In this document: positions 1-64,000 of the stretch, piece after piece | How the letters are laid out: each line of letters begins with the position of its first letter | Numbering within the stretch: position 1 is the stretch's first letter | NCBI GenBank assembly: GCA_024239075.1 | Contig: JANBVI010000011.1 | Location: 1-64,000 of the forward strand | Direction of reading: 5' to 3' | From: Fischerella sp. CENA71 | GTDB lineage: Bacteria; Cyanobacteriota; Cyanobacteriia; Cyanobacteriales; Nostocaceae | Length of the DNA stretch: 64,000 nt | Program-made: the position numbers and the translations under genes | The notes under the pieces: generated by a model | What the model was told of the DNA's origin: nothing | Seen by the model: the letters and a program-made list of their open reading frames with translations, nothing else | The model's database searches: none

Positions 1-241
1 CTGATTGTATGATTGGGAACATCGCCTAGCATATGAAGCTTGGGTACGGTTTTAATAAACACCATTACTATTTTTATTTTCCACAAAATAAACAACCTAT
101 CCATTGCTTTGACAGAAGAATGGATGCTACCAAAACGCCCAAAACGCCTATTTTTACAGTTTTTATTTGTTATTTCTGGGTTTACCCAGTAGGTGCAAGA
201 TATCAGTTGACCCCTAAAAAGGCACAGAGTCAACACCCTAC

Positions 242-1300
242 TCAAATACCCTTAAATCCCATACCAATTTCTACCTGTTGCTCTGCTTTAGCAGAAGTAA
301 TTTTGGAAAATGCAACTTTGTCAGATGTGTGATATCTTTTGTCAACTTGGCTGAGGAATATACCCACTACTATCAAGGTACCACCCACATACTGAGCCAT
401 AGTCGGAACTTCATCTAGTATCAAATAAGCTGCAATAATACCTACAATGGGGGTGAAAGAGCCAACTAAGGAAGCCTTGGATACAGTGGAAGTTTTCAAG
501 CCTTTAGTCCACAATGACTGACCTACTACCACAATTAACCCGCCATATAGAAACATCCACTGCCACAGGAATGGTGAGAGTACATCAGCAAAATGATCCC
601 TGCCATAGAGTATTAAAGCAGTAAAGAAAAAGATTAAGGTTCCTATTGCAGTACGAAAAATGTTGGAAATTCCTAAAGGGATCTCAGACAGATATTTTTT
701 GCTAATAATTGTGGAAATAGCTATAGCTAAGGAGCCTAGAGCTACCAGAAGTTCTCCTAAACCCAATTGCAAACCTCCCATATTGATCATATCTGCCCCT
801 GGAGGCTGAAGCAGGATAGTGAGGGTAACACCAAAAAAAGCAGCGATCGCACCCATAAATTCCCAAACACTTACCCGCTCTTTGAGCAAGCACACCGATA
901 AAGCTAAAGTTAGAGGTGGTTCCACCCGCCCCACCAAAATTACATTATTCACCTGTGTGAGTGCCAATGCTTGGAAAATTAAGCCAGGAGCCAGCGCACC
1001 TGATAAGATAGCTACTGCTGTGAGACTAATCCAGTCTCGTCTTGATAGTTGCTGCAAAGTAGCTTTGTTCCACTGTCCGCTATAGATGAGGATCATAACC
1101 ATCAAGGCGCACAAATTACCTACGAATAAAACATTACATAATGAAATTGGATTGCGTCCACCTACAAAGTGATGAGTGCCAATTTCTATGAGCTTGCGAG
1201 TGACTGCACTAGATGCTCCAAAAATGAGAATTGCTAACCAGAGATATGTTTGTCCCGAAATTCTGTGGATTAGGTGATGTCGTCTTTTAGGTATAATCAC
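242..1300 (-). CDS. EamA/DMT-family membrane transporter
   Basis: 352 residues, almost all hydrophobic, with about ten membrane-spanning stretches beginning at the segment 'YLWLAILIFGASSAVTR' (about residues 19-35). The two-fold repeated layout and the length fit the EamA branch of the drug/metabolite transporter superfamily, which exports metabolites across the inner membrane. Motifs typical of the family are visible: a glutamate-containing 'GRVEPPLTLALS' near residue 127 and 'VGSFTPIVGIIAAYLILDE' near residue 285. The substrate cannot be told from sequence. The gene is transcribed away from its right-hand neighbour and stands alone. The C-terminal tail of about 30 residues is hydrophilic and probably cytoplasmic. 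Confidence 0.85.
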   Translation of the reverse strand: MIIPKRRHHLIHRISGQTYLWLAILIFGASSAVTRKLIEIGTHHFVGGRNPISLCNVLFVGNLCALMVMILIYSGQWNKATLQQLSRRDWISLTAVAILSGALAPGLIFQALALTQVNNVILVGRVEPPLTLALSVCLLKERVSVWEFMGAIAAFFGVTLTILLQPPGADMINMGGLQLGLGELLVALGSLAIAISTIISKKYLSEIPLGISNIFRTAIGTLIFFFTALILYGRDHFADVLSPFLWQWMFLYGGLIVVVGQSLWTKGLKTSTVSKASLVGSFTPIVGIIAAYLILDEVPTMAQYVGGTLIVVGIFLSQVDKRYHTSDKVAFSKITSAKAEQQVEIGMGFKGI

Positions 1301-1637
1301 AATAACATTATGACAATTAAAGCATCGTTCATTATATTAAGTAGCTACTATTTAGTTCAGAATGAGGTTTTGCTGAGAAGAAAATTAAATTAGACTGTGA
1401 CTTGATACAAACTCGTAATTCGTAATAGTGCCTGCGGTTCATACAATGGATACTCTGGTATAAAAAATTATTGCTTAACGTGAGAGGATTTGTATTATTT
1501 CCTGAGAGGATTCTGAGAATATACTAAATATAGTTAACAGATAAATTCATCAAAATCATTAAATAGTTTCAATCGGCTCTCAGTTAGATCTGGAATAGTT
1601 TAGATGTTCGAGATAACTTAAACATCTAAGAGTTAAT
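1301..1637. other. intergenic region, no gene seen
   Basis: AT-rich spacer between the divergent DMT transporter and the small secreted protein. It must hold promoters for both, but I see no convincing -10/-35 pair or operator. The sequence just before the small gene contains 'gatgttcgagataacttaaacatc', an imperfect dyad (gatgtt/aacatc) about 16-40 bases upstream of its start, which could be a regulatory site. Confidence 0.4.
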
Positions 1638-1997
1638 ATGAAACTCGCCCCTCTAATTACAACCGTTGCTTTGACTGGTTTGTTAACTGTTTGGGAAGCA
1701 CCATTAAAAGTAATTAATCCTGCATTAGTTCAAGCATCGGCTCAGGAATTATCTGTAAATCAGAAAATAGAATTAATCACTAAAAGTAAAGGTCAGTTTG
1801 GTAGTGGAGATCAGCTGCGTCGTTTCTTTTTTGGGGATTTAGAGCCTATTGGTATCCAACCGGGTGGAGCAGGGCACGTAGTTAATCTTTATAACAAAGC
1901 CAACAATGTTACATTCTCTTACTGTTCAACTTATGATGTGATTGTTGCAGTTAAAAAAGGTAAAATAGCCAAGTTTGAACCTAATGAAGTGAAGTAG
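1638..1997 (+). CDS. small secreted protein of unknown function
   Basis: 119 residues. The N-terminus has a basic/hydrophobic stretch (MKLAPLITTVALTGLLTVW) followed by small residues 'VQASAQ', which reads as a Sec signal peptide with cleavage near residue 36. The mature part is about 83 residues and ends 'VAVKKGKIAKFEPNEVK'. I do not recognise a family. A single Cys (in FSYCSTYD) is present, so no disulfide can form within the chain. It starts at an ATG after a short AT-rich leader. Likely periplasmic or outer-envelope; the function is unknown. Confidence 0.7.
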   Translation: MKLAPLITTVALTGLLTVWEAPLKVINPALVQASAQELSVNQKIELITKSKGQFGSGDQLRRFFFGDLEPIGIQPGGAGHVVNLYNKANNVTFSYCSTYDVIVAVKKGKIAKFEPNEVK

Positions 1998-2053
1998 CAG
2001 CCCAAATAAAGCAGTTTTGTAAGTAAGTCGGCGCAAATAATCATCGCTCGTTT

Positions 2054-2112
2054 GTAGTTGCGCTTTTGTGCGTACCCCGAAGGGGTTGCCGAAGGCTAGA
2101 CAGCGCAACTAC
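2054..2112. repeat. interspersed palindromic repeat
   Basis: Arms GTAGTTGCGCT (2054-2064) and AGCGCAACTAC (2102-2112) are exact inverted complements, and the interior holds a second small hairpin (ACCCCgaaGGGGT). This is the style of short palindromic repeat that is scattered through Nostoc-type genomes. It lies just downstream of the small secreted gene and may act as a transcript end, though no T-run follows. Confidence 0.65.
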
Positions 2113-2301
2113 GAGCCAAATACAGAGCTTGTACAGACTGGGCTATAAATTTCTAGACAAGTTTAATTATTGCTGAGAAAGCGGTGAAAAATATGTCGTC
2201 AATTCCTTTGAATTTCTCAGCCAAGATTTAGGACTACATCACTTAAGGTTTAGTAACTACGTTGATATTAAGAGCAGTTCACTAAAGCAACTTATACATC
2301 T

Positions 2302-3717
2302 ATGCAGCAAGCATCTCATCCTATAGTCATCCTGGGTGGTGGCTTTGCGGGACTGTTTACAGCTTTACACTTAAGCCAGCAAAATGACTCTCATCCGATT
2401 ATTTTAATTGAACAGTGCGATCGCTTTAGTTTCAAACCGTTGTTGTATGAACTACTAAGCGGCGAACTACACAGCAAACAAGTTTATCCTCGCTATAAAG
2501 AATTATTAGCTGGTAGCAAGATTGGCTTTGTGCAGGACACGGTGCAATCGATTGATCTACATCAACGCAGAGTTAATACAACTTCTGGTCAGGTTTTCGA
2601 CTACAGTAACTTGGTATTAGCACTGGGTAGTAAAACAACATACTTTAATACTACGGGTGGAACAGAACATGCAATGCCGTTTACTTCCGGGGAACAGGCG
2701 ATCACACTGCGAAAACACTTACGCCATAGACTACATCAAGCCATCCAAACACCAAGCCCAGAACGTCGTCACCTACTGCTGACTGTTGCTGTCATTGGTG
2801 CAGGCCCGGCTGGTATCGAACTGGTGTGTACATTAGCAGACTTACTTCCCATCTGGTATGACGAGTTGGGTGGCGATGGAAGGGAAATTCGCATTGTCCT
2901 AGTCAACCGCAGTCGAGAAATTCTCAAAGGCGATGTTAATAGCTATTTGCGTTGCACTGTCCAGCGTGCAATGAAAAATCGTGTAATTCCCGTAGATTTT
3001 TTATTTGATGCGGCTGTAACCAAGATTACATCTGACGGTGTAGAGTATCGGCAAAACGACCAAACACATATGTTACAGGCAGGAACGATAGCTTGGACTG
3101 CTGGTACTGCACCCAATCCTTTGTTGATGGAGCTACCAGTTTCCCAAAACCGAGGGCGGTTACTAGTAAAACCGACATTGCAACTTCCTGATTTTCCCGA
3201 AGTCTTTGCAGCGGGAGACTGTGCCACAGAGAGCGATCATCCCCAACCACCCACAGCCCAAGTAGCCTATCAACAAGGAATTGCGATCGCGCAAAATCTT
3301 AAACGAATCAAGGAAAACAAACCAACCATTCCTGTACAAATCCAAATGCGCGGCACTTTGATGAAATTAGGACTAAACGAAGGCGTTGCCAACCTATTCA
3401 ACAAAGTGCAAATCAAAGGACAACCCGGACATCTAATTCGGGAAGGAACATATTTACAACTATTACCCAACTTTGCTCACAACCGCAAAGTCACAAGTGA
3501 GTGGTTAACAGACGAATTATTTCAGCGTCACCGCCCTGTCACCTACATGCAGTTGGGACAAACGCCGTGGTTATCTGGAATTGCCACTGCCGCAGCTGCA
3601 CTAATTTTAGCAACCCCTCTTGTTTGGCGGGCAGCCCAACCGATGCAGTTTCAGCAAAATCTCATGTGGACAGGCGTTCCCACATTACTCGATCACCTGA
3701 TACCTCCCTCTCGATAA
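2302..3717 (+). CDS. FAD-dependent NAD(P)H dehydrogenase (NDH-2-like)
   Basis: 471 residues. An FAD-binding Rossmann motif 'VILGGGFAGLFTAL' sits at residues 9-22, a second dinucleotide motif 'AVIGAGPAGIEL' near 164-175, and the FAD-contacting 'EVFAAGDCA' near 300. This order is that of type-II NADH dehydrogenases and related pyridine nucleotide-disulfide oxidoreductases, which pass electrons from NAD(P)H to quinone without pumping protons. A hydrophobic segment 'GIATAAAALILATPLVW' close to the C-terminus could anchor it to the membrane, as in several NDH-2 proteins. It is followed on the same strand by a DoxX-like gene and a GMC oxidoreductase, so the three may form one redox unit. No strong ribosome-binding site precedes the ATG. 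Confidence 0.85.
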   Translation: MQQASHPIVILGGGFAGLFTALHLSQQNDSHPIILIEQCDRFSFKPLLYELLSGELHSKQVYPRYKELLAGSKIGFVQDTVQSIDLHQRRVNTTSGQVFDYSNLVLALGSKTTYFNTTGGTEHAMPFTSGEQAITLRKHLRHRLHQAIQTPSPERRHLLLTVAVIGAGPAGIELVCTLADLLPIWYDELGGDGREIRIVLVNRSREILKGDVNSYLRCTVQRAMKNRVIPVDFLFDAAVTKITSDGVEYRQNDQTHMLQAGTIAWTAGTAPNPLLMELPVSQNRGRLLVKPTLQLPDFPEVFAAGDCATESDHPQPPTAQVAYQQGIAIAQNLKRIKENKPTIPVQIQMRGTLMKLGLNEGVANLFNKVQIKGQPGHLIREGTYLQLLPNFAHNRKVTSEWLTDELFQRHRPVTYMQLGQTPWLSGIATAAAALILATPLVWRAAQPMQFQQNLMWTGVPTLLDHLIPPSR

Positions 3718-3817
3718 AGTTTTCTTTGCTGTCGCCCACTTAATTTCAGTAAATCGAAATCACCAAGAGCTTGACAAAAACAACTTTTCTGAATTTTGAA
3801 TTGCTTGGGAGTTTATC

Positions 3818-4333
3818 ATGAAATACCTACTCAACCTCCGCACAGCCGTTACAGTCAATCGCATCACCCTCGGCTTTTTCTTCTTTGTTTCTGGTATTGC
3901 CAACTATTTAAATTTCAACGTCAATAACGGTTTCTACCAAACAGTAATAACTCAAAAACTACAAATTATGGGTCCTGGAATTCCCTCCGGATGGGAAGGT
4001 GTGGGGCCACTACCTTGGTTGATTGCTGTTCCCTATGCTTGGCTGTTACCTTTAGCAGAAATTGTCTTGGGTGCGTTGTTTGCCCTCAATTATTGGGTGC
4101 GGTGGACAGGGTTACTATTGATTCTCATGACTTTTAGCATCATTTTGGCATTTGGTATCATCCCCGCCGGGAGTCTGTTTCCCAATGGCGCAGAAAGCTT
4201 TAACAAAAATATCCTCTTCATGACTTTAATTTGGATCTGTATTGCCTACGATGCTTACGAACAGAAAATGAGCCGTCGTCGTAGTCAAGCAATGGCTGAT
4301 TATGCTGTTACTGGTTCTGGCGACAATATGTAA
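3818..4333 (+). CDS. DoxX-like membrane protein
   Basis: 171 residues with four hydrophobic segments (about 18-33, 73-92, 97-120 and 129-146), the topology of DoxX/DoxD-family quinone-linked membrane proteins. A GGGAG ribosome-binding site lies about 8 bases before the ATG. It sits 100 bases after the NDH-2-like gene and 61 bases before the GMC oxidoreductase, all on the plus strand; DoxX-like proteins often accompany membrane redox enzymes, so it may provide quinone access. The C-terminal 25 residues are basic and hydrophilic. Family assignment rests on length, topology and context. Confidence 0.65.
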   Translation: MKYLLNLRTAVTVNRITLGFFFFVSGIANYLNFNVNNGFYQTVITQKLQIMGPGIPSGWEGVGPLPWLIAVPYAWLLPLAEIVLGALFALNYWVRWTGLLLILMTFSIILAFGIIPAGSLFPNGAESFNKNILFMTLIWICIAYDAYEQKMSRRRSQAMADYAVTGSGDNM

Positions 4334-4394
4334 AACCTCACGTCCAGGTACAAAGATTTCTTCATAACTAATCCCAACATTTGGAGAATGGTAA

Positions 4395-5951
4395 ATGACT
4401 ACTGCACACTACGATTTCATCATTATTGGTACTGGGGCGGGTGGTGGTACGCTAGCTTATAAACTTGCTCCTACTGGTAAGAAAATTTTAATTCTGGAAC
4501 GTGGTTCTTTTTTACCTCGTGAAAAAGCTAACTGGGACACGGTTGAAGTAGTACAAAAAGACCGTTATCACACGAACGAAGTTTGGTATGACCAAAAAGG
4601 ACAGGCTATTCATCCCGGTACAGGTTACTTTGTAGGTGGTAACACTAAAGTTTACGGTGGGGCGCTGTTCCGTTGGCGAGAACAAGATTTTAATCAGGTG
4701 ATTCACAAAGGTGGTATTTCGCCTGAATGGCCTCTAAAATACCGTGATTTTGAATCTTACTACACCCAGGCAGAAAAGCTGTATAAAGTTCATGGTAAAC
4801 GAGGTTTAGATCCGACTGAACCAGATGCAACTGAAGATTATCCCTATCCTGCTATTCATCACGAACCACGTATTCAAGAAATTCATGACTCTTTATTAGG
4901 GGAAGGTTATCATCCGTTTTATCTGCCTCTTGCTATCAAGTTAAATGAGGTGAATCGGCGTTTGAGTAGTTGCATTCGTTGTAATACTTGTGATGGTTTT
5001 CCTTGTCTAGTGGATGCAAAAGCTGATGCTGATGTTAACTGTGTGCGTCCAGCAGAACAATATAGTAATGTTACGCTCATTACTGAAGCTAAGGTTAAAA
5101 AACTACATACAAACCATTCCGGACGAGAAATTACTTCTGTGGAAGTGGAAATCGATGGAGAAACTCATTTATTTTCTAGTGATATTGTAGTGGTTGCTTG
5201 CGGGGCGATTAATTCAGCTGCTTTATTGTTGCGTTCTGCTAATGAACAACATCCAAATGGATTAGCCAATAGTTCGGATCAAGTAGGACGAAATTTAATG
5301 AAACATCAGAACGGAGCTATCATTGGGGTTAGTCTGAAGTCTAATCCGACGGCTTTTCAAAAAACCTTAGCAATCAACGATTTTTACTGGGGTGATGAAG
5401 ATTTCGATTATCCAATGGGTCATGTGCAGTTATTGGGTAAAGTCAATGCAGATATGATTGCTCAGGAGTCTCCATCTGTTCTGGGAGTATCATTTAGAGA
5501 AAGAAATACTTTTGAGGCGATCGCTTCTCGTTCGGTAGACTGGTGGTTGACTGCTGAAGATTTGCCACACTCCAATAATCGTGTCACTCTTCGAGGTGAT
5601 TCTATCCAGTTGCATTACACTGAGAACAACACCGAAGCCTACAATCGGCTGCTCAATCGCTGGATACAGGTATTGAAAAAAATTGGTTGCGGTGAACGAA
5701 TTATTCCTGCCTCTTTCTATTTCCGTAAGAAATTACCACTGCAAGGTGTAGCGCATCAGTGTGGAACTTGTCGCTTTGGGGAAGACCCTAAAACGTCGGT
5801 ATTGGATATCAATTGCCGTACTCATGATGTTGATAATTTATATGTAGTAGATGGTAGTTTCTTCCGTTCTAGTGCTGCTGTTAATCCTACCCTCACAATT
5901 ATTGCTAATGCTTTACGTGTAGGCGATCATTTAATTGAACGTATGGCTTAA
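4395..5951 (+). CDS. GMC-family FAD-dependent oxidoreductase
   Basis: 518 residues. The N-terminal FAD motif 'DFIIIGTGAGGGTLAYKLA' (residues 7-25) is followed by 'GGNTKVYGGALFRW' (about 82-95), the second GMC signature region, and the C-terminus carries 'HQCGTCRFG' with the likely catalytic His, then 'VVDGSFFRSSAAVNPTLTI'. These are diagnostic of glucose-methanol-choline oxidoreductases that oxidise an alcohol or sugar. A cysteine-rich stretch 'SCIRCNTCDGFPC' near residue 192 is unusual for simple GMC enzymes and resembles the membrane-linked gluconate/sorbosone dehydrogenase branch. GGAGAATGGTAA precedes the ATG. Substrate unknown; the neighbouring NDH-2-like and DoxX-like genes suggest electrons reach the respiratory chain. 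Confidence 0.85.
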   Translation: MTTAHYDFIIIGTGAGGGTLAYKLAPTGKKILILERGSFLPREKANWDTVEVVQKDRYHTNEVWYDQKGQAIHPGTGYFVGGNTKVYGGALFRWREQDFNQVIHKGGISPEWPLKYRDFESYYTQAEKLYKVHGKRGLDPTEPDATEDYPYPAIHHEPRIQEIHDSLLGEGYHPFYLPLAIKLNEVNRRLSSCIRCNTCDGFPCLVDAKADADVNCVRPAEQYSNVTLITEAKVKKLHTNHSGREITSVEVEIDGETHLFSSDIVVVACGAINSAALLLRSANEQHPNGLANSSDQVGRNLMKHQNGAIIGVSLKSNPTAFQKTLAINDFYWGDEDFDYPMGHVQLLGKVNADMIAQESPSVLGVSFRERNTFEAIASRSVDWWLTAEDLPHSNNRVTLRGDSIQLHYTENNTEAYNRLLNRWIQVLKKIGCGERIIPASFYFRKKLPLQGVAHQCGTCRFGEDPKTSVLDINCRTHDVDNLYVVDGSFFRSSAAVNPTLTIIANALRVGDHLIERMA

Positions 5952-6000
5952 TATTAGACTTGTCCGAAAACTTCAAAGCTAGACTGTTCAAAGCTTTGAG

Positions 6001-7276
6001 CCTGAAGGGGTGACAAAGCGGCTGAAGCCAAGAAAATAGAAGAGTGTGACCGTTTTGGGGTAAAAAAGATAGGTCAGGTATTCTCAATAAGACCTATCAA
6101 ATGATAACGTTACCTAAATTCTACCAAAACTGCTTTCAAAATGTACTGACACCAGCGCAGTACAAGATGTTAGAAATCTTGCTGATGCTATTGCAATTTC
6201 ATAAAACTGTGACGATTGAGAAACTAGCAACAGTATTTCCACAACCGATAAGATTTGAAAGTCGGCGGCGCAGTATACAAAGATTTTTACTGCTACCTCA
6301 GTTATCGATTCCATATCTGTGGTTTCCCCTGCTCAAACGATGGGTAAAAATAGTTTTAAAACAGGAGATAAACGGCTGATATTTGCGATTGATAGAACAC
6401 AATGGCGTTCACAAAATGTATTTGTAATTAGTTTAATAGAACAAAAAAGAGCAATACCTGTGTACTGGCTATTATTACCTAAAAAAGGATGTAGCAATTT
6501 GAGAGAACAGAAAAAATTAATTCGTCCAATATTGCAGCTATTTAAGGGATATCAAATGCTGGTACTGGGAGATAGAGAATTCCACAGTATAAAACTAGCA
6601 AATTGGTTACATAGCAAGGGCATTGACTTTGTATTGCGTCAGAAACAAGGTACTTATATTCGGCAAAAAAAACAATCACACCAACGCTTACAATCTTTGG
6701 GATTAACTCCTGGCATCTCGTTCTTTTTAACAGATATTCAAGCCTGACTTACAGAAAGGTTTTGCCAAATTTAATCTCGCCGGATATTACAAGCGCAAAT
6801 ATCGTGGAGTTGTTGAGCGAGCTTATGCTGGTTTTTATTAACTAATCTTGATAGCCTAAAAGATGCCATTAAAGCATTTAAGTTGCGGAGTGGAATCGAG
6901 GCTATGTTCAAAGATTGTAAGACTGGGGGGTACAATCTCGAATCTACTTAAGAGTAATGGCCAACGTTTGATAGCACTGATTTTATTAATTACTATTGCC
7001 TATACTTGTGCTGTTTTAGTTGGTCGTAATTCTCGCTCCTCTGGACTACAAAAATATGTTGGTCGTTTGAAGGAGTTACAACGATTGCACCGCCGACATA
7101 GTGCTTTTTGGATTGGTTTGTATGGTCAGTTATGGGTAGGGGCAATGGAATTTTGGACTGATTTAGCTTATGAATTGATGCGTTTGAAGCCCAGTAAACT
7201 GCCCTATTTTCAACAAGGTCTACGGGCTATGACTCTGATCCAGTCTGCTTTATAACTTCTTTGTCACCCCTTCGGG
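6001..7276 (+). mobile_element. IS4-type insertion sequence, decayed
   Basis: Terminal inverted repeats are visible: CCTGAAGGGGTGACAAAG at 6001-6018 and its near-exact complement CTTTGTCACCCCTTCGGG at 7259-7276 (17 of 18 match). Between them is a broken IS4-type transposase. The element is about 1.28 kb, ordinary for this group. It lies 50 bases after the GMC oxidoreductase stop codon. No clear target-site duplication was identified. Confidence 0.8.
6101..7255 (+). pseudogene. IS4-family transposase, two frameshifts
   Basis: Three consecutive pieces in different frames read as one IS4-family transposase: 6101-about 6350 (N-terminal helical domain, 'FQNVLTPAQYKMLEILL'), about 6350-6740 (catalytic core with 'FAIDRTQW' and 'MLVLGDREFHS', the first and second acidic residues), and about 6850-7255 ('RSGIEAMFKDCKTGG', the third DDE glutamate region, then the C-terminal helices). 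The frame changes near 6350 and again between 6740 and 6850, where stop codons also occur, so no functional transposase can be made by simple translation. Confidence 0.85.
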
Positions 7277-7298
7277 TGATACAGTTTTTGCGCCAACG

Positions 7299-7715
7299 AT
7301 GAAGAAGTTGTTGTTGAGGGCTTTTGTCATCCACCGACGACGTGAACGAATTTCTGCTTCAACACTTTACCAATATCGTTGTGATTTGAAACGAAGACTA
7401 ACGAAAGCTTTGGATTTAGAGCCAGTTGATGATGATGGCATTCGTTTACGTAAACGTTACGCTTCTATTAAAGACCACTTATTTGTCTTTCTTGAAGATG
7501 CCTCGGTTCCACCGACAAATAATTCCAGCGAGCAAGCGATTCGCATGAGCACGGTGTTTCGCAAGGTGACTAATTGCTTCCGTTCTCAGGGGGGGCGAGA
7601 TTTGTTTGCCGCTGTTCGTTCTGTCGTTAATACAGGCAAACGTCAACGCTTGACTGCTTATCAAGCTATTAAACAAGCTCTCTCTACTGACGGCTCTATT
7701 TTTAGCCCTAGTTGA
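7299..7715 (+). pseudogene. IS66-family transposase, C-terminal fragment
   Basis: The 138-codon stretch ends with 'PPTNNSSEQAIRMSTVFRKV' and 'RSQGGRDLFAAVRSVVNTGK', the well-known C-terminal block of IS66-type DDE transposases, with the catalytic Glu in NNSSEQ. Only the last quarter of the usual protein is left; the beginning was lost at or before 7277, next to the IS4 end. Its 3' end abuts a truncated IS5 transposase in opposite orientation near 7716-7727. Confidence 0.8.
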
Positions 7716-7727
7716 GCAATTACTAAT

Positions 7728-8141
7728 TTTTTTACCTGAGTCATAGCCGACTTCCTTGGAGACCATTGTTGCTGTCTCAACCGATTGACTATCCATAATT
7801 GCCTCAGATGGAGATGGTTCTCGATTTTGGCTGATACGCACCCACAAGCGCAATCGCTCATGAATTTGTTGCCGCGTCCCGTTCTGACGCCACTGTCGGA
7901 AATAATGATACACAATTTTCCACTTGGGGAAATCGTTCGGGAGCATTCGCCATGCGCAACCCGCACATAATATGTATAGGATTGCGTTAACGTAGACGCG
8001 AAGCGGCTTGTCGTTAGACATCGCCTGCATATCGACACTACGTTTTCGACCACCGCTTTTTGGCTTAGGAATTAGTTCTGATAGTATTTCCCACTGTTCT
8101 AAAGTCAGATTACTTGGGTACGATGGATTCATAGCTCTCAT
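7728..8141 (-). pseudogene. IS5-family transposase, N-terminal fragment
   Basis: Reading the minus strand from the ATG at 8141, residues 1-138 match the N-terminal half of an IS5-type transposase: 'LTLEQWEILSELIP', 'CAWRMLPNDFPKWKIVYHYFRQW' and the first catalytic aspartate in 'AIMDSQSVETA'. After 'VGYDSGKK' the family resemblance stops abruptly at 7728, where the IS66 fragment begins. The frame stays open past the junction by chance. Residues 41-51 derive from an inserted repeat. Confidence 0.8.
7991..8025 (-). repeat. short Nostoc-type repeat inside the IS5 transposase frame
   Basis: Read on the minus strand this stretch starts GGCGATGTCTAACGACAAG and continues CCGCTTCGCGTCTACG, a wording typical of the small interspersed repeats of Nostoc-like genomes. 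It lies within the IS5 transposase where the family normally runs straight from the N-terminal region into 'VNAILYIL'. It adds about 11 codons (MSNDKPLRVYV) without breaking the frame. Confidence 0.5.
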
Positions 8142-8572
8142 AACGCTGTCATACTTAAGTATTTTTTTCTACTGACAGGATACCGTTATGTGGGCTTTCT
8201 TACTTTTCAGGCATCCTCTTAGAGAGGTTAAGTGGACACTTACTCACTTAATTTTTCGAGTTATTGAATTACTTCTCAACTCAGTTATGACAAATGTAAT
8301 GGTTTGGACATGACATTTATTAGATGTAGACAATTATTTACTGCTGATAAATTAGAGTTATGAAAACAAAGGGCAATTTGAATCAGATTTTACAATTAGT
8401 CTAAAAATAAAGCTATAAAAAGCTTTAATAGCTTCTAAATCAATGAGTTTTCCTGTGGAGTATTGGTAAAAACCATGCAAAGTTCTACAGGAATATATTT
8501 GTTGTTATAGTCGATTGTTACAGCAATGGAAATATTCTCATTTTAAAGTTAAGAATAGAAGGAGAAAGTTTT
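8142..8572. other. intergenic region, no gene seen
   Basis: Spacer of 430 bases between the IS5 remnant and the carotenoid oxygenase. The first 100 bases are probably the left end of the IS5 copy. The rest is AT-rich. A GAAGGAGAAAG ribosome-binding site stands at the right end (8559-8569) before the oxygenase start. No operator or RNA gene was recognised. Confidence 0.4.
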
Positions 8573-10720
8573 ATGAAAGCAGAATTTTGGTTTGAGTCTT
8601 GGAACGTTGATGGCTCAAAAACTAGTTTTCACCGTCAAAACATCCATCCTTACATAAAAACTCATACTCCTCCATCTCAGCTAAAAGGAAAAAGACTTTT
8701 ACCCAAAGTCCCGCTATCAATTATGGATGCTAATCGGGATGAGATCCCCGATGTGACAATGCAGATTGTTGAAGGAAATCTACCTAACGATCTACAGGGT
8801 CATGTTTTTCTTGTTGCACCAGCTGGCACTGTCGATTCTCAAGGTCTTCCCTATAAAAACGGAAATACCTGCTTGAATGGCGACGGCATGATTTATCGAC
8901 TTGACTTCAATCAGCCTGGTGAAGTGAGGTTGAAGCAACGACTTGTCACACCACCAGACTATATAGCTGATAAGGTAACCCAAAACACACCCTTGTTGCG
9001 ATTCCGCAACCACGGACTGATCAGATTTTCTTTCTTGCTTGGCTCACGTAATGAGTTAAATACAGGTTTGTTGCCAATGAAATTTCCTGGGGAATCAAAC
9101 GAGCGTCTGCTAGTCACTTATGATGCAGGCCGTCCCTACGAAGTTGATACACAAACCCTAGAGTTAGTGACTCCAGTTGGAGCGATGGATGAATGGGAAG
9201 CAGCAATTGACTTTCCTAATTATCCCTTTAAGCCAATTTTAAGCACTGCCCATCCTGTGTTTGATACTTATAAACACCAAATGTTTACGGTCAATTATGC
9301 CAGACCACTACGTAAATATCTAGGAGATATTATTAGTAAGTTAAATCAGGAAAAAGAAAAAGAGCAAGAGCCAGAAAAAAATCAATGGTTATCAGTAATT
9401 TGTGAATTGCTGGAGAAAGTTTGGAATCGTGATTCATGGAATAATGATTTTGTCTATTTGATGCGTTGGGATGGTATAGGTGATTTGGAACGATGGCAGC
9501 TGATCCACCCCGATGGTTCGCCAGTCACGATTAGGCAGAGTATGCATCAGATTGGAGTAACTGAAGATTATGTCGTGCTGATGGATACAGCCTTTACCAC
9601 TGGAATTGAGCAAATTATTAATAACTTTCCAGATCTTCCCCTAGTAGACGAAAGAAAATTAGCCCGTATTGAGCCGTCACCAGACTCTACCATATACATT
9701 ATCCGCCGCGACGATCTACAAGAGGGCAACAAAACGGTTTTGGCGCAAAAGGTAGTTATCCCACTCGAAGCAGCTCACTTTTTGGTGGACTATGAAAATC
9801 CTGGTAACAAAGTTACACTTCATGCTGCCCATATCTGTGCTTGGGATGTTGCTGAATGGCTGCGTAAAAGCGATCGCTCTCCCTATGATCGTCTACCTGT
9901 ATCGCCTTGTTTGAGTGGAACTCAACAAAGTCCGATGGATATCAGCCGCATGGGACGTTATGTCATAGATGTTAATAACTTGAGTATTGAAGAAAAAGTA
10001 GTCATTGACCATCCCGATTGTACTTGGGGAGTCGGTTTATTCGCTTATCTTGACAGACTACCATCGTCAGGTATGACTCCCAAGAAACTAGATAATATTT
10101 ACTGGGTGTCTTTTGGACTTTGGCAAGAGTTGACAACTGAATTTATGCGTGAGCAATACGAGGACTATCGTTATAGAAAAGTCCCTCTGGATAAAGTTCT
10201 GCAACTTGCTAAAGAAGGCAAACCTTCCTGCTTATTCCGATTAAACACTACATCGACCGAATCTATGAGGATCGATGATTACTACCAATTCCCTCCAGGC
10301 CACATAGCACTTTCGCCCCAGTTTATCCCTCGCAGTTTCGGCGAAGAAAGTTCAACTAACGGTTATATCATGTGTACCGTTTTTACTCCAGATCGCGATG
10401 AAATTTGGATTTTTGATGCTGAAAATCTAAATGTCGAAAAACCCTTATGTAAGCTGTATCATCCTCAACTCAATTTTGGGCTATCATTGCACACAGCATG
10501 GTTGCAGAATCTCAGTTCTGCTCAGGATAAGTATAAGGTTGCGGTCGAGAAAGATTATCCGCGCTCAACATTAGAGAAGTTGCTTAACTTTGTGGATGAC
10601 TTGTCCTCTCTTACAGACTCTTTTACACCAAGTGGTGGTAAAGACCTCAAGACAGAGGTTAAAGAGGAAATTCAAAATCTATTTGAGCAACAGATTTATC
10701 AATCTGACTTTTCTCGTTAA
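8573..10720 (+). CDS. carotenoid oxygenase (RPE65/CCD family)
   Basis: 715 residues with a strong GGAGA ribosome-binding site before the ATG. The family signature is seen in '[20 protein letters not shown]' (about 64-83) and '[11 protein letters not shown]' (about 101-111). Candidate iron-binding histidines are H227 ([10 protein letters not shown]), H325 (SMHQIG), H417 (TLHAAH) and H640 (LHTAW), the spacing expected for the four-His Fe(II) site. The enzyme family cleaves carotenoid or apocarotenoid double bonds. The protein is longer than typical cyanobacterial apocarotenoid oxygenases (about 480-500 residues): there is a 50-residue N-terminal extension, a charged insert '[14 protein letters not shown]' near 258-272 and a C-terminal tail. 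Substrate unknown. Confidence 0.85.
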
Positions 10721-10858
10721 GTCTGTTTTGTAAGCTGCCAACCTTCACTCTTGTCGTGTAATTTTGACCAACTTCACCACAGTACTTGGATACCAATGGG
10801 TGTTTTGCTTCGATGTTCAAGGTAGCCACCAAGCCAAGCAACAGCTTCAACGGTTCAA

Positions 10859-10968
10859 CTAATACCATTTCACAAAAATCCTGAGACATATTGGATTTAC
10901 TGTAGGGGCGTACGGTCGTACGCCCCTACTCATGTATCTGTATCATCAAAAAAGTGAAATGGTATTAG
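10859..10968. repeat. MITE-like palindromic element
   Basis: Terminal inverted repeats CTAATACCATTTCAC (10859-10873) and GTGAAATGGTATTAG (10954-10968) are exact complements over 15 bases. At the centre is a second perfect palindrome, GTAGGGGCGTACG (10902-10914) and CGTACGCCCCTAC (10917-10929) separated by two bases. At 110 bases it has no coding capacity. This architecture is that of a non-autonomous miniature element that could fold as one cruciform. It lies in the gap between the carotenoid oxygenase and the giant kinase. Confidence 0.8.
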
Positions 10969-11112
10969 AGCATAACCTATCGACATTGCATACTTATTTA
11001 ATCGGTGATCGCCCAGAGATAAATTGACTTTTACTAGAGAAGGTTGAAAAATAATCGTTAAGTCTTGTTAGTTTTGAATTCTCTGTGTGGAATTGAACTG
11101 AGGTACAGCGCG

Positions 11113-14100
11113 ATGATTTCTCTACCGAACGTTGAGGTTCACGCTCAAATTTACTCAAGTGCTAACTCAGTTGTGTACCGAGGGATAACCAAGCCGGATA
11201 ACACACCAATCATCCTCAAAGTTCTCAAACAAGACTATCCAACCCCCAATGAACTGGTTCGCTACAAACAGGAATATGAAATCACCCGTTCGCTGAATCT
11301 AGAAGGGGTAATTAAAGTATATAGCATCACTGAGCATCAAAGAACATTAGTGATGCTTTTGGAAGATTTTGGCGGAGAGTCTTTAAAGAAATTGGGCTGT
11401 GAGTCGCCTCTAACTTTTTATCCAATGCCTTTAAGCGAATTTCTTCACCTGGCAATTCAAATCACAGAGATTTTGAGTGCAATTCACAACAGCAATGTCA
11501 TCCACAAAGACATAAACCCCAGTAATATAGTCCTCAACCCAGGTACGAGGACGGTGAAAATCATAGATTTTGGCATCGCCACGCGATTCGCTCGTACCAA
11601 TCCAACTTTTAAGAATCCAAATGTCCTAGAAGGCACTTTAGCTTATATCTCTCCTGAGCAAACAGGGAGAATGAATCGTCTATTGGATTACCGCACAGAT
11701 TTTTACTCACTTGGAGTCACCTTCTATGAACTGCTGGTTGGGCAATTGCCGTTTGTAAGCAGTGATGTGCTTGAATTGGTGCATTGTCATATAGCTGTTG
11801 AGCCGATTGCACCCCATCAAGTGAATGCACAAATACCGAAAGTCATTTCTGATATCATCATGAAATTAATGGCAAAAAATGCCTCTGAACGATATCAAAG
11901 TGCTTGGGGAATTAGAGCTGATTTAGAAGCATGTTTTCAGCAGTTAGAAAACACTTGTGAAATAGAAGCATTCCAATTAGGAACTAATGATATTTCAGAC
12001 AAATTTCAAATTCCGCAAAAGCTGTATGGACGAAACTCTCAAGTAAAGACATTACTAGCAGCATTTGAGAGAGTGGCAGGAAGTACAGGCAAAAGGGAAA
12101 AAGAAAAAAGGGAAAACCTAGAATCCACCTCCCCTTCTCCAAGCGAAATGATGCTCATTGTAGGCTATTCCGGAATTGGCAAATCAGCTCTGGTACAAGA
12201 AATTTACAAACCGATTACCTTATCGCGAGGCTATTTCATTACGGGTAAATTTGACCAGTTTGGACGTAATATTCCTTACTCAGCAGTGGTGGATGCTTTC
12301 GCGGAATTAGTGCGACAACTACTGAGTGAACCAGAAGCTTGTTTACAAAAGTGGCGATCAAAAATCCAAGCTGCTTTGGGTGCAAATGGGCAGGTGATTT
12401 GTGATGTCATTCCCAATTTAGAACTGATAATTGGTAAACAGCCAGATGTACCACAAGTTGGAGCAACTGAAGCTCAATATCGCTTTAATTTGGTTTTTCA
12501 AAAGTTTATTCGGGTGTTTTGTTCAAAAGAACATCCTTTAGTCATCTTTCTGGATGATTTGCAGTGGGTAGACTCAGCAACTCTGAAGTTAATTGAATTA
12601 ATGATGAGCGATCGCTCCTCACAATGTTTGTTTTTGATTGGCGCATATCGAGAGGAGGAAGTGAACTCAACTCATGGGTTAATGATGACACTCCAGCAGT
12701 TGAAAAAAGCAGGGACAACGATTAATCAGATTACTTTAGCACCGCTTGACTTAGAGGCTGTAGCGCAATTAATTGCTGACACCTTGCATACTGACACTGC
12801 TATGGTTCAACCCCTAGCAGAGTTAATAATAAATAAAACTGATGGCAATCCCTTCTTTGTCAACGAGTTTCTCAAAACGCTGTACGCTCAAAATCTCTTA
12901 AACTTTGATTTTAATTGTCGCACCTGGCAATGGGATATCGCTCAAATTCAAGCCAGGGACATCACTGATAATGTGGTAGAGTTGATGATTGGCAAGCTCA
13001 AGCAACTGCCAGAATCAACGCAGAGCCTATTAAGCTTGGCAGCTTGTATCGGTGCTAATTTCAGTTTAAATATACTCGCTATTATCTGTGAAAAAACAGA
13101 AAGTGAACTTTACCCCGACTTAGTAAAAGCAGTTGATGCAGGAGTCATTCTACCTACATCCCAGTTAGATGCTCAACTATTCATTCAAGATTATAAATTC
13201 TTGCATGACCGAGTCCAGCAAGCGGCGTATGTGTTAATTGACGAAAACCAAAAACAGACAGTTCATCTACAAATCGGTCGCAATTTATTACAGAAAACTA
13301 CAGATGAGACATTGTCAGACAAGCTGTTTGAAATAGTAGATCATTTAAATATTGGTGTTGAAATTGTTACCAAATCAAAAGAACGTTCTCAAATTGCCAA
13401 ACTAAATTTGCTGGCAGCAAGGAAAGTGAAAGCGGCCATAGCATACGAAGCCGCTGTGAATTACTTAAATATAGGTTTAAATCTTTTAGGAACAGATAGC
13501 TGGAAATATCAATATAATTTGACTTCTGCTCTCTATTTAGAGGCCTCAGAAGCGCAATATCTTAACACTAATTTAGAGCAGGCGACAACATTATGTAATG
13601 TTGCTTTTCAGCACATCAAAACAAGACTAGAAAAAGTCAAACTATACAAAATTAAAATTAAGCTGGCGCTCGCTCAAAATCAGATTGAACTAGCAATAGA
13701 GACAGGATTGCAAGTTCTGGAAATGCTGGGAGTGACTTTAGTGCGATCGCTACCACAAGAACTAGATATCGGGGAGATAGCTCAATTATCAAGCATGATA
13801 GATCCCTATAAGCTTGCGGCAATGGAAATTTTAATGCTCATACATGCACCCGCTTGTTTTGGAGAAAGTCGGTTAGCGCTACCCATAACATATACAATGG
13901 TCGAACTCTCCAGACAATATGGAAATTCGCCACCATCTATTTATGCCTATGCTGTTTATGGCATTATTAGGATTTGGCTAGTACCAAATATAGATTTTTC
14001 GTATCAACTTGGTCAATTAGCTCGGCTATTATTAGAGCGGTTGAATGCTAGAGAGTTTCAATCTAAATCATCACTCTCAATTTCCATTAATATCACTCAT

Positions 14101-17073
14101 TGGAAGAAGCACACAAGAGAAACTATAGAACCATTGCTTTGGGCAATTCAAGACGCATTAGAAGTTGGCGATATAGAATTTGCTTGCCATGCTGCTTATT
14201 TCTACTGTGCTCACTTATTCTTCAACGGCGATAACTTAGAATACGTACAAGACAAACAGAAACAATATATTAAGTTTATTCAAAAATTTAGGCAGGAACA
14301 CCAGCTTTACTTAGCAAGGGTTGATGGGCAGTTAGTAGATAACTTAAGAGAGAGTTCCCCAGATAAATTAGTTTTAACTGGCAAATATCTGAATGAGGAA
14401 GAAACCATAGCATATTTACAAAAACACAATAACTTATTCTCCTTGTTCAGCATATATTTTGCTAAATGTATGCTTTGTTATTTATTTAAAAATTATGAAA
14501 AATCTCTAGAGTCTGCCGAGATAGGAGCAAAATATTCAGGATATGTCCAGAGTCAAATTATTTTTGTTCAACATAATTTTTACTATTCTCTGTCATTGCT
14601 AGCTAACTGTATACCCACAAGTTTTGAGGTAAATTTAGGCAGCAAAAACGAGAAACATCAGTACTTAAGTCAAGTATTGCAGAATCAAGAAAAAATGCAA
14701 TATTGGGCGCAACATGCACCAATGAATTATCAGCACAAATACGACTTAGTAGAAGCAGAGAAAGCCCGAGTATTAGGTAATATTCTTGAAGCAGAAGAAT
14801 TTTATGAACGAGCAATTGCTGGAGCAAATAAAAACGAATATATCCAAGAAGAAGCATTAGCTTATGAATTAGCAGCCAAGTTTTATCAATCGCGTGGCTT
14901 GTCAAAGTTTGCCTCTACATACATGAAAGAAGCACACTATTGCTATGAACGCTGGGGAGCTATTGCCAAAGTCAGGGATTTAGAAACCAAATATCCACAC
15001 CTGCTTTTTACTTCATCACAAAATAGAAGCACTACATCTACGGACACTATCAATCCTCACACGACCACTAATACTGATTTAGAAAAAAATTTAGATTTAG
15101 CTACGGTCATCAAAGCATCACAAGCAATTTCCGGCGAAATTCTCATCGAGAAGTTACTTGCGACATTGATGAAAATCTTAATTGAAAATGCTGGGGCGCA
15201 AACCGGGTACTTGATTTTAGAAAACTCAGGAAAACTACTGATTGAAGCTGCTGGCAAGGTGAATTCCGAACACGTCGCTGTCTTGCAGTCAATCCCAATT
15301 GAAGAGTGTTTACCAACATCTATCATTAACTATGTCGCACGCAGCCATGAAAGTGTAGTCTTAAATGATGCAAAAAGTGAGGGCAATTTTACAACTGAGC
15401 CTTACATTAGCACAAATCAAACCAAATCGATTTTGTGTACTCCACTGCTTAATGGCGGCAAACTGATTGGCATTCTCTACCTAGAAAATAATCTCACAGT
15501 TGGGGCTTTTACAAAAGAGCGTTTGTCAGTCCTAAATTTGTTATCCTCCCAAGCTGCAATCTCGATTGAAAATGCGACTCTCTATACTCAGTTAGAACAA
15601 AAAGTGGAGCAGCGCACTGCTGAACTTGCTTTGGCTACAGAGCAAGCGCAAGTTGCAAATCAAGCCAAAAGCACTTTTTTGGCAAATATGAGCCATGAAC
15701 TGCGAACTCCCCTCAATACCATTCTCGGCTTTTCCCAATTGCTGAATCGCTCACATGAGTTGTCTGACCAATCGCAAGAATATTTAGAAATCATCAACCG
15801 CAGTGGCGAACACTTGCTCACCCTCATTAACCAAGTTCTGGAACTATCTAAAATCGAAGCGGGACGTACAACACTCAACTGTGGATCTTTCAACCTGCAT
15901 CGCCTATTGAGTGAATTGGAAAATATGTTCCAACTCAAGGCGACTGACAAAGGGTTATACTTGCGTTTTGAGTTGATACCCGAAGTACCTGAAGTTGTCT
16001 GCACAGATGAAGTAAAACTGCGGCAAGTATTGATTAATCTGCTCTCAAACGCAATTAAATTTACTGACTCCGGGGGTGTGTCGGTGAGAGTATCAGTTTT
16101 GCCAGATGAATTATTACTAGCAGAAGATAACCCACAACAGAAAATCCATTTTGAAGTTAGAGATACTGGTGCTGGTATGGACTCTCAGGAGTTAGAGCAG
16201 CTATTTGAAGCCTTTGTGCAAACCAAAACTGGGACTCAATCACAACAAGGGACGGGTTTAGGCTTGGCTATAGCTCGCGAGTTTGTACAATTGATGGGAG
16301 GGGACATCACTGTTAGTTCTTCTGTAGGATATGGTAGTGTCTTCAAATTTGATATTTGCGTTGCTCGTATTGAAACTCCCCAAACTGAAAATCTACAACC
16401 TCTTCGCCGTGTCTTGGCTCTACAACCAAATCAACCAAACTATCGTATGCTGATTGTAGACGACCACCCAGAAGGTCGGCAATTACTGATGACACTACTT
16501 TCTAGGGTTGGCTTTGAGGTAAAACAAGCTAGTGATGGTCAACAAGCAATTAAAATTTGGGAACACTTTTCACCGCACTTAATTTTTATGGATATGCGGC
16601 TACCAGTACTTGATGGACGTGAAGCCACTAAACGTATTAAAGCCACTGGTGTTGATCAAGCTACAAAAATTGTGGCTGTAACTGCTTCTTCCTTAGAGTC
16701 TGAGCGCGCTGTAATCATGGCTGCTGGTTGCGATGACTATATCCGTAAGCCATTCAAAGAGGCTGAGATTTTTGAGACTATCCAAAAGCATCTCGGTGTA
16801 CGCTATATCTATGATCAACCTGTTAGTACACCACAGTTGACTCAAACCGAACCAGATATGATTACTTCTGCTGACTTGGGTGTCCTGGATGCTGATTTAG
16901 TTCAACAATTGCACCAAGCGGCTCTGAGGGTAGATGCCAAGCAAATTCTCAGGTTGATTGAACAAATTCCTTCTTCTCATGCTGATATCGCTTCAAACCT
17001 TATTTATCTGGTTGATAACTTTTGTTTTGAACAGATTATCACTTTAACTCAACCACACCAGCGCAATGCATAA
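11113..17073 (+). CDS. hybrid Ser/Thr kinase-ATPase-GAF-histidine kinase-receiver protein
   Basis: 1,986 residues from the ATG at 11113, chosen because a GAGG motif precedes it; an in-frame ATG at 11065 would add 16 residues. Domains in order: eukaryotic-type protein kinase (1-280) with VAIK-type K36, 'HKDINPSN' and 'DFGIA'; AAA-type ATPase with Walker A '[10 protein letters not shown]' (351-360) and Walker B 'FLDDLQWVD' (about 479); a long helical TPR-like region (about 620-1310); GAF domain (about 1330-1490); HisKA with phosphoacceptor H1528 in 'SHELRTPL'; HATPase with N-box '[11 protein letters not shown]' and 'GTGLGLAIA'; receiver with phosphoacceptor D1827 in 'FMDMRLP'; and a 60-residue tail. 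It is a cytoplasmic integrator of Ser/Thr and His-Asp signalling, common in filamentous cyanobacteria. All key catalytic residues seen are intact. Confidence 0.92.
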
Positions 17074-17118
17074 CGAGTAATAAAAGTGTGAAAAAATTTT
17101 CCAATTTGAGGTTATTTA

Positions 17119-17295
17119 CTAATCATTTATAATCCATTTGGCAACCAAACGCTGACGCTCTCCATCAAGTTCTTTCACCCAAATCATTGAAAGCTTAGGT
17201 TTCTTCGTTTTTAGGTTTTCAGTTAGAGAGATATCTGATAACAATGCTGGCTCTAAGGAAAGTAGAGAGTTGCTATAAGAAATTAAGTTTTGCAT
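17119..17295 (-). CDS. small conserved-looking protein, 58 residues
   Basis: A minus-strand frame starts at the ATG at 17295 with an AGGTAGG ribosome-binding site about 6 bases upstream. It encodes 58 residues that begin MQNLISYSNSLLSLEPALLS and end in 'LSMIWVKELDGERQRLVAKW' plus five residues. The tail, an aromatic-rich strand followed by a DGER turn and an RLVAKW strand, looks like a real folded protein. I do not recognise a named family. It is 90 bases downstream of another small minus-strand frame, so the two may be co-transcribed. Function unknown. Confidence 0.5.
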   Translation of the reverse strand: MQNLISYSNSLLSLEPALLSDISLTENLKTKKPKLSMIWVKELDGERQRLVAKWIIND

Positions 17296-17385
17296 TTTTT
17301 CCTACCTTTACTTGACACTTAATAATTATTGTTGACAATGTAAACCTGATGAAAATCAAAGGATTGTAAGAGATAAAAAATCTTA

Positions 17386-17649
17386 CTACATCCACCAATA
17401 AGTACGACTTTTTTTTAGTGTTGGAGTTTTTTTGAGAATTGATTCTGATTTACACTCATCCCATTCTGAAATCAAATTTGTCTTGTTTACAACATTTGGT
17501 AAGTACACATTACTACTATTTATATTGGAAACTATTCTAAAATTTTTACTTGGCGATAGCTTGCTCTTTTGAGACAATTGTGTATCTTGACTAGATTTAA
17601 TATCGGACATCACAGCTTCTTGTTTGAAAAAACTCAGATGAAATAGCAT
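17386..17649 (-). CDS. small Ser/Lys-rich protein of unknown function
   Basis: 87 codons from the ATG at 17649, preceded by AGGAG 9 bases upstream. An alternative start at 17610 (MSDIKSSQDTQL) would give 74 residues, and a different-frame ATG at 17653 sits closer to the same AGGAG but yields only an 18-residue peptide. The product is hydrophilic and rich in Ser, Lys and Asn, has one Cys, and ends in the aromatic 'SRTYWWM'. No family is recognised. Context: the neighbouring small minus-strand gene follows directly. Whether it is a precursor peptide or an ordinary small protein cannot be decided from sequence. Confidence 0.4.
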   Translation of the reverse strand: MLFHLSFFKQEAVMSDIKSSQDTQLSQKSKLSPSKNFRIVSNINSSNVYLPNVVNKTNLISEWDECKSESILKKTPTLKKSRTYWWM

Positions 17650-18248
17650 ACATTTTCTCCTAAAAATAAACTTGCAAAATAGTAGTAAAATTTGGTGTTA
17701 GCAATATTCAGTTATATTTTCCTCACATTCTTCTGCGAGATAACATCAGGCTTTGAAATGTAAACTAACTATTTCTTCGTAGAAAGGATTTAACTTACAC
17801 ATTGGAGGAATATGAAATAACTTGTAATTAAAGATGATAATATTTCGTTCAAAAGGACACTGTGTAGGAATAAGTTTGCACAATAAATGAGCTTGTTTAG
17901 CATTACAAATTGTTCTAGAATTTAACCATTGACTGACTCAAGATAAGAGGTCGTTTTTGGTTATGATTTGAGTTAAGCTAGTCATATATAGTTACCTTAA
18001 CTATTTGAAGATGAGGTTGTCTTTTCCCTCAACTTGATAGCTCTAATTTATCGAAAACAAATACTTGCTTACATCGAATAAATGTCATGTCCTAGCCATT
18101 ACATCTGTCATGAAAAGTGTAGAAAGTGGTGTTGCTGAGGTGGTGCGAGCGCAAGCGGAACTTGCCTCCAGCGAATATCTACAAAAAGTTATTGAGAATT
18201 TCTGATAGCGTTAATCAGTGATCGGCTACGCTCCCATCTTTTGGTTAA
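17650..18248. other. AT-rich intergenic region, no gene seen
   Basis: About 600 bases without a convincing frame on either strand. It should contain the promoter for the small minus-strand genes to its left. The right end (about 18110-18248) runs into the MITE and IS630 remnant and may be the decayed left part of that transposon. Confidence 0.4.
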
Positions 18249-18355
18249 GGGATCTCGGTGAAAATAAAATGTGCCGCCCTATCAAATATATTTTGGGTGA
18301 ACCCAAGGACTGGTGAGCGTTCCCACGTGGCTTGCTTTTATTTCTTGGAAAGTCC
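18249..18355. repeat. MITE with IS630-like ends, copy without inner hairpin
   Basis: The ends GGGATCTCGGTGAAAATAAAA (from 18249) and, on the other strand, GGACTTTCCAAGAAATAAAA (ending at 18355) form imperfect terminal inverted repeats. The interior contains 'CTATCAAATATATTTTG' and 'CCAAGGACTGGTGAGCG'. The same terminal and internal sequences occur in inverted orientation at 47396-47632, where an extra 112-base hairpin element is present between the segments that are contiguous here. Confidence 0.7.
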
Positions 18356-19036
18356 TGAAACAAGAATGGTGTATTGGAGAAATTGATGCTGAGTATATAT
18401 ATAGGATGGAAGACTTGCTCTACTTATATACTGAGAGCTTTCACGCTTTTGAACCAGTAGTTTGTTTTGATGAGCGACCTTACCAATTATTAAGCGATAT
18501 TGTAGAACCTCTACCTTGTAAACCAGACCAACCACCGCGAATTGATTATCAATATTCCCGTCAAGGGGTGTGTAACTTATTTGTATTTTATGAACCACAT
18601 TACAGCTGGCGACACGTAAAAGTGACTCCTTCAAGAACTAAAAAAGACTTTGCTCATCAAATGAAAGATTTAGTAGATATTTACTTTCCTAGAGCAGACA
18701 AAATTCGGGTAGTTTTAGATAACTTAAATACTCATACTCCTGCGGCTTTATATGAAACTTTTAGTCCAAGCGAGGCTAAAAGCATTCTTGACCGTTTGGA
18801 ATTTCATTACACTCCAAAACATGGTAGTTGGCTCAATAAGCGTAGAAATTGAAATCTCTGTTCTTTCACGCCAATGTTTAGACCGTCGCATTCCTGATAT
18901 TGAGACTTTACGTCAAGAAATTAAAGCTTGGGAAAAAGAACGTAATCATCAAAAAGCTAAAATCGATTGGCGTTTTTCAGCTTCAGATGCCAGAGTTAAA
19001 TTCCAACGATTTTATCCTACTTTAGACCTGTCATAA
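18356..19036 (+). pseudogene. IS630-family transposase remnant
   Basis: The frame reads 'WCIGEIDAEYIYRMEDLLYLY', 'VCFDERPYQLLSD', 'KIRVVLDNLNTHTPAALYETF' and 'HYTPKHGSWLN', which are the D, D and pre-E regions of an IS630-type DDE transposase. A frameshift at about 18835 (one extra base in the run after TGGCTCAAT) moves the rest, 'VEIEISVLSRQCLDRRIPD', into another frame ending at 19036. The N-terminal DNA-binding half is missing and replaced by the MITE, so this is a dead copy. Confidence 0.8.
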
Positions 19037-19351
19037 TTTTCTTGGCAAACTACTAGAGTGCCTGGCTGTGCGATCACTGTGACAACATCCTCTGACTCTG
19101 CTGAAGAAGTTCACACAGCACACAAGCACAAAAGTCCGCGCCTGTTAGCCCGAGCGCAGCCGACTACAGTTGGGAGCCTTTGAAATTTGCCGACCATTGG
19201 TCGGCAAACATTTTTCCATATCCTCTTAGAATTTGACCCTCGCTTTTTAACAGTTTGTTATCGTAGAGGATATTATTCATGTACTATAATCTTTGCACTT
19301 TTGCTACTTTCAAGCTGTAACTTTTCGAGCAGTATTTGTGACATTCGCGAT
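19037..19351. other. intergenic region with decayed sequence
   Basis: About 315 bases between the IS630 and RecD2 remnants. No frame of either strand looks coding. A direct echo TTTGCCGACCATTGGTCGGCAAA (19187-19209) forms a tight hairpin (TTTGCCGACC/GGTCGGCAAA) that could be an operator or an end of a lost element. Confidence 0.4.
19187..19209. repeat. perfect hairpin, 10-base arms
   Basis: TTTGCCGACC and GGTCGGCAAA are exact inverted complements separated by three bases. It stands between two transposon/helicase remnants, with no T-run after it. It may be a cruciform terminus of a lost mobile element or a protein-binding dyad. Confidence 0.5.
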
Positions 19352-19914
19352 CATACAATGTCCACTCCCCCAACTGTTTGCCACCATCACAGGAATTGAA
19401 AAGTATTTAGGCAGTGGTCTGATTAAAGGTGTTGGCCCAGTCACTGCAAAACGGATTATTGCATTTTTTGGTTTAGAAACCCTTGACATTATTGAAAACC
19501 AAATTGAGCGCTTGATTTCAGTTAATGCTATTGCATCTAAGCGCATTGCCATGATCCAAAAAGCATGGCAGGAGCAATCATGCATTAAGGAAGTAATGTT
19601 TTTTTTAACAAAGTCACGGTGTCTCTACTACATAAGCAGTCAAAATTTATAAGCACTATGGTGATGCAGCCATAGAAAAAGTTACCCACAACCCCTACCA
19701 GCTTGCTGCTGATATCTACGGTATTGGTTTTTTGACTGCTGGTAAAATTGCCCGTAACTTAGGAGTACCACCTGATTCTGAATTTAGATACCGTGCCGGG
19801 TTAACGCACGTATTGAACGAAGTTGCCAAGGACGGACACTGTTATTTACCACAGCCAAAGTTACTCAACGATGCGATCGCTCTGGCACAAGTTCTGGAGG
19901 ATAATCAAAGGTGA
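19352..19914 (+). pseudogene. recD2: RecD2-type helicase N-terminal fragment, frameshifted
   Basis: Two pieces in different frames read as the N-terminal helix-hairpin-helix region of RecD2-type ATP-dependent helicases: 19352-about 19610 with 'GIEKYLGSGLIKGVGPVTAK' and 'WQEQSCIKEVMFFL', then about 19650-19914 with 'YGDAAIEKVTHNPYQLAADI', 'YGIGFLTAGKIARNLG' and 'YRAGLTHVLNE'. The frame breaks near 19615. The whole helicase motor domain is absent. It is therefore a remnant of a gene that is about 2.2 kb when complete. Confidence 0.75.
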
Positions 19915-20144
19915 TCGCACAAGCGCATAAATGTACCAGTGCCGCAAACTGGATAGATAACAGGAGCGATCGCTCCTCTTACCAGATAATTACTGAAAAG
20001 ATGTTCCTTGCATTCAGTGATGCATTTTGTCATAGATGAAGCAAAATAGTTAGGAACAATTATCGTTGTTGAAACGATCCTGATTTGATAACTTGATTTT
20101 TGTGATCACCAACTGCATCTGCCAATTTTATCAAAGGTTTTTCA

Positions 20145-21074
20145 ATGTGGTTAAAATTTGGTGTAAATTCCGACGGTAATTTAGTAAGTATTGAAGATGT
20201 TACCAGGGGAAAAACTTCACTGAAATGTCCCTATTGTGGTAGTGGGCTAACTGCTAAAAAAGGCAAAGTCAAAGAGCATCATTTTGCTCATAACAACGAA
20301 ACTTGCCGTAGAGTTGCTAAGGGTGAGTTTCCAGTTTTACCATTTTATGACAACTTTAATATCCATGTATCTAGTAAGGATTTAGAGCAATTAAAACTAC
20401 TGTGGAAAGAGTATGGCTCTAAAAATTACCCAATTGATGCTCACGTTTGTTTTCCTGGTTTAGTAAAAGCAGGGATGTTGAGGAAAAATGTCTACACAGT
20501 TTCCAAAGCTTATGAATTTACTAATTTAGGCAAAATTCCTGTTGGCGCATTAGAGCTAATGCACTTTAACGAAGTGCAAGAGCCATTATTGCAAAGTAAA
20601 TTACTAAAACTAGAGCTATCTGTAGCACATGCGAAACACAAAAAATCTCCAGATTTATCATATAAGCTAACTGATTTACAACTGTATCGCGCTCAACTCA
20701 AACGCATTTTATCTTGTACTCTCTATTTTTTAGAGATTCAAACTTCAAAGAATACTTTATATAAGATAGGAGTAACTACAAGACCAATTCAAGAGCGAAT
20801 AGCAGAAATCAAACAAGATTTGCTTACCCATTATCAAAATGTTGCTCCTATGGTACTAGGAAGTTGGAATCACAGAGGGAATGTAGAAAAGTATTTCAAA
20901 CACCGCTATCGGAATTTTAATCACCCCATTGGTAGTTTGACAGAATACTATAAATTTAATTGTGATGATATCAAAACCGTGTTGTCTGACCTACAACAGA
21001 TGAAACCAAAAGTTCTATCTCCACATGAAATAGATCTTCTTGAAGACAAACCTAGCCTTGTTATTATGCAATAG
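20145..21074 (+). CDS. CoiA-like zinc ribbon plus GIY-YIG nuclease protein
   Basis: 309 residues. The N-terminus has 'LKCPYCGSGLTAKKG' and 'EHHFAHNNETC' (about 27-60), the zinc-ribbon and HxxH pattern of the CoiA/competence-like N-terminal module. The C-terminal half contains 'TLYFLEIQTSKNTLYKIGVTT' (about 196-216), followed by 'RPIQERIAEIKQDL', a GIY-YIG-type nuclease core of the T5orf172/Bro-like group in which the usual GIY-YIG pair is LYFLE...YKIGVT. A short linker of about 110 residues lies between. The fusion suggests a DNA-handling or defence nuclease that recognises a modified or single-stranded substrate; that role is inference. It stands alone, at the left edge of the plasmid-like region. 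Confidence 0.7.
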   Translation: MWLKFGVNSDGNLVSIEDVTRGKTSLKCPYCGSGLTAKKGKVKEHHFAHNNETCRRVAKGEFPVLPFYDNFNIHVSSKDLEQLKLLWKEYGSKNYPIDAHVCFPGLVKAGMLRKNVYTVSKAYEFTNLGKIPVGALELMHFNEVQEPLLQSKLLKLELSVAHAKHKKSPDLSYKLTDLQLYRAQLKRILSCTLYFLEIQTSKNTLYKIGVTTRPIQERIAEIKQDLLTHYQNVAPMVLGSWNHRGNVEKYFKHRYRNFNHPIGSLTEYYKFNCDDIKTVLSDLQQMKPKVLSPHEIDLLEDKPSLVIMQ

Positions 21075-22208
21075 TGAGGGTGGCGTTCTTCTTGTCTGTG
21101 CTGTGCTGTTGCAACAATCAACAGTTATGGAAAAGTAACTATTTGAGGTCACTCAATTGTGCGATCGCTCCTCAATTAATTGCGATCTCTTACCCAAGTG
21201 TAAGTTGCATATGCAGCGATCCTCACTCTTGAGCCGCAAAAGCGATCGCTAGCTTGAAATATGAAAAATGGAAACCTTAGGCCAATTCTCGAAATAAAAG
21301 CAAGCCAGCGATCGCTTGTTCGACTACCAAACAGCGTTCGTCCTTGACGTTACCATCAGCATAGCAAAAACCTGTGCTAAAGCAGCGATCGCAATTGCCA
21401 ATCGCGCCCGTAACTTTCATCACAGCCTTTTTGGAAGAAAGTAGTTGTGTGAGACTTAAAAAAGGGTCTATGCTTGGTTATCTTGACTATGCCTCAGTTG
21501 TTAATGAAGGATTTCAGGGTGAGGAAGGCGAAAAGATTAATTCGGGTATTGGTGGTAGTTAATTTTCTCTTTAATGTCTACATCTGTAAGGGGTTAGATT
21601 CGATTTACTGGCAACAGCAATGTATCTTCAATCTCCTGGCGAACTCGCCTTTGTTTAGCAATGGAGAAAAAATGGTCGCTAAGGCAGAAAAGCTTACTGC
21701 TTAAAGCTTTTAATAATTGTCTTGATTGAACACTTAATTGTTTGAACTGTCCCAGTTTGGACTATTTCTGGGACAGTTGATACCGCGAAAGCTCAATTCT
21801 ACGTTGATATAGCCTGCTTGCTTTAGCTAGTCCAAACATCAAAAACGGGACAGTTGCTCAAGCGCGACCATTTTTTCCCCGCTGCTATACAAAGGCGAGA
21901 CATAAAAAATCAAAAATTTTCAAATTGATAAGGCTATAACTCTCTCTAGATAAGGCTTTGGGAGATTTTCTAAATCTGTTAGCGTACAAAAAACCCAAAT
22001 TGGCACGATGACCCCATCACTAGAAGTTTACTCACGCTTATCCATAGGTGAAGCCCAAAAAGAATACGACTCTGTGATCGGAAAGTTCCCTGTGTAATAC
22101 TTGTGTACTATTTTATTCAGCAACTTCTAAACTAAACTGTTTAGTTTGCCCCTGGTCGCAGCTTCCGTAACACTACCCCACCCGGGATTAACTGACCTTT
22201 TTGAAGGT
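21075..22208. other. 1.1-kb region without a confident gene
   Basis: HIP1 octamers GCGATCGC recur at about 21163, 21241, 21310 and 21386. Short open frames at 21374-21562 and 21474-21704 overlap each other and look random. A 29-codon frame at 22008-22097 (begins [20 protein letters not shown]) reads as protein-like and may be the broken start of a lost gene. No RNA gene was recognised. Confidence 0.4.
21745..21778. promoter_or_regulatory. 10-base inverted repeat AACTGTCCCA, possible operator
   Basis: AACTGTCCCA (21745-21754) and TGGGACAGTT (21769-21778) are exact complements separated by 14 bases. The core GGGACAGTT occurs again at about 21848-21856. It could be a protein-binding site, or part of a plasmid control region. 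No T-run follows, so a terminator is less likely. Confidence 0.4.
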
Positions 22209-22817
22209 TTAAATTACTAAATGAACTATTGATTCTCCACATTTACAAAGGAAATCCGTTATAGATTGGCATTCCATTTTACTAATTGTATATTTTTTAC
22301 CAGTAGAAGGATCAATATCTGCTTCATGGACAATGATATTTCTTCTATTTGCTATTAGTTTCAATTCTGTTTTTACAGTTTTATCATCCATCCCCATTTT
22401 TCTAGCAATTTGTTGCCATTTCTGCTTCTCATTCCATATATAACTCAATCCATCGGCTATTTTTTCAGGATCTTGAAAGGAAATAATTTTAAGCTTTTTG
22501 ATGACGGTTTGCTCAAATATGTATTCTTTTGGCGGAATTGTTGCGGAAAGCAATTCAAGATGAGTTGATATTGGTATTGATTCTGTCTCGTACTTTAGTG
22601 TTGGCTGTCTTTTGGATGTAAAGATTTCGAGCATCCCAATGCGGATGACATCATGCATAAGTTTATCAAAAGCACTTACGGAGTAAACTATTTGAGATCT
22701 CAATAGGTCATCAAAAGATAATGGTGCTTTTAGTGTAAATTCTAGGTATTCATAAAGTGAAGTTAGATTTTGAGCATCTTTAATATTATCTTTAAAAAGC
22801 TCTAATGCTTTAAGCAT
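22209..22817 (-). CDS. RiboL-PSP-type HEPN domain protein
   Basis: 202 residues, mostly helical. The early part 'LRSQIVYSVSAFDKLMHDVIRIGMLEIF' (about 39-66) and the late 'LKLIANRRNIIVHEADID' (about 152-169) fit a HEPN fold of the RiboL-PSP group; the RNIIVH segment is the R-x4-H active-site motif of HEPN ribonucleases. Its ATG overlaps the stop codon of the upstream ParA-like gene by 8 bases, so the two are translationally coupled. HEPN proteins are often toxins or abortive-infection RNases, with a partner controlling them. Here the partner would be the ParA-type ATPase. Family recognition is by motif and helix pattern only. Confidence 0.7.
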   Translation of the reverse strand: MLKALELFKDNIKDAQNLTSLYEYLEFTLKAPLSFDDLLRSQIVYSVSAFDKLMHDVIRIGMLEIFTSKRQPTLKYETESIPISTHLELLSATIPPKEYIFEQTVIKKLKIISFQDPEKIADGLSYIWNEKQKWQQIARKMGMDDKTVKTELKLIANRRNIIVHEADIDPSTGKKYTISKMECQSITDFLCKCGESIVHLVI

Positions 22818-23841
22818 AACTTAATAGGTTAATCAACTTCTTACCAATCAATTTAAATTTATTGTTGAAATTGTCTCTCGAAATTATCATTCGATCTAAA
22901 ACATTACCAGTTTCATTTATTTCTTCACGTGACAATTCAAAAACAGGCACTCCAGCTTGGTGTGACTTCGGCAATAAACCTTGGAAATCTGGAATTTCAT
23001 CAAGGCAATAACCACTCTCAATAAAATCATTTGTATATTGTTCTGAACTTAGGGTCATTCCTACTTTGGAAATAGCATTAATAAAATCCCCCTTTATCTT
23101 ATTTTTAATTTCTTCAATATTATCTCTATAAGGTCTTGCAGCACGTCCATTACGTACATTGAATCGTTGAATTAAGCTTCCTATAAATTTAGGTTCCCCT
23201 TCTATCAATGGATATGCAGAATCAGCAAATACTTGAACAGCATTCCTTTTCCATAAAACCCATTTCGGCAATACATTTGTTAAAGTATTTATTGCCATTA
23301 CTGAGAATGGATCTGGATTTGTAGGCATTATAAAAGCATGGCAAGATAAAAACAAATTTTGATTAATTGCGCTTAAACCTGGATTTAAATCTACTATTGT
23401 ATAGTCAATTGAATATTTCTCCTCGGTGAGTTTAATTAATTCTGAGAATGCACCAGGTAAATTTTGAAGTGTTGTTAGTGCGTTGTAAGATGTCTGGGCA
23501 AAAGTCAATGCAGCATCATACTCTGACAAGTTAGCATGTCCTGCGAGTAGATATAGAGATGGAGCCCTTTTTGGTGAGAAGCAATTTACAGCTTTAATGG
23601 GAATTGGTTTTCCGGTAAAAGCAACCTCTACTCCATCTTTGAGATTTTGCTGCTTGGTAGAATCATCGATATAATACCTCTCGAAGTCGTCCCCTAAAAT
23701 CAAACTTGTCAAGTTACATTGCGGATCAGCATCTACAACCAAAACATTGTTAGTTCTTGATAACATCCACCCAATGTTGTATATGGAAGTGGTTTTACTT
23801 ACTCCACCTTTATGATTAAAAATAACTACTCGCTTACTCAT
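22810..23841 (-). CDS. ParA/MinD-type P-loop ATPase coupled to a HEPN gene
   Basis: 343 residues from the ATG at 23841. The deviant Walker A 'FNHKGGVSKTTSIYNIGWML' (about 8-27) is followed by 'NVLVVDADPQCNLTS', and by 'YTIVDLNPGLSAIN' as the Walker B/switch region, all ParA signatures. It is longer than plasmid ParA (about 200-260 residues), with extra sequence between 'LTSLILG' and 'LYLLAGHANLSEYD' and a C-terminal half that I do not recognise. An in-frame upstream start at 23970 would add 43 residues of poorly structured sequence, so MSKRVV is preferred. It overlaps the HEPN gene by 8 bases and no ParB-like gene follows. A regulator of the HEPN RNase, not a segregation protein, is the more likely role. 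Confidence 0.75.
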   Translation of the reverse strand: MSKRVVIFNHKGGVSKTTSIYNIGWMLSRTNNVLVVDADPQCNLTSLILGDDFERYYIDDSTKQQNLKDGVEVAFTGKPIPIKAVNCFSPKRAPSLYLLAGHANLSEYDAALTFAQTSYNALTTLQNLPGAFSELIKLTEEKYSIDYTIVDLNPGLSAINQNLFLSCHAFIMPTNPDPFSVMAINTLTNVLPKWVLWKRNAVQVFADSAYPLIEGEPKFIGSLIQRFNVRNGRAARPYRDNIEEIKNKIKGDFINAISKVGMTLSSEQYTNDFIESGYCLDEIPDFQGLLPKSHQAGVPVFELSREEINETGNVLDRMIISRDNFNNKFKLIGKKLINLLSYA

Positions 23842-24511
23842 ATGATTTATCTTTAAATTTAATTGAGTATTTTTCACTAACGTGAAACGACTAAAATCAG
23901 AAATTGCAATCAATAGCAAGCTTTGAAAGTGCTCTCGTCTTATTGAAGCTCTGTTGACAACATAAGACATAAATCCTACAGATTTATGCCATTTGTTTAA
24001 AGGCTTAAATTAAAGCGGGGGCTGGCTTTCAGAGCTAATTTAAGTAGACTAGAATACATTTTGATTTTAGTTTCATTATTGAGTATGTCTATCTAAGTCT
24101 AATTATTTAGAAATGTTTAATCTATCTGCTAATGATGTTCCCTCTCAGCACTTTGTAAATTCCATAATTATTTTTTTTTATTAATCAGATTCTAGTATAT
24201 TAGTCTTTTTATAAAATTGGTAAAAATTAAAATTACTTATTAGGCTAAGAAGCGTAAGGTTTAATAATTTTTTAGAAAATTTTTACTGTTTATCGAACAT
24301 ATTTGATTACTACAATCTTCGATGTAGTAAATCTAGTGTGAAAATAAACGCCTTTAGTCAGATAGAAATCTTAAAACTCGAAGAAATTTCTTGCTGTGCA
24401 GTGGGAGCTTTATCTAGTTAAAGTAAGCTATACTTACTGCATCAATACAGTAATGCAGTAAGTAATTAAGTAATGCAGTATGTCAGTAATCAATGATTTT
24501 TGTAACCAAGT
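23842..24511. other. AT-rich divergent intergenic region
   Basis: About 670 bases between two divergent ParA-type genes. The first 130 bases could be a 5' extension of the left gene. The middle (about 24050-24300) is very AT-rich and contains no frame. The right end carries the TGCAGTAA repeat cluster that precedes the parA-RHH operon. Confidence 0.45.
24437..24490. repeat. GCAGTAA repeat cluster upstream of parA
   Basis: The cluster reads TTACTGCATCAATACAGTAA, then TGCAGTAAGTAATTAAG and TAATGCAGTATGTCAGTAA. CAGTAA or its complement occurs five times in 54 bases, immediately before the parA start at 24512. The same words recur at 25541-25587, just after the RHH gene. The arrangement is that of a partition centromere or autoregulatory operator bound by the RHH partner. 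Confidence 0.6.
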
Positions 24512-25159
24512 ATGGGTGCAGTAATAGCATTAGTCAACCAGAAAGGGGGTTGCAGCAAGTCCACAACTGCTGTTCACATTAGCTGTTGGCTATCCCGCAA
24601 AGGTCACTTTGTCCAACTTTTAGATGCTGATGCCCAGCGCAGCAGTTCAATTTGGTTGACTTCGATGGAAGATAAACCAATTCCAACTACTGTGCTGCAA
24701 TCACCGGATGAACTATTAGAGCAAATTCCAGAGTTAGCCGAGCAGTGCGATTATCTGATTGTGGACGGCCCTGCTGGTTTATCTGAAGCTAGTAGGGCGA
24801 TATTATTTCGGGCTGATTTGGCAGTAGTCCCCTGTCAACCGACGGGCTTAGATCTACAATCGGCTTCTGATGCTGTTCGTCTAATTAAGCAGGCTCAGTC
24901 TGTGCGCGGTGGCCCACCCAAAGCGGCCATATTCATCAGCCGTGCTGTTAAGGGTACGAAACTACTAGATGAAGCGATCGCACTTTTGAGCAAAACAAAA
25001 GAAGTGTCGGTGCTAAAAACAGTGATTCACCAAAAGCAAGCGATCGCCGATACCTTTGGTCAAGCCGCAACAATTTGGGATTTATCGGGTCGTCCAGCAG
25101 CTGAATCTGCCAGGGAATATGAGCGGCTGTTCAAAGAAATTATGGGGATGCTGCCATGA
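24512..25159 (+). CDS. parA: ParA-type partition ATPase
   Basis: 215 residues, the size of small plasmid ParA (type Ib). The deviant Walker A 'VNQKGGCSKSTTAVHISCWL' (8-27) with both lysines, the 'LLDADAQRSSS' motif, and the 'CDYLIVDGPAGLSEASR' Walker B/switch region are all present. The stop codon overlaps the next start as ATGA, so the downstream RHH gene is translationally coupled. Flanking CAGTAA repeats on both sides of the pair are candidate centromere sites. ParA uses ATP on the nucleoid to move a bound plasmid. This is the canonical part of the local partition module. Confidence 0.9.
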   Translation: MGAVIALVNQKGGCSKSTTAVHISCWLSRKGHFVQLLDADAQRSSSIWLTSMEDKPIPTTVLQSPDELLEQIPELAEQCDYLIVDGPAGLSEASRAILFRADLAVVPCQPTGLDLQSASDAVRLIKQAQSVRGGPPKAAIFISRAVKGTKLLDEAIALLSKTKEVSVLKTVIHQKQAIADTFGQAATIWDLSGRPAAESAREYERLFKEIMGMLP

Positions 25160-25542
25160 GTACCAAAAAGCGAAAGTCTCTCGATGATGCCCTGGCAAGT
25201 GAGTTTGTTTATGGCACTCAACAGGAAAAAATACAACCTCAACTACAGCCTGAAGTAGAACCGGAACAACAGCAGCCAATAGCTAATAACTCTACTCAGC
25301 CAGAGCAAGAACAAGAACCTGCGCCAGCTGTAAAACCCATATCCACCCAACAAGTAACTAAGCCTAATATAATGTCTCAACTTTACTCAACCACTCCCAA
25401 GGAACCGACAGTAAGATTAACCGTGGATCTAACTGAGTCGATGCACCGCAAGCTCTCCTTACTGGCGGCGAAGACGGGCAGGAAAAAGGCTGAGATTGTG
25501 AGATTGCTGCTGGATGAAGCACTGAAAGAAGTAGAAGAGTAA
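25156..25542 (+). CDS. ribbon-helix-helix partition partner (ParB-like)
   Basis: 128 residues. The C-terminal part 'PTVRLTVDLTESMHRKLSLL' then 'AAKTGRKKAEIVRLLLDEAL' (about 83-124) is a ribbon-helix-helix DNA-binding fold of the CopG/Arc type. The N-terminal 80 residues are low-complexity, rich in Gln, Pro and Glu, and probably unstructured, which is where small ParB-type proteins touch ParA. It overlaps parA by four bases. The CAGTAA repeats that flank the operon are the likely binding sites. Good evidence for the DNA-binding domain, inference for the partition role. Confidence 0.75.
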   Translation: MSTKKRKSLDDALASEFVYGTQQEKIQPQLQPEVEPEQQQPIANNSTQPEQEQEPAPAVKPISTQQVTKPNIMSQLYSTTPKEPTVRLTVDLTESMHRKLSLLAAKTGRKKAEIVRLLLDEALKEVEE

Positions 25543-25587
25543 TTCAGTAATTCAGTAATTCAGTAATTAATGCAGTAATGCAGTAAG
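25541..25587. repeat. CAGTAA repeat cluster downstream of parA-RHH
   Basis: AATTCAGT is repeated in tandem three times at 8-9 base spacing, followed by AATTAATGCAGTAATGCAGTAAG. The CAGTAA core is shared with the cluster at 24437-24490 on the other side of the operon. Regular spacing suggests cooperative binding by a ribbon-helix-helix dimer. Confidence 0.6.
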
Positions 25588-25671
25588 TATAATGACCAAA
25601 TATTCCCAAGTTAGGTAATGCTAGGGTTCTTGACACCAGCTTGAAAGCAGTACAACTTTTATTCATAGGTT

Positions 25672-26724
25672 ATGGCGAATAAATTCTCACTGATGGATGG
25701 CTATGATGACTTTTTGCGGGAGTTAAAAGAACGCATACGCAGCGCCCAAGTACGAGCGGCGTTGTCTGTTAACCGCGAATTGGTGTTACTCTATTGGCAA
25801 ATTGGGCGAGATATTCTGATTCGACAACAGCAGCAGGGATGGGGAGCAAAAGTAATTGATAGGTTAGCGACAGACTTGCGCCAAGCTTTCCCAGAAATGA
25901 AAGGATTTTCGCGTACAAACCTGCTTTATATGAGAGCCTTTGCAGAAGCTTACCCTGATCAACAAATTGTCCAACAACTTGTTGGACAAATACCTTGGGG
26001 ACATAACATTCGCATTTTGGATGCTGTAAAAGACCCAAGAGCGAGACTATGGTATGTACAAAAAACAATAGAAAATGGCTGGAGTAGAAATATCCTGACC
26101 CTACAGATTCAAAATCAACTTTACAATCGCCAGGGTCAAGCCATCACTAACTTTAATGCTACCTTACAATCTCCCCAATCAGACCTCGCTAGAGAAACCC
26201 TCAAAGACCCTTATGTCTTTGATTTTTTAACTTTAGGAGAATCAGCCCAAGAACGGGCAGTTGAAAAAGAGCTTGTTAAACACATTACTAAATTTCTCCT
26301 AGAATTAGGAGTTGGTTTTGCCTTTGTTGGAGAGCAGTACCCATTAAAAGTAGGTGAGGAAGACTTTTACATTGACCTTCTGTTTTATCATGTAAAATTG
26401 CATTGCTTTGTAGTAATTGAACTGAAAACGGGTAAATTTAAACCTGAATACGCAGGAAAAATTAACTTTTATCTCTCTGCGGTAGATGATTTACTCAAAT
26501 CTGACGTAGATAACGCATCTATCGGCTTAATCTTATGTGCAAGTAAGGATAATATCATCGCTGAATATGCATTACGTGATGTGAATAAGCCAATTGGTAT
26601 TGCTGAATGGCAGGCTGGACTTACTAAATCACTTCCAAAAGAACTACAAACAGAATTACCAACGATTGAGCAATTAGAAGCAGAATTAGACGCGGTTTCT
26701 GTGGAAATCGCAGATGAGAAATAA
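25672..26724 (+). CDS. YhcG-type PD-(D/E)XK nuclease domain protein
   Basis: 350 residues, the usual length. The N-terminal helical module 'VNRELVLLYWQIGRDIL' and 'GWGAKVIDRLATDLRQAFP' and 'FSRTNLLYMRAFAEAYP' (about 34-100) is the DUF1016 N-terminal domain. The C-terminal half contains the nuclease core: 'FVGEQYPLKVGEEDFYIDLLFYH' supplies the acidic residue and 'CFVVIELKTGKF' the ExK pair, about residues 223-256. Members are linked to restriction-type loci and mobile elements, acting on DNA. It stands 130 bases after the parA operon and just before a small nucleotidyltransferase-like gene. The reading frame is intact. Confidence 0.85.
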   Translation: MANKFSLMDGYDDFLRELKERIRSAQVRAALSVNRELVLLYWQIGRDILIRQQQQGWGAKVIDRLATDLRQAFPEMKGFSRTNLLYMRAFAEAYPDQQIVQQLVGQIPWGHNIRILDAVKDPRARLWYVQKTIENGWSRNILTLQIQNQLYNRQGQAITNFNATLQSPQSDLARETLKDPYVFDFLTLGESAQERAVEKELVKHITKFLLELGVGFAFVGEQYPLKVGEEDFYIDLLFYHVKLHCFVVIELKTGKFKPEYAGKINFYLSAVDDLLKSDVDNASIGLILCASKDNIIAEYALRDVNKPIGIAEWQAGLTKSLPKELQTELPTIEQLEAELDAVSVEIADEK

Positions 26725-26741
26725 AATGTAAGAATTAAGCA

Positions 26742-27149
26742 ATGGCTCAAGACAAGGTACAAAAGTTAATTCAACAAGCCGAGAAACTGAACTACTTGGA
26801 GCAGCTGCGTTTGCTAGAGCTATTACAGGAGGTGGTTCGGAAAAATGATCCGCTTGAACGCTTGGCGAAACTTCAAGCAAACCGCGAAGAAATTTTTAAG
26901 ATTGCTGCTAAATATGGCATTTTAAATATACGAGTGTTTGGGTTAGGGATGCAGCCAGAAACTCAAGGCTCAAATGAGGTAGTTTTTATTGTTGATGTAG
27001 AGCCAAAACGAGGTATATTTGCTCAAGCTAATTTTTTATTAGATTTGCAAGAGTTACTTGGTTTTAAAGAAGTGTATCTTGCTGCTAATGAGAAAAGTAT
27101 TAGAAAACCTTTCCGAAAGGAAATGTTAGAAACAGCAGTACCGTTATAG
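26742..27149 (+). CDS. MNT-type nucleotidyltransferase-like protein with degenerate active site
   Basis: 135 residues. After a helical N-terminus the fold 'KYGILNIRVFGLGMQPETQG', 'NEVVFIVDVEPKRG' and 'LLDLQELLGFKEVYLAANE' follows the layout of small MNT-domain nucleotidyltransferases, in which the expected motif is a GS-rich loop after RVFG and a D-x-D pair. Here the loop reads GLGMQPETQGSNEVVF, so the catalytic Ser and first Asp appear lost; only the later VDVEP is retained. MNT proteins usually pair with HEPN toxins. This copy is beside a YhcG nuclease and a small antitoxin-like gene, and is probably inactive or only a binding module. Assignment is by fold pattern. Confidence 0.6.
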   Translation: MAQDKVQKLIQQAEKLNYLEQLRLLELLQEVVRKNDPLERLAKLQANREEIFKIAAKYGILNIRVFGLGMQPETQGSNEVVFIVDVEPKRGIFAQANFLLDLQELLGFKEVYLAANEKSIRKPFRKEMLETAVPL

Positions 27150-27177
27150 ATGCCCTGTATATTTTGGGATAGATGCT

Positions 27178-27444
27178 ATGACAATCAATTTACCTATTAA
27201 ATTGTCACACTTGCCCAACAGTTTACCATTAGATGGTGCTGTCCGCATCGAGCTAGTAGAAGAAGTGCTTATATTTCGAGCTTCCAGCTTAGTACAAGGG
27301 CGAATTGAAGCATTATTAATTAAGCAAAAAGAATCCGCACTTACTTCAGATGAAGAAAAAGAATTAGATGAATATGAAGAATTAGACGATTATCTGAGTT
27401 TTGTGAATCGGGTGATCAAAAATTCATCGCTAACTCAAAACTAA
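27178..27444 (+). CDS. small antitoxin-like protein
   Basis: 88 residues. A strand-rich N-terminal half ('IKLSHLPNSLPLDGAVRIEL') is followed by a charged helix 'VQGRIEALLIKQKESALTSD' and 'EYEELDDYLSFVNRVIKN'. The C-terminal acidic helix with a D/E-rich 'EKELDEYEELDDY' stretch is typical of small cyanobacterial antitoxin-like proteins next to a nuclease. No dedicated toxin is obvious immediately downstream, unless the next gene is one. It is 28 bases after the nucleotidyltransferase-like gene, so one transcript is likely. Confidence 0.5.
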   Translation: MTINLPIKLSHLPNSLPLDGAVRIELVEEVLIFRASSLVQGRIEALLIKQKESALTSDEEKELDEYEELDDYLSFVNRVIKNSSLTQN

Positions 27445-27530
27445 AGTTAATTATAGAGAATTACAGATTTGTCTGCGAATCCTTTATAGTACATTTATAC
27501 TGAAGGCTTTGATGAATTCAATTCAAATAT

Positions 27531-28259
27531 ATGAGACAAGTAATTAAGCAAATTAAAGAGCGTAATCAAGTTGAACTCAAACGAAAAGATATTAAATACG
27601 AACTTTGGCGTTTAGATGATGCTGAATTTAGGAAGCTTAGGCAAAAGAGCCTTCCTATTAGAGATGATTATATGTTTTATATGCACTTTTATCTTTCAGA
27701 ACGTGAGAATAAAAATAAACTCAATCTAGCTGAATTTTTCGTGAGTTTAACATACTTGTTTGGCGAAAGCAGTGATTGGATTGATGATTGGAAAGGTTCT
27801 TTTTCTTTTCCATTATTATTGATTTTAGATAAAGTACAAGGGAAATTTTTCTATTTGATAGATATCTATGATAATTGCGGTACACTATACTTCAGCTTCT
27901 ACAGGATTTTAGAGAGCGATGTAGAAGGTTATGATAATCAAATACAGCGTGAACCTTTTGAACTAGAATTCTCTCGTCAAGAAATCAACTATTTTATCAG
28001 TTATTTTTATGGTTATCTTGAAGGCTATTTTCATAGTATAAAACTCTTGATACCATCTGAGCAATTCTTCAAGAAAATTGGTTCAAATCATATCCTTTAT
28101 GGGTATAAGGATAAACATTATTTTGAGGAACATTACCCATCTCCATCAGCGTATCAAACAGCTATTGAAAATCTAGAATCAATAGGAATTAGTTCTAATA
28201 CTTCACAAGATGTCAACGAGATTTTGCAAACAATAACTAGCGAAATACTCAATAAATAA
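27531..28259 (+). CDS. unrecognised protein, 242 residues
   Basis: No family is recognised. The protein is rich in Phe, Tyr, Glu and Lys and contains 'LNLAEFFVSLTYLFGESSDW' (about 63-82), 'PLLLILDKVQGKFFYLIDIYD' and 'ISYFYGYLEGYFHSIKLLIPS'. It begins 87 bases after the small antitoxin-like gene with no strong ribosome-binding site. It is the last gene before the hairpin element and the tyrosine recombinase, so it may be cargo at the end of an integrated unit. The AT-rich coding sequence is unlike the neighbouring YhcG gene. Confidence 0.55.
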   Translation: MRQVIKQIKERNQVELKRKDIKYELWRLDDAEFRKLRQKSLPIRDDYMFYMHFYLSERENKNKLNLAEFFVSLTYLFGESSDWIDDWKGSFSFPLLLILDKVQGKFFYLIDIYDNCGTLYFSFYRILESDVEGYDNQIQREPFELEFSRQEINYFISYFYGYLEGYFHSIKLLIPSEQFFKKIGSNHILYGYKDKHYFEEHYPSPSAYQTAIENLESIGISSNTSQDVNEILQTITSEILNK

Positions 28260-28270
28260 ATGTGTGAGAT

Positions 28271-28379
28271 GAGGGTCTTCCACGTACTAAAAACAGGGAG
28301 GCTTCGTCGAAATATCTCGTCGGCCCACAGATTAATCAGGGGGTATCAAGCCTCCCTGTTTTTAGAGGGGACAATGCGA
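28271..28379. repeat. long-hairpin element, copy A
   Basis: 109 bases. The left flank GGGTCTTCCACGTAC (28273-28287) precedes arm AAAAACAGGGAGGCTT (28289-28304); the complementary arm AAGCCTCCCTGTTTTT is at 28348-28363, then GGGGACAATGC. The 43-base loop contains 'ATATCTCGTCGGCC'. The flanks and the loop motif recur in copy B at 47491-47602, while the arms differ in a compensating manner. The A-run/T-run at the arm ends would also let it act as a bidirectional terminator between this gene set and the recombinase. Confidence 0.7.
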
Positions 28380-28429
28380 ATGAGGACAACTTCTAGGTAA
28401 ACTACCCACATTTCCTCTTCAAGGTGTTG

Positions 28430-29287
28430 TTAAAACGGCTCAGACCATCGCTTAACTAAAACCTCTCCAGAACTCCTATCAGGGCTAACGTGCAGATATT
28501 TACTCGTAGTATCCAAACTTGTATGCCCTAAAGTAGCCTGCACCAAATGCACTGGAACACCTTCATCTAAAGCGTGGGTGGCATGACTGTGCCTAAACCA
28601 GTGGGCTGAAACATTCATGGCATTCTCCAATTCTGCTGCTGCCGCCGCCCTTTTCACCACTCGGTCAATATGAGAAGGAGCTAGAGGTCTACCCGTAGCA
28701 CTGGCAAACACAGGCGCATCCTTCAACGCCTCACCGCGCAGGGACATTAACTCCAGCCATAGCTCCTGGGGGACGTGAACTCTACGAGTCCGCCCACCCT
28801 TGCCGTAAACATTAATCTGCCCTCCGCCCCCACGACTGGGGATCGCATCCTTCCAACGCAACCCGCACAACTCAGACACCCGAATCCCAGTTAAATACAA
28901 AGTTTTTAAAATTAAGCGATTGCGCTTGTCAGTTGTCGCCGCAATCATCGCATCTACATCTGACGGCGTAAGAATACGCTCAACCAAAGTATCTTTCGGC
29001 TTGGGCAATTTAAATTGTTTGGGAATCGGACTCCGAGAAATCGGCGGTTTCTCCAAACTGGTCACATAGGAAAAAAACGCCTTGAGAATATTGAGATGCT
29101 TAACTTTAGTTGTGTCTGCCTCTTGCAGAGAATCTAACCATTCCCGGACGTGACGGATCTGAATGTCGGCTAGAGCCTCCACCGAAGTAAAACTTATAAA
29201 CTTACGAATGGTATTTTGATAAGAAGCGCGAGTTTTACCGTGATGCACGTCCAACCACTCTTCAACCAACTCAGTCAACGTTCTCAT
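28430..29287 (-). CDS. tyrosine recombinase (XerC/integrase type)
   Basis: 285 residues from the ATG at 29287; an upstream in-frame start would add 30 residues with no similarity. An N-terminal SAM-like domain (residues 1-90) is followed by the catalytic domain with 'LTGIRVSELCGL' (Arg), 'HWFRHSHATHALDEG' (His-x-x-Arg), 'LGHTSLDTTSKYLHV' (His and the nucleophile Tyr). All catalytic residues appear present. It points away from the preceding plus-strand genes. Such enzymes integrate or resolve mobile elements and chromosomes; as the only tyrosine recombinase of the window it may mark an integration boundary. A hairpin element lies just beyond its stop codon. Confidence 0.88.
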   Translation of the reverse strand: MRTLTELVEEWLDVHHGKTRASYQNTIRKFISFTSVEALADIQIRHVREWLDSLQEADTTKVKHLNILKAFFSYVTSLEKPPISRSPIPKQFKLPKPKDTLVERILTPSDVDAMIAATTDKRNRLILKTLYLTGIRVSELCGLRWKDAIPSRGGGGQINVYGKGGRTRRVHVPQELWLELMSLRGEALKDAPVFASATGRPLAPSHIDRVVKRAAAAAELENAMNVSAHWFRHSHATHALDEGVPVHLVQATLGHTSLDTTSKYLHVSPDRSSGEVLVKRWSEPF

Positions 29288-29505
29288 ACAAGCGGATCGG
29301 TGTGTGATGAGTAGAAAGCTACTATTACATGACATTATCCCTGGAAAGGTGATTGTTTCGTGAACAAGTCCAGACAATTAACCCAAACTTATCAATCGCG
29401 CTGCCCACAATCCTTATTCTTTCGTTGATTCATAAGTTTTGCTTAAGTCTCTTTATTAGACGTAGTGTCTACACCATGAAAGCCGGATACAATACCAGAT
29501 TTAGA

Positions 29506-29535
29506 AGAATTGATATCAATTATGATATCAATTCT
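29506..29535. promoter_or_regulatory. perfect 12-base dyad, possible operator
   Basis: AGAATTGATATC (29506-29517) and GATATCAATTCT (29524-29535) are exact complements with a 6-base spacer, and TGATATCAAT also occurs as a direct repeat. It stands about 95 bases before the start of the 119-residue gene at 29629 and in the 340-base gap before the recombinase. The rest of that gap shows no gene. Confidence 0.5.
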
Positions 29536-29628
29536 GTACTGCTGAAATGGTGGCAACCGGACTGCCAATCTGAGAATATGGCTTTATTGCCTCTTCTGAC
29601 GGCTAGACCTACTATTCATAATTAACCG

Positions 29629-29988
29629 ATGAGTACAACAAAATCCAAAAAAGTAAAAGCAGAGAATCCTTTTGTCGGTATCTGGCACATCTATGAAATG
29701 GAGATGTGGGACGAAGATTACTTCAATATGGAAACACAAGCTTATGTGGAGATTAGACCGGATAATCAGGGAGATTTCCAATTTGGGCTTGTTACTGGCT
29801 ATCTTGATGGGGATTTAGAGACAAAAGGAGTCTCTGACCGTTTTGTTTTTACCTGGGAAGGTCAAGATGAAATGGATGAAGCAAGTGGCAGTGGGTGGAT
29901 ACAATTGATAAGTGATCTGGAAGTAGACGGATTTATTAACTTTCACTTGGGCGATAGCTCGATGTTCAAAGCCAAAAGGGCTAGCTAA
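29629..29988 (+). CDS. acidic conserved-looking protein, unknown function
   Basis: 119 residues, strongly acidic with a short basic N-terminus (MSTTKSKKVK). A beta-rich core 'FVGIWHIYEMEMWDEDYFNM' then 'AYVEIRPDNQGDFQFGLVTG' and 'DRFVFTWEGQDEMDEASGSG' looks like a single small globular domain. No named family is recognised. It has no clear partner; the next gene on the right is on the other strand. The C-terminal 'MFKAKRAS' is basic. Probably real, because the frame is protein-like throughout. Confidence 0.65.
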   Translation: MSTTKSKKVKAENPFVGIWHIYEMEMWDEDYFNMETQAYVEIRPDNQGDFQFGLVTGYLDGDLETKGVSDRFVFTWEGQDEMDEASGSGWIQLISDLEVDGFINFHLGDSSMFKAKRAS

Positions 29989-30034
29989 CGCCTGCGCGGT
30001 AGCAGGCACGTTTGCCCTAATCTCTATACGTTGT

Positions 30035-30754
30035 CTAACTTGGGTTAGACAAAAACCGTCGGCTCGTTTTCAGAGGGCGCGACTTGGGTGGAAGCCACAG
30101 GGGTTTACTGTTATCAAATGTGAACTGCTCTGTAAACTGTGGCAGCAAATAGACAAACTCTTTTTTACGCATTAGCCAACCCCAACCGCCACAAAGTTTA
30201 CGTCTCCCGTTGCGTTGATGCCCCGATGCAATTAGCAATACATGATTACCTATGTCGAAGGCTAATGCGCTGTTAATCACCCATAGCGACTTGCGCGGTG
30301 GCGACCAAATAAATTTATAAATATTGCTGTTTGGGGAAGCTAGTTCTAATTTGATGCAAAAGTCTTGTGCATCAAATACCCAAAGCAAATGACCAAATTG
30401 AGTATAAAACTGCTCACGCTTGCTGATCTCTTCAACGCTAATACTACTGCATTGGAATTCAACGATTAGCTTGCTGCCGTTGGGCTGAGGTAAGCACAGG
30501 TCTGCCCTTTGCCTAATAATGCCATTGCACATGACTATTTCACGGTGTTCACTAGCAAAAAACTCTTGCCAGCTATAGTGCCACTGTGTCATCGGTTCCT
30601 TACCGCTACAATCACTACCTGATAAGTGCGACCAGTGATGAATCAGAATAGAGCCGCACTTTGCGATTACAGGTTTGTGACAGGCTGGACAAACTGCGAG
30701 CATACCTTTGCTTGGTTTAGCTTTTTTGTTATCGCCAACAATAGCAAACAGCAT
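30035..30754 (-). CDS. CoiA-like competence/nuclease protein
   Basis: 239 residues from the ATG at 30754 (an upstream start would add 14). 'MLAVCPACHKPVIAKCG' (about 18-34) and 'HHWSHLSGSDC' form the CoiA-type zinc ribbon; the second part 'EHREIVMCNGIIRQRADLCL' with 'GSKLIVEFQCSSISVEEISKRE' gives the D...E-x-Q pattern of a PD-(D/E)XK nuclease core, as in CoiA. CoiA proteins aid natural transformation, acting after DNA uptake. The same N-terminal module also occurs in the gene at 20145-21074, but fused there to a GIY-YIG core. It stands alone on the minus strand. Confidence 0.75.
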   Translation of the reverse strand: MLFAIVGDNKKAKPSKGMLAVCPACHKPVIAKCGSILIHHWSHLSGSDCSGKEPMTQWHYSWQEFFASEHREIVMCNGIIRQRADLCLPQPNGSKLIVEFQCSSISVEEISKREQFYTQFGHLLWVFDAQDFCIKLELASPNSNIYKFIWSPPRKSLWVINSALAFDIGNHVLLIASGHQRNGRRKLCGGWGWLMRKKEFVYLLPQFTEQFTFDNSKPLWLPPKSRPLKTSRRFLSNPS

Positions 30755-30932
30755 GGTAGATAGTCTCCTGTGTTCTTGGGCAACGGCACAGCGCAAGCGG
30801 GAGTGACTAATAGCAAATACTTGTATATTTAGTTAAAGCGATGCTTATAATTTCATTTTCTCTTTTCTTGAGAGAAAAATAAACTCAAATTCTCTTTTCG
30901 GAGAACACTTACCCTGGTTGGAGTTACTAAGA

Positions 30933-31178
30933 GTGAAAAAAGTCACCCTATCCAAACTAAAAAGTGCAGCCAAGGCTAAAAATCTTTTAGTTGAAGTTGT
31001 TGAAGGAATTTACCTGATTACACCAATGAAGTACAGAAGTAATCGGATGTACACACAAGACTTTAGTCAGTTGTCAGATGCTTTTGACTACATTTCAAGG
31101 TTTGATGAATCGACACTTGCCCAATTGAAGGCGACAGAACAAGAGTTACTCTTTTTATCGGCACTCGCCCAAGCATAG
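30933..31178 (+). CDS. small protein, unknown function
   Basis: 81 residues from a GTG at 30933, chosen because GGAG stands about 10 bases upstream; a TTG at 30918 would add five residues. It reads 'KKVTLSKLKSAAKAKNLLVE' followed by strands and a C-terminal helix 'TLAQLKATEQELLFLSALAQ'. It has no recognised family. The gene is flanked by minus-strand genes on both sides, so it is a single-gene unit. Confidence 0.5.
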   Translation: MKKVTLSKLKSAAKAKNLLVEVVEGIYLITPMKYRSNRMYTQDFSQLSDAFDYISRFDESTLAQLKATEQELLFLSALAQA

Positions 31179-31312
31179 TGCCTGTTGAAGTGAGTGAGGA
31201 AGTACTCACTCGGCGTGTTGGCTTTTTGGTTGGATTTGGTGTCTATAAATCAAGAGATTACTGAACGAATACGATATGTCTTACATCTGAAGAGTATCCT
31301 TGTTGCTTGTAT

Positions 31313-33136
31313 TTAGATAGTGCGATATCCCTCTTCCTGGTTGCCTTGCAATTTCTTAGATTCAGTTAGTACATTCAAAGCCGTTCGTAGCTTTGGTGAT
31401 GAGGGGTTTGACAACTCCCACTCCTTCCACTTGCGGCTTTTTCTAATGGCATCGAAACTAACAGGGACGCTTAATGCAGAAGCAATAATCAGCATTACTT
31501 TACTCAAGAAATCTTCGTTTATTTCTTCAGATGTTGGCTCAATTTCACGCTCAACCACTTCTTTTAAAAAAGCATTTTCAAGCCGTGCAATCACATCTTT
31601 GGGGACAAGTTTTTCACCTCTTTCTATCGGTGCAGAGTCGTGATGTTGCACCAATTCCGGGAAGAATTTAAGCAGTGTCCTGGCCGGATCTGGTTGACCA
31701 TTTAAGGGGTGCTTTTCAGTCTTTAACCAAGAGGGGATTGCTCCCAGTTCGCCACCTGCCTGTGGTTCACCAAAATTATTAGGATTGGCTTTGAAATAAG
31801 CGCCACTGGCAATATTAATCTTTCTCAAGCCCGAAGCCTTCACGGATTGAGCAACGCAGCCAATAAATGAAACCGATTGCTTGAATGTATCAGCCAGTCC
31901 AAGAGTCGCCTTGCCCACCACAGAAGTAAGGTTAGAACCGTGCAGGACAATGATTAGTGTGCCTCCAGACTTAGCAAAGCGGCTGAGTAAATATTGAATT
32001 GCCCAGGTGCGATCGCCCTCCTCCAACAAGGAAAGCAGTCGCATAGCTTCATCAATGACCAGTAACAAGTTTTTGTGAGAGTATGGCTCATCAGAGTCTA
32101 GCTTTCTGAGAAACTGCAACAACTCATCAGCCACCGATTTATCAGCTGCATCTGAATCTCTGCCTGGGAAGCTTAGGGCAGAGGTGAGATTACAGGCGAA
32201 CGGGTAAACGTCAACGCCAGCAGTGAAGTATTGCACGTCTAAACTAGGGTCTAGTGCCTTTGATAGTACGCTTAGAATCCCTGCTAGAGTCCCCTTCCCG
32301 CCTCGCTGAGTGCCACAAATGGCAACAACTTGTGAGGCTAGCATCTCATCAACTTTAAACCCGCCCTGGATAAGACCATCAATCACAGTTGAGCCTCTCT
32401 GCTCTAAGGACAAACTGGGCAGTGTGACAGGGTTAAAGCTTGGGCATTGGGTATTAGTTATTGGTTGTTGGATTTCGGTTGGTGCTTGTTGGAGTTGCGT
32501 CTGTCCGTCGTTGTTTGCTGGTGGTAACTTCAAAACAGATGCCTGTTTCAAGGTGGACAACTGGCTAATTAACTCATCTCGCTTCATCCCACGGGTTTTA
32601 CAGTAACCATCCAGTGCTGCTGCCATTGGGTTTTTACCGTCATTCCTGGTTAACCGATCATTTAAGAGGTATCCACTGGAAGCACTGTACAAACACTCAA
32701 AAAACATCTCTATTCCAACGTATTCCCACAGACAAGCCCAATTCAGAAAAGATTCAGACTCAAGTGCTAACCGATATTTTTTTAACTTTTCTAGTGTGGG
32801 ATTGCGTTCTCTGTTCTGAGCGAGCGCACTTCCGACCACTCCAGCAGCAGAAGCCGCAGCAGTCCCACCAAGTAAAATCCCTGCTATAGGATTAAGGACA
32901 CCAAACGCTGAAATCACTGCGGCCGCACTAAAAACTGAAAAAATCCCACCCCAGTGTAGAACTGTTGACTCATTCTCTGTGGTAGTTTCCAATTCCTCTA
33001 GTTCCTTGACAAAGCCTTGCAGTGCAATGGATTTAGCGTTTACATCCAATGTGTCAAACGACTGCAAAAACTCTGAAAATAGCGATTTGAAAGGATCGCG
33101 GTAGTGCGATCGCACTACAATAGATGTTTGGTTCAT
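31313..33136 (-). CDS. membrane-associated P-loop ATPase (TraD/VirD4-like inference)
   Basis: 607 residues. Two hydrophobic stretches near residues 66-105 ('GIFSVFSAAAVISAFGVLNP' and 'AGILLGGTAAASAAGVVGSA') probably anchor it in the membrane. The ATPase core carries Walker A 'AICGTQRGGKGTLAG' (about 267-281) and Walker B 'NLLLVIDEAMRLL' (about 356-368), followed by 'SGGTLIIVLHGSNL'. It is followed by a C-terminal helical region. The combination of an N-terminal membrane pair and a RecA-like motor resembles coupling or transfer ATPases, but similarity to a named family is not clear. It is the last gene of the minus-strand operon that begins with the ParM-like gene, and it terminates shortly before the small gene at 30933. 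Confidence 0.7.
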   Translation of the reverse strand: MNQTSIVVRSHYRDPFKSLFSEFLQSFDTLDVNAKSIALQGFVKELEELETTTENESTVLHWGGIFSVFSAAAVISAFGVLNPIAGILLGGTAAASAAGVVGSALAQNRERNPTLEKLKKYRLALESESFLNWACLWEYVGIEMFFECLYSASSGYLLNDRLTRNDGKNPMAAALDGYCKTRGMKRDELISQLSTLKQASVLKLPPANNDGQTQLQQAPTEIQQPITNTQCPSFNPVTLPSLSLEQRGSTVIDGLIQGGFKVDEMLASQVVAICGTQRGGKGTLAGILSVLSKALDPSLDVQYFTAGVDVYPFACNLTSALSFPGRDSDAADKSVADELLQFLRKLDSDEPYSHKNLLLVIDEAMRLLSLLEEGDRTWAIQYLLSRFAKSGGTLIIVLHGSNLTSVVGKATLGLADTFKQSVSFIGCVAQSVKASGLRKINIASGAYFKANPNNFGEPQAGGELGAIPSWLKTEKHPLNGQPDPARTLLKFFPELVQHHDSAPIERGEKLVPKDVIARLENAFLKEVVEREIEPTSEEINEDFLSKVMLIIASALSVPVSFDAIRKSRKWKEWELSNPSSPKLRTALNVLTESKKLQGNQEEGYRTI

Positions 33137-33191
33137 TTTTTAATCGACAAATACAAATATGGACTGCCCATCCTGAGCAGTCCGTTTACTT

Positions 33192-33956
33192 TTAAAATGT
33201 TGCGTTGTCAGATTCTGGTGTGTTGATTTTCTCGGAAACTCCACCAAGTACAGCTACAGTGGCGCTTACCAGTTCTAAACACTTTTCAGGCAGCAACAGA
33301 CTGATAGCAGCTTGCAGAATCGCGAAGAACTGCAATCCAGTAGCCAGAAAGCAATACGCCAAAACTAAGCCTGTTTCTAGGGCGTAAGTCACCAATCTGA
33401 TGCTTTTGAGCGTACCGTGGTCGAAACTTAGCCAATTTTGTAAACGTTCTGGCACGTTCTCTTTTGATTCAGGTTGATGCTCTGGGTTGATGTCTAAAGC
33501 TTTATAAGCTTCTGCTATATCTCTGCGAAGTTTCCATAACTGGGGTGCTAGCTGGTAGACGTTGATGCCCAATCCCAGCAATACGCCAAGTGTCCCCGCT
33601 CCTAGTCCCCAACCTTTGGATATTCCTAGTAAATTACCTAACCACACACCAATCTGAAACCATTGGGCTGCTGCTATTGAGCAAACTAAACCAAAAAGCA
33701 GAATCGCAACCAAACATGGTGTAGTTGGTGCAGACAGGAGTTTAATCATTAAACTGAAGCAGTAAACCGTCAACTGGAAAGCGTTTTCTATTAACAGTCC
33801 AATGAGCTTGGCTAGTTCTTTGAAAAAAGCGAATATTTTCACGACAAGCTTCTGCAACTTTACAAAGAATCCTTTCTTCTGGGGTGCTTTGTGGTGCGAC
33901 TGTTTGTCAGTGGTGCGATCGCCCGAAGACTGCTGTTTTTTATCTCCTAGTGCCAT
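33192..33956 (-). CDS. multi-pass membrane protein, plasmid operon
   Basis: 254 residues with four or five hydrophobic segments ('FAFFKELAKLIGLLIENAFQ', 'PCLVAILLFGLVCSIAAAQW', 'GLGAGTLGVLLGLGINVYQL', 'VTYALETGLVLAYCFLATGL'). The N-terminal 30 residues are strongly basic with GDKKQQSSGDRTTDKQ. No family is recognised. It overlaps the preceding gene (33940-34338) by 17 bases and lies 55 bases before the ATPase gene, so the three membrane proteins are probably one complex. The position in an operon led by a ParM-like gene suggests a plasmid-encoded role at the envelope. Confidence 0.65.
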   Translation of the reverse strand: MALGDKKQQSSGDRTTDKQSHHKAPQKKGFFVKLQKLVVKIFAFFKELAKLIGLLIENAFQLTVYCFSLMIKLLSAPTTPCLVAILLFGLVCSIAAAQWFQIGVWLGNLLGISKGWGLGAGTLGVLLGLGINVYQLAPQLWKLRRDIAEAYKALDINPEHQPESKENVPERLQNWLSFDHGTLKSIRLVTYALETGLVLAYCFLATGLQFFAILQAAISLLLPEKCLELVSATVAVLGGVSEKINTPESDNATF

Positions 33957-34338
33957 TCTTCCCTTCCTTGATTTGAGAGATTTGATTTTTTAGTTCTTGT
34001 CGAGAGAAAACGTGTAGTACCTGCAAATCACCACCTAAATAACCAACTTGCAAGAACTGCTGTGTTGCTGGCACATAAATACAACTAGTGGGTATTCGCC
34101 CTTTTTCGCTCCCAGTGGTTGCGAGTATGTCGCCAATTTTGTAAGGAGCTTCAGCAAAGCTTGACCAGCAACTCTTAGATAAAACGTGGTTGGCAAGAAT
34201 TTCTAACCCTTTGGAACGTTTAGTTAGTGATGTGTCAGAACGTACCCTGTCAGATACCACTACGACTGAGGTACAGATAAGAGCCGCTGCATTTAGGGCT
34301 AGCAGTGGCTTGATAGCCGGATTACTTGCGAATCTCAT
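33940..34338 (-). CDS. single-pass membrane or secreted protein
   Basis: 132 residues. A hydrophobic stretch 'PLLALNAAALICTSVVVVSD' (about 11-30) could be a signal anchor. The rest is soluble, ending in a basic tail 'QISQIKEGKNGTRR'. No recognised family. It overlaps the next gene by 17 bases and follows the 88-residue gene with only two bases between them, which indicates tight translational coupling. Likely part of the same membrane-linked complex. Confidence 0.6.
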   Translation of the reverse strand: MRFASNPAIKPLLALNAAALICTSVVVVSDRVRSDTSLTKRSKGLEILANHVLSKSCWSSFAEAPYKIGDILATTGSEKGRIPTSCIYVPATQQFLQVGYLGGDLQVLHVFSRQELKNQISQIKEGKNGTRR

Positions 34339-34340
34339 TA

Positions 34341-34607
34341 CTACTCCTCAAAATGAAGAGCCATTCCTTCAAGAACTGCTCTAAGCAGCCCGATAACTTC
34401 GGAGGTTTCTAGCTCATCTTGTTCAAATGTTCGCTTGAGGATTTCTTCAGTTGCACCCGTGCGATCGCCCCCAAAGAAATCACCTAAGCCATCAACAAGC
34501 CTTGCTAATTCACCTAGTGTTGCCCGTTCAAAATCATCACCCCAAGTTTCATAGATGTCTCGAATCAAGGGATTTTGAATGTTGCAATATTTTTTTAAAA
34601 TCGACAT
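34341..34607 (-). CDS. small helical protein, paralogue of the 180-residue neighbour
   Basis: 88 residues. The early stretch 'NPLIRDIYETWGDDFERATLGEL' (about 12-34) is strongly similar to 'NPLIKDIASEWGECLERLRPLDKY' in the adjacent gene, and the sequence continues with an acidic helix 'EEILKRTFEQDELETSEVIG'. The gene and its neighbour therefore share a domain. No named family is recognised. It sits two bases upstream of the next gene in the operon. Confidence 0.6.
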   Translation of the reverse strand: MSILKKYCNIQNPLIRDIYETWGDDFERATLGELARLVDGLGDFFGGDRTGATEEILKRTFEQDELETSEVIGLLRAVLEGMALHFEE

Positions 34608-34647
34608 GATTGTTCGGGCTGGGCATTGTACCCAGCCAACTAAATTG

Positions 34648-35187
34648 TTAGTCCATCATGATTAGTGCTTGAATAAGTGCAATCTTTTCGTGAAACTTGA
34701 GTTCGCACATACGATCAACAACTTCATCTGCTTCATCACTTGCATTTTCATCAAGCTCTAAGCTCAAGTCTTGCCATCCAGCGTGAGCAATGCGACCAAT
34801 TAACCAGCAGGCATCACCATCTGAGCAACCTTCCAAAGCGGCTCCCCATGTCTGAACCATGTCTTTGATGAGTTCCGTTGAGTTAACCCGGTCAATCCCC
34901 CAGAAACCCAGGGGTTTGTCGCGGTCAAACAAAGCTCGCATCATTGGAAGCATTAAAGGAAAAGGCATCTCATCAATAAATTCCACTCTCTCGCCTGTTT
35001 CCTGTGTTTCCTCTGTGGGACATGTCCAGTTGTCAGATTGCAAATGTGCCTCAGCTGCGAGCCTTGCAATTAGCCAATATTTATCAAGTGGTCGCAGTCG
35101 CTCCAAACATTCTCCCCACTCTGAAGCAATATCTTTAATTAGTGGGTTATCGGGCGACAGTCCCCAATAGCCTAAAGGTTTATTCAT
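34648..35187 (-). CDS. duplicated-domain protein, unknown family
   Basis: 179 residues from the ATG at 35187, selected because AAGGATCTTAACA precedes it; an upstream start would add 18 residues. It contains two tandem copies of a module that starts KPLG(Y/F)WG, then NPLIKDIASEWGECLE... (residues 3-42) and ...TELIKDMVQTWGAALE (about 97-130), each followed by 'WLIARLAA' or 'WLIGRIAHA'. A third copy makes up the next gene. The conserved WG and hydrophobic pattern suggest a small helical protein-binding domain. Unrecognised; function unknown. Confidence 0.6.
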   Translation of the reverse strand: MNKPLGYWGLSPDNPLIKDIASEWGECLERLRPLDKYWLIARLAAEAHLQSDNWTCPTEETQETGERVEFIDEMPFPLMLPMMRALFDRDKPLGFWGIDRVNSTELIKDMVQTWGAALEGCSDGDACWLIGRIAHAGWQDLSLELDENASDEADEVVDRMCELKFHEKIALIQALIMMD

Positions 35188-35286
35188 TGTTAAGATCCTT
35201 GTTGAATGTATACGTTTGCTGGGCGATCGCTGATTAATCAATTGCTGATTTATAGTCGCGATCGCTCATCCTTTGAATCCTCCCTT

Positions 35287-35478
35287 AAAAATTGGGCAGG
35301 CTTCTGTCGCATATTGGCGTGTGTTAAAGAACCGGGCTTCTGGGTGATGTCGATATGCTGATAGTGCTTAGGATCTGGTCTATTAAGCCCGGTTCTTTTT
35401 CTGACCTTCGCCTCGCAGGTATTGTCGCGAAGAAGAATTGGGCTAATCGAGGGAGCTTTAAAAGCCTGCCCAATTTTT
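35287..35478. repeat. nested long hairpins
   Basis: Outer arms AAAAATTGGGCAGGCTT (35287-35303) and AAGCCTGCCCAATTTTT (35462-35478) are exact complements. Inside the loop a second hairpin has arms AAAGAACCGGGCTT (35326-35339) and AAGCCCGGTTCTTT (35385-35398). The outer arm sequence is the same as that of copy B at 47491-47602 but the flanks here do not carry the GGGTCTTCCACGTAC motif. It lies in the 250-base gap between two minus-strand operon genes and would stop or attenuate transcription in both directions. Confidence 0.6.
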
Positions 35479-35496
35479 TTAGGAAACGTCTCATCC

Positions 35497-35766
35497 TTAA
35501 AACAAACTTTGCTGTATCGCTGTATCTGTCATCGTGCAGAAGTGCTGGTTGTACAAGCTCGGCACTTCGTAAACTTTACGTAACACCTTGTCTCGGTTGA
35601 GTTGTAAATCAGCTTTTCTTCTCTGTGCAGGCAACGGACGGAATAAATATTGAGTGTGCTTGATGCTGCCACTGCTGTATAGATAACGGTACAGAACACC
35701 GTCAATACTATAGGTTTTGCTCTGAGTAAGTAGCGTTACGCAATGAACAAGCTGTAAATCACTCAT
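35497..35766 (-). CDS. small protein downstream of RHH gene, unknown
   Basis: 89 residues. It reads 'MSDLQLVHCVTLLTQSKTYS' and 'DGVLYRYLYSSGSIKHTQYL', with a cluster of aromatic residues and a basic middle 'LPAQRRKADLQLNRDK'. No family is recognised. Its start overlaps the stop of the upstream RHH gene by 8 bases, so it belongs to the ParM-like operon. Confidence 0.5.
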   Translation of the reverse strand: MSDLQLVHCVTLLTQSKTYSIDGVLYRYLYSSGSIKHTQYLFRPLPAQRRKADLQLNRDKVLRKVYEVPSLYNQHFCTMTDTAIQQSLF

Positions 35767-35953
35767 TGAACGCCTCCAATTCGCTTAGATTAATCCCTCT
35801 CGTGCAAGAAAGTTTTCTTTTGCGGATGTTGACGGCTTCTTCTAATGCCTTGCGTAGCCAGTAATTAGGGGTTACGCCGTCTTGTTCAGCGAGTAGGCGA
35901 ATCTGAGGTGTCAAATCGGCTGGAACATTGAAATTAAGCCGCTTGTTGAGCAT
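35759..35953 (-). CDS. ribbon-helix-helix protein (ParR-like)
   Basis: 64 residues. 'LNKRLNFNVPADLTPQIRLL' then 'DGVTPNYWLRKALEEAV' is a ribbon-helix-helix (CopG-type) fold. It overlaps the 3' end of the ParM-like gene by 20 bases and the start of the next gene by 8, so it is tightly coupled. In type II partition, a ParR-type RHH protein binds the centromere and the actin-like filament. The iteron-like array upstream of the ParM-like gene is the likely binding site. Confidence 0.7.
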   Translation of the reverse strand: MLNKRLNFNVPADLTPQIRLLAEQDGVTPNYWLRKALEEAVNIRKRKLSCTRGINLSELEAFNE

Positions 35954-37112
35954 CGTTATTTTCTCCTACATAAAGTTTCTTCATTTCAGACAGTGCAACG
36001 GTTCCAGGATTATCTGGAATGAGCAAATGATTCTCTGGAATACCCGCTTTCAGTAGCCGTTGCTTGACTATCTGCTGCACTGGGGGAATTGCAAAACCAC
36101 CGCCACAGAGGGCTATTTTGTTACGTCTGCCTTTAATGCCAAGGTCACTTATCGCATAAGCTAGCGGTGAGTCCTTCATCCATAAGTGAATAGCGGCTTC
36201 TAATTGCTTGCCGATGTCTTTTCCGTCTGGTGCGAGTGCGCTCACTTTTCCGTCGTCGCTAATAGTTGCGGTTTCTAGGATTTCTCGCAGTTTTGAAGGG
36301 CGAATACGTTTAGATGAATCCGCCTGACTGACAGTTAAGGAAAAATCTTCAATGAGTGCCGATACTCCGCCGCCGCCATTGAGAGTAGCTGCTATGCGCT
36401 TCGGAAGATTGCCGAGATTGTCGTAATCGCTATCTGTTGCTGTTCCAAATCCGATATCAAAAACCGAAAAGTATTTATCTTCTGTGGTCAGTTGGCTCTT
36501 AGCCCAAAGACTCGCTCCATAACCCTCCGGGAAGCCCAGGAAGCCGGAGCGCTGGAAGGATAAGCGATACTTCACCCCATCTACTGTTATCCACTTGCAT
36601 TGCTCAATGGCTTTTTTAAGTTCCATTGGTTCAGCCAGTGACAAGGTAGAGAGATTGATATGCAGGCTTCTACGCTTGGGACTTGTGCCAGTAGATAGCT
36701 CGTAGAGGTTCGGCAGGGATGCTAGAGCGCCTAAACAAAGGATTGGGAAGTAGGTAATTTTGTGATTCTCCCCATCGGTCATTGCAATGTATTCCTTTCC
36801 TTGCAATCTTGCAGATTTCCCAACCACCCAATGCTCTACAACCTCTTTGCCATCTTCGCCCTTGGAGCGAGACATACTGAAAGCACCTGACTCACCGAAG
36901 GGTGTAGATGATACAGAGCAAACCAAGGATTCAACCTTCATTACTGGTGTGACAGTTTCGCTATCTGTAAAAGCTTGGTATTTGATGGATGAGCGACCAG
37001 CATCTATGATTAACTGAATAACTTTTTTAACTTCACGCTTTTTTTGTGGTGTAAGGGTTTCAGCCTGTCCTACTTGGGGTTCTAAAATATCCTCTTGCTT
37101 TTTTTGAGTCAT
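35934..37112 (-). CDS. ParM-like plasmid actin ATPase
   Basis: 392 residues from the ATG at 37112, preceded by GGAGAAAATCAAA. Phosphate-1 motif 'LIIDAGRSSIKYQAF' (about 34-48), phosphate-2 'FSVFDIGFGTATDSDYD' (about 217-233) and adenosine motif 'IALCGGGFAIPP' (about 334-345) are in the order of actin/ParM/StbA-type ATPases. It is longer than enteric ParM (about 320). The following RHH gene overlaps it, giving the classical actin-RHH pair. Upstream lies the TGTTCCA/TGGAACA array. The role as a type II partition filament is well supported by motifs, while the partner and centromere are inference from context. Confidence 0.82.
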   Translation of the reverse strand: MTQKKQEDILEPQVGQAETLTPQKKREVKKVIQLIIDAGRSSIKYQAFTDSETVTPVMKVESLVCSVSSTPFGESGAFSMSRSKGEDGKEVVEHWVVGKSARLQGKEYIAMTDGENHKITYFPILCLGALASLPNLYELSTGTSPKRRSLHINLSTLSLAEPMELKKAIEQCKWITVDGVKYRLSFQRSGFLGFPEGYGASLWAKSQLTTEDKYFSVFDIGFGTATDSDYDNLGNLPKRIAATLNGGGGVSALIEDFSLTVSQADSSKRIRPSKLREILETATISDDGKVSALAPDGKDIGKQLEAAIHLWMKDSPLAYAISDLGIKGRRNKIALCGGGFAIPPVQQIVKQRLLKAGIPENHLLIPDNPGTVALSEMKKLYVGENNDAQQAA

Positions 37113-37201
37113 TTTGATTTTCTCCGTTCTTATTTTTATCGCAACTGTCACAAGGGCTAATCTCAGTACAGAAGTTGTATTTTTGGCTTAACTGTACTTA
37201 G

Positions 37202-37343
37202 CTGTTCCAGATTGTTCCGTGTTCCCTGTTCCAGGTAAAATTGCTTGTTCCAGACTGTTCCAGATAGCTGGAACATTTATGGAACCGTTGGAACATTGGA
37301 ACAGGAAACAATCTGGAACAGTTTGGAACAACTTTTGGAACAG
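37202..37343. repeat. symmetric iteron-like array (TGTTCCA / TGGAACA)
   Basis: TTCC-containing words (CTGTTCCAG, ATTGTTCCG, GTGTTCCC, CTGTTCCAG, TTGTTCCAG, CTGTTCCAG) fill 37202-37264 in one orientation. Then GGAA-containing words (CTGGAACA, ATGGAACC, TTGGAACA twice, CTGGAACAG, TTGGAACAA, TTGGAACAG) fill 37269-37343 in the other. There are about 13 copies in 140 bases, so the array is itself an inverted repeat with its turn near 37266. It lies about 90 bases upstream of the ParM-like gene and next to a small minus-strand gene, as expected for a parC-type centromere and operator. Confidence 0.8.
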
Positions 37344-37356
37344 ACAAAATCCATAA

Positions 37357-37557
37357 CTAGGCATCTTTCCCCTCTACAGTTTGGATGTGTGCCAGTTGCG
37401 ATAATTCGCCTCTCAGCCTTTGTGAAAGTTCATTTCCGAAATTTTTAATCAAAAGACAAACTAACTGGCTGTAAGTCGTGATTCCTGTGGCAGCCATAAC
37501 GCTTTCAGCCACAGGTACTAAGTCGGGGCTAATCACTGCACGTACTTGTCTAGCCAT
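37357..37557 (-). CDS. small RHH-like/DNA-binding protein
   Basis: 66 residues: 'MARQVRAVISPDLVPVAESV' and 'TGITTYSQLVCLLIKNFGNE', the strand-helix-helix pattern of small ribbon-helix-helix regulators. The C-terminus is basic-to-neutral 'LSQRLRGELSQLAHIQTVEG'. It ends just before the iteron array and is transcribed in the same direction as the ParM-like gene, so it may be the first gene of that operon and the array its internal operator. No precise family call. Confidence 0.55.
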   Translation of the reverse strand: MARQVRAVISPDLVPVAESVMAATGITTYSQLVCLLIKNFGNELSQRLRGELSQLAHIQTVEGKDA

Positions 37558-37841
37558 TTCTTGAAATCCTCACTCGATTAATAGCAGCCGAATTAAGGCT
37601 GTTGAAAACCGAGGGGCTTTCTGCTTGGTTGCAAATATGCCAAGCCTATTTAGTTATCAAGGATCTGACAGCACCCTACCCACCAACCCACTAGCGAGGC
37701 AGTGTAGGAATGCTTTTGCAAAAAGCGAATGCTTTGATGTAGATATTTTTTGGAAGCTGGACAACCTCTAGACTGAGGAAAACTTAAAGCTTTACGTCTG
37801 TTTACTTGCCGTCGTGCGTCTATGTTTGATAATATAACAGC

Positions 37842-37950
37842 AATTAATTAAATGCGTCAAGCAAGCGATTGTGTGCTTTAGCGGAAAAAGTAATTGGACT
37901 AAAAACACGCATTGAGCATACAATCGCTGTGTCAATGCTTTTAATTAATT
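37842..37950. promoter_or_regulatory. 36-base imperfect inverted repeat before RHH gene
   Basis: Arm one (37842-37877) begins AATTAATTAAATGCGTCAAG and ends GCGATTGTGTGCT. Arm two (37915-37950) is its imperfect complement, matching 28 of 36 bases by hand alignment, with the invariant parts AATTAATTAAA, GCGATTGT and TGCT. The two are separated by 37 bases and arm two ends three bases before the start codon of the RHH gene at 37954. This looks like an autoregulatory operator or an origin element. Confidence 0.6.
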
Positions 37951-37953
37951 CTT

Positions 37954-38133
37954 ATGGCGACGACTAAAAAAATTACTATTGTTGTTCCAGGGTCTGTCCA
38001 CGACGATTTAAGTATGTGGGCAGAAGAAGAAGGGCGACCACTTGCAAATCTTGCATCGTATTTAATCGAACAAGCTCTTAGAGCTAAATTCCCTAAGAAA
38101 TATCCACCTGCTATAAAAATTGTTGATAAATGA
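37954..38133 (+). CDS. ribbon-helix-helix protein, 59 residues
   Basis: A plus-strand frame starts at the ATG at 37954 and stops at 38131-38133. The sequence 'KKITIVVPGSVHDDLSMWAE' then 'EGRPLANLASYLIEQALRAK' is a clear ribbon-helix-helix (CopG type) with the strand at 5-12 and two helices. It is preceded by the large inverted repeat at 37842-37950. It is divergent from the ParM-like operon and leads a small plus-strand cluster towards the primase. Probably a repressor of its own or of copy control. Confidence 0.7.
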   Translation: MATTKKITIVVPGSVHDDLSMWAEEEGRPLANLASYLIEQALRAKFPKKYPPAIKIVDK

Positions 38134-38160
38134 CAAGCAAATATCCACACGAGGTTAAGA

Positions 38161-38415
38161 ATGACTGATGACACCAGATTTGACGACATTTACACGAGGT
38201 TAAATGACTTAACCGAGGATGTGACAAATCTTAAAATTCAAGCTGGGACAGTTGGTACAACACAGGTAGCTACAGCCAGAACGCTAACCTTAGCTACTGG
38301 GCTAGCCTCGGACATGCGAGAAGTTAAGGCAGATATCAGACAGATTAAGGCTGATATCAGAAACTTGAATGCATCTGTAGAAGAAATCCTACGATTACTA
38401 CGTGAAAACCGTTGA
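38161..38415 (+). CDS. small coiled-coil protein
   Basis: 84 residues. The heptad-like pattern 'RFDDIYTRLNDLTEDVTNLK' and 'DMREVKADIRQIKADIRNLN' with 'EEILRLLREN' at the end forms two coiled-coil segments, separated by a Thr/Ala-rich turn. It begins 27 bases after the RHH gene stop. Proteins of this kind are common beside plasmid regulatory genes. No function can be named. Confidence 0.6.
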   Translation: MTDDTRFDDIYTRLNDLTEDVTNLKIQAGTVGTTQVATARTLTLATGLASDMREVKADIRQIKADIRNLNASVEEILRLLRENR

Positions 38416-38916
38416 GTGATCGCCGTACGCCTGGACTTGTGTTTTTGAGGACTACCCAGAATGACCAACACCCAAGCATCAGAAATACCAGAAAGCCGAT
38501 TAGACCGCCCAATCGCGAATTTTGGCAATCACCGCATCTCAACAACAGGCTAATACCCAAGCGATTAGGCTTAGATTTTAAGGGCTGGAGAAAACAAATG
38601 CGGCATCGGGAGCAAACCTTAGCTTTAGTAATAAATGCTCAGTTTTTCCAGATAAACCGTAAAAAATGCAACAGTTTTCTTTGTTGCTGGTAGATTTTTA
38701 GATAAGCATAAAAAAAGGAGCCACCCAACAGAATCAGCAGTGAATGGCAATCCCTCAAAACTTATAGATATTAAAATACTACTTCTAAATATATCTTCAT
38801 TTTCAAAGATATATAAAAGTAAAGTAGTAAACCAGGGTAGCAGAGCGAATTATTGATTGAGGAATTGCCAAAAAACACTCTACGGTGGCTCCGACAAACA
38901 AAGAGGAGCGCAATTT
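38416..38916. other. leader region before the primase, no confident gene
   Basis: A 30-codon plus-strand frame at 38461-38553 (begins MTNTQASEIPESRLDRPIAN) has a GAGGA ribosome-binding site and reads as protein-like; then 'RLGLDFKGWRKQM' and 'TLALVINAQFFQINRKK' appear in another frame up to about 38690. Together they look like one small gene broken by a frameshift. The remainder to 38900 is AT-rich with AAAAAAAGGAGCC at about 38710. GAGGAG at 38903-38908 is the ribosome-binding site for the primase. Confidence 0.4.
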
Positions 38917-41610
38917 ATGGCAACGGCAATTCAAACAGGCGGCACATATAATACTAACAACTTGACATATGACCGCAATTCTACTCAAGCATCGGTAGAT
39001 AAACCAACAGAAGTTAGCAAAGCTTCACCCTGCCCCCACTGCGGGAAACCTGATTGGTGCTACAGAATTGGTAAACTCACGGTCTGTAACCGCGATGCAT
39101 CCCCAGCCCAAGGGTGGGAACAAACTTCAAAAACAGATCGCAACGGCAAACCCTACTACGCGACCACAACACCTAAAAAACAACCACGCCCCAAAGCGAA
39201 GACCGAGTACATTTACCACGACCGCTCAGGACAACCACTAGTTAAAGTAACTCGTATTGATGACGGTAACGGTAAAAAGCGGATTTTTCAGTCCCACTGG
39301 GACGGCAAAAACTGGGTTAAGGGACTAACTGAAGAAGTTCGAGCCAAAATCCCCATTTACCGCTATGCCGAGGTTATGCAGGCCAAGGCAGAAGGCAAGC
39401 CCATATTTACAGTCGAAGGTGAGGACATCGTTGATTGGTTGTGGAAAATGGGACTAGCAGCCACAACAACCCTTGGCGGCGCTGGCAAATATCGATTATA
39501 CGGTAATTACAAAGCTGATTTAGAAGGTGGTAGCCTAGTGCTTTGTCCCGACCGTGACGAACCTGGATTAAAGCACATGGAAGATATTTTTGGGGATTTC
39601 CCAGACGCTAAATGGTTGTATGCCCCACCCAGCGATTTTTACTGGACACATTTACCTAAAAATGGGGGACTCGACTTAAAAGATTGGATTGACAGTGGTG
39701 CAACAGTTGACGATATTTTGCAAGCAATTGAAGATCGGCGCGTGGTAGTTGATGCCCTCAACCAGGCATTACAGCTTGATGCTGACCGCTCTAGACCAGC
39801 ACAAAGTAAGTATAAACAAAAGTTCAATATGATACGCGCACTTTGGAGCGATCGCCTGCGGTGGAATACACTCAAAAAACACGTAGAACTTGATGGGCAA
39901 CGGTTGCCACTCGACGGCATCAAAACCAAAATTGCTATTGAATTTGATATCGATATAAGCAGAGAAGATGCCAAGGAAATAGTTTTAGATATTGCCCGTG
40001 AACACCCTTACAATCCAGTTGTTGAATATTTAGAAACAGTAGCCCTTGCATATCCAAATGTGGATGTTGGGATTTTGGACGCTCTAGCCGCTCGTTACTT
40101 TGGTACATCTGACCCTTTACACGCTGCACTCATGAAACGAACTCTGATTGCAGCTGTAGCCAGGGCGTTTCAACCAGGGTGCAAACACGATGAAATTACT
40201 ATTTTGCAAGGCAAGCAAAAAGCACTTAAGTCAACATTCTTAGAAACGCTAGCAGGTGAAGACTTTTTCACCGACGACATCAACGGCACAGAAAAAGATG
40301 AAATTCTTAAACTTAGCCAATACTGGTTTATTGAGTATGCCGAGTTTGAAAATGCCTATAAGAAAAAGGATGTCTCGCAGCTTAAAGCCTTCCTTGCCCG
40401 ACGTAAAGATTCTATGCGCCGCCCCTATGGCACAGATATTGAAGACTTTCCGCGCCCAAGCATTTTAGTTGGAAGCACCAACCAAACCGAATTTTTGTAT
40501 GACCCCACTGGCGAACGTCGTTTTTGGGTAATAAAGGTGCTGGTTGACCGCATCAACATCAAGCAATTAAAGTCAGAGCGTGATCTAATTTGGGCGGCGG
40601 CGGTTGCTGCATACCGCAGTGGTGAGCAATGGTGGTTGACACCCTTAGAAGATAATTGGCTAGAAGCTGCTAACAAACAGTTCCAAAATTCTGATCCCTG
40701 GGAAGGTTTGGTACTGAACTATGTCAGCCAAAGAAGCGAAGTTTCTACCCAAGAGATTCTGACCAAAGCTTTGAACATTGAGATAAACAAACTAGACAAA
40801 GCATCTCAGATGCGAGTTACGGACATTCTCAAAGCTAACGGATGGGTAAAAGGCGGCAAGAAGCGAATTAATGGTGTACCAATCAACGTTTGGACACAGG
40901 TTGGATCATTAGGTGGGAACAGTCCTCAAACCATTACACAGCAAAACATTGAGACACAACTACATCAAGAAATAAGAAATGAGGTTGGAACTGGGTTGGA
41001 TCACCTTCAAAGCCTTACACAGATTGAATTACAGTCAGAGTGTTCCAACCGTTCCAACCTTTTAGACAAAACTTTCCAAAATTCTAAAGGCAGTGATTTA
41101 CACACACAACACTCATCAGATTTAAAAAGTTTTGAAAATGGGGGTGGGGGTTGGATCAGTGAAGAAGTAGAAAAGTCTGAAACTGTTGCACACCAAGAGT
41201 TACAAGAGTGTTCTACAAGAGTGTTCCAACCCTGTGTTCCATCACCCAGCGATCCCGAAATGGTGCAAGGTAACGCCGAACTACTTCGAGAAGCCATCAC
41301 AGTAAAAGACTGGGAAACAATTAAAGCTTTAACCGAACAATGGACACCAGAATTTAAGCAACTAGTTTGGGAGCAATTAACAGATTTTGAGAAAGAAGTA
41401 ATCCACAAACTACGCCCTCAATCACCAGCATTAAAAGTAGGAACACGCATACTCGTCGTAGACGAAACCGAAACACGTCACGGTATGAAGGGCGTAATTA
41501 AAAAAATTGTCGGTAACGAGGCGATTTGCGATTTTGGTACTCAGCTTGGTTGGACTATAAAACGACTACGCAAGCCCATACTTTTATCGGCATTGCAGCG
41601 ATTGGAGTAA
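38917..41610 (+). CDS. VapE-type plasmid primase/helicase
   Basis: 897 residues from the ATG at 38917, chosen because AAGAGGAG precedes it. The N-terminus has the zinc-binding 'CPHCGKPDWCYRIGKLTVC' (about 38-56) of primases; next a TOPRIM-like part 'PIFTVEGEDIVDWLWK' (about 161) and 'LVLCPDRDEPGLKHM' (about 207). The C-terminal half has the helicase part: 'ILQGKQKALKSTFLETLAGE' (P-loop, about 429-448), 'YWFIEYAEFENAYKKKD' (Walker B), and 'ILVGSTNQTEFLYDPTGERR' (about 517-536), the virulence-associated protein E motor. The tail (about 660-897) is specific to this gene and contains three TGTTCCA words. Likely the replication helicase-primase of the plasmid backbone. Confidence 0.85.
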   Translation: MATAIQTGGTYNTNNLTYDRNSTQASVDKPTEVSKASPCPHCGKPDWCYRIGKLTVCNRDASPAQGWEQTSKTDRNGKPYYATTTPKKQPRPKAKTEYIYHDRSGQPLVKVTRIDDGNGKKRIFQSHWDGKNWVKGLTEEVRAKIPIYRYAEVMQAKAEGKPIFTVEGEDIVDWLWKMGLAATTTLGGAGKYRLYGNYKADLEGGSLVLCPDRDEPGLKHMEDIFGDFPDAKWLYAPPSDFYWTHLPKNGGLDLKDWIDSGATVDDILQAIEDRRVVVDALNQALQLDADRSRPAQSKYKQKFNMIRALWSDRLRWNTLKKHVELDGQRLPLDGIKTKIAIEFDIDISREDAKEIVLDIAREHPYNPVVEYLETVALAYPNVDVGILDALAARYFGTSDPLHAALMKRTLIAAVARAFQPGCKHDEITILQGKQKALKSTFLETLAGEDFFTDDINGTEKDEILKLSQYWFIEYAEFENAYKKKDVSQLKAFLARRKDSMRRPYGTDIEDFPRPSILVGSTNQTEFLYDPTGERRFWVIKVLVDRINIKQLKSERDLIWAAAVAAYRSGEQWWLTPLEDNWLEAANKQFQNSDPWEGLVLNYVSQRSEVSTQEILTKALNIEINKLDKASQMRVTDILKANGWVKGGKKRINGVPINVWTQVGSLGGNSPQTITQQNIETQLHQEIRNEVGTGLDHLQSLTQIELQSECSNRSNLLDKTFQNSKGSDLHTQHSSDLKSFENGGGGWISEEVEKSETVAHQELQECSTRVFQPCVPSPSDPEMVQGNAELLREAITVKDWETIKALTEQWTPEFKQLVWEQLTDFEKEVIHKLRPQSPALKVGTRILVVDETETRHGMKGVIKKIVGNEAICDFGTQLGWTIKRLRKPILLSALQRLE

Positions 41611-41664
41611 CAGTTTCGGCGCGCAGAATGCCGTTATGCCTTCAGGTATTGCCACCAAGAGCAT

Positions 41665-42315
41665 CTACTCTGCTGTTGTTTGATAAATTGAGCGCAACTC
41701 CTCTACCGTATTAGCTGTTTCTATCGCCGACAAGATTGCTTCTAATACACGAAAATCCTCAATTTGTTCAATTTCAGGTAATAATTCCTGACCCGATGAG
41801 CCAAACTTAAGTCTCAAACATACGGGGATGCTTTTCAATAATTCTTCCCTTCGGGCAATTCGCTCAAAGCTTGTAACGTATTGCATTTCTCTCTCAGCCT
41901 CCAATTGTTCAACTTCACGCTTAAATTCTGTTTCTAAATCCAATGGTAGCGTTAGCATCCAATCGATAAAAGCCAACAAGTTGAGAACATCCTCACGCTC
42001 AAACCCCTGTGAATACAACCTTCTCACTAAAACCAGTTTTTGCTGCTTGCGTTGTAATCTATCGTCGCGGGTTTGTACAGCTGCTAAGTGCGCCATTACC
42101 ACCGTAGCAAAAGGATTGCGACTGGCTTCAAGTTCAGACTGGCGTTGATTGTAGTCTAGCAGCTTGATCACGGGGAACTGAAAATTAATCCGACAGCCAA
42201 ACAACTCATAACCAAATTGTGATGGTCGCCAGTTAGCATGTTCATCACCTAATACCGCCAGCGATGCAACCGACCGCTTGTATCTATCGTAGATGCGGTA
42301 GTTGTACGTGTACAT
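41665..42315 (-). pseudogene. Rpn-like PD-(D/E)XK transposase protein, N-terminally truncated
   Basis: 216 residues. The sequence 'MYTYNYRIYDRYKRSVASLA', 'FGYELFGCRINFQFPVIKLL' and 'NPFATVVMAHLAAVQTRDDR' is the middle and C-terminal part of the large cyanobacterial family of Rpn-like nuclease/transposase proteins of about 300 residues. In full-length members the catalytic N-terminal part precedes this methionine by about 90 residues; here it is absent. An AGGAGG motif upstream of the ATG may allow a product. The C-terminal helices run to the usual end, so only the nuclease part is missing. Confidence 0.6.
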
Positions 42316-42662
42316 CTAAAATCGCCTCCTAAAAGTGCAACATTCAAGGGGATGAAACAACTTCTCACTAAGTTTGATGCGCTCATGAGTTTTGGTGATG
42401 CCAAACGTTTGTTAGTCAGCATTGCCCTGACTAAATTCCGACGGTGTGTCCATATTGCACCTCGATCCAAGAAAGCTTAGGGATATTTTGTTTACCCCTA
42501 TTATTTCCCTATAGTAGAGACTTTTTCACTCAAAGATAAAAGAGCGAGCGCCAAAAATTTATTCCAAAGACTAATTTAGATATACAGTAAAACCCTTGGA
42601 GTAATTTTTTACCCAAAGGGTTGAATCAGTTGACGAATAATTATTTTGCACACTTGCAGAAC
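42316..42662. other. gap with a possible small frame
   Basis: On the plus strand a 42-codon frame at 42352-42480 (begins MKQLLTKFDALMSFGDAKRL) follows AAGGGG and ends in a basic tail; it could be a small gene or a remnant. The right-hand part (about 42485-42660) shows no frame and probably holds the end of the serine recombinase transcript. Confidence 0.35.
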
Positions 42663-44741
42663 TTATTCAGATTTCACTGGTACACGGCGGATTTTGTGAC
42701 GTAAAGTTTCTAAAACTTCGGGTGTAACTACATACCACCACGGGCTTCTATCTGTTTCTTGGAATGCCTCAATAATTCCTTTGTCTCGCCAATAGTAAAT
42801 GGTATGAATTCCAACACCTAATTTTTCAGCCAGGGCACTAGTGGAATAGTAACCTTCAAGGCTTATTCCTGATTTCGCAATAACGGGGTCACTTAAAGGT
42901 TTGTCAAGACCATATTTCCAGCGAAGCCAAGCCACACCTTTTTTGGTAAAAGGTTGCCCATTAGTATTCAATAAACCCCGACGATTTAGTTCAAGAGCAA
43001 TTTCAGTATCAGTTCGACCAGGGGCTAATTGTTCAATCAGTTGAATAACTTCTTTGGGTGTTCGGTATTTGTCTGCATTCGTTGGGCGTGTCGCTATTAA
43101 TTCACTGATAGCTTCAGTATGCCAGAGGATTTGGATACGAGTAGAGCGTTCTGGAGTATCTATTGGCGTGATAGCAACTTGTTTGATTAACAACCCTAGT
43201 ATCTCTTTACGGTCTTGGCTCGTGGTACTATTTGCGTTCCAAATTGTGGGAATATCATTGGCGAGTTGTAAAATTTGCTGCCTCTGCACTTGTGTTAATT
43301 CCAACCTTTGTGCTTGGTGGGCTTTCTGGTATTCTTCTTCTAACTCTGCTAACTGTTGTAGTTTCTCGTTCCAGCGCCTTTCCAGTGTGCGGGCGACTAA
43401 ACGATTCTCCGGCTCGGTGGCATCATATTGTCGAAAAGCTCTGTCAGCTTCGTAACGTGCCCTTTCCAGTCGCAGTTGCCATGTTTTATCTGCCTCATGT
43501 GCTTGATTTTCCAATTCCGACAGCACAGCCAGAGAAATGTCAAGTTCCTCATCCGTAAGAGCTTCAAGCACATGAGTCTCAACTGCTGTATCAATGGCTG
43601 CACCCGAAACGCTCCAGCAAACACCCATGCGACCATCTTGTTTACGAGCTTGGTTACACTCGTAAGCCACTCTGTAACCACCAGTGCCGTAATAGCGAGG
43701 ACTCATACGTCGTCCGCATTTACCACAGATTACTAGTCCTTGAAGAAGTGCAAAACCTTCTCTAGGTGTGCCTGGACATCCATCAGACAAAGAGATTGCC
43801 CGATTGCGTCTAAGTTGTTCACAATTAGATTCATACTCTGACCAACTAATATAAGCCTCGTGAGCGTTGTGAATTATCACCTTCCACTCCTGTTGGGGTA
43901 ATAGTTGAGTTTTTACCTTGGTCACTTGCCCATTCTCAATTACGTTCAGGCTACGTCTTCTACCATAAACATAGGTTCCCGTATAAGTGGGATTACGTAG
44001 AATAGCTGTTATACGGCTCAGATTGGCTGGTCCCCAACGAAGTGTACCAATGTGCCCTGGTCCCCAACGTCTTCTGGGAAAAGGAATTTGATGGGAGCAA
44101 AAGTAGCGCATTACCTTAAACGCTGTTCCCAGAGCACGAAATTGTTGGAAAACCAACTGTATAGCAGCAACTACCCCTTCGTCTGGGTCTAATACTAATT
44201 TTCCTTCAGGGTCGTATACGTAACCAGTAGGTGGGGCACAACGTAATTCTCCTTTTTTGGCTTTATTGAGTTTGGCTCCTTGTAAGCGCAGACGCATCCC
44301 GTGTAGTTCCGTGTGGCTCCAGGTTCCTTTAAATCCCAGTATTACTCGGTCATTAAAATCATTTGGGTCGTAAATCCCATCATGGTCAATTACCAAGGTG
44401 TCTGTCAGGGCACAGATATCTAAAAGTTTATGCCAATCTGCTTGAGAGCGAGAAAATCTTGAGGCTTCCAATGCCAAAACAGCCCCTACTTCTCCTAAAC
44501 CAACAGCAGCCATTAGTCGGTGGAAATCCTCGCGTCCTGTTGTCGTTTGACCACTCTTACCAAGGTCACTATCAAAAACGGATATAAGACTTTTGTCCCA
44601 CCCTAAGTTGAAAGCGCGGTCGGCTAACGCATATTGTCTCTCTGTACTTTCACGGTGTAACTCGGTCTGTACTGGTGTAGATTGTCTTAAGTAAACAACT
44701 GCACGGCGTTCCAGATGAGTCGTTCTAATTTTACTATTCAT
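42663..44741 (-). CDS. large serine recombinase
   Basis: 692 residues. The N-terminal resolvase domain has 'AVVYLRQSTPVQTELHREST' with the nucleophile at S21 and 'ALEASRFSRSQADWHKLL' near 95. The recombinase domain follows ('RGEL...PPTGYVYDPEGKL', 'ILRNPTYTGTYVYGRRRS'), then the zinc ribbon 'GLVICGKCGRRMSPRYY' with 'YECNQA' (about 343-371), a long coiled coil (about 410-490), and a C-terminal MerR-like helix-turn-helix ('STSALAEKLGVGIHTIYYWR', about 637). The enzyme would move its element by a site-specific, single-enzyme mechanism. It overlaps the next small frame by eight bases and forms a module with the DUF5372-like gene. Confidence 0.88.
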   Translation of the reverse strand: MNSKIRTTHLERRAVVYLRQSTPVQTELHRESTERQYALADRAFNLGWDKSLISVFDSDLGKSGQTTTGREDFHRLMAAVGLGEVGAVLALEASRFSRSQADWHKLLDICALTDTLVIDHDGIYDPNDFNDRVILGFKGTWSHTELHGMRLRLQGAKLNKAKKGELRCAPPTGYVYDPEGKLVLDPDEGVVAAIQLVFQQFRALGTAFKVMRYFCSHQIPFPRRRWGPGHIGTLRWGPANLSRITAILRNPTYTGTYVYGRRRSLNVIENGQVTKVKTQLLPQQEWKVIIHNAHEAYISWSEYESNCEQLRRNRAISLSDGCPGTPREGFALLQGLVICGKCGRRMSPRYYGTGGYRVAYECNQARKQDGRMGVCWSVSGAAIDTAVETHVLEALTDEELDISLAVLSELENQAHEADKTWQLRLERARYEADRAFRQYDATEPENRLVARTLERRWNEKLQQLAELEEEYQKAHQAQRLELTQVQRQQILQLANDIPTIWNANSTTSQDRKEILGLLIKQVAITPIDTPERSTRIQILWHTEAISELIATRPTNADKYRTPKEVIQLIEQLAPGRTDTEIALELNRRGLLNTNGQPFTKKGVAWLRWKYGLDKPLSDPVIAKSGISLEGYYSTSALAEKLGVGIHTIYYWRDKGIIEAFQETDRSPWWYVVTPEVLETLRHKIRRVPVKSE

Positions 44742-44880
44742 CTGGTTTACTCCTGACGAGCACCTCGCCTGAACCTTGTGTTGTGAGTATCTTGTCTACT
44801 AACCGTGCTGTTAGCTTTATTAGACGATTTAGCTTTTCTGAGTTTTCTGGTTCGGCGGTTGGTAGATGCTTGTGTCTCAT
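44734..44880 (-). CDS. small protein in the serine recombinase module
   Basis: 48 residues from the ATG at 44880 (AGGGAAG upstream), overlapping the recombinase start by 8 bases. It reads 'MRHKHLPTAEPENSEKLNRL' and ends 'TTQGSGEVLVRSKPDE'. The same frame overlap is common in cyanobacterial serine-recombinase modules. It lies within the 3' end of the DUF5372-like frame, in another frame. It may be an accessory protein. Confidence 0.5.
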   Translation of the reverse strand: MRHKHLPTAEPENSEKLNRLIKLTARLVDKILTTQGSGEVLVRSKPDE

Positions 44881-45253
44881 AACTGTCTTCCCTGTGTTCG
44901 ATTTCTTTATTGTCAGGAACACAAGAAATGGATGATGTTACAAATTGCGAGCGATAAGCTACCCATTCACTTAAGCGCAGTAGTTTCTGTGGTAAAAACT
45001 TTCCAACAGTTTTGGTCTTACTTGCTTGTTGTGTCCACAGGTCAGTTTCCGTTGCTGGTAGAGACAAACATCCTCCTAGTGGGCTTTCTACAGTCACTTT
45101 AATTTCCTGCCCAACTTTACGGATTAGACGTATTACAACTGACTGACCATACAGTGGGTGTATGGGATTAGTAATGATGACATAACTTCCCAAAAGAGAC
45201 TTGAAGTTATGTGCAGTCTTATTATATTGTCCCCACCATCGCCGATAGAGCAT
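44747..45253 (-). CDS. DUF5372-like recombinase accessory protein
   Basis: 168 residues from the ATG at 45253, with AAGG about 10 bases upstream; an upstream in-frame ATG at 45310 would add 19. The core 'YVIITNPIHPLYGQSVVIRL' then 'IKVTVESPLGGCLSLPATET' resembles the DUF5372 family that accompanies serine recombinases in mobile elements. The C-terminal half is basic and disordered-looking. Its end overlaps the 48-residue gene in another frame. Confidence 0.55.
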   Translation of the reverse strand: MLYRRWWGQYNKTAHNFKSLLGSYVIITNPIHPLYGQSVVIRLIRKVGQEIKVTVESPLGGCLSLPATETDLWTQQASKTKTVGKFLPQKLLRLSEWVAYRSQFVTSSISCVPDNKEIEHREDSYETQASTNRRTRKLRKAKSSNKANSTVSRQDTHNTRFRRGARQE

Positions 45254-45314
45254 GGCAATGCCTTGCAAAATACGCCCTAGAGCCAGCACATGAAGCAACC
45301 TTCCATGCACGGAG

Positions 45315-45418
45315 TTAGGGGAGACCGCAAAAAAAAGATACCAGCCGTGTTTTGAGTTTATTCGTTGTGCGGCGAGGGATCTGGATGTGACGGCTGGTAT
45401 CTTTTTTCAGGGCAAGTG
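45315..45418. repeat. long-hairpin element, distant copy D
   Basis: Arms AAAAAAGATACCAGCCGT (45331-45348) and ACGGCTGGTATCTTTTTT (45390-45407) are exact complements. Before it stands AGTTAGGG, as in copy B, and after it GGGCAAGTGC, close to GGGGACAGTGC of copy B. The loop of 41 bases has 'TTATTCGTTGTGCGGC', weakly like the loop motif of copies A and B. It sits between the recombinase module and a reverse transcriptase fragment. Membership is suggestive, not proven. Confidence 0.45.
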
Positions 45419-45674
45419 CCTTATGGCTTTAGAACAGGACGCTCGGCACATGATGCCCAGAAGATTCTGTTCCTAAATTTAAGCTCCACAGCAAATGGAA
45501 TAAACAAACGAATTATCGAACTCGATATCGAACGGTGCTTCGAGCGTATAAACCACAACATCATCATGGATAACCTCATTGCTCCAACTGGATTAAAAAT
45601 CGGTATATTCCGATGCCTAAAGGCAGGAGTTAATCCAGAATTTCCTGAGCAAGGAACACCCCAAGGTGGCGTGG
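45409..45674 (+). pseudogene. group II intron reverse transcriptase, middle fragment
   Basis: The frame 'YGFRTGRSAHDAQKILFLNL' followed by 'IIELDIERCFERINHNII' and 'FPEQGTPQGGV' is the RT2a to RT5 region of a group II intron maturase/reverse transcriptase; the next catalytic YADD region is missing. Its 5' part is replaced by the hairpin at 45315-45418, and its 3' part is interrupted at about 45674, where a second group II intron begins. Remnant of an outer intron. Confidence 0.75.
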
Positions 45675-46621
45675 GTGCGCTGCGAGGCGCATGGTGGTAT
45701 TGCTTAGGTCAATTGTAAAAGGAGGTGATTAATTAGACTAAGAAAAGCTGGTTGCTCACCCCAGAGCGCCAAGGCTGAATCGGCAGGCGGGGGACAATGA
45801 GTAAGAACCCGTTTGAAGCCCGATGAACAAGGGGCAACATGCTGGCACTCCGTTACAGCACAAGGCTCCGAGCCTGAATTTGACTATGGCTACGCAAGAA
45901 ACCTTTGTTTGAAGCGCCCACACCTTGGACGTACTGCTAAACAACGGGGATGGTACGAGGTATCAGGTAAATCAACTTTTTATGCGGTTGATGAAAAGGT
46001 CTTTCTACTCGGACTGAACCGCTCTAATTATAGGGGTATAAATTATCGGCTGATATCGGGGACACTGGGTCTGTGTCTTACGGGCGTAAAGAAGGAGCCT
46101 AAAGTCAAATGTCATACATACCACTATGTGAACGTAGGAAGCATGATGGTTGGTCTCACAAGAGACTGGGCTAACTGCGGCTGATGTAACCATCATGTGG
46201 CAGAGCCGTTGTAGTAGTCCGAGCCGGAAAATAGTTCGGCACATGGCGAAGGACGGCAGTCATTGCAAGAGGAACGTCAAGGGAAATAGAGAGGACTAAG
46301 ATGTATGTCCGATATTATCAAAACCCAACGTAGCCTAGCCACGAAGGCTGTTTATAATCCTCAACATCAGTTCGACCATTTGTATCGGTTAATCTGCCGA
46401 GAAGATTGGATACGCGCTGCCTTAAAGTCTGTCCTTTCAAATAAAGGGGCAAAAACTGCGGGAATCGATGGCGTAACTAAAAAGGAACTCAATTCACAAA
46501 CGGCAAAAGCTGAGTTTGTAAGCGAGTTACAGTCCGAACTGCGCTCTAGGCAGTTTAAACCAAAACCAGTACGTCGTGTTTATATTCCCAAGGCTAACGG
46601 TAAGTGTCGTCCATTGGGTAT
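45675..46621 (+). mobile_element. group II intron 5' part, inserted in another intron's RT gene
   Basis: The sequence starts GTGCGCTGCGAGG, which fits the GUGYG 5' end of bacterial group II introns, directly after the GTPQGGV codons of the outer RT fragment. About 630 bases of structured-looking, non-coding sequence (domains I to III by position) precede an intron-encoded protein start at 46305, which is the usual length. The intron is broken at about 46621, so domains V and VI cannot be located. Confidence 0.6.
46305..46621 (+). pseudogene. ltrA: group II intron-encoded protein, N-terminal fragment
   Basis: The frame 'YNPQHQFDHLYRLICREDWI' then 'NKGAKTAGIDGVTKKEL' and 'PKPVRRVYIPKANGKCRPLG' is the RT0 to RT2 start of an LtrA-type maturase/reverse transcriptase. 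It ends at about residue 106 in 'PLGI', where sequence of a different origin (serine recombinase zinc ribbon) begins at 46622. The frame stays open to 46787 only by chance. No active enzyme can be made. Confidence 0.8.
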
Positions 46622-46723
46622 TGCGAATGTGGTCACAAGATGGTTGTCCAGTACAAAGGTGCAACTCGCTATATTTGTAACTACTTGCGGCAGCAGTATC
46701 GTGTGCCTGTTGATGTGCACTGA
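46622..46723 (+). pseudogene. serine recombinase zinc-ribbon fragment
   Basis: In another frame the 33 codons from 46622 read 'CECGHKMVVQYKGATRYICN' and 'YLRQQYRVPVDVH', ending at a stop. The C-x-C-GH and later C-N-Y pattern is that of the recombinase zinc beta ribbon. It is joined exactly at the break of the intron-encoded protein. A small remnant, but the motif is distinctive. Confidence 0.6.
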
Positions 46724-47395
46724 TTCTGCGATGCCGTGGGCAGTTTCGTTCCCACATCCTACCCGTATCTTTCTGTTAAACGGTTAATCATGCCGCTCCA
46801 CTAGCTCTCTTGGGAACCCTCCCATCTCAGTTAGCTTTTAGGTAGCTGGGTAGGCTAGAAGTTTAGATACGTTTTTCCTCGTTCCGATTGGTAGATTTTT
46901 TCTACCGATTTAGGTTTCTCCAATTCGCCCACTAGCATCTGGGGACTGTATCTCTCTCCAAAAAAAGGATGCGAGAATATTGCTAGTGTACAGGGCAGGC
47001 TGTAGCTCATGCTAACATCGGTTTTCTCTGCTAGGGACTAGGACGCTTTTTTAGGAGATTTGCGTAAGCTAACCTCATAGAGGCTCCCTGTTAGCGCCAG
47101 TGTGACCTCAACCGAGGAAGTCTCTGATTGCGCCCTGCTACCAGCTTCGCTTTGGTGATTAACCTCCGCGTGGTCAGGTAAGGAGTCACGTTGTCCTTAA
47201 CGGGTGGGATTTTCACCCACATCCATCAATCACTTATGGGATTTTCAAGGTTCAAACTTGACGTTCCCACCTAGAGCGATGAATTTACTCTAGAACGAGT
47301 CGCACCTTGTAGATCCCCAATCAACTGTGACGAAAAAGTGAGATTAACCAAAACGTTTTGGTTATACTAATTGAAAAATCATTGAAGTTTCATTA
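46724..47395. other. 670-base noncoding region, structured in the middle
   Basis: No frame of more than about 50 codons looks coding. From 47060 to 47270, the minus strand shows a dense chain of small hairpins: GTTAAGGA...TCCTTACC, GGGTG...CACCC, CCTC-GAGG twice, and ACCA...TGGT. This could be a structured RNA, such as the guide-type RNA of an IscB/TnpB element or a group II intron domain whose protein part is lost. I cannot assign it. Confidence 0.45.
46990..47270 (-). ncRNA. possible structured RNA remnant
   Basis: Minus-strand hairpins include GTTAAGGA with TCCTTACC (near 47177-47201), the palindromic GGGTGGG/CACCCAC area near 47200-47220, and two CCTC/GAGG stems near 47073-47083 and 47105-47118. 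The compact alternation of stems and A-rich loops is unlike spacer DNA. The style is that of HEARO-type RNA, but no IscB frame follows and the identification is a guess. Confidence 0.3.
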
Positions 47396-47632
47396 GGTCT
47401 TTCCAAAAAATCAAATGAGAGCGCCCTCGCGTTCCCACGAATGTGGGAACGCTTACCAGTCCTTGGACTCTTGCAAAATATATTTGATAGAGTTAGGGTC
47501 TTCCACGTACCAAAATTGGGCAGGCTTCACTGAGAGATAACTCATCGGCCAATTAAATAAGCCTGATAAAAGCCTGCCCAATTTTGTCGGGGACAGTGCA
47601 ACGGCGCTCTCATTTTATTTCTTGGAGATCCC
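47396..47632. repeat. MITE with IS630-like ends, copy with inner hairpin
   Basis: Ends GGTCTTTCCAAAAAATCAAA (from 47396) and, on the other strand, GGGATCTCCAAGAAATAAAA (from 47632) are imperfect terminal inverted repeats, each continuing into TGAGAGCGCC. A palindrome GCGTTCCCAC/GTGGGAACGC is at about 47432-47455. Compared with the copy at 18249-18355 (inverted) it carries an extra 112-base hairpin element at 47491-47602. Confidence 0.7.
47491..47602. repeat. long-hairpin element, copy B, inside a MITE
   Basis: 112 bases. AGTTAGGGTCTTCCACGTAC opens the element, arm AAAATTGGGCAGGCTT is at 47512-47527, arm AAGCCTGCCCAATTTT at 47570-47585, and GGGGACAGTGCAAC closes it. The loop has 'GATAACTCATCGGCC'. 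The flanking MITE sequence is contiguous at the corresponding site in the copy at 18249-18355, so the element boundaries are defined by comparison. Confidence 0.75.
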
Positions 47633-47989
47633 TTATAGATAAACAAATCTGAAGAACCGCTTGGGTATCTGCATCCTTAAAAAACCCAGCCTTATTTATT
47701 CGTACGAGCGTTCAAGATTCAGCATTGAGGTGGCTTTCTGGCTGAGATTTTTTTAACGGCTCCTCCCTTGAAAGATTGCCTAAACAAATGGGCAGACTTT
47801 CTAGTTGGTTCAATCTGAATGACAGAAAATCTTCAATGAGAGGTGATAGCCCTGATTCATCAACTGCATCTCATCTTGTAACTCCCAGTTTGCTACTACA
47901 TTTAGGCGGTTAGAAAAAAGCCAGAACGGAAGAATAGGGGTATTAAAAATCTAAAATCCATTTAGGGTATTTGATCACACCTTCTCAGT
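47633..47989. other. intergenic region, no gene seen
   Basis: About 350 bases between the MITE and the ParR-like gene. No coding frame stands out. Short stretches resemble the hairpin arms (AAAAAACCCAGCC near 47678) but no partner arm is obvious. Confidence 0.4.
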
Positions 47990-48244
47990 TCATGCAAACA
48001 TATCAAGGTCAACATCTATAGTTGTTTCGTCCTCTGGTGTTGATGTCTCCTCAACTGTTGGTACAGATGGATTATGAGTCAACTGGCCATGTGGTAATAA
48101 ACCTCTTTTGTAATCCCAATAAAAATTAATCATATGGTAGAGCGCATCAATAAATTTTTCGCCTCTGTGTGATGCTACTGCCCGAACGATTTCAGCTTCT
48201 CTGGTTCTAATTCGTGCTTTTTCCCACTTTGGTTCATTACTCAT
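47990..48244 (-). CDS. small partner of the ParM-like gene (ParR-like inference)
   Basis: 84 residues, with AGGAG about 10 bases before the ATG. 'RTREAEIVRAVASHRGEKFI' then 'ALYHMINFYWDYKRG' forms a short helical core; the C-terminal 30 residues are acidic and end 'DETTIDVDLDMFA'. The acidic aromatic tail is what filament-binding partners of plasmid actins look like, but the family is not certain. It starts three bases after the ParM-like stop. Confidence 0.6.
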   Translation of the reverse strand: MSNEPKWEKARIRTREAEIVRAVASHRGEKFIDALYHMINFYWDYKRGLLPHGQLTHNPSVPTVEETSTPEDETTIDVDLDMFA

Positions 48245-48247
48245 TAC

Positions 48248-49201
48248 CTATACTCCTTTTTTCGCCGCTTGCTGCATCGCCAGTTTGAACATTCCTCGCA
48301 CTGAAGCCATCTCTGGGCGCTCGCTCACCACTTCTAATCCCTTAGATGTCAGCACTTTTGCAAAACCTGGTAAGCTTACACCACCTCCAATACAAATTAC
48401 CCTATAACCAGACTTTGTTAGTCTCACTACCTCATAACTGTGTTCTTTGAGATTTTCATTCCACCACTGCACTAGGCATTGCTGATATATTTCTTTGATA
48501 TTGCACCCCTCTACATAAAAAGAACCTAGTTCTATTTGTTCGCGGATTTTTCGCACATCACCTGTGTAACCGTAATTCTTACCTTTCATCGCTGAAGTGA
48601 TCATTAGGTACAGTTGATTCACTCCGATGTTGGATACTAATGTCTCTTGCGGACGCTTGCGAATATAAGGAGTCAGTAGAGTTGTTCCCGCCCCAAAATC
48701 GAGGGTCGCTATTCTTTCTTCGCTATAGTCTACGATCGCACCAAATCCTTCTGGCACTACTAAAAGTACTTCTGTCGATAATTCCACATCTTTACCTGCC
48801 AGACATACCTGATGGCAAACCTCTAACTTCCCTTTGATTTCTTCCTTATGAGACTGCCAAGCATGAGAGGACACTACTATATAATTTTTCATCACACTCG
48901 GAAGTTGGGGATAGTGCGCCAAAGCACCTAAATACAGTTTCTGAATCTCTTTGATCTTGGCGCTTTTATCCATGACTGTTGCTCGTCCAGTTGGAGATTT
49001 TGCTGCTCCATACCCTACACAGAATACTTCTGTATTGTTAAGAGCACTATCTTTAATCACGACATTGCCTAAGCTATCTGATGGACTGCACTGAGTATCG
49101 ATGTAACTCTCTATGCGGTCTTCATAATCTTCAGTTGCTACTTTTATGCTGGAGTTGGCTAAATCTAAAGCTATCTTAAAATTCTGTTTCGGACGTGCCA
49201 T
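48248..49201 (-). CDS. second ParM-like plasmid actin ATPase
   Basis: 317 residues from the ATG at 49201 (AGGA upstream); in-frame starts farther upstream would add up to 38. Phosphate-1 'IALDLANSSIKVAT' (about 9-22), phosphate-2 'IATLDFGAGTTLLTPYI' (about 169-185) and adenosine motif 'RVICIGGGVSLPGFAKVL' (about 276-293) are all present. The length is close to classical ParM. It is distinct in sequence from the ParM-like protein at 35934-37112. CATATGTAC dyads lie upstream. The gene pair makes a second type II partition module. Confidence 0.82.
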   Translation of the reverse strand: MARPKQNFKIALDLANSSIKVATEDYEDRIESYIDTQCSPSDSLGNVVIKDSALNNTEVFCVGYGAAKSPTGRATVMDKSAKIKEIQKLYLGALAHYPQLPSVMKNYIVVSSHAWQSHKEEIKGKLEVCHQVCLAGKDVELSTEVLLVVPEGFGAIVDYSEERIATLDFGAGTTLLTPYIRKRPQETLVSNIGVNQLYLMITSAMKGKNYGYTGDVRKIREQIELGSFYVEGCNIKEIYQQCLVQWWNENLKEHSYEVVRLTKSGYRVICIGGGVSLPGFAKVLTSKGLEVVSERPEMASVRGMFKLAMQQAAKKGV

Positions 49202-49266
49202 ATTTTCCATATCCTGAAGTGTGAGAGTAAAAAGGATTACAGAATCAGTGTATACCATAAGTATGT

Positions 49267-49284
49267 CATATGTACGGCATATGT
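49267..49284. promoter_or_regulatory. CATATGTAC dyad near the ParM-like start
   Basis: CATATGTACGGCATATGT lies 66 to 83 bases upstream of the start codon. The same 18-base consensus CATATGTACnnCATATGk recurs at 49533-49550. Two sites about 265 bases apart in front of a partition operon suggest an operator or centromere half-site. Confidence 0.6.
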
Positions 49285-49532
49285 ATCCCATTGAAATCTT
49301 TGAAAAATCAATCAAACTGTTAATTGGGTTGTAAATCTCTAGCAGCTTACCCTTAATGTTTAAGAACTAAAAAATGGCTAAAAATCTTATTTGGCAAGAC
49401 TTACAGCAATTGATTGCTATTGTTGCCCATCAATCAACAAATAAGGTTCTTGGATTATTTTTTCGGGTGCAAGTGTGTAATAACTTGATCAATTTGGTTT
49501 GACCCCACTTTTTTGATGTCCAAAACGACTGC

Positions 49533-49550
49533 CATATGTACCACATATGG
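49533..49550. promoter_or_regulatory. second CATATGTAC dyad
   Basis: CATATGTACCACATATGG, within a longer 9-base arm palindrome GCCATATGT/ACATATGGC (49531-49551). It matches the site at 49267-49284. Together they may frame the promoter region of the second ParM-like operon. Confidence 0.55.
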
Positions 49551-49551
49551 C

Positions 49552-50274
49552 ATACACAAGATAAATTTTTGGAAAATTGTTAAGGTAAATTTTAAATTTT
49601 TTATTAGTATTTAGATAAGATTATTTTCTTGATAAGTCTCTAGTTATTTTCCAGCATATTTTGATAATTTATCAATTTAATATAATACTTCTTCAGGGTA
49701 AAATAATATCAATTAATTATTTATTAAATAAAAAATATAAAATTTTTTGCAGTAAATTAAGTTTTTGTTTAATATAATTTTTATTTTTTATCAGACATCA
49801 ATTTGTAAGTAATCAAAAGCTAAAATTTAAATATATGCGTTTTATACCTGTTTTTATAGGGTTTTTCAGCTTATAACTAACCGAAATTACTAGATATTTT
49901 TATATCTCATGCATAATTTACTTAATAAAAAAAAATAAAATTTGCATTAATAAATAATTATTTTATAAAAAAACACAGAAATTTTAACAAATAGCTTTAT
50001 TTTACAAAATATAAAATAAGTAAATTTTATATTTTAGATTTTTACATTAATTACAATCTAATTTTATAATCTATGATTTGCTTTTATCTGTAATTATAAA
50101 CAGGTTAATTAATATTAAAAATTAAGTAGACTAGAGTATTTATACTTAATCAACACTCTTTATAACTTTGATTGCTACCACTACCTCTAATGTTTTGACA
50201 TTTCTGTAGTATAAAAGTAGTTATATTGAAATATTAAAGGGGGTTATGTAAGTGTGACTCATTCTAGAGTGAAT
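49552..50274. other. extremely AT-rich noncoding region
   Basis: About 700 bases with runs such as AAAAAAAATAAAATTTG, far more AT-rich than the rest of the window, with no frame on either strand. The 42-codon frame to its left at 49374-49502 (begins MAKNLIWQDLQQLIAIVAHQ) has no ribosome-binding site. The region could be a replication origin (a DNA-unwinding element next to the partition operon) or old spacer DNA. Confidence 0.5.
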
Positions 50275-50397
50275 GTCAGATAAGGGAATGTCAATTACAT
50301 CTAATTCTTGCGTCACTGCACAAGCATATTGAACCGTATCTTCAAAAAATCGGAAATAAAGAGCGATCGCTTGTTCAATAATACTCCTATCAACTAT
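50275..50397 (-). pseudogene. PIN-domain toxin C-terminal remnant
   Basis: The minus-strand translation 'IVDRSIIEQAIALYFRFFED' followed by 'TVQYACAVTQELDVI' resembles the C-terminal part of VapC-type PIN domains, in which FEDxxQYACA is characteristic. The remaining sequence is short and lacks the N-terminal acidic residues. A degenerate toxin fragment in front of the kinase gene. Confidence 0.5.
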
Positions 50398-50480
50398 GTC
50401 AATATTTGTGTAATTCCATATTGAGCAGCAACTGTATATCTTAAATAATACAGTCAGCACTATTGAAGGATATATTTGTG

Positions 50481-53400
50481 ATGGGTGCTTGGTCTGCCAA
50501 TGCTGACATTACAGAACTAAGAGAAGCACAGCATTCTTTGCTGCGTGCCGAACAAGAACGGATCGCAGAACTCGAAGCGCAAAACCAATTGCTAGAGAAC
50601 CGCGATCGCATTTTAGAAGCGACAGCAACGGCTGCCAATGCTTTACTGACTATAGAAAACTTTAATGAAGCGGTGAATACTGCCCTGAAACTGATTGGGG
50701 AAAGTTTGGATTGCGATCGCGTTTCAGTCATTGAGAATTTTAATCATCCATCTGAACCGTTACACTGCTGGAAGATGTTGTACGAATGGAATTCACCTCA
50801 CACAGTGTCTCAAATCACCCATCCCGATGAGGCACAAGGTATCTATGAAGAGGGAGGGATTGCACAGTGGTATGAGCGTATTAGTCAAGGAAACAGCCTT
50901 AGCTATCTTTTAGAGGAAATGCCAGAACCATTCCGTAGTGGACAAGCCGCACTCGGTGTGAAAGTACTGCACGTTGTGCCAATTTTTGTCGAGGGTCAGT
51001 GCTGGGGAGTCTTTGGTTTTGATGACTGCCGCGAAGGCAAACGGCGGGGATCGGCTGAGTTGGCGTTACTTAAAACCGTAGCCGCTTGTATTGGAAGTGC
51101 AATTCAGCGTCAACGCATTCAGCAAGCCGAACAAAAACGCACGGCAGAACTGGCAAAAGTCAATGCAGAATTGCAACAGCGCGATCGCCTACTTTCTGTC
51201 GTTGCCCAAGTTACTAAAAACCTGTTGGAAACGGAGGATATTGATGTTGCAATTCCAACAGCGCTACAAGCGATCGGGGAAGTAGCAAACATGAGTCGCG
51301 TTCAACTTATCCTCGAACGTCAAGCTCCAACCACGCAGAAATTACAGCACTGCGTTACTTATGAGTGGGTAGCTGCGGGAATTACTCCTCAGATCAACCA
51401 TCCCACAATGGCAGTCATTGACAATGATGATGCCGAAGTCATGCTGAGAGAACTATATGCAGGTCGTTCTATTTGGCGTATAGTTGATTGCTTGCCCGAT
51501 GCGATTAGAGTGCAGTTTGAATCTATTGGCATTAAATCCTCTGGGGGAGTGCCATTATTCATTGAAGGGCGTTACATCGGCTGTGTTGCCTTCGATGATT
51601 GTGTTACCCCTCGGCATTGGAGTCAGCAAGAGATTGATGTACTCACCACTGCTGCTGAGGGTATTGGAGCCGCACTTCACCGTAAACAGTTAGTTGAGCG
51701 CCTGATTGCAGAACGTGCCAGAACTGCTGAAGAACGAGTTGCGGAACTTTCTAAAGCAAACACAGCACTCAAAAATAGTCTTGATCGCCTCGCCGCCGAC
51801 TCTGAACTTGATACTTTTCTCGGTCACGTCATTTTAGAAATTAAACATCAACTAGGTGCCCAGCGATCGCATCTCTTCCTCTACGATCCTCCATCCCATA
51901 CGCTGCACTTGCATTTGGGTTCTGAAACACATGAGGTACTGCCCAAGGATAAACTACAAGATATTGAACCTTTCCGAGATCCCATTCCAGCAGATATTAC
52001 CAAGGCTTGGGAAATCATGGTACAAACAAAACAGCCACTAGAATTTGCGATTTGGGAGAACCCTCACCCAGAACACTGGCCTGTCGCCTTGGAATGGCAT
52101 CGCCAACGAGGACATCAGACAGCTATGTGTATTCCTTTGATGCTGGGTGATATCGCTTTGGGTTTCTTAGGGCTAGCATTCACGCAAAAAGCTACCTTGA
52201 ACCCGGAAGAATTTGAACTAGCGCAAGCCTTGGCACATCAAGCAACACTGGCAATTCAACTAACTCGGTTAGCAGAAGAAGCAAAACAAGCCGCTATCCT
52301 CAAAGAGCAAAAAAAAGCCGCAAAAAAACAGATTGCCGAATTAGTAAGAGCCAACGAATCACTGCGAGGTTGTGTAAATCGACTGGCAGATGAACCAGAC
52401 TTAGAGACATTTTGGGAACATATTCTCCTAGAAGCCTCCGCCCAAGCCAAATCCTATGCAGCCGCCCTGTTTCTCTATAACGAAACCTCTGATACAAAAG
52501 TCATGAAACGATATGTTCGAGAGAGACAGGTGGTTCCCATCAAGACGGCTCCTGAACTAGAACCATTTAGAGTACCGATTACAGGAACTATTCTCTCCTT
52601 TTGGAAAGAAGCGCTGTTTAGAGGCGAGGCGATTTTCTTTAATTTAGATAACTGGGATGAAGAGGTTTACTCTGGAATTAAGTGGCATCGTAGCCAAGGA
52701 CACCGTTCTATTGTCCGCGTACCCTTGATTCTGGGTTCTCGCCCTCTGGGATTTATTGGTTTGTGCTTTCGCGAACCCAGAACTAGTTTGCCCGAAAACA
52801 TCGAACTAATTATGGCGTTGGCACAGCAAGCGACATTGGCGATTCATTTGACCCATTTAGCCGAGCAGAGCCGCCAAGCCGCGGTACTAGAAGAACGCAA
52901 CCGCATGGCACGAGAAATCCATGATACGCTAGCTCAAGCCTTCACAGGTGTAATTGTACAGTTGGGTGCTGCCTCCAGGATAGTTCCTGGTGAATTGCCA
53001 GAGGTACAAGCGCACATCACTCAGGCGCGAGATTTGGCGCGTGAAGGGCTGGCTGAAGCACGGCGCTCGGTCAATGCTCTACGTCCCCAAATCTTAGAAA
53101 CTAGCAATTTGTGTAAAGCTTTTAACCGCCTCGCTGCCCAAATGTCTGCTTCTATTGATATGCAGATCAGCTGTAATATTATCGGCGAGGTATATCCCTT
53201 ATCGGTAGAGGTAGAAAATAACTTGCTGCGTATTGGGCAAGAAGCATTGACAAATTCTATCAAACATGCATTTGCTACTGAAATCAAGATTGAACTAGTG
53301 TATGAACCTACGCAATTTATCTTGCGAGTCAAAGATAATGGAAGAGGATTTGAGACAGATAGTTTGTCTGTTGTTAAGGGTTTTGGATTGATGGGTATTA

Positions 53401-53492
53401 AAGAACGTAGCGATCGCATTTCAGCACAATTGACAATCCAAAGTATTCCCGGACAGGGAACGGAAATCACAATATTAATTCACCGAAAATAA
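50481..53492 (+). CDS. four-GAF histidine kinase (NarX/DesK type)
   Basis: 1,003 residues from the ATG at 50481 (AAGGA about 12 bases upstream; a TTG at 50463 would add six). Coiled-coil start (about 8-45), then four GAF-like sensory domains (about 50-215, 245-400, 440-600 and 630-785), each with a conserved 'WGVFGFDD'/'IGCVAFDD'/'LGFLGLAF'/'LGFIGLCF' block. The HisKA_3 dimerisation helix has 'NRMAREIHDTLAQ' with the phosphoacceptor H814, followed by the ATP-binding domain ('RIGQEALTNSIKHAF', 'VKDNGRGF', 'GFGLMGIKERSDRI'). Cytoplasmic, no membrane segment. The partner response regulator is encoded 3 bases downstream. Ligands unknown. Confidence 0.9.
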   Translation: MGAWSANADITELREAQHSLLRAEQERIAELEAQNQLLENRDRILEATATAANALLTIENFNEAVNTALKLIGESLDCDRVSVIENFNHPSEPLHCWKMLYEWNSPHTVSQITHPDEAQGIYEEGGIAQWYERISQGNSLSYLLEEMPEPFRSGQAALGVKVLHVVPIFVEGQCWGVFGFDDCREGKRRGSAELALLKTVAACIGSAIQRQRIQQAEQKRTAELAKVNAELQQRDRLLSVVAQVTKNLLETEDIDVAIPTALQAIGEVANMSRVQLILERQAPTTQKLQHCVTYEWVAAGITPQINHPTMAVIDNDDAEVMLRELYAGRSIWRIVDCLPDAIRVQFESIGIKSSGGVPLFIEGRYIGCVAFDDCVTPRHWSQQEIDVLTTAAEGIGAALHRKQLVERLIAERARTAEERVAELSKANTALKNSLDRLAADSELDTFLGHVILEIKHQLGAQRSHLFLYDPPSHTLHLHLGSETHEVLPKDKLQDIEPFRDPIPADITKAWEIMVQTKQPLEFAIWENPHPEHWPVALEWHRQRGHQTAMCIPLMLGDIALGFLGLAFTQKATLNPEEFELAQALAHQATLAIQLTRLAEEAKQAAILKEQKKAAKKQIAELVRANESLRGCVNRLADEPDLETFWEHILLEASAQAKSYAAALFLYNETSDTKVMKRYVRERQVVPIKTAPELEPFRVPITGTILSFWKEALFRGEAIFFNLDNWDEEVYSGIKWHRSQGHRSIVRVPLILGSRPLGFIGLCFREPRTSLPENIELIMALAQQATLAIHLTHLAEQSRQAAVLEERNRMAREIHDTLAQAFTGVIVQLGAASRIVPGELPEVQAHITQARDLAREGLAEARRSVNALRPQILETSNLCKAFNRLAAQMSASIDMQISCNIIGEVYPLSVEVENNLLRIGQEALTNSIKHAFATEIKIELVYEPTQFILRVKDNGRGFETDSLSVVKGFGLMGIKERSDRISAQLTIQSIPGQGTEITILIHRK

Positions 53493-53495
53493 GCC

Positions 53496-54128
53496 ATGAC
53501 CCAGCAACAACCGATCCGCATCTTGATTGTTGACGATCATCCTGTTGTTCGCCAGGGTTTAGCCGCAATGATTGATCGAGAGCCAGATATGGCAGTTGTG
53601 GAACAGGTTTCTAATGGAAATGAGGCAGTTGCAGCATTTCGTCAACATCAACCTGATGTCACACTCATGGATTTACGAATGCCAGAAATGGATGGTGTTG
53701 CAGCCATTACTGCCATCTGTAACGAATTTGAAAACTCTCGAATTATTGTGTTGACTACCTACGACGGAGATGAAGACATCTATCGCGGACTCAAAGCAGG
53801 GGCAAAGGGGTATTTATTAAAAGATGCTGAACCTGATGAATTGCTTGCAGCCATTCGCGTTGTTAACACTGGACAGAAGTATATTCCTCCTTCAGTAGGT
53901 GCTAAACTAGCAGAGCGCGTGGGTATATTGCAACTGAGCGGACGAGAACTAGAAGTAATCCGCCTCATGGCTACTGGCAAAACTAATCAGGAAATTGGTG
54001 CTGTTTTGCAGATATCAGAGGGTACTGTTAAATACCATGTGAATAATATTTTGAGCAAATTGGGAGTTAGCGATCGCATCCAAGCTGTAATTACAGCCCT
54101 CAAACGAGGAATTGTCAGTCTTGAATAA
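53496..54128 (+). CDS. NarL/LuxR-type response regulator
   Basis: 210 residues. Receiver domain with acidic pair D13-D14 in 'IVDDHP', phosphoacceptor D59 in 'LMDLRMP' and Lys near 109 in 'YLLKDAEP'. The C-terminal helix-turn-helix 'LSGRELEVIRLMATGKTNQE' and 'EGTVKYHVNNILSKLGVSDR' (about 146-198) is of the LuxR type. The start is three bases after the kinase stop, so the two form a single transcription unit and probably one two-component system. Target genes are not evident. Confidence 0.92.
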   Translation: MTQQQPIRILIVDDHPVVRQGLAAMIDREPDMAVVEQVSNGNEAVAAFRQHQPDVTLMDLRMPEMDGVAAITAICNEFENSRIIVLTTYDGDEDIYRGLKAGAKGYLLKDAEPDELLAAIRVVNTGQKYIPPSVGAKLAERVGILQLSGRELEVIRLMATGKTNQEIGAVLQISEGTVKYHVNNILSKLGVSDRIQAVITALKRGIVSLE

Positions 54129-54371
54129 AAATCCATACCTAACCAGAAGTTAGGGTAATTCCCTAATCTAAAAGTTAACTAGATGCTGACCTTTCTGTAT
54201 GTTCAAAACTTGAACTTTTGCATAGGGACAAAGTTTGGCTAATTTTATTACAGTAAACCCATCTGGCAAGTGCAAGCTCAAAGCTTTAGATCAAATACAT
54301 CCATAGGAGGATTTGTTGCAAGACTTTCAAAGCCTTTAGAGTGTTCTCATTTTCCTCCATAGAGGTTTTCC

Positions 54372-54932
54372 ATGAGTCAGACAAATGATAATAACAGATT
54401 GATCGCACCGATTTCACAACGCGATCATACTCAAGGAGCGATAAATGCACCTATAGTGCTGGTTGAATATGGCAATTATCAATGCCCTCATAGTGGTGAA
54501 GCCCATAGAATTATTCAACAAATTCAACAACAAATTGGCGATCAAATCTACTTTGCATTTCGCCATTTTCCCCAACCTCAAATCTATCCTCAATCTCAAA
54601 AAGCCGCTGAAGCTGCCGAAATAGCTGCTGCTCAGGGTAAGTTCTGGCAGATGCACGATACTCTATTCAATTGTCAAAAATTACTGAATAACGGTTATCT
54701 AGTAGAGTATGCCCATCAATTGGAACTCAATGTCCCCCAATTCCTGCGGGACATGACAAATCACATCTATGCAGATCGGGTTGCTGAAGATGTTCAGAGT
54801 GGTATGCATAGTGGTGTCAATAGTACACCTGCATTTTTCATCAACAGTTTCCGCTATGAGAATCAATGTGATGCTGAGAGCCTTTTAAAAGCACTTCTCA
54901 AAGCAGGCAACCTCTGCAAACATAAACTGTAA
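54372..54932 (+). CDS. DsbA-like thioredoxin-fold protein with CPHS site
   Basis: 186 residues. A DsbA-type fold: 'APIVLVEYGNYQCPHSGEAH' (about 25-44), 'QIYFAFRHFPQPQIYPQSQKAA', and 'GVNSTPAFFINSFRY' (about 153-167, the cis-Pro loop). In DsbA relatives the active site is CPxC; here it is C-P-H-S, so the second cysteine is lost. It may act as a thiol-binding or glutathionylation-like partner, not an oxidase. No signal peptide is seen. An AT-rich leader with TAGAGG precedes the ATG. Confidence 0.75.
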   Translation: MSQTNDNNRLIAPISQRDHTQGAINAPIVLVEYGNYQCPHSGEAHRIIQQIQQQIGDQIYFAFRHFPQPQIYPQSQKAAEAAEIAAAQGKFWQMHDTLFNCQKLLNNGYLVEYAHQLELNVPQFLRDMTNHIYADRVAEDVQSGMHSGVNSTPAFFINSFRYENQCDAESLLKALLKAGNLCKHKL

Positions 54933-54981
54933 TTCACTTTGAGCATTGGCAATCAGACCATGATTCAGAAGGAGAGAAGAC

Positions 54982-55821
54982 ATGACAGGCAAGACAAAAG
55001 TTTGGTTAATCACAGGCTGCTCAACTGGATTTGGCCGATCGCTTGCCAATGCAGTTCTTCAACATGGCGATCGCCTGATTGCCACTGCCCGCAAACCTGA
55101 ACAACTGCAAGACCTAGCTTCACAATATCCAGAAAATGTCAAGACTATACGCTTGGATGTTACTAATCTCAATGAAGTACAGGCAGCAGTAAATGCAGCC
55201 ATTGAGGCTTTTGAACGAGTTGATGTCCTCGTCAATAACGCTGGCTATGGTTTGATAGGGGCGCTGGAAGAATTTAGTGAAGCACAAATTCGTCGCAACT
55301 TTGAAACTAATTTTTTTGGGGCGATTAACACGATTCGTGCCATCTTACCAGTCATGCGTCAACAGCAATCAGGACATATTGTGAATATGTCTGCAATCGC
55401 TGGATTTTCTAACGAGTTAGGCTTTTCCATTTATGGTGGTGCAAAGTTTGCCTTAGAAGGTGTATCAGAAGCCTTGCGGGGTGAAGTTGCACCTTTGGGA
55501 ATTAAAGTCACCATTGTCGAACCAGGCCCGTTTCGGACTGATTTCATTGGGCGATCGCTGGAGCGGGTTGAGCAATCCATCGACGCTTATAATGCCACAG
55601 TGGGTCACTTCTTAGAATTTCTCAACAAAATTTCAGGTAGCCAACCCGGAGATCCAGATAAAGCTGCTAATGTGCTGATTCAGGTTGTGGAATCACCTAA
55701 TCCCCCATTGAGGTTAGTACTGGGTAAATATGCTTATAGCAAATTCCGCCAAAAAATTGAGTCACTGACAGCTGAATTAGATTCCTGGGAAGAAATTGCA
55801 GTGAATACAGATTTTGAGTAA
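54982..55821 (+). CDS. short-chain dehydrogenase/reductase
   Basis: 279 residues. 'WLITGCSTGFGRSLANAVLQ' (about 8-27) is the TGxxxGxG cofactor motif, 'VLVNNAGYGLIGALEEF' (about 83-99) is the NNAG motif, and 'GFSIYGGAKFALEGVSEALR' (about 148-167) gives the Y-x3-K active site. It follows an AGGAGAG motif and lies 50 bases after the DsbA-like gene. Classical SDR of the oxidoreductase type; the substrate is unknown. Similar enzymes act on carbonyl compounds. Confidence 0.88.
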   Translation: MTGKTKVWLITGCSTGFGRSLANAVLQHGDRLIATARKPEQLQDLASQYPENVKTIRLDVTNLNEVQAAVNAAIEAFERVDVLVNNAGYGLIGALEEFSEAQIRRNFETNFFGAINTIRAILPVMRQQQSGHIVNMSAIAGFSNELGFSIYGGAKFALEGVSEALRGEVAPLGIKVTIVEPGPFRTDFIGRSLERVEQSIDAYNATVGHFLEFLNKISGSQPGDPDKAANVLIQVVESPNPPLRLVLGKYAYSKFRQKIESLTAELDSWEEIAVNTDFE

Positions 55822-55836
55822 TTTCCGCGAGGTTTT

Positions 55837-56484
55837 ATGAAAATTGGCGTAGTTGGTTCAGGAAATATGGGTGGGGGCTTAGGTAAGATTTGGGCTAAAG
55901 CCGGACACCAAGTTATTTTCTCCTACTCCAGAGATGAGAAAAAGCTACGTCAACTAGCTGCATCGGTAGGTGACAACGCCAAAGCCGGAACACCTGAAGA
56001 AGCAGTGTACCAAAGCGATGTAGTGATGCTGGCTGTCTGGGTGCCTTCTTTAGAAGAAGTCATTCGGGCCACAGGTTCTCTTGATGGCAAGATTATTATT
56101 ACTTGCGTGAGCGGTTTGCAACCTGATTTCACTGGACAAAAAATTGGTATAGCAACCGACCTCAAAACCTCTGTCGCTGAAATCATTCAGCAGTTTGCAC
56201 CAAAGGCAAAAGTTGTTGAGGCATTTAACATTACCTTTGCAGAAGTGATTGGTTCCAACTCTCGACAGTTTGGTAGCGATCGCCCCAGTATTTTTTATTG
56301 TGGTGATGACGCAGAGGCAAAAAAGGTCGTTGCTGGGTTAATTGAGGAATGTGGGTATGAAGCCGTAGACGCTGGAGAATTAGTGGTAGCCCGTTCCTTG
56401 GAGACTTTAGCAACCGCTTGGGTGCAGTTTGCAGTGGCAAGTAAGTTATTTCCGAATCTGGGACTTAAGGCATTGCGGCGGTAA
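55837..56484 (+). CDS. NAD(P)-binding F420-reductase-like protein
   Basis: 215 residues. 'MKIGVVGSGNMGGGLGKIWA' is a Rossmann motif of the NADPH-dependent F420 reductase/NPD type, followed by 'SDVVMLAVWVPSLEEVI' and 'KVVEAFNITFAEVI' (about 128-141). The start is 15 bases after the SDR stop. Cyanobacteria use such proteins as NADPH-binding oxidoreductases; whether F420 is the acceptor cannot be told. The C-terminus ends in 'LKALRR'. Confidence 0.8.
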   Translation: MKIGVVGSGNMGGGLGKIWAKAGHQVIFSYSRDEKKLRQLAASVGDNAKAGTPEEAVYQSDVVMLAVWVPSLEEVIRATGSLDGKIIITCVSGLQPDFTGQKIGIATDLKTSVAEIIQQFAPKAKVVEAFNITFAEVIGSNSRQFGSDRPSIFYCGDDAEAKKVVAGLIEECGYEAVDAGELVVARSLETLATAWVQFAVASKLFPNLGLKALRR

Positions 56485-56524
56485 CAAGCATTTAACTTGA
56501 AATCAGAGGCTCAAGGTGAATACC

Positions 56525-56971
56525 ATGTCGAAAGAAAAACTCGGTCGGATTTTGCTCTCTGTAGTAATTATAAATACAGCGGTGGTTTCTGTGGCTGTTG
56601 ATTGGAACGCCAGCCATATCTTCAACCCAACTTGGGTACCTCATGCTCGGTTTCATGATGTGGTGATGTTGTGGCTACTCAGTAGTTTATCAGCGATCGC
56701 CCTCTGGTTGCTTTGGCGGCGATCGGCAGAACCACAAGTCAGCATTACTGTTGCAACTTTGGTTCCGATGCTTTTCTGGCTACCATTTTTCTTTACAACT
56801 TTATTAGTTCCTGGCACTAGTTTAAATGCATTACCCGATGAACCTCTACCCGTGATTGCTGGGATAACAATATATCCCAACGTTGTAATTGCTACTATCA
56901 ACGAAATTTTAGCGGGAATTGGTTATTGGCTCTACCACAGTCACAAACTGATCTCTACAAGAAATGTTTAG
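56525..56971 (+). CDS. small membrane protein, four hydrophobic segments
   Basis: 148 residues from the ATG at 56525 (AAGG upstream; a GTG at 56516 would add three). Hydrophobic segments near 8-24, 43-60, 74-95 and 112-130, with 'WRRSAEPQVS' between. No recognised family. It sits between the F420-reductase-like gene and a metal transporter, in the same orientation and closely spaced. Probably a four-helix inner-membrane protein. Confidence 0.65.
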   Translation: MSKEKLGRILLSVVIINTAVVSVAVDWNASHIFNPTWVPHARFHDVVMLWLLSSLSAIALWLLWRRSAEPQVSITVATLVPMLFWLPFFFTTLLVPGTSLNALPDEPLPVIAGITIYPNVVIATINEILAGIGYWLYHSHKLISTRNV

Positions 56972-56980
56972 CTGATTTAT

Positions 56981-57784
56981 ATGCTTCCATCCCATCGTCA
57001 ATGGATGTCTTACCTTTGGGCAATACTATCAGGAATGTTTGTTTTATTGACAGCAAAACCTGCACTTGCTCATATTGGACATGGTGAATTTTTAACCAAA
57101 ACGCTAATTCATCAACAGCTAACTCCAACTTTGGTAATTACCGGATTTGGCATTGCCTTTCTCTTCGGAGCTGGACACGCCCTCTCACCTGGACATGGTA
57201 AAACAATGGTAGCTGCTTATCTTGTGGGATCACAGGGAACGCCACAACAGGCAGTATTATTGGGACTAGTTACAACTGTTACCCATACGCTGGGAGTTTT
57301 TATTCTGGGACTTGTAGTATTAGTTACCTCACAATACATTCTCCCAGAAACTCTTTATCCGATTCTCAGTTTACTTAGTGGTCTAACTGTATGTGGAGTA
57401 GGCTTTTGGTTGCTCGAACAACGTCTTTATGCTCATGAACACCATCACAGCCATCATCACCATCATGCACCAACCAAATCCGTCACAGTTCGATCGCTAA
57501 TTACATTGGGTATTGCGGGGGGTATTGTACCTTGTCCATCGGCCCTGGTTTTATTATTGAGTGCGATCGCCTTGCATCAAGCTGCTTATGGTGTGGCGTT
57601 GATTAGTGCATTTAGCTTGGGATTAGCATCGGTGCTGGTTGCGATCGGGTTAGTTGTTGTGTATGCCCATCAATGGATAGATCGCTTGCCTAATACCACC
57701 CGATTTCTGCAAAAGTTATCAATCCTCGCTGCGGTTGCTGTGATTGTAACAGGCACAGCATTGACAGCGATCGCTGTGATTTAG
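56981..57784 (+). CDS. NicO-type nickel/cobalt transporter
   Basis: 267 residues. The motif 'GAGHALSPGHGKTMVAAYLV' (about 62-81) with the invariant His and Asp/Ser-Pro-Gly-His, together with 'GIAGGIVPCPSALVLLLSAI' (about 177-196), identifies the NicO/RcnA branch. A histidine-rich loop 'HEHHHSHHHHH' (about 151-163) would bind metal ions between transmembrane segments. The protein has about six to seven membrane segments and probably moves Ni(II) or Co(II) across the inner membrane. It starts 9 bases after its neighbour, so they are probably co-transcribed. Confidence 0.8.
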   Translation: MLPSHRQWMSYLWAILSGMFVLLTAKPALAHIGHGEFLTKTLIHQQLTPTLVITGFGIAFLFGAGHALSPGHGKTMVAAYLVGSQGTPQQAVLLGLVTTVTHTLGVFILGLVVLVTSQYILPETLYPILSLLSGLTVCGVGFWLLEQRLYAHEHHHSHHHHHAPTKSVTVRSLITLGIAGGIVPCPSALVLLLSAIALHQAAYGVALISAFSLGLASVLVAIGLVVVYAHQWIDRLPNTTRFLQKLSILAAVAVIVTGTALTAIAVI

Positions 57785-57802
57785 AGCGATTAATTCACAG
57801 AA

Positions 57803-57961
57803 TATCAAGGTAATCCAAACTTAGTTTCTTTTGGCACACTGTTCCTTGCCAATCCTGATTTACCAGAACGCGTGCTGTTAAATCCGCCACTTAATCAAGC
57901 TGATCGCACTACCTTAGTTCGACTGCGAACGAAGCATTTTTTGAAAGTGAATCGCTATTAA
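57803..57961 (+). pseudogene. old yellow enzyme C-terminal remnant
   Basis: The plus-strand frame '[20 protein letters not shown]' and '[13 protein letters not shown]' is the C-terminal signature of old yellow enzyme-type alkene reductases, where [19 protein letters not shown] is usual. It ends at a stop at 57961; the N-terminal 300 residues are missing. This fragment between the transporters shows that a reductase gene was lost here. Confidence 0.75.
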
Positions 57962-57981
57962 CCTGACTTGGATATCTCAGA

Positions 57982-58437
57982 ATGAACGGACGGACGATCT
58001 ATCTTTTAGCAGCATTGGCAGGCGGAGCGGTTCTCCCGATTCAAGTAGCTTTAAACACCCTGTTGCGCCGCTATGTGGGTGAACCCATGCAGGTTACATT
58101 TATTTCGTATCTTGCAGGGACTTTGGCATCGCTTGTGATTTGCATCTTTGCCCAATATCAACTTCCTGCTACGACTACTCTTACCCAAACCTCTTGGTGG
58201 ATGTGGATTGGCGGATGTTTGGGAACGTTGTATGTCTGGTCAACGATTTTCGCAACGCCTAAGATTGGAGCCGCTCTTGCTCTTTCACTCACGATTGCAG
58301 GTCAAATGATCGCAGCCCTTTTTCTAGATCATTATGGAGCGTTGGGACTAACTAAATATACCGCAAGCCCAACCCGAATCGCAGGCGTTGTACTAGTAGT
58401 TCTGGGTGTTTCTTTAGTTGCCTATGTCAAACGCTAA
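57982..58437 (+). CDS. DMT-type (YdcZ/DUF606) transporter
   Basis: 151 residues, half the size of an EamA transporter, with five hydrophobic segments. 'AALAGGAVLPIQVALNTLLR' and 'GEPMQVTFISYLAGTLASLV' match the half-size DUF606/YdcZ family, which works as a dimer. It stops just before the MFS transporter gene. Substrate unknown. Confidence 0.75.
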   Translation: MNGRTIYLLAALAGGAVLPIQVALNTLLRRYVGEPMQVTFISYLAGTLASLVICIFAQYQLPATTTLTQTSWWMWIGGCLGTLYVWSTIFATPKIGAALALSLTIAGQMIAALFLDHYGALGLTKYTASPTRIAGVVLVVLGVSLVAYVKR

Positions 58438-58450
58438 TTGCCCAATTGAT

Positions 58451-59632
58451 ATGAAACAACAAGATCCAAACTCCTTACTAGTTAAAGCTACATTGCTCCT
58501 TGCCAGTACCCTGACTATTATGGCAGGTGCAACGATCGCCCCATCACTTCCTGCCATCCGAGATTACTTTAAAGATGTCAGCAATGTAGATTACTGGACT
58601 AGGCTGATTTTGACGGTTCCTGCTCTGTTTATCGCCATCGGTGCGCCATTTGTCGGAACTTTTATTGACCGTTTTGGGCGGAAATTCCTACTGGCTTTTG
58701 CTGTGCTACTTTATGGTCTAGCAGGAAGTTCTGGGTTTATTCTCAACTCAATTGGTTTAATTTTATTTGGGCGAGTGCTGCTAGGTTTAAGCGTCGCTGG
58801 GATTATGACAACTGCCACAACGCTAATTGCCGACTACTACACTGGAGCAGCCCGCGCCCAATTTTTAGGGTTGCAAGCAGCTTTCATGGGGTTGGGTGGT
58901 GTTCTGTTTCTCTCCTTTGGTGGTGTGTTGGCAGACCTTAACTGGCGACTACCATTTTTGATTTATCTAGTAGCTTGGCTGATTTTACCGTTAGTTGTTT
59001 TCGTTTTACCAGAACCACAGCGTGATTATAATGCTGCTGCATCAACCCAAAGTACGATGCCATCCAATTCAGAACAGTTGCCTTGGGCATTATTGCTCAC
59101 CATTTATGCGATCGCCCTCATTACTCAGATTGTCTTCTATTTGATTCCTACACAGTTGCCCTTTTATCTGCAACAACTCATCAACGCCAAGGCGGCTCAA
59201 AGTGGTTTAGCAATTGCCCTCACGACACTCGCCACCTCTATTAGCGCCCTTGGCTATCCTCATCTCAAGAAGAAGTTTTCGTTTAATGCCATTTATGCGA
59301 TCGCCTTTGGTTTGATGGGAATTGGCTACAGCATCATCAGCTTAGTCGGGAGCTATGAACTAATTCTCATAGGATTGGCAATTGGTGGGCTGGGTATCGG
59401 ATTACTGATGCCAAATATGAATGTCTGTTTGACTACGATTGTACCTGCAACTGCACGCGGTCGGGTGTTAGGTGGCTTAACAACTTCATTGTTTCTCGGA
59501 CAGTTTATCTCGCCTGTTCTCAGTCAGCCTTTAAGTCAACAAGTAGGCATAGGGACAACCTATGGTTGGGCAGCTGGATTAATGCTGATCATGAGTGCGA
59601 TCGCGGTCATTGTGGTGTGGCGCGGGGACTGA
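58451..59632 (+). CDS. MFS transporter
   Basis: 393 residues from the ATG at 58451; ATG at 58424 would add nine but overlaps the preceding gene. The MFS motif 'GTFIDRFGRKFLLAF' (about 69-83) follows the second segment, and the protein has 12 hydrophobic segments, with 'GRVLLGLSVAGIMTTATTLI' near 103. Most like drug or sugar exporters of the DHA1 type, with the substrate unknown. It is part of a set of transporters with the DMT gene immediately upstream. Confidence 0.82.
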   Translation: MKQQDPNSLLVKATLLLASTLTIMAGATIAPSLPAIRDYFKDVSNVDYWTRLILTVPALFIAIGAPFVGTFIDRFGRKFLLAFAVLLYGLAGSSGFILNSIGLILFGRVLLGLSVAGIMTTATTLIADYYTGAARAQFLGLQAAFMGLGGVLFLSFGGVLADLNWRLPFLIYLVAWLILPLVVFVLPEPQRDYNAAASTQSTMPSNSEQLPWALLLTIYAIALITQIVFYLIPTQLPFYLQQLINAKAAQSGLAIALTTLATSISALGYPHLKKKFSFNAIYAIAFGLMGIGYSIISLVGSYELILIGLAIGGLGIGLLMPNMNVCLTTIVPATARGRVLGGLTTSLFLGQFISPVLSQPLSQQVGIGTTYGWAAGLMLIMSAIAVIVVWRGD

Positions 59633-59636
59633 GAGT

Positions 59637-59880
59637 TTTAGATTTTAGATTTTGGATTTTGGATTCAAACCAAAACCAAAATTCAAAATTTAATTGCCTA
59701 ATCCTGTTTACCGAATACATAATCCCAATTTGAAAAATCATTGCAACAGATGTATCGATACAACCTAGATTTAGAAAGCGGTTCCCAATCCAAAATCTAA
59801 AATCGTTCGACTGAGCGTCTCCGCACTGAGCTTGTCGAAGTGTCACGACGAAGTCCAAAATCCAAAATTGTATAAGGAGT
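59637..59880. repeat. low-complexity and interspersed repeats
   Basis: TTTTAGATTTTAGATTTTGGATTTTGG-type direct repeats (59637-59666) and their complement AATCCAAAATCTAAAATC (about 59786-59805) form a long inverted structure. The stretch with TGAGCGTCTCCGCACTGAGC and CTTGTCGAAGTG (59815-59841) is another common interspersed word. There is no gene. The SDR ribosome-binding site AAGGAG ends the region. Confidence 0.65.
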
Positions 59881-59885
59881 AAGAA

Positions 59886-60623
59886 ATGCAGATAGAAAAC
59901 GCAGTCGCATTGGTTACAGGAGCAAATGGCGGTATTGGTAAACATTACGTAGAGGCACTACGAGCAGCTGGGGCATCTCGAATCTATGCAGGAGCCAGAA
60001 ACCCAAATTCTCTGTCGGAGATAGTAGCGGTTGACCCACGACGCATCATTCCGATTTCACTGGATATTACTGATGAGGAATCAGTAAGTACTGCGGCTAC
60101 TGAGTACCAAGATGTGAATCTGCTGATTAATAATGCCGGAATTGGTCTGCTCAAAGGATTTATCTCTACCCCTGACCTTGTAGCTGCTAAAGCAGAAATA
60201 GAAGTGAATTATTTTGGCACTTTGAGGATGTGTCGCGCTTTTGCTCCGGTCTTAAAAGCCAATGGTGGGGGTGCGATTGTCAATATGCTCACTATTCTGG
60301 CAAAAGTTAATTTACCGCTCAATGCCTCTTACTGCGCTTCCAAAGCTGCGGCTTTGTTGATGACCCAAGGAATTCGGGCTGAGTTGGCAGCACAGGGTAC
60401 ATTAGTGGTTGGTGTCATGCCTGGAACAGTAGACACAGGCATGAGCCAAAATTTTCCTCCTCCGAAAGTGGCTCCAGAAGTTGTTGCTCAAGAAGCCTTG
60501 CAGGCTGTCATTGATGAGGTTGAAGATGTTTATCCGGGTGAGCAAGCTAAAGAAATGGCAGCACAGCTACTTAAAGATCCTAAAGCCGTTGAAAAGGCTT
60601 TGGCAGTGATGTTGCCGAATTAA
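59886..60623 (+). CDS. short-chain dehydrogenase/reductase
   Basis: 245 residues, preceded by AAGGAGTAAGA. 'ALVTGANGGIGKHYVEALRA' (about 8-27) is the cofactor motif and 'LLINNAGIGLLKGFISTP' (about 79-96) is the NNAG motif; the active-site Tyr and Lys are in 'NASYCASKAAALLM' (about 142-155). A classical SDR. No partner on the same transcript except possibly the SDR at 60799. Confidence 0.88.
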   Translation: MQIENAVALVTGANGGIGKHYVEALRAAGASRIYAGARNPNSLSEIVAVDPRRIIPISLDITDEESVSTAATEYQDVNLLINNAGIGLLKGFISTPDLVAAKAEIEVNYFGTLRMCRAFAPVLKANGGGAIVNMLTILAKVNLPLNASYCASKAAALLMTQGIRAELAAQGTLVVGVMPGTVDTGMSQNFPPPKVAPEVVAQEALQAVIDEVEDVYPGEQAKEMAAQLLKDPKAVEKALAVMLPN

Positions 60624-60798
60624 ACTTAACAGTTTTACTTAGTACAGCTTTGCATTAATTTGTAGCGATCTTAAACGCAGAGGGACGCAAAGTCAGCGCG
60701 GAGTAACGCGGAGTTTTTCTGAAGTTAATTCGTTACGAACTTGTGAAATTCTGTACTTAGTTCTAATCGGGTTCGAGTCAACGTTAACGTAGAGAAGT
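60624..60798. repeat. intergenic repeat region
   Basis: AACGCAGAGGGACGCAAAG and AGTCAGCGCGGAGTAACGCG (60673-60712) are words of the AACGCAGAGG class seen repeatedly in Nostoc-type spacers. No gene is seen. A ribosome-binding site for the next SDR is not strong. Confidence 0.5.
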
Positions 60799-61581
60799 AT
60801 GAAATTAGAAGGAAAGGTGGCGCTGGTTACGGGTAGTAGCCAAGGGATAGGACAGGCGATCGCAATTCGTCTAGCACAGGAAGGAGCAAGTATTGTCATT
60901 AACTACCGCTCTCATCCTGAAGGTGCGGAAGAAACTTTGTCGAAAGTAAAAGCGGCTGGTGGACAGTGCCATATAGTAGAAGGGTTCACAATTCAGGCAG
61001 ATACAGGCACTGTTGCTGATGTGCAGCGCATGGTTGCAGATAGTATTTCCCACTTTGGCAAGCTGGATATTTTAGTTAATAATGCAGGTATTGAAAAAAA
61101 TGCCAACTTTTGGGATGTGACTGAAGCAGATTACGATGCTGTGATGAATATAAACCTCAAAGGAATATTCTTTGCTACACAGGCATTTGTGCAACACCGA
61201 CTGGAAATAAAGCAACCTGGCAAGATTATTAATATTAGTTCTGTACACGAAGAATTACCCTTTCCGCATTTTGCTGCCTACTGTGCGAGTAAAGGTGGCT
61301 TGAAAATGCTCACCCGTAATTTAGCTGTGGAACTGGCTCCTTATGGCATCACTATTAATAATGTTGCACCGGGGGCAATTGAAACTCCAATCAATACTAA
61401 ACTCTTAAACGATCCAGAGAAATTAGGGGCGCTCCTGAAAAACATTCCCTTAGGACGATTGGGACAACCAGGAGATGTTGCGTCTATAGTGGCATTTCTC
61501 GCATCTTCTGAGTCAGATTATGTAACAGGTACGACATTTTTTGTTGATGGTGGATTGCTCTGGAATTATCAGGAGCAATAA
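60799..61581 (+). CDS. SDR, glucose 1-dehydrogenase-like
   Basis: 260 residues. 'VALVTGSSQGIGQAIAIRLA' (about 7-26), 'DILVNNAGIEKNANFWDVTE' (about 91-110) and 'FAAYCASKGGLKMLTRNLAV' (about 155-174, Y-x3-K) are all intact, and 'VTGTTFFVDGG' close to the C-terminus is of the type seen in glucose 1-dehydrogenase-like SDRs. The following glucosidase gene suggests a link to free glucose, but this is only neighbourhood. NAD(P)-dependent, soluble. Confidence 0.85.
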   Translation: MKLEGKVALVTGSSQGIGQAIAIRLAQEGASIVINYRSHPEGAEETLSKVKAAGGQCHIVEGFTIQADTGTVADVQRMVADSISHFGKLDILVNNAGIEKNANFWDVTEADYDAVMNINLKGIFFATQAFVQHRLEIKQPGKIINISSVHEELPFPHFAAYCASKGGLKMLTRNLAVELAPYGITINNVAPGAIETPINTKLLNDPEKLGALLKNIPLGRLGQPGDVASIVAFLASSESDYVTGTTFFVDGGLLWNYQEQ

Positions 61582-61654
61582 TAAAAATAGGGAATAGGGA
61601 ATAGGGAACAGGGAACAGGGGGACAGGAAAATGGAGTTAAAAGGCTCATAAAGG

Positions 61655-61822
61655 GAGTTCCGAAACTTGTCAGCGAGTATTAATCACTCATTAATGGAGT
61701 TCTAAGACTCATCAGCGAATATCAAAGACTGATGAACCAAGTTTCGAGACTCGTCGGCGAGTATTAATCACTCATTAACCGAGTTCTAAGACTCGTCAGC
61801 CGAGTTCCGATACTTGCTCCCC
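61655..61822. repeat. 21-base tandem repeat, about eight units
   Basis: GAGTTCCGAAACTTGTCAGC and GAGTATTAATCACTCATTAAT alternate, with starts at 61655, 61697, 61739, 61781 and 61802, i.e. steps of 42 or 21 bases. Each 42-base unit is thus two related 21-base halves (GAGT...ACT...). The units contain small inverted GAGT/ACTC motifs. It lies in the spacer before the glucosidase gene and is preceded by GGGAATAGGGAATAGGGAAC repeats at 61592-61620. Confidence 0.75.
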
Positions 61823-61866
61823 ATTCTCCGTTCTCCATTTTTAAGTTTTATAAACCCAAAATTGCT

Positions 61867-64000
61867 ATGACTCCAGAAGAAATAAGATTGCAACAGGATC
61901 AAGAACGTGTCGCCTACTGGAAACGCTGGGGGCCTTATCTCAGCGATCGCCAATGGGGTACGGTGCGGGAGGATTATAGTCACGATGGTTCTGCCTGGGA
62001 TTATTTTCCTCACGATCATGCCCGATCGCGTGTTTACCGTTGGGGCGAAGACGGGATTGCGGGTATTTCCGATAGTCGGCAGCGTTTGTGTTTTGCGATC
62101 GCGCTGTGGAATGGCAACGATCCGATTCTCAAGGAACGACTGTTTGGGCTAACTGGCACAGAAGGTAATCACGGTGAGGATGTTAAAGAATATTACTTTT
62201 ATCTTGACAACACGCCCACCCATTCCTACATGAAATGTTTGTACAAGTATCCCCAACAAGCATTTCCCTACACGCAACTGGTACAAGAAAATCAGCGCCG
62301 CAGCAAATTTGAGCCGGAGTTTGAGCTACTTGATACGGGCATCTTTGCCGAGAACCGTTATTTTGATGTGTTTGTCGAGTATGCCAAAGCAGCACCGGAA
62401 GATATTTTAATTCAGATTGTGATCGCCAATCGTAGTTCGCAAGCTAGCACACTTCATTTACTGCCAACACTCTGGTTTCGCAATATCTGGGCTTGGAATC
62501 CCCAAATTGAGAAGCCTTTTATGAAAGTGGTGCGCTCAGACACAAACTTCAGTTTAATTGAAGCCGAGCATTCAAGTTTGGGAACTCGCTGGCTGTACTG
62601 CCAAGGAGATACAGAACTCCTGTTTACCGATAACGAAACGAACTATGAACGATTATATGGCTTCAACAATAGCTCACCTTACGTCAAAGATGGTATCAAT
62701 GATTATGTAGTAAACGGACAAACAGCAGCCATCAATGCCAACCGCATTGGGACAAAGTTTGCGGCGCATTACACATTGCAGCTTGCTCCTGGTGAAACTA
62801 AAATTGTGCGCTTACGGTTGAGTGATGTGCAAGCACTTACAGATCCGTTTGGTGCTGATTTTGACACAATTTTCCAGACACGCATTGCCGAAGCGGATGA
62901 ATTTTACCAGCGCATCACTCCCTTCCCCATGTCAGAAGATGAGCGCAACATTCAGCGACAGGCATTTGCCGGGTTACTATGGAGTAAGCAGTACTATCAC
63001 TACGTTGTACACGATTGGTTAAATGGCGACCCTGGACAACCGCCACCACCCCACACACGGAAAGCAGGACGTAACCATGAGTGGATTTCTTTGTTTAGTG
63101 AAGACATTCTCTCGATGCCCGATAAATGGGAATACCCTTGGTTTGCTGCTTGGGATTTAGCGTTTCATCTGATTTCTTTGGCCGTCATCGATCCGGGTTT
63201 TACCAAACTGCAATTAGATCGTCTGACCCGTGAATGGTATATGCAGCCTAACGGTCAAATGCCTGCTTATGAGTGGGCTTTTGGTGATGTTAACCCGCCT
63301 GTGCAGGCATGGGCTGCCTTGCGTGTTTATGAGATTGAGCAGAAATTTTACGGAAAAAGCGATCGCGCTTTTTTGCAACGGGTTTTTCACAAGCTGTTGC
63401 TGAATTTTACTTGGTGGGTAAATCGCAAAGATGTTGAAGGTAAGAACGTCTTTCAGGGTGGGTTTTTGGGACTGGACAACATCGGCGTATTTGACCGCAG
63501 CAAGGAACTACCCACAGGCGGGCATCTCAATCAAGCAGATGGTACAAGCTGGATGGGAATGTACTGTTTAAATATGTTGGCGATCGCACTGGAACTTGCC
63601 AAAGAAGATTCTAGCTACGAAGACATTGCCAGCAAGTTCTTTGAGCATTTTCTCTACATTGCTGATGCCATTGACGGCATTGGTAATGCAGATATTGCAT
63701 TATGGAATGAAGAAGACGGCTTTTACTACGATGCCCTGCATTTACCTGATGGGCGGCAATTTCCCCTTAAAGTGCGCTCAATGGTAGGGTTAATTCCCCT
63801 TTATGCTGTTACAGTCCTGGAATTAGAAACTTTACAGCGTTTTCCAGGTTTTAAACGGCGCATGATGTGGTTTATCCGCAACCGTCCTGACTTGAAGGAT
63901 AACGTCGCCTGCATGGAAACACCGGGGGTTGGAGCAAGAAGGCTATTGGCGATCGCTTATCGTACTAAACTGCAACGTATTTTGCAAAGGATGTTAGACG
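61867..64000 (+). CDS. GH63-like (MGH1-type) glucosidase, 3' end outside window
   Basis: The ATG at 61867 opens a frame that runs without a stop to the last base; about 711 residues are present. '[20 protein letters not shown]' and '[20 protein letters not shown]' near the N-terminus, '[20 protein letters not shown]' (about 420-439) and '[20 protein letters not shown]' (about 545-564) with '[18 protein letters not shown]' are features of the GH63/MGH1 (alpha,alpha)6-barrel glycosidases. Members hydrolyse glucosidic bonds of oligosaccharides or glucosylglycerate-type compounds. The acidic residues D430 and the one in QADGTSW are candidate catalytic groups. No signal peptide, so probably cytoplasmic. 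It follows an SDR resembling glucose dehydrogenases. Confidence 0.85.

Follow-up and report, generated by a model that had tools for sequence, protein, structure and literature searches.

A dispersed palindromic element of filamentous cyanobacteria, found between genes and in frame within them, with two copies in a window of Fischerella sp. CENA71

Two closely similar hairpins occur in a 64,000-nucleotide stretch of DNA from Fischerella sp. CENA71 (contig JANBVI010000011.1, positions 1 to 64,000; hereafter the window), and the question raised by the locus is what sort of element preserves both its pairing and its flanks. Compensated differences between the two had been taken as a sign of selection on a folded form, either RNA or single-stranded DNA. 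A folded RNA with a function of its own is not supported. Vacant sites, copies nested in one another, spread as part of other repeats and in-frame positions inside genes indicate a mobile palindrome, non-autonomous and about 105 bp long, that would be moved by an enzyme encoded elsewhere and would persist where it does little harm. This reading is given a probability of roughly 85%; a terminator or a conventional RNA gene is rejected as the main explanation. The family, its pairing, the empty and filled sites and the open in-frame insertions are direct observations, and the proposed mode of movement is discussed after them.

A sequence read-out places both hairpins where the original prediction had located them. 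Copy A measures 105 bp from the GGG at 28273 to the TGC at 28377, and copy B 104 bp from the GGG at 47496 to the TGC at 47599. Both are intergenic, and both are matched in the window by the covariance model R2 (E 3.8e-25 for A and 6.6e-24 for B, each being a training member of that model). The features of the window are the following.

28269-28272, plus strand: ATGA immediately left of copy A; a second ATGA lies at 28380-28383, a possible duplicated target
28271-28378, plus strand: copy A, in the coordinates of covariance model R2
28271-28286, plus strand: constant left end of copy A, GAGGGTCTTCCACGTA
28287-28304, plus strand: left arm of copy A, 18 bp
28348-28365, plus strand: right arm of copy A, 18 bp, 100% complementary
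28366-28377, plus strand: constant right end of copy A, terminating in GGGGACAATGC
35266-35496, minus strand: a third, related copy, whose ends differ (GAGACGTTTCC type) and whose loop contains a nested second hairpin; flanked by GGATGA on each side
47392-47636, no strand assigned: larger repeat enclosing copy B, with imperfect inverted ends (39 nt, 79%)
47491-47602, plus strand: copy B stretch not present where the surrounding repeat is uninterrupted (net difference 111 bp)
47494-47600, plus strand: copy B, in the coordinates of covariance model R2
47511-47527, plus strand: left arm of copy B, 17 bp
47570-47586, plus strand: right arm of copy B, 17 bp, 100% complementary

All four differences between the arms of A and B are compensated, as had been proposed for arms of 16 bases; the true arms are slightly longer.

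The two copies belong to a dispersed family. The model R2, built from 36 copies, matches 36 of the 146 genomes of the taxonomic family to which the window belongs and 17 of its 56 genera (E 1e-6 or better); six of the 36 matching genomes supplied training copies, and among the others 30 of 140 match. A DNA similarity search found the element in 6 of 60 genomes, the window's own genome counted, and the only plasmid match bearing a name was that of Fischerella sp. NIES-4106. On this plasmid (AP018302.1, locus L080, 7001-8845), the annotated start of NIES4106_60910 coincides with the first base of the matched element. The hosts are cyanobacteria and not Rickettsia. In five genomes of the same genus, 50 places match the left-end motif GGGTCTTCCACGTA with no more than one mismatch, against 7 for a reversed control pattern; among the 50, a GGGTCTTCCAGGTA match present once each in G000, G001, G003 and G004 could be a shared site of unrelated origin. 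A broader left motif gives 64 places against 15 for its control (five genomes) and the right-end motif 74 against 3 (five genomes from four genera). The length from GGG to TGC is 101-110 bp in 69 distinct copies, being 104 or 105 in 44 of them, and the stem is 17-18 bp long in 65. Many copies, strong covariation and constant ends near 105-110 bases had been anticipated, and this part of the prediction is supported. Cousins with similar stems and other ends also exist.

Pairing is strongly maintained across the 36 aligned copies: 95.6% of the stem cells are paired, and changes on both sides are seen at 15 of the 18 stem pairs. The covariation score is 0.430, compared with 0.121 (sd 0.012) in shuffles; none of 500 shuffles attains any of five pairing measures, and slid versions score far lower. 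In the same alignment the ends, GGGTCT..CACG on the left and GGGGACAATGC on the right, are almost invariant and exceed the arms in constancy, which bears out the suggestion that the flanks are conserved. The loop splits into subgroups, and a loop motif originally offered as a trait of the family is common to subgroups only. Since the GTCT and GGAC columns of the two ends hardly vary, they speak neither for nor against a pairing between the ends.

Covariation of this kind would also be expected of a structured RNA, either a small RNA or a cis-regulator, selected as RNA; it is expected to the same extent if movement requires folded DNA. No Rfam family reaches its gathering score within the window, the best weak match near copy A being an animal microRNA family with 24.6 bits against a gathering score of 82, which was judged to be due to chance. 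Copies are tied to no single class of genes, those within genes lie in either orientation, and presence or absence at the same locus is common. Selection as an RNA is therefore given a very low probability.

A bidirectional terminator, whose stem and A and T tracts would halt transcripts coming from both neighboring genes, is suggested by the surroundings of copy A. This copy begins 13 bases past the stop codon of the open reading frame 27531-28259, with convergent genes on either side, and a scan around it detects 2 terminator-like sites on the plus strand against 0.3 in shuffles. The element also shares a GC-rich stem and A and T tracts with intrinsic terminators, from which it differs in possessing conserved ends beyond the stem, less variable than the arms, and in occurring within genes and at gene joints. 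The scan around copy B gives 1 site against 0.6. Copies are not confined to positions directly after genes; they are found within open reading frames and between neighboring co-directional genes. Moreover, the gene preceding copy A has a homologue on a Calothrix plasmid (protein 88% identical), and there the sequence after the gene matches up to TGTGTGA, with no element following. From this comparison copy A is an addition and not a terminator belonging to the preceding gene, and a bidirectional terminator is a highly unlikely explanation for the family. The right flank of copy A is found without the element in G004:C7 and G003:C24; an exact empty site was not found for this copy, as no single relative carries both of its flanks.

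Evidence for insertion comes from loci that are filled in one genome and empty in others. Copy B interrupts a larger repeat, the left part of which recurs many times in five genomes of the same genus, and eight of eight uninterrupted copies read TTTGATAGGGC straight through the point at which B starts (a ninth fetched piece, G000:C30, lacks the search motif). The stretch absent from these copies is exactly the interval 47491-47602 that had been assigned to B beforehand. A PriCT-2 gene on G000:C33 contains a 111-bp insert with ATGA on both sides, and the site is empty in all three aligned plasmids (Tolypothrix PCC 7712, Nostoc ATCC 53789 and Nostoc UHCC 0870; 3 of 94 matching records were aligned). 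An IS630-type gene on G001:C17 carries a 108-bp insert with cousin ends and AGATGA on both sides, which is missing from three of three aligned copies. In a GTPase gene on G014:C7, a 111-bp insert with cousin ends is bordered by GGTGA and GGTAA; the site is empty in 11 of 11 aligned relatives, which show GGTAA/GGCAA-type letters (12 of the 14 loci returned by the search entered this alignment, L206 and L207 being excluded). The flanks of locus L021 (G000:C14) join in G002:C434 with five shared letters, GGTAA, and a net difference of 113 bp, the boundaries being taken from BLAST coordinates and the sequence letters themselves, as a MAFFT alignment was wrong around the insert; the same element recurs elsewhere, in G004, with 99% identity over 120 bp. 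Finally, the counterpart of the 35266-35496 copy in G002:C457 bears an extra main-type element, 119 bp long and bordered by CCC at either end; the corresponding stretch of the window lacks it.

In five of these comparisons between empty and filled sites, 3-6 letters are repeated on the two sides, with lengths that vary from case to case (CCC, ATGA, GGTAA, AGATGA). Copy B and the nested copy L187 have no clean target duplication, and insertion lengths are not all multiples of three, as seen in the 112-, 113- and 119-bp cases. Some copies are nested inside others. An apparent case of an element within another is L150 in G077:C1, situated in a TnpB-type open reading frame that stays open (429 codons). 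In G002, 13 places show a cousin hairpin at one fixed position within a different dispersed repeat, whose ends are rich in GACGCG, so that part of the spread is hitch-hiking. Remnants that keep both ends and lack most of the hairpin were detected at G000:C43:57814, G001:C119:11314, G004:C1:6734737, G075:C10:447752 and G014:C22:9682; such remnants are expected if the palindrome is sometimes deleted.

Most copies lie between genes; how those within genes are accommodated was assessed in two sets. Among 88 places of the first (the listed rows not used were for the most part the same hairpins read from the opposite strand, remnants without a hairpin, and places not retrieved), 25 are flanked on both sides by open frames of at least 60 codons on one strand. 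The two frames agree in 17 of the 25 and differ in 8, and the reading frame remains open through the element in 11. A second set, consisting of the first 40 listed R2 places outside G000-G004 and G014, represents other genera; here 11 places qualify, of which 6 are shifted and 5 are open throughout, two near-identical neighbors being among the 5. Measured against a chance expectation of one third for frame agreement, the first set is enriched and the set from other genera is not clearly so. Main-type copies are in frame in the PriCT-2 protein (Pfam PF08707; 111 bp, equal to 37 codons), a DUF3854 protein, a C-5 cytosine methylase, two TnpB-type open reading frames, and the reading frames L064, L065, L084, L085 (homologue L075) and L142, which have no Pfam match. 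Cousins lie in frame in an IS630-type transposase, a tyrosine recombinase, an MCP-domain protein, L059 and the GTPase, whose best NCBIfam match, with a partial protein as query, is slr1306_fam at 117.5 bits, below the cut-off of 490. Out-of-frame copies occur as well: both halves of the interrupted gene match transposase families at L138 and L159, and at L148 a family match, to OrfB_IS605, is obtained for the right half only. Where copies lie at gene joints, in L029, L037, L140 and L162, the stop of the first gene and the start of the second are both preserved.

Constant-ended hairpins in conserved genes, such as that of the GTPase between the P-loop and the next conserved motif, could bring to mind an intron-like or bypass element, which would leave the protein unchanged because the hairpin is removed from the transcript or passed over during translation. 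The in-frame copies are open throughout and, where an empty homologue was aligned, have a net length divisible by three; as neither removal nor skipping would require these properties, they count against such a mechanism. The transposase genes split by out-of-frame copies do so too, and this explanation is regarded as most improbable.

The element itself has more stop-free frames than shuffled sequences. In the 69 distinct copies, a mean of 1.62 of the six frames are open, compared with 0.99 (sd 0.10) in dinucleotide shuffles and 1.03 (sd 0.10) in shuffles that keep the pairing. At least one plus-strand frame is open in 46 of the 69, against shuffle means of 32.8 and 29.5 (maxima of 200: 45 and 41), and either strand in 57 of the 69, against means near 45 (maxima 54 and 56). 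As the 69 copies are related, this excess of open frames is suggestive only. Together with the net length of 111 bp (37 codons) and targets such as ATGA that keep stops and starts, this excess, which would extend even to intergenic copies, leads to a bolder version of the mobile palindrome, which is considered tentatively and as the less probable form: the palindrome might be adapted to life inside genes as a mobile protein-insert module of cyanobacteria, with a hairpin that possibly aids translation or bypass.

In its simpler form, the mobile palindrome would be handled by an enzyme from elsewhere that probably recognizes the constant ends together with the arms in folded single-stranded or cruciform DNA. 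The need of this enzyme for a folded strand would explain why pairing persists while the sequence of the arms is free to change, and its recognition of the ends why these are kept. Insertion would take place at short targets such as ATGA, GGTAA and GTCA and would often leave a few letters at either end of the element. Copies would then survive between genes, where two genes meet with both stop and start intact, or in frame, where they would be read as an insert of 36-37 residues; the in-frame copies would thus be the survivors of selection against broken genes. An autonomous partner or mobilizing enzyme was not found when the end motifs in five genomes were scanned by eye, which gave no clear pair bracketing a gene.

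Among known mobile repeats, the REP/RAYT system, in which GTAG-tagged repeats are moved by REP-associated tyrosine transposases, deserves attention. REPs have been reported from filamentous cyanobacteria and, in several bacteria, from within genes (PMC3733652), and ACGTAG directly precedes the stem in some of the 36 aligned copies. Like the GTAG/CGTC repeats, the present element is a dispersed, at times intragenic palindrome, those being perfect or imperfect. However, GTAG before the stem is confined to part of the alignment, many copies having GTAC, GTAA, GTAT or GAAA at this position. REPs are described as measuring 20-40 bp, and most of their stems 6-9 bp (PMC3733652), so that the element is four to five times longer, with a long stem of 17-18 bp and long conserved ends. 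Membership of this system is accordingly considered improbable, if less so than the RNA, terminator and bypass explanations. MITEs, which are described as having terminal inverted repeats of 15-30 bp (PMC3733652) and of which Nezha is a cyanobacterial example (PMC3733652, PMC10969869), are similarly short, non-coding alone and repeated; short duplicated targets may be a further likeness in some cases. In the present element the arms, which are internal, form the long inverted repeat, and the two ends do not appear to be inverted versions of one another; a repeat finder reports no inverted repeats of 12 nt or more within copy A besides the arms, and no parent transposon was seen among the end motifs inspected by eye in five genomes.

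The closest likeness is to the Rickettsia palindromic elements (RPEs). These are described as palindromic repeats of about 100-150 bp that occupy intergenic sites as well as in-frame positions within unrelated protein genes (PMC10969869, PMC3733652). Together with the gene-internal REPs they provide a comparable kind of element, of which none had been known to the original prediction. Compared by description, both are dispersed palindromes of similar size located between genes and in frame within unrelated genes, and the cyanobacterial element would seem to work like RPEs in another phylum. It differs in its characteristic ends, and several empty and filled pairs, nesting and insertion at gene joints are seen here. 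To our knowledge, the spread of RPE-like palindromes and their tolerance inside proteins are unsettled, partly because Rickettsia is obligate intracellular and hard to work with. A comparable family that lives in free-living cyanobacteria, and whose loci can be compared between an occupied strain and vacant relatives, opens three questions to testing: the identity of the enzyme that moves the element, whether the mature protein retains the insert, and whether the ribosome copes with the hairpin. No published description of in-frame palindromes in cyanobacteria or of this Fischerella family was found in the open-licence literature, which is weak evidence that none exists.

The window holds further features of note. 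At 45331-45407, a hairpin with the arms AAAAAAGATACCAGCCGT and ACGGCTGGTATCTTTTTT and different flanks gives a weak match to R2 on the minus strand (E 1.9e-5), and positions 25672-26724 encode a YhcG-type PDDEXK nuclease with a DUF1016 N-terminal domain.
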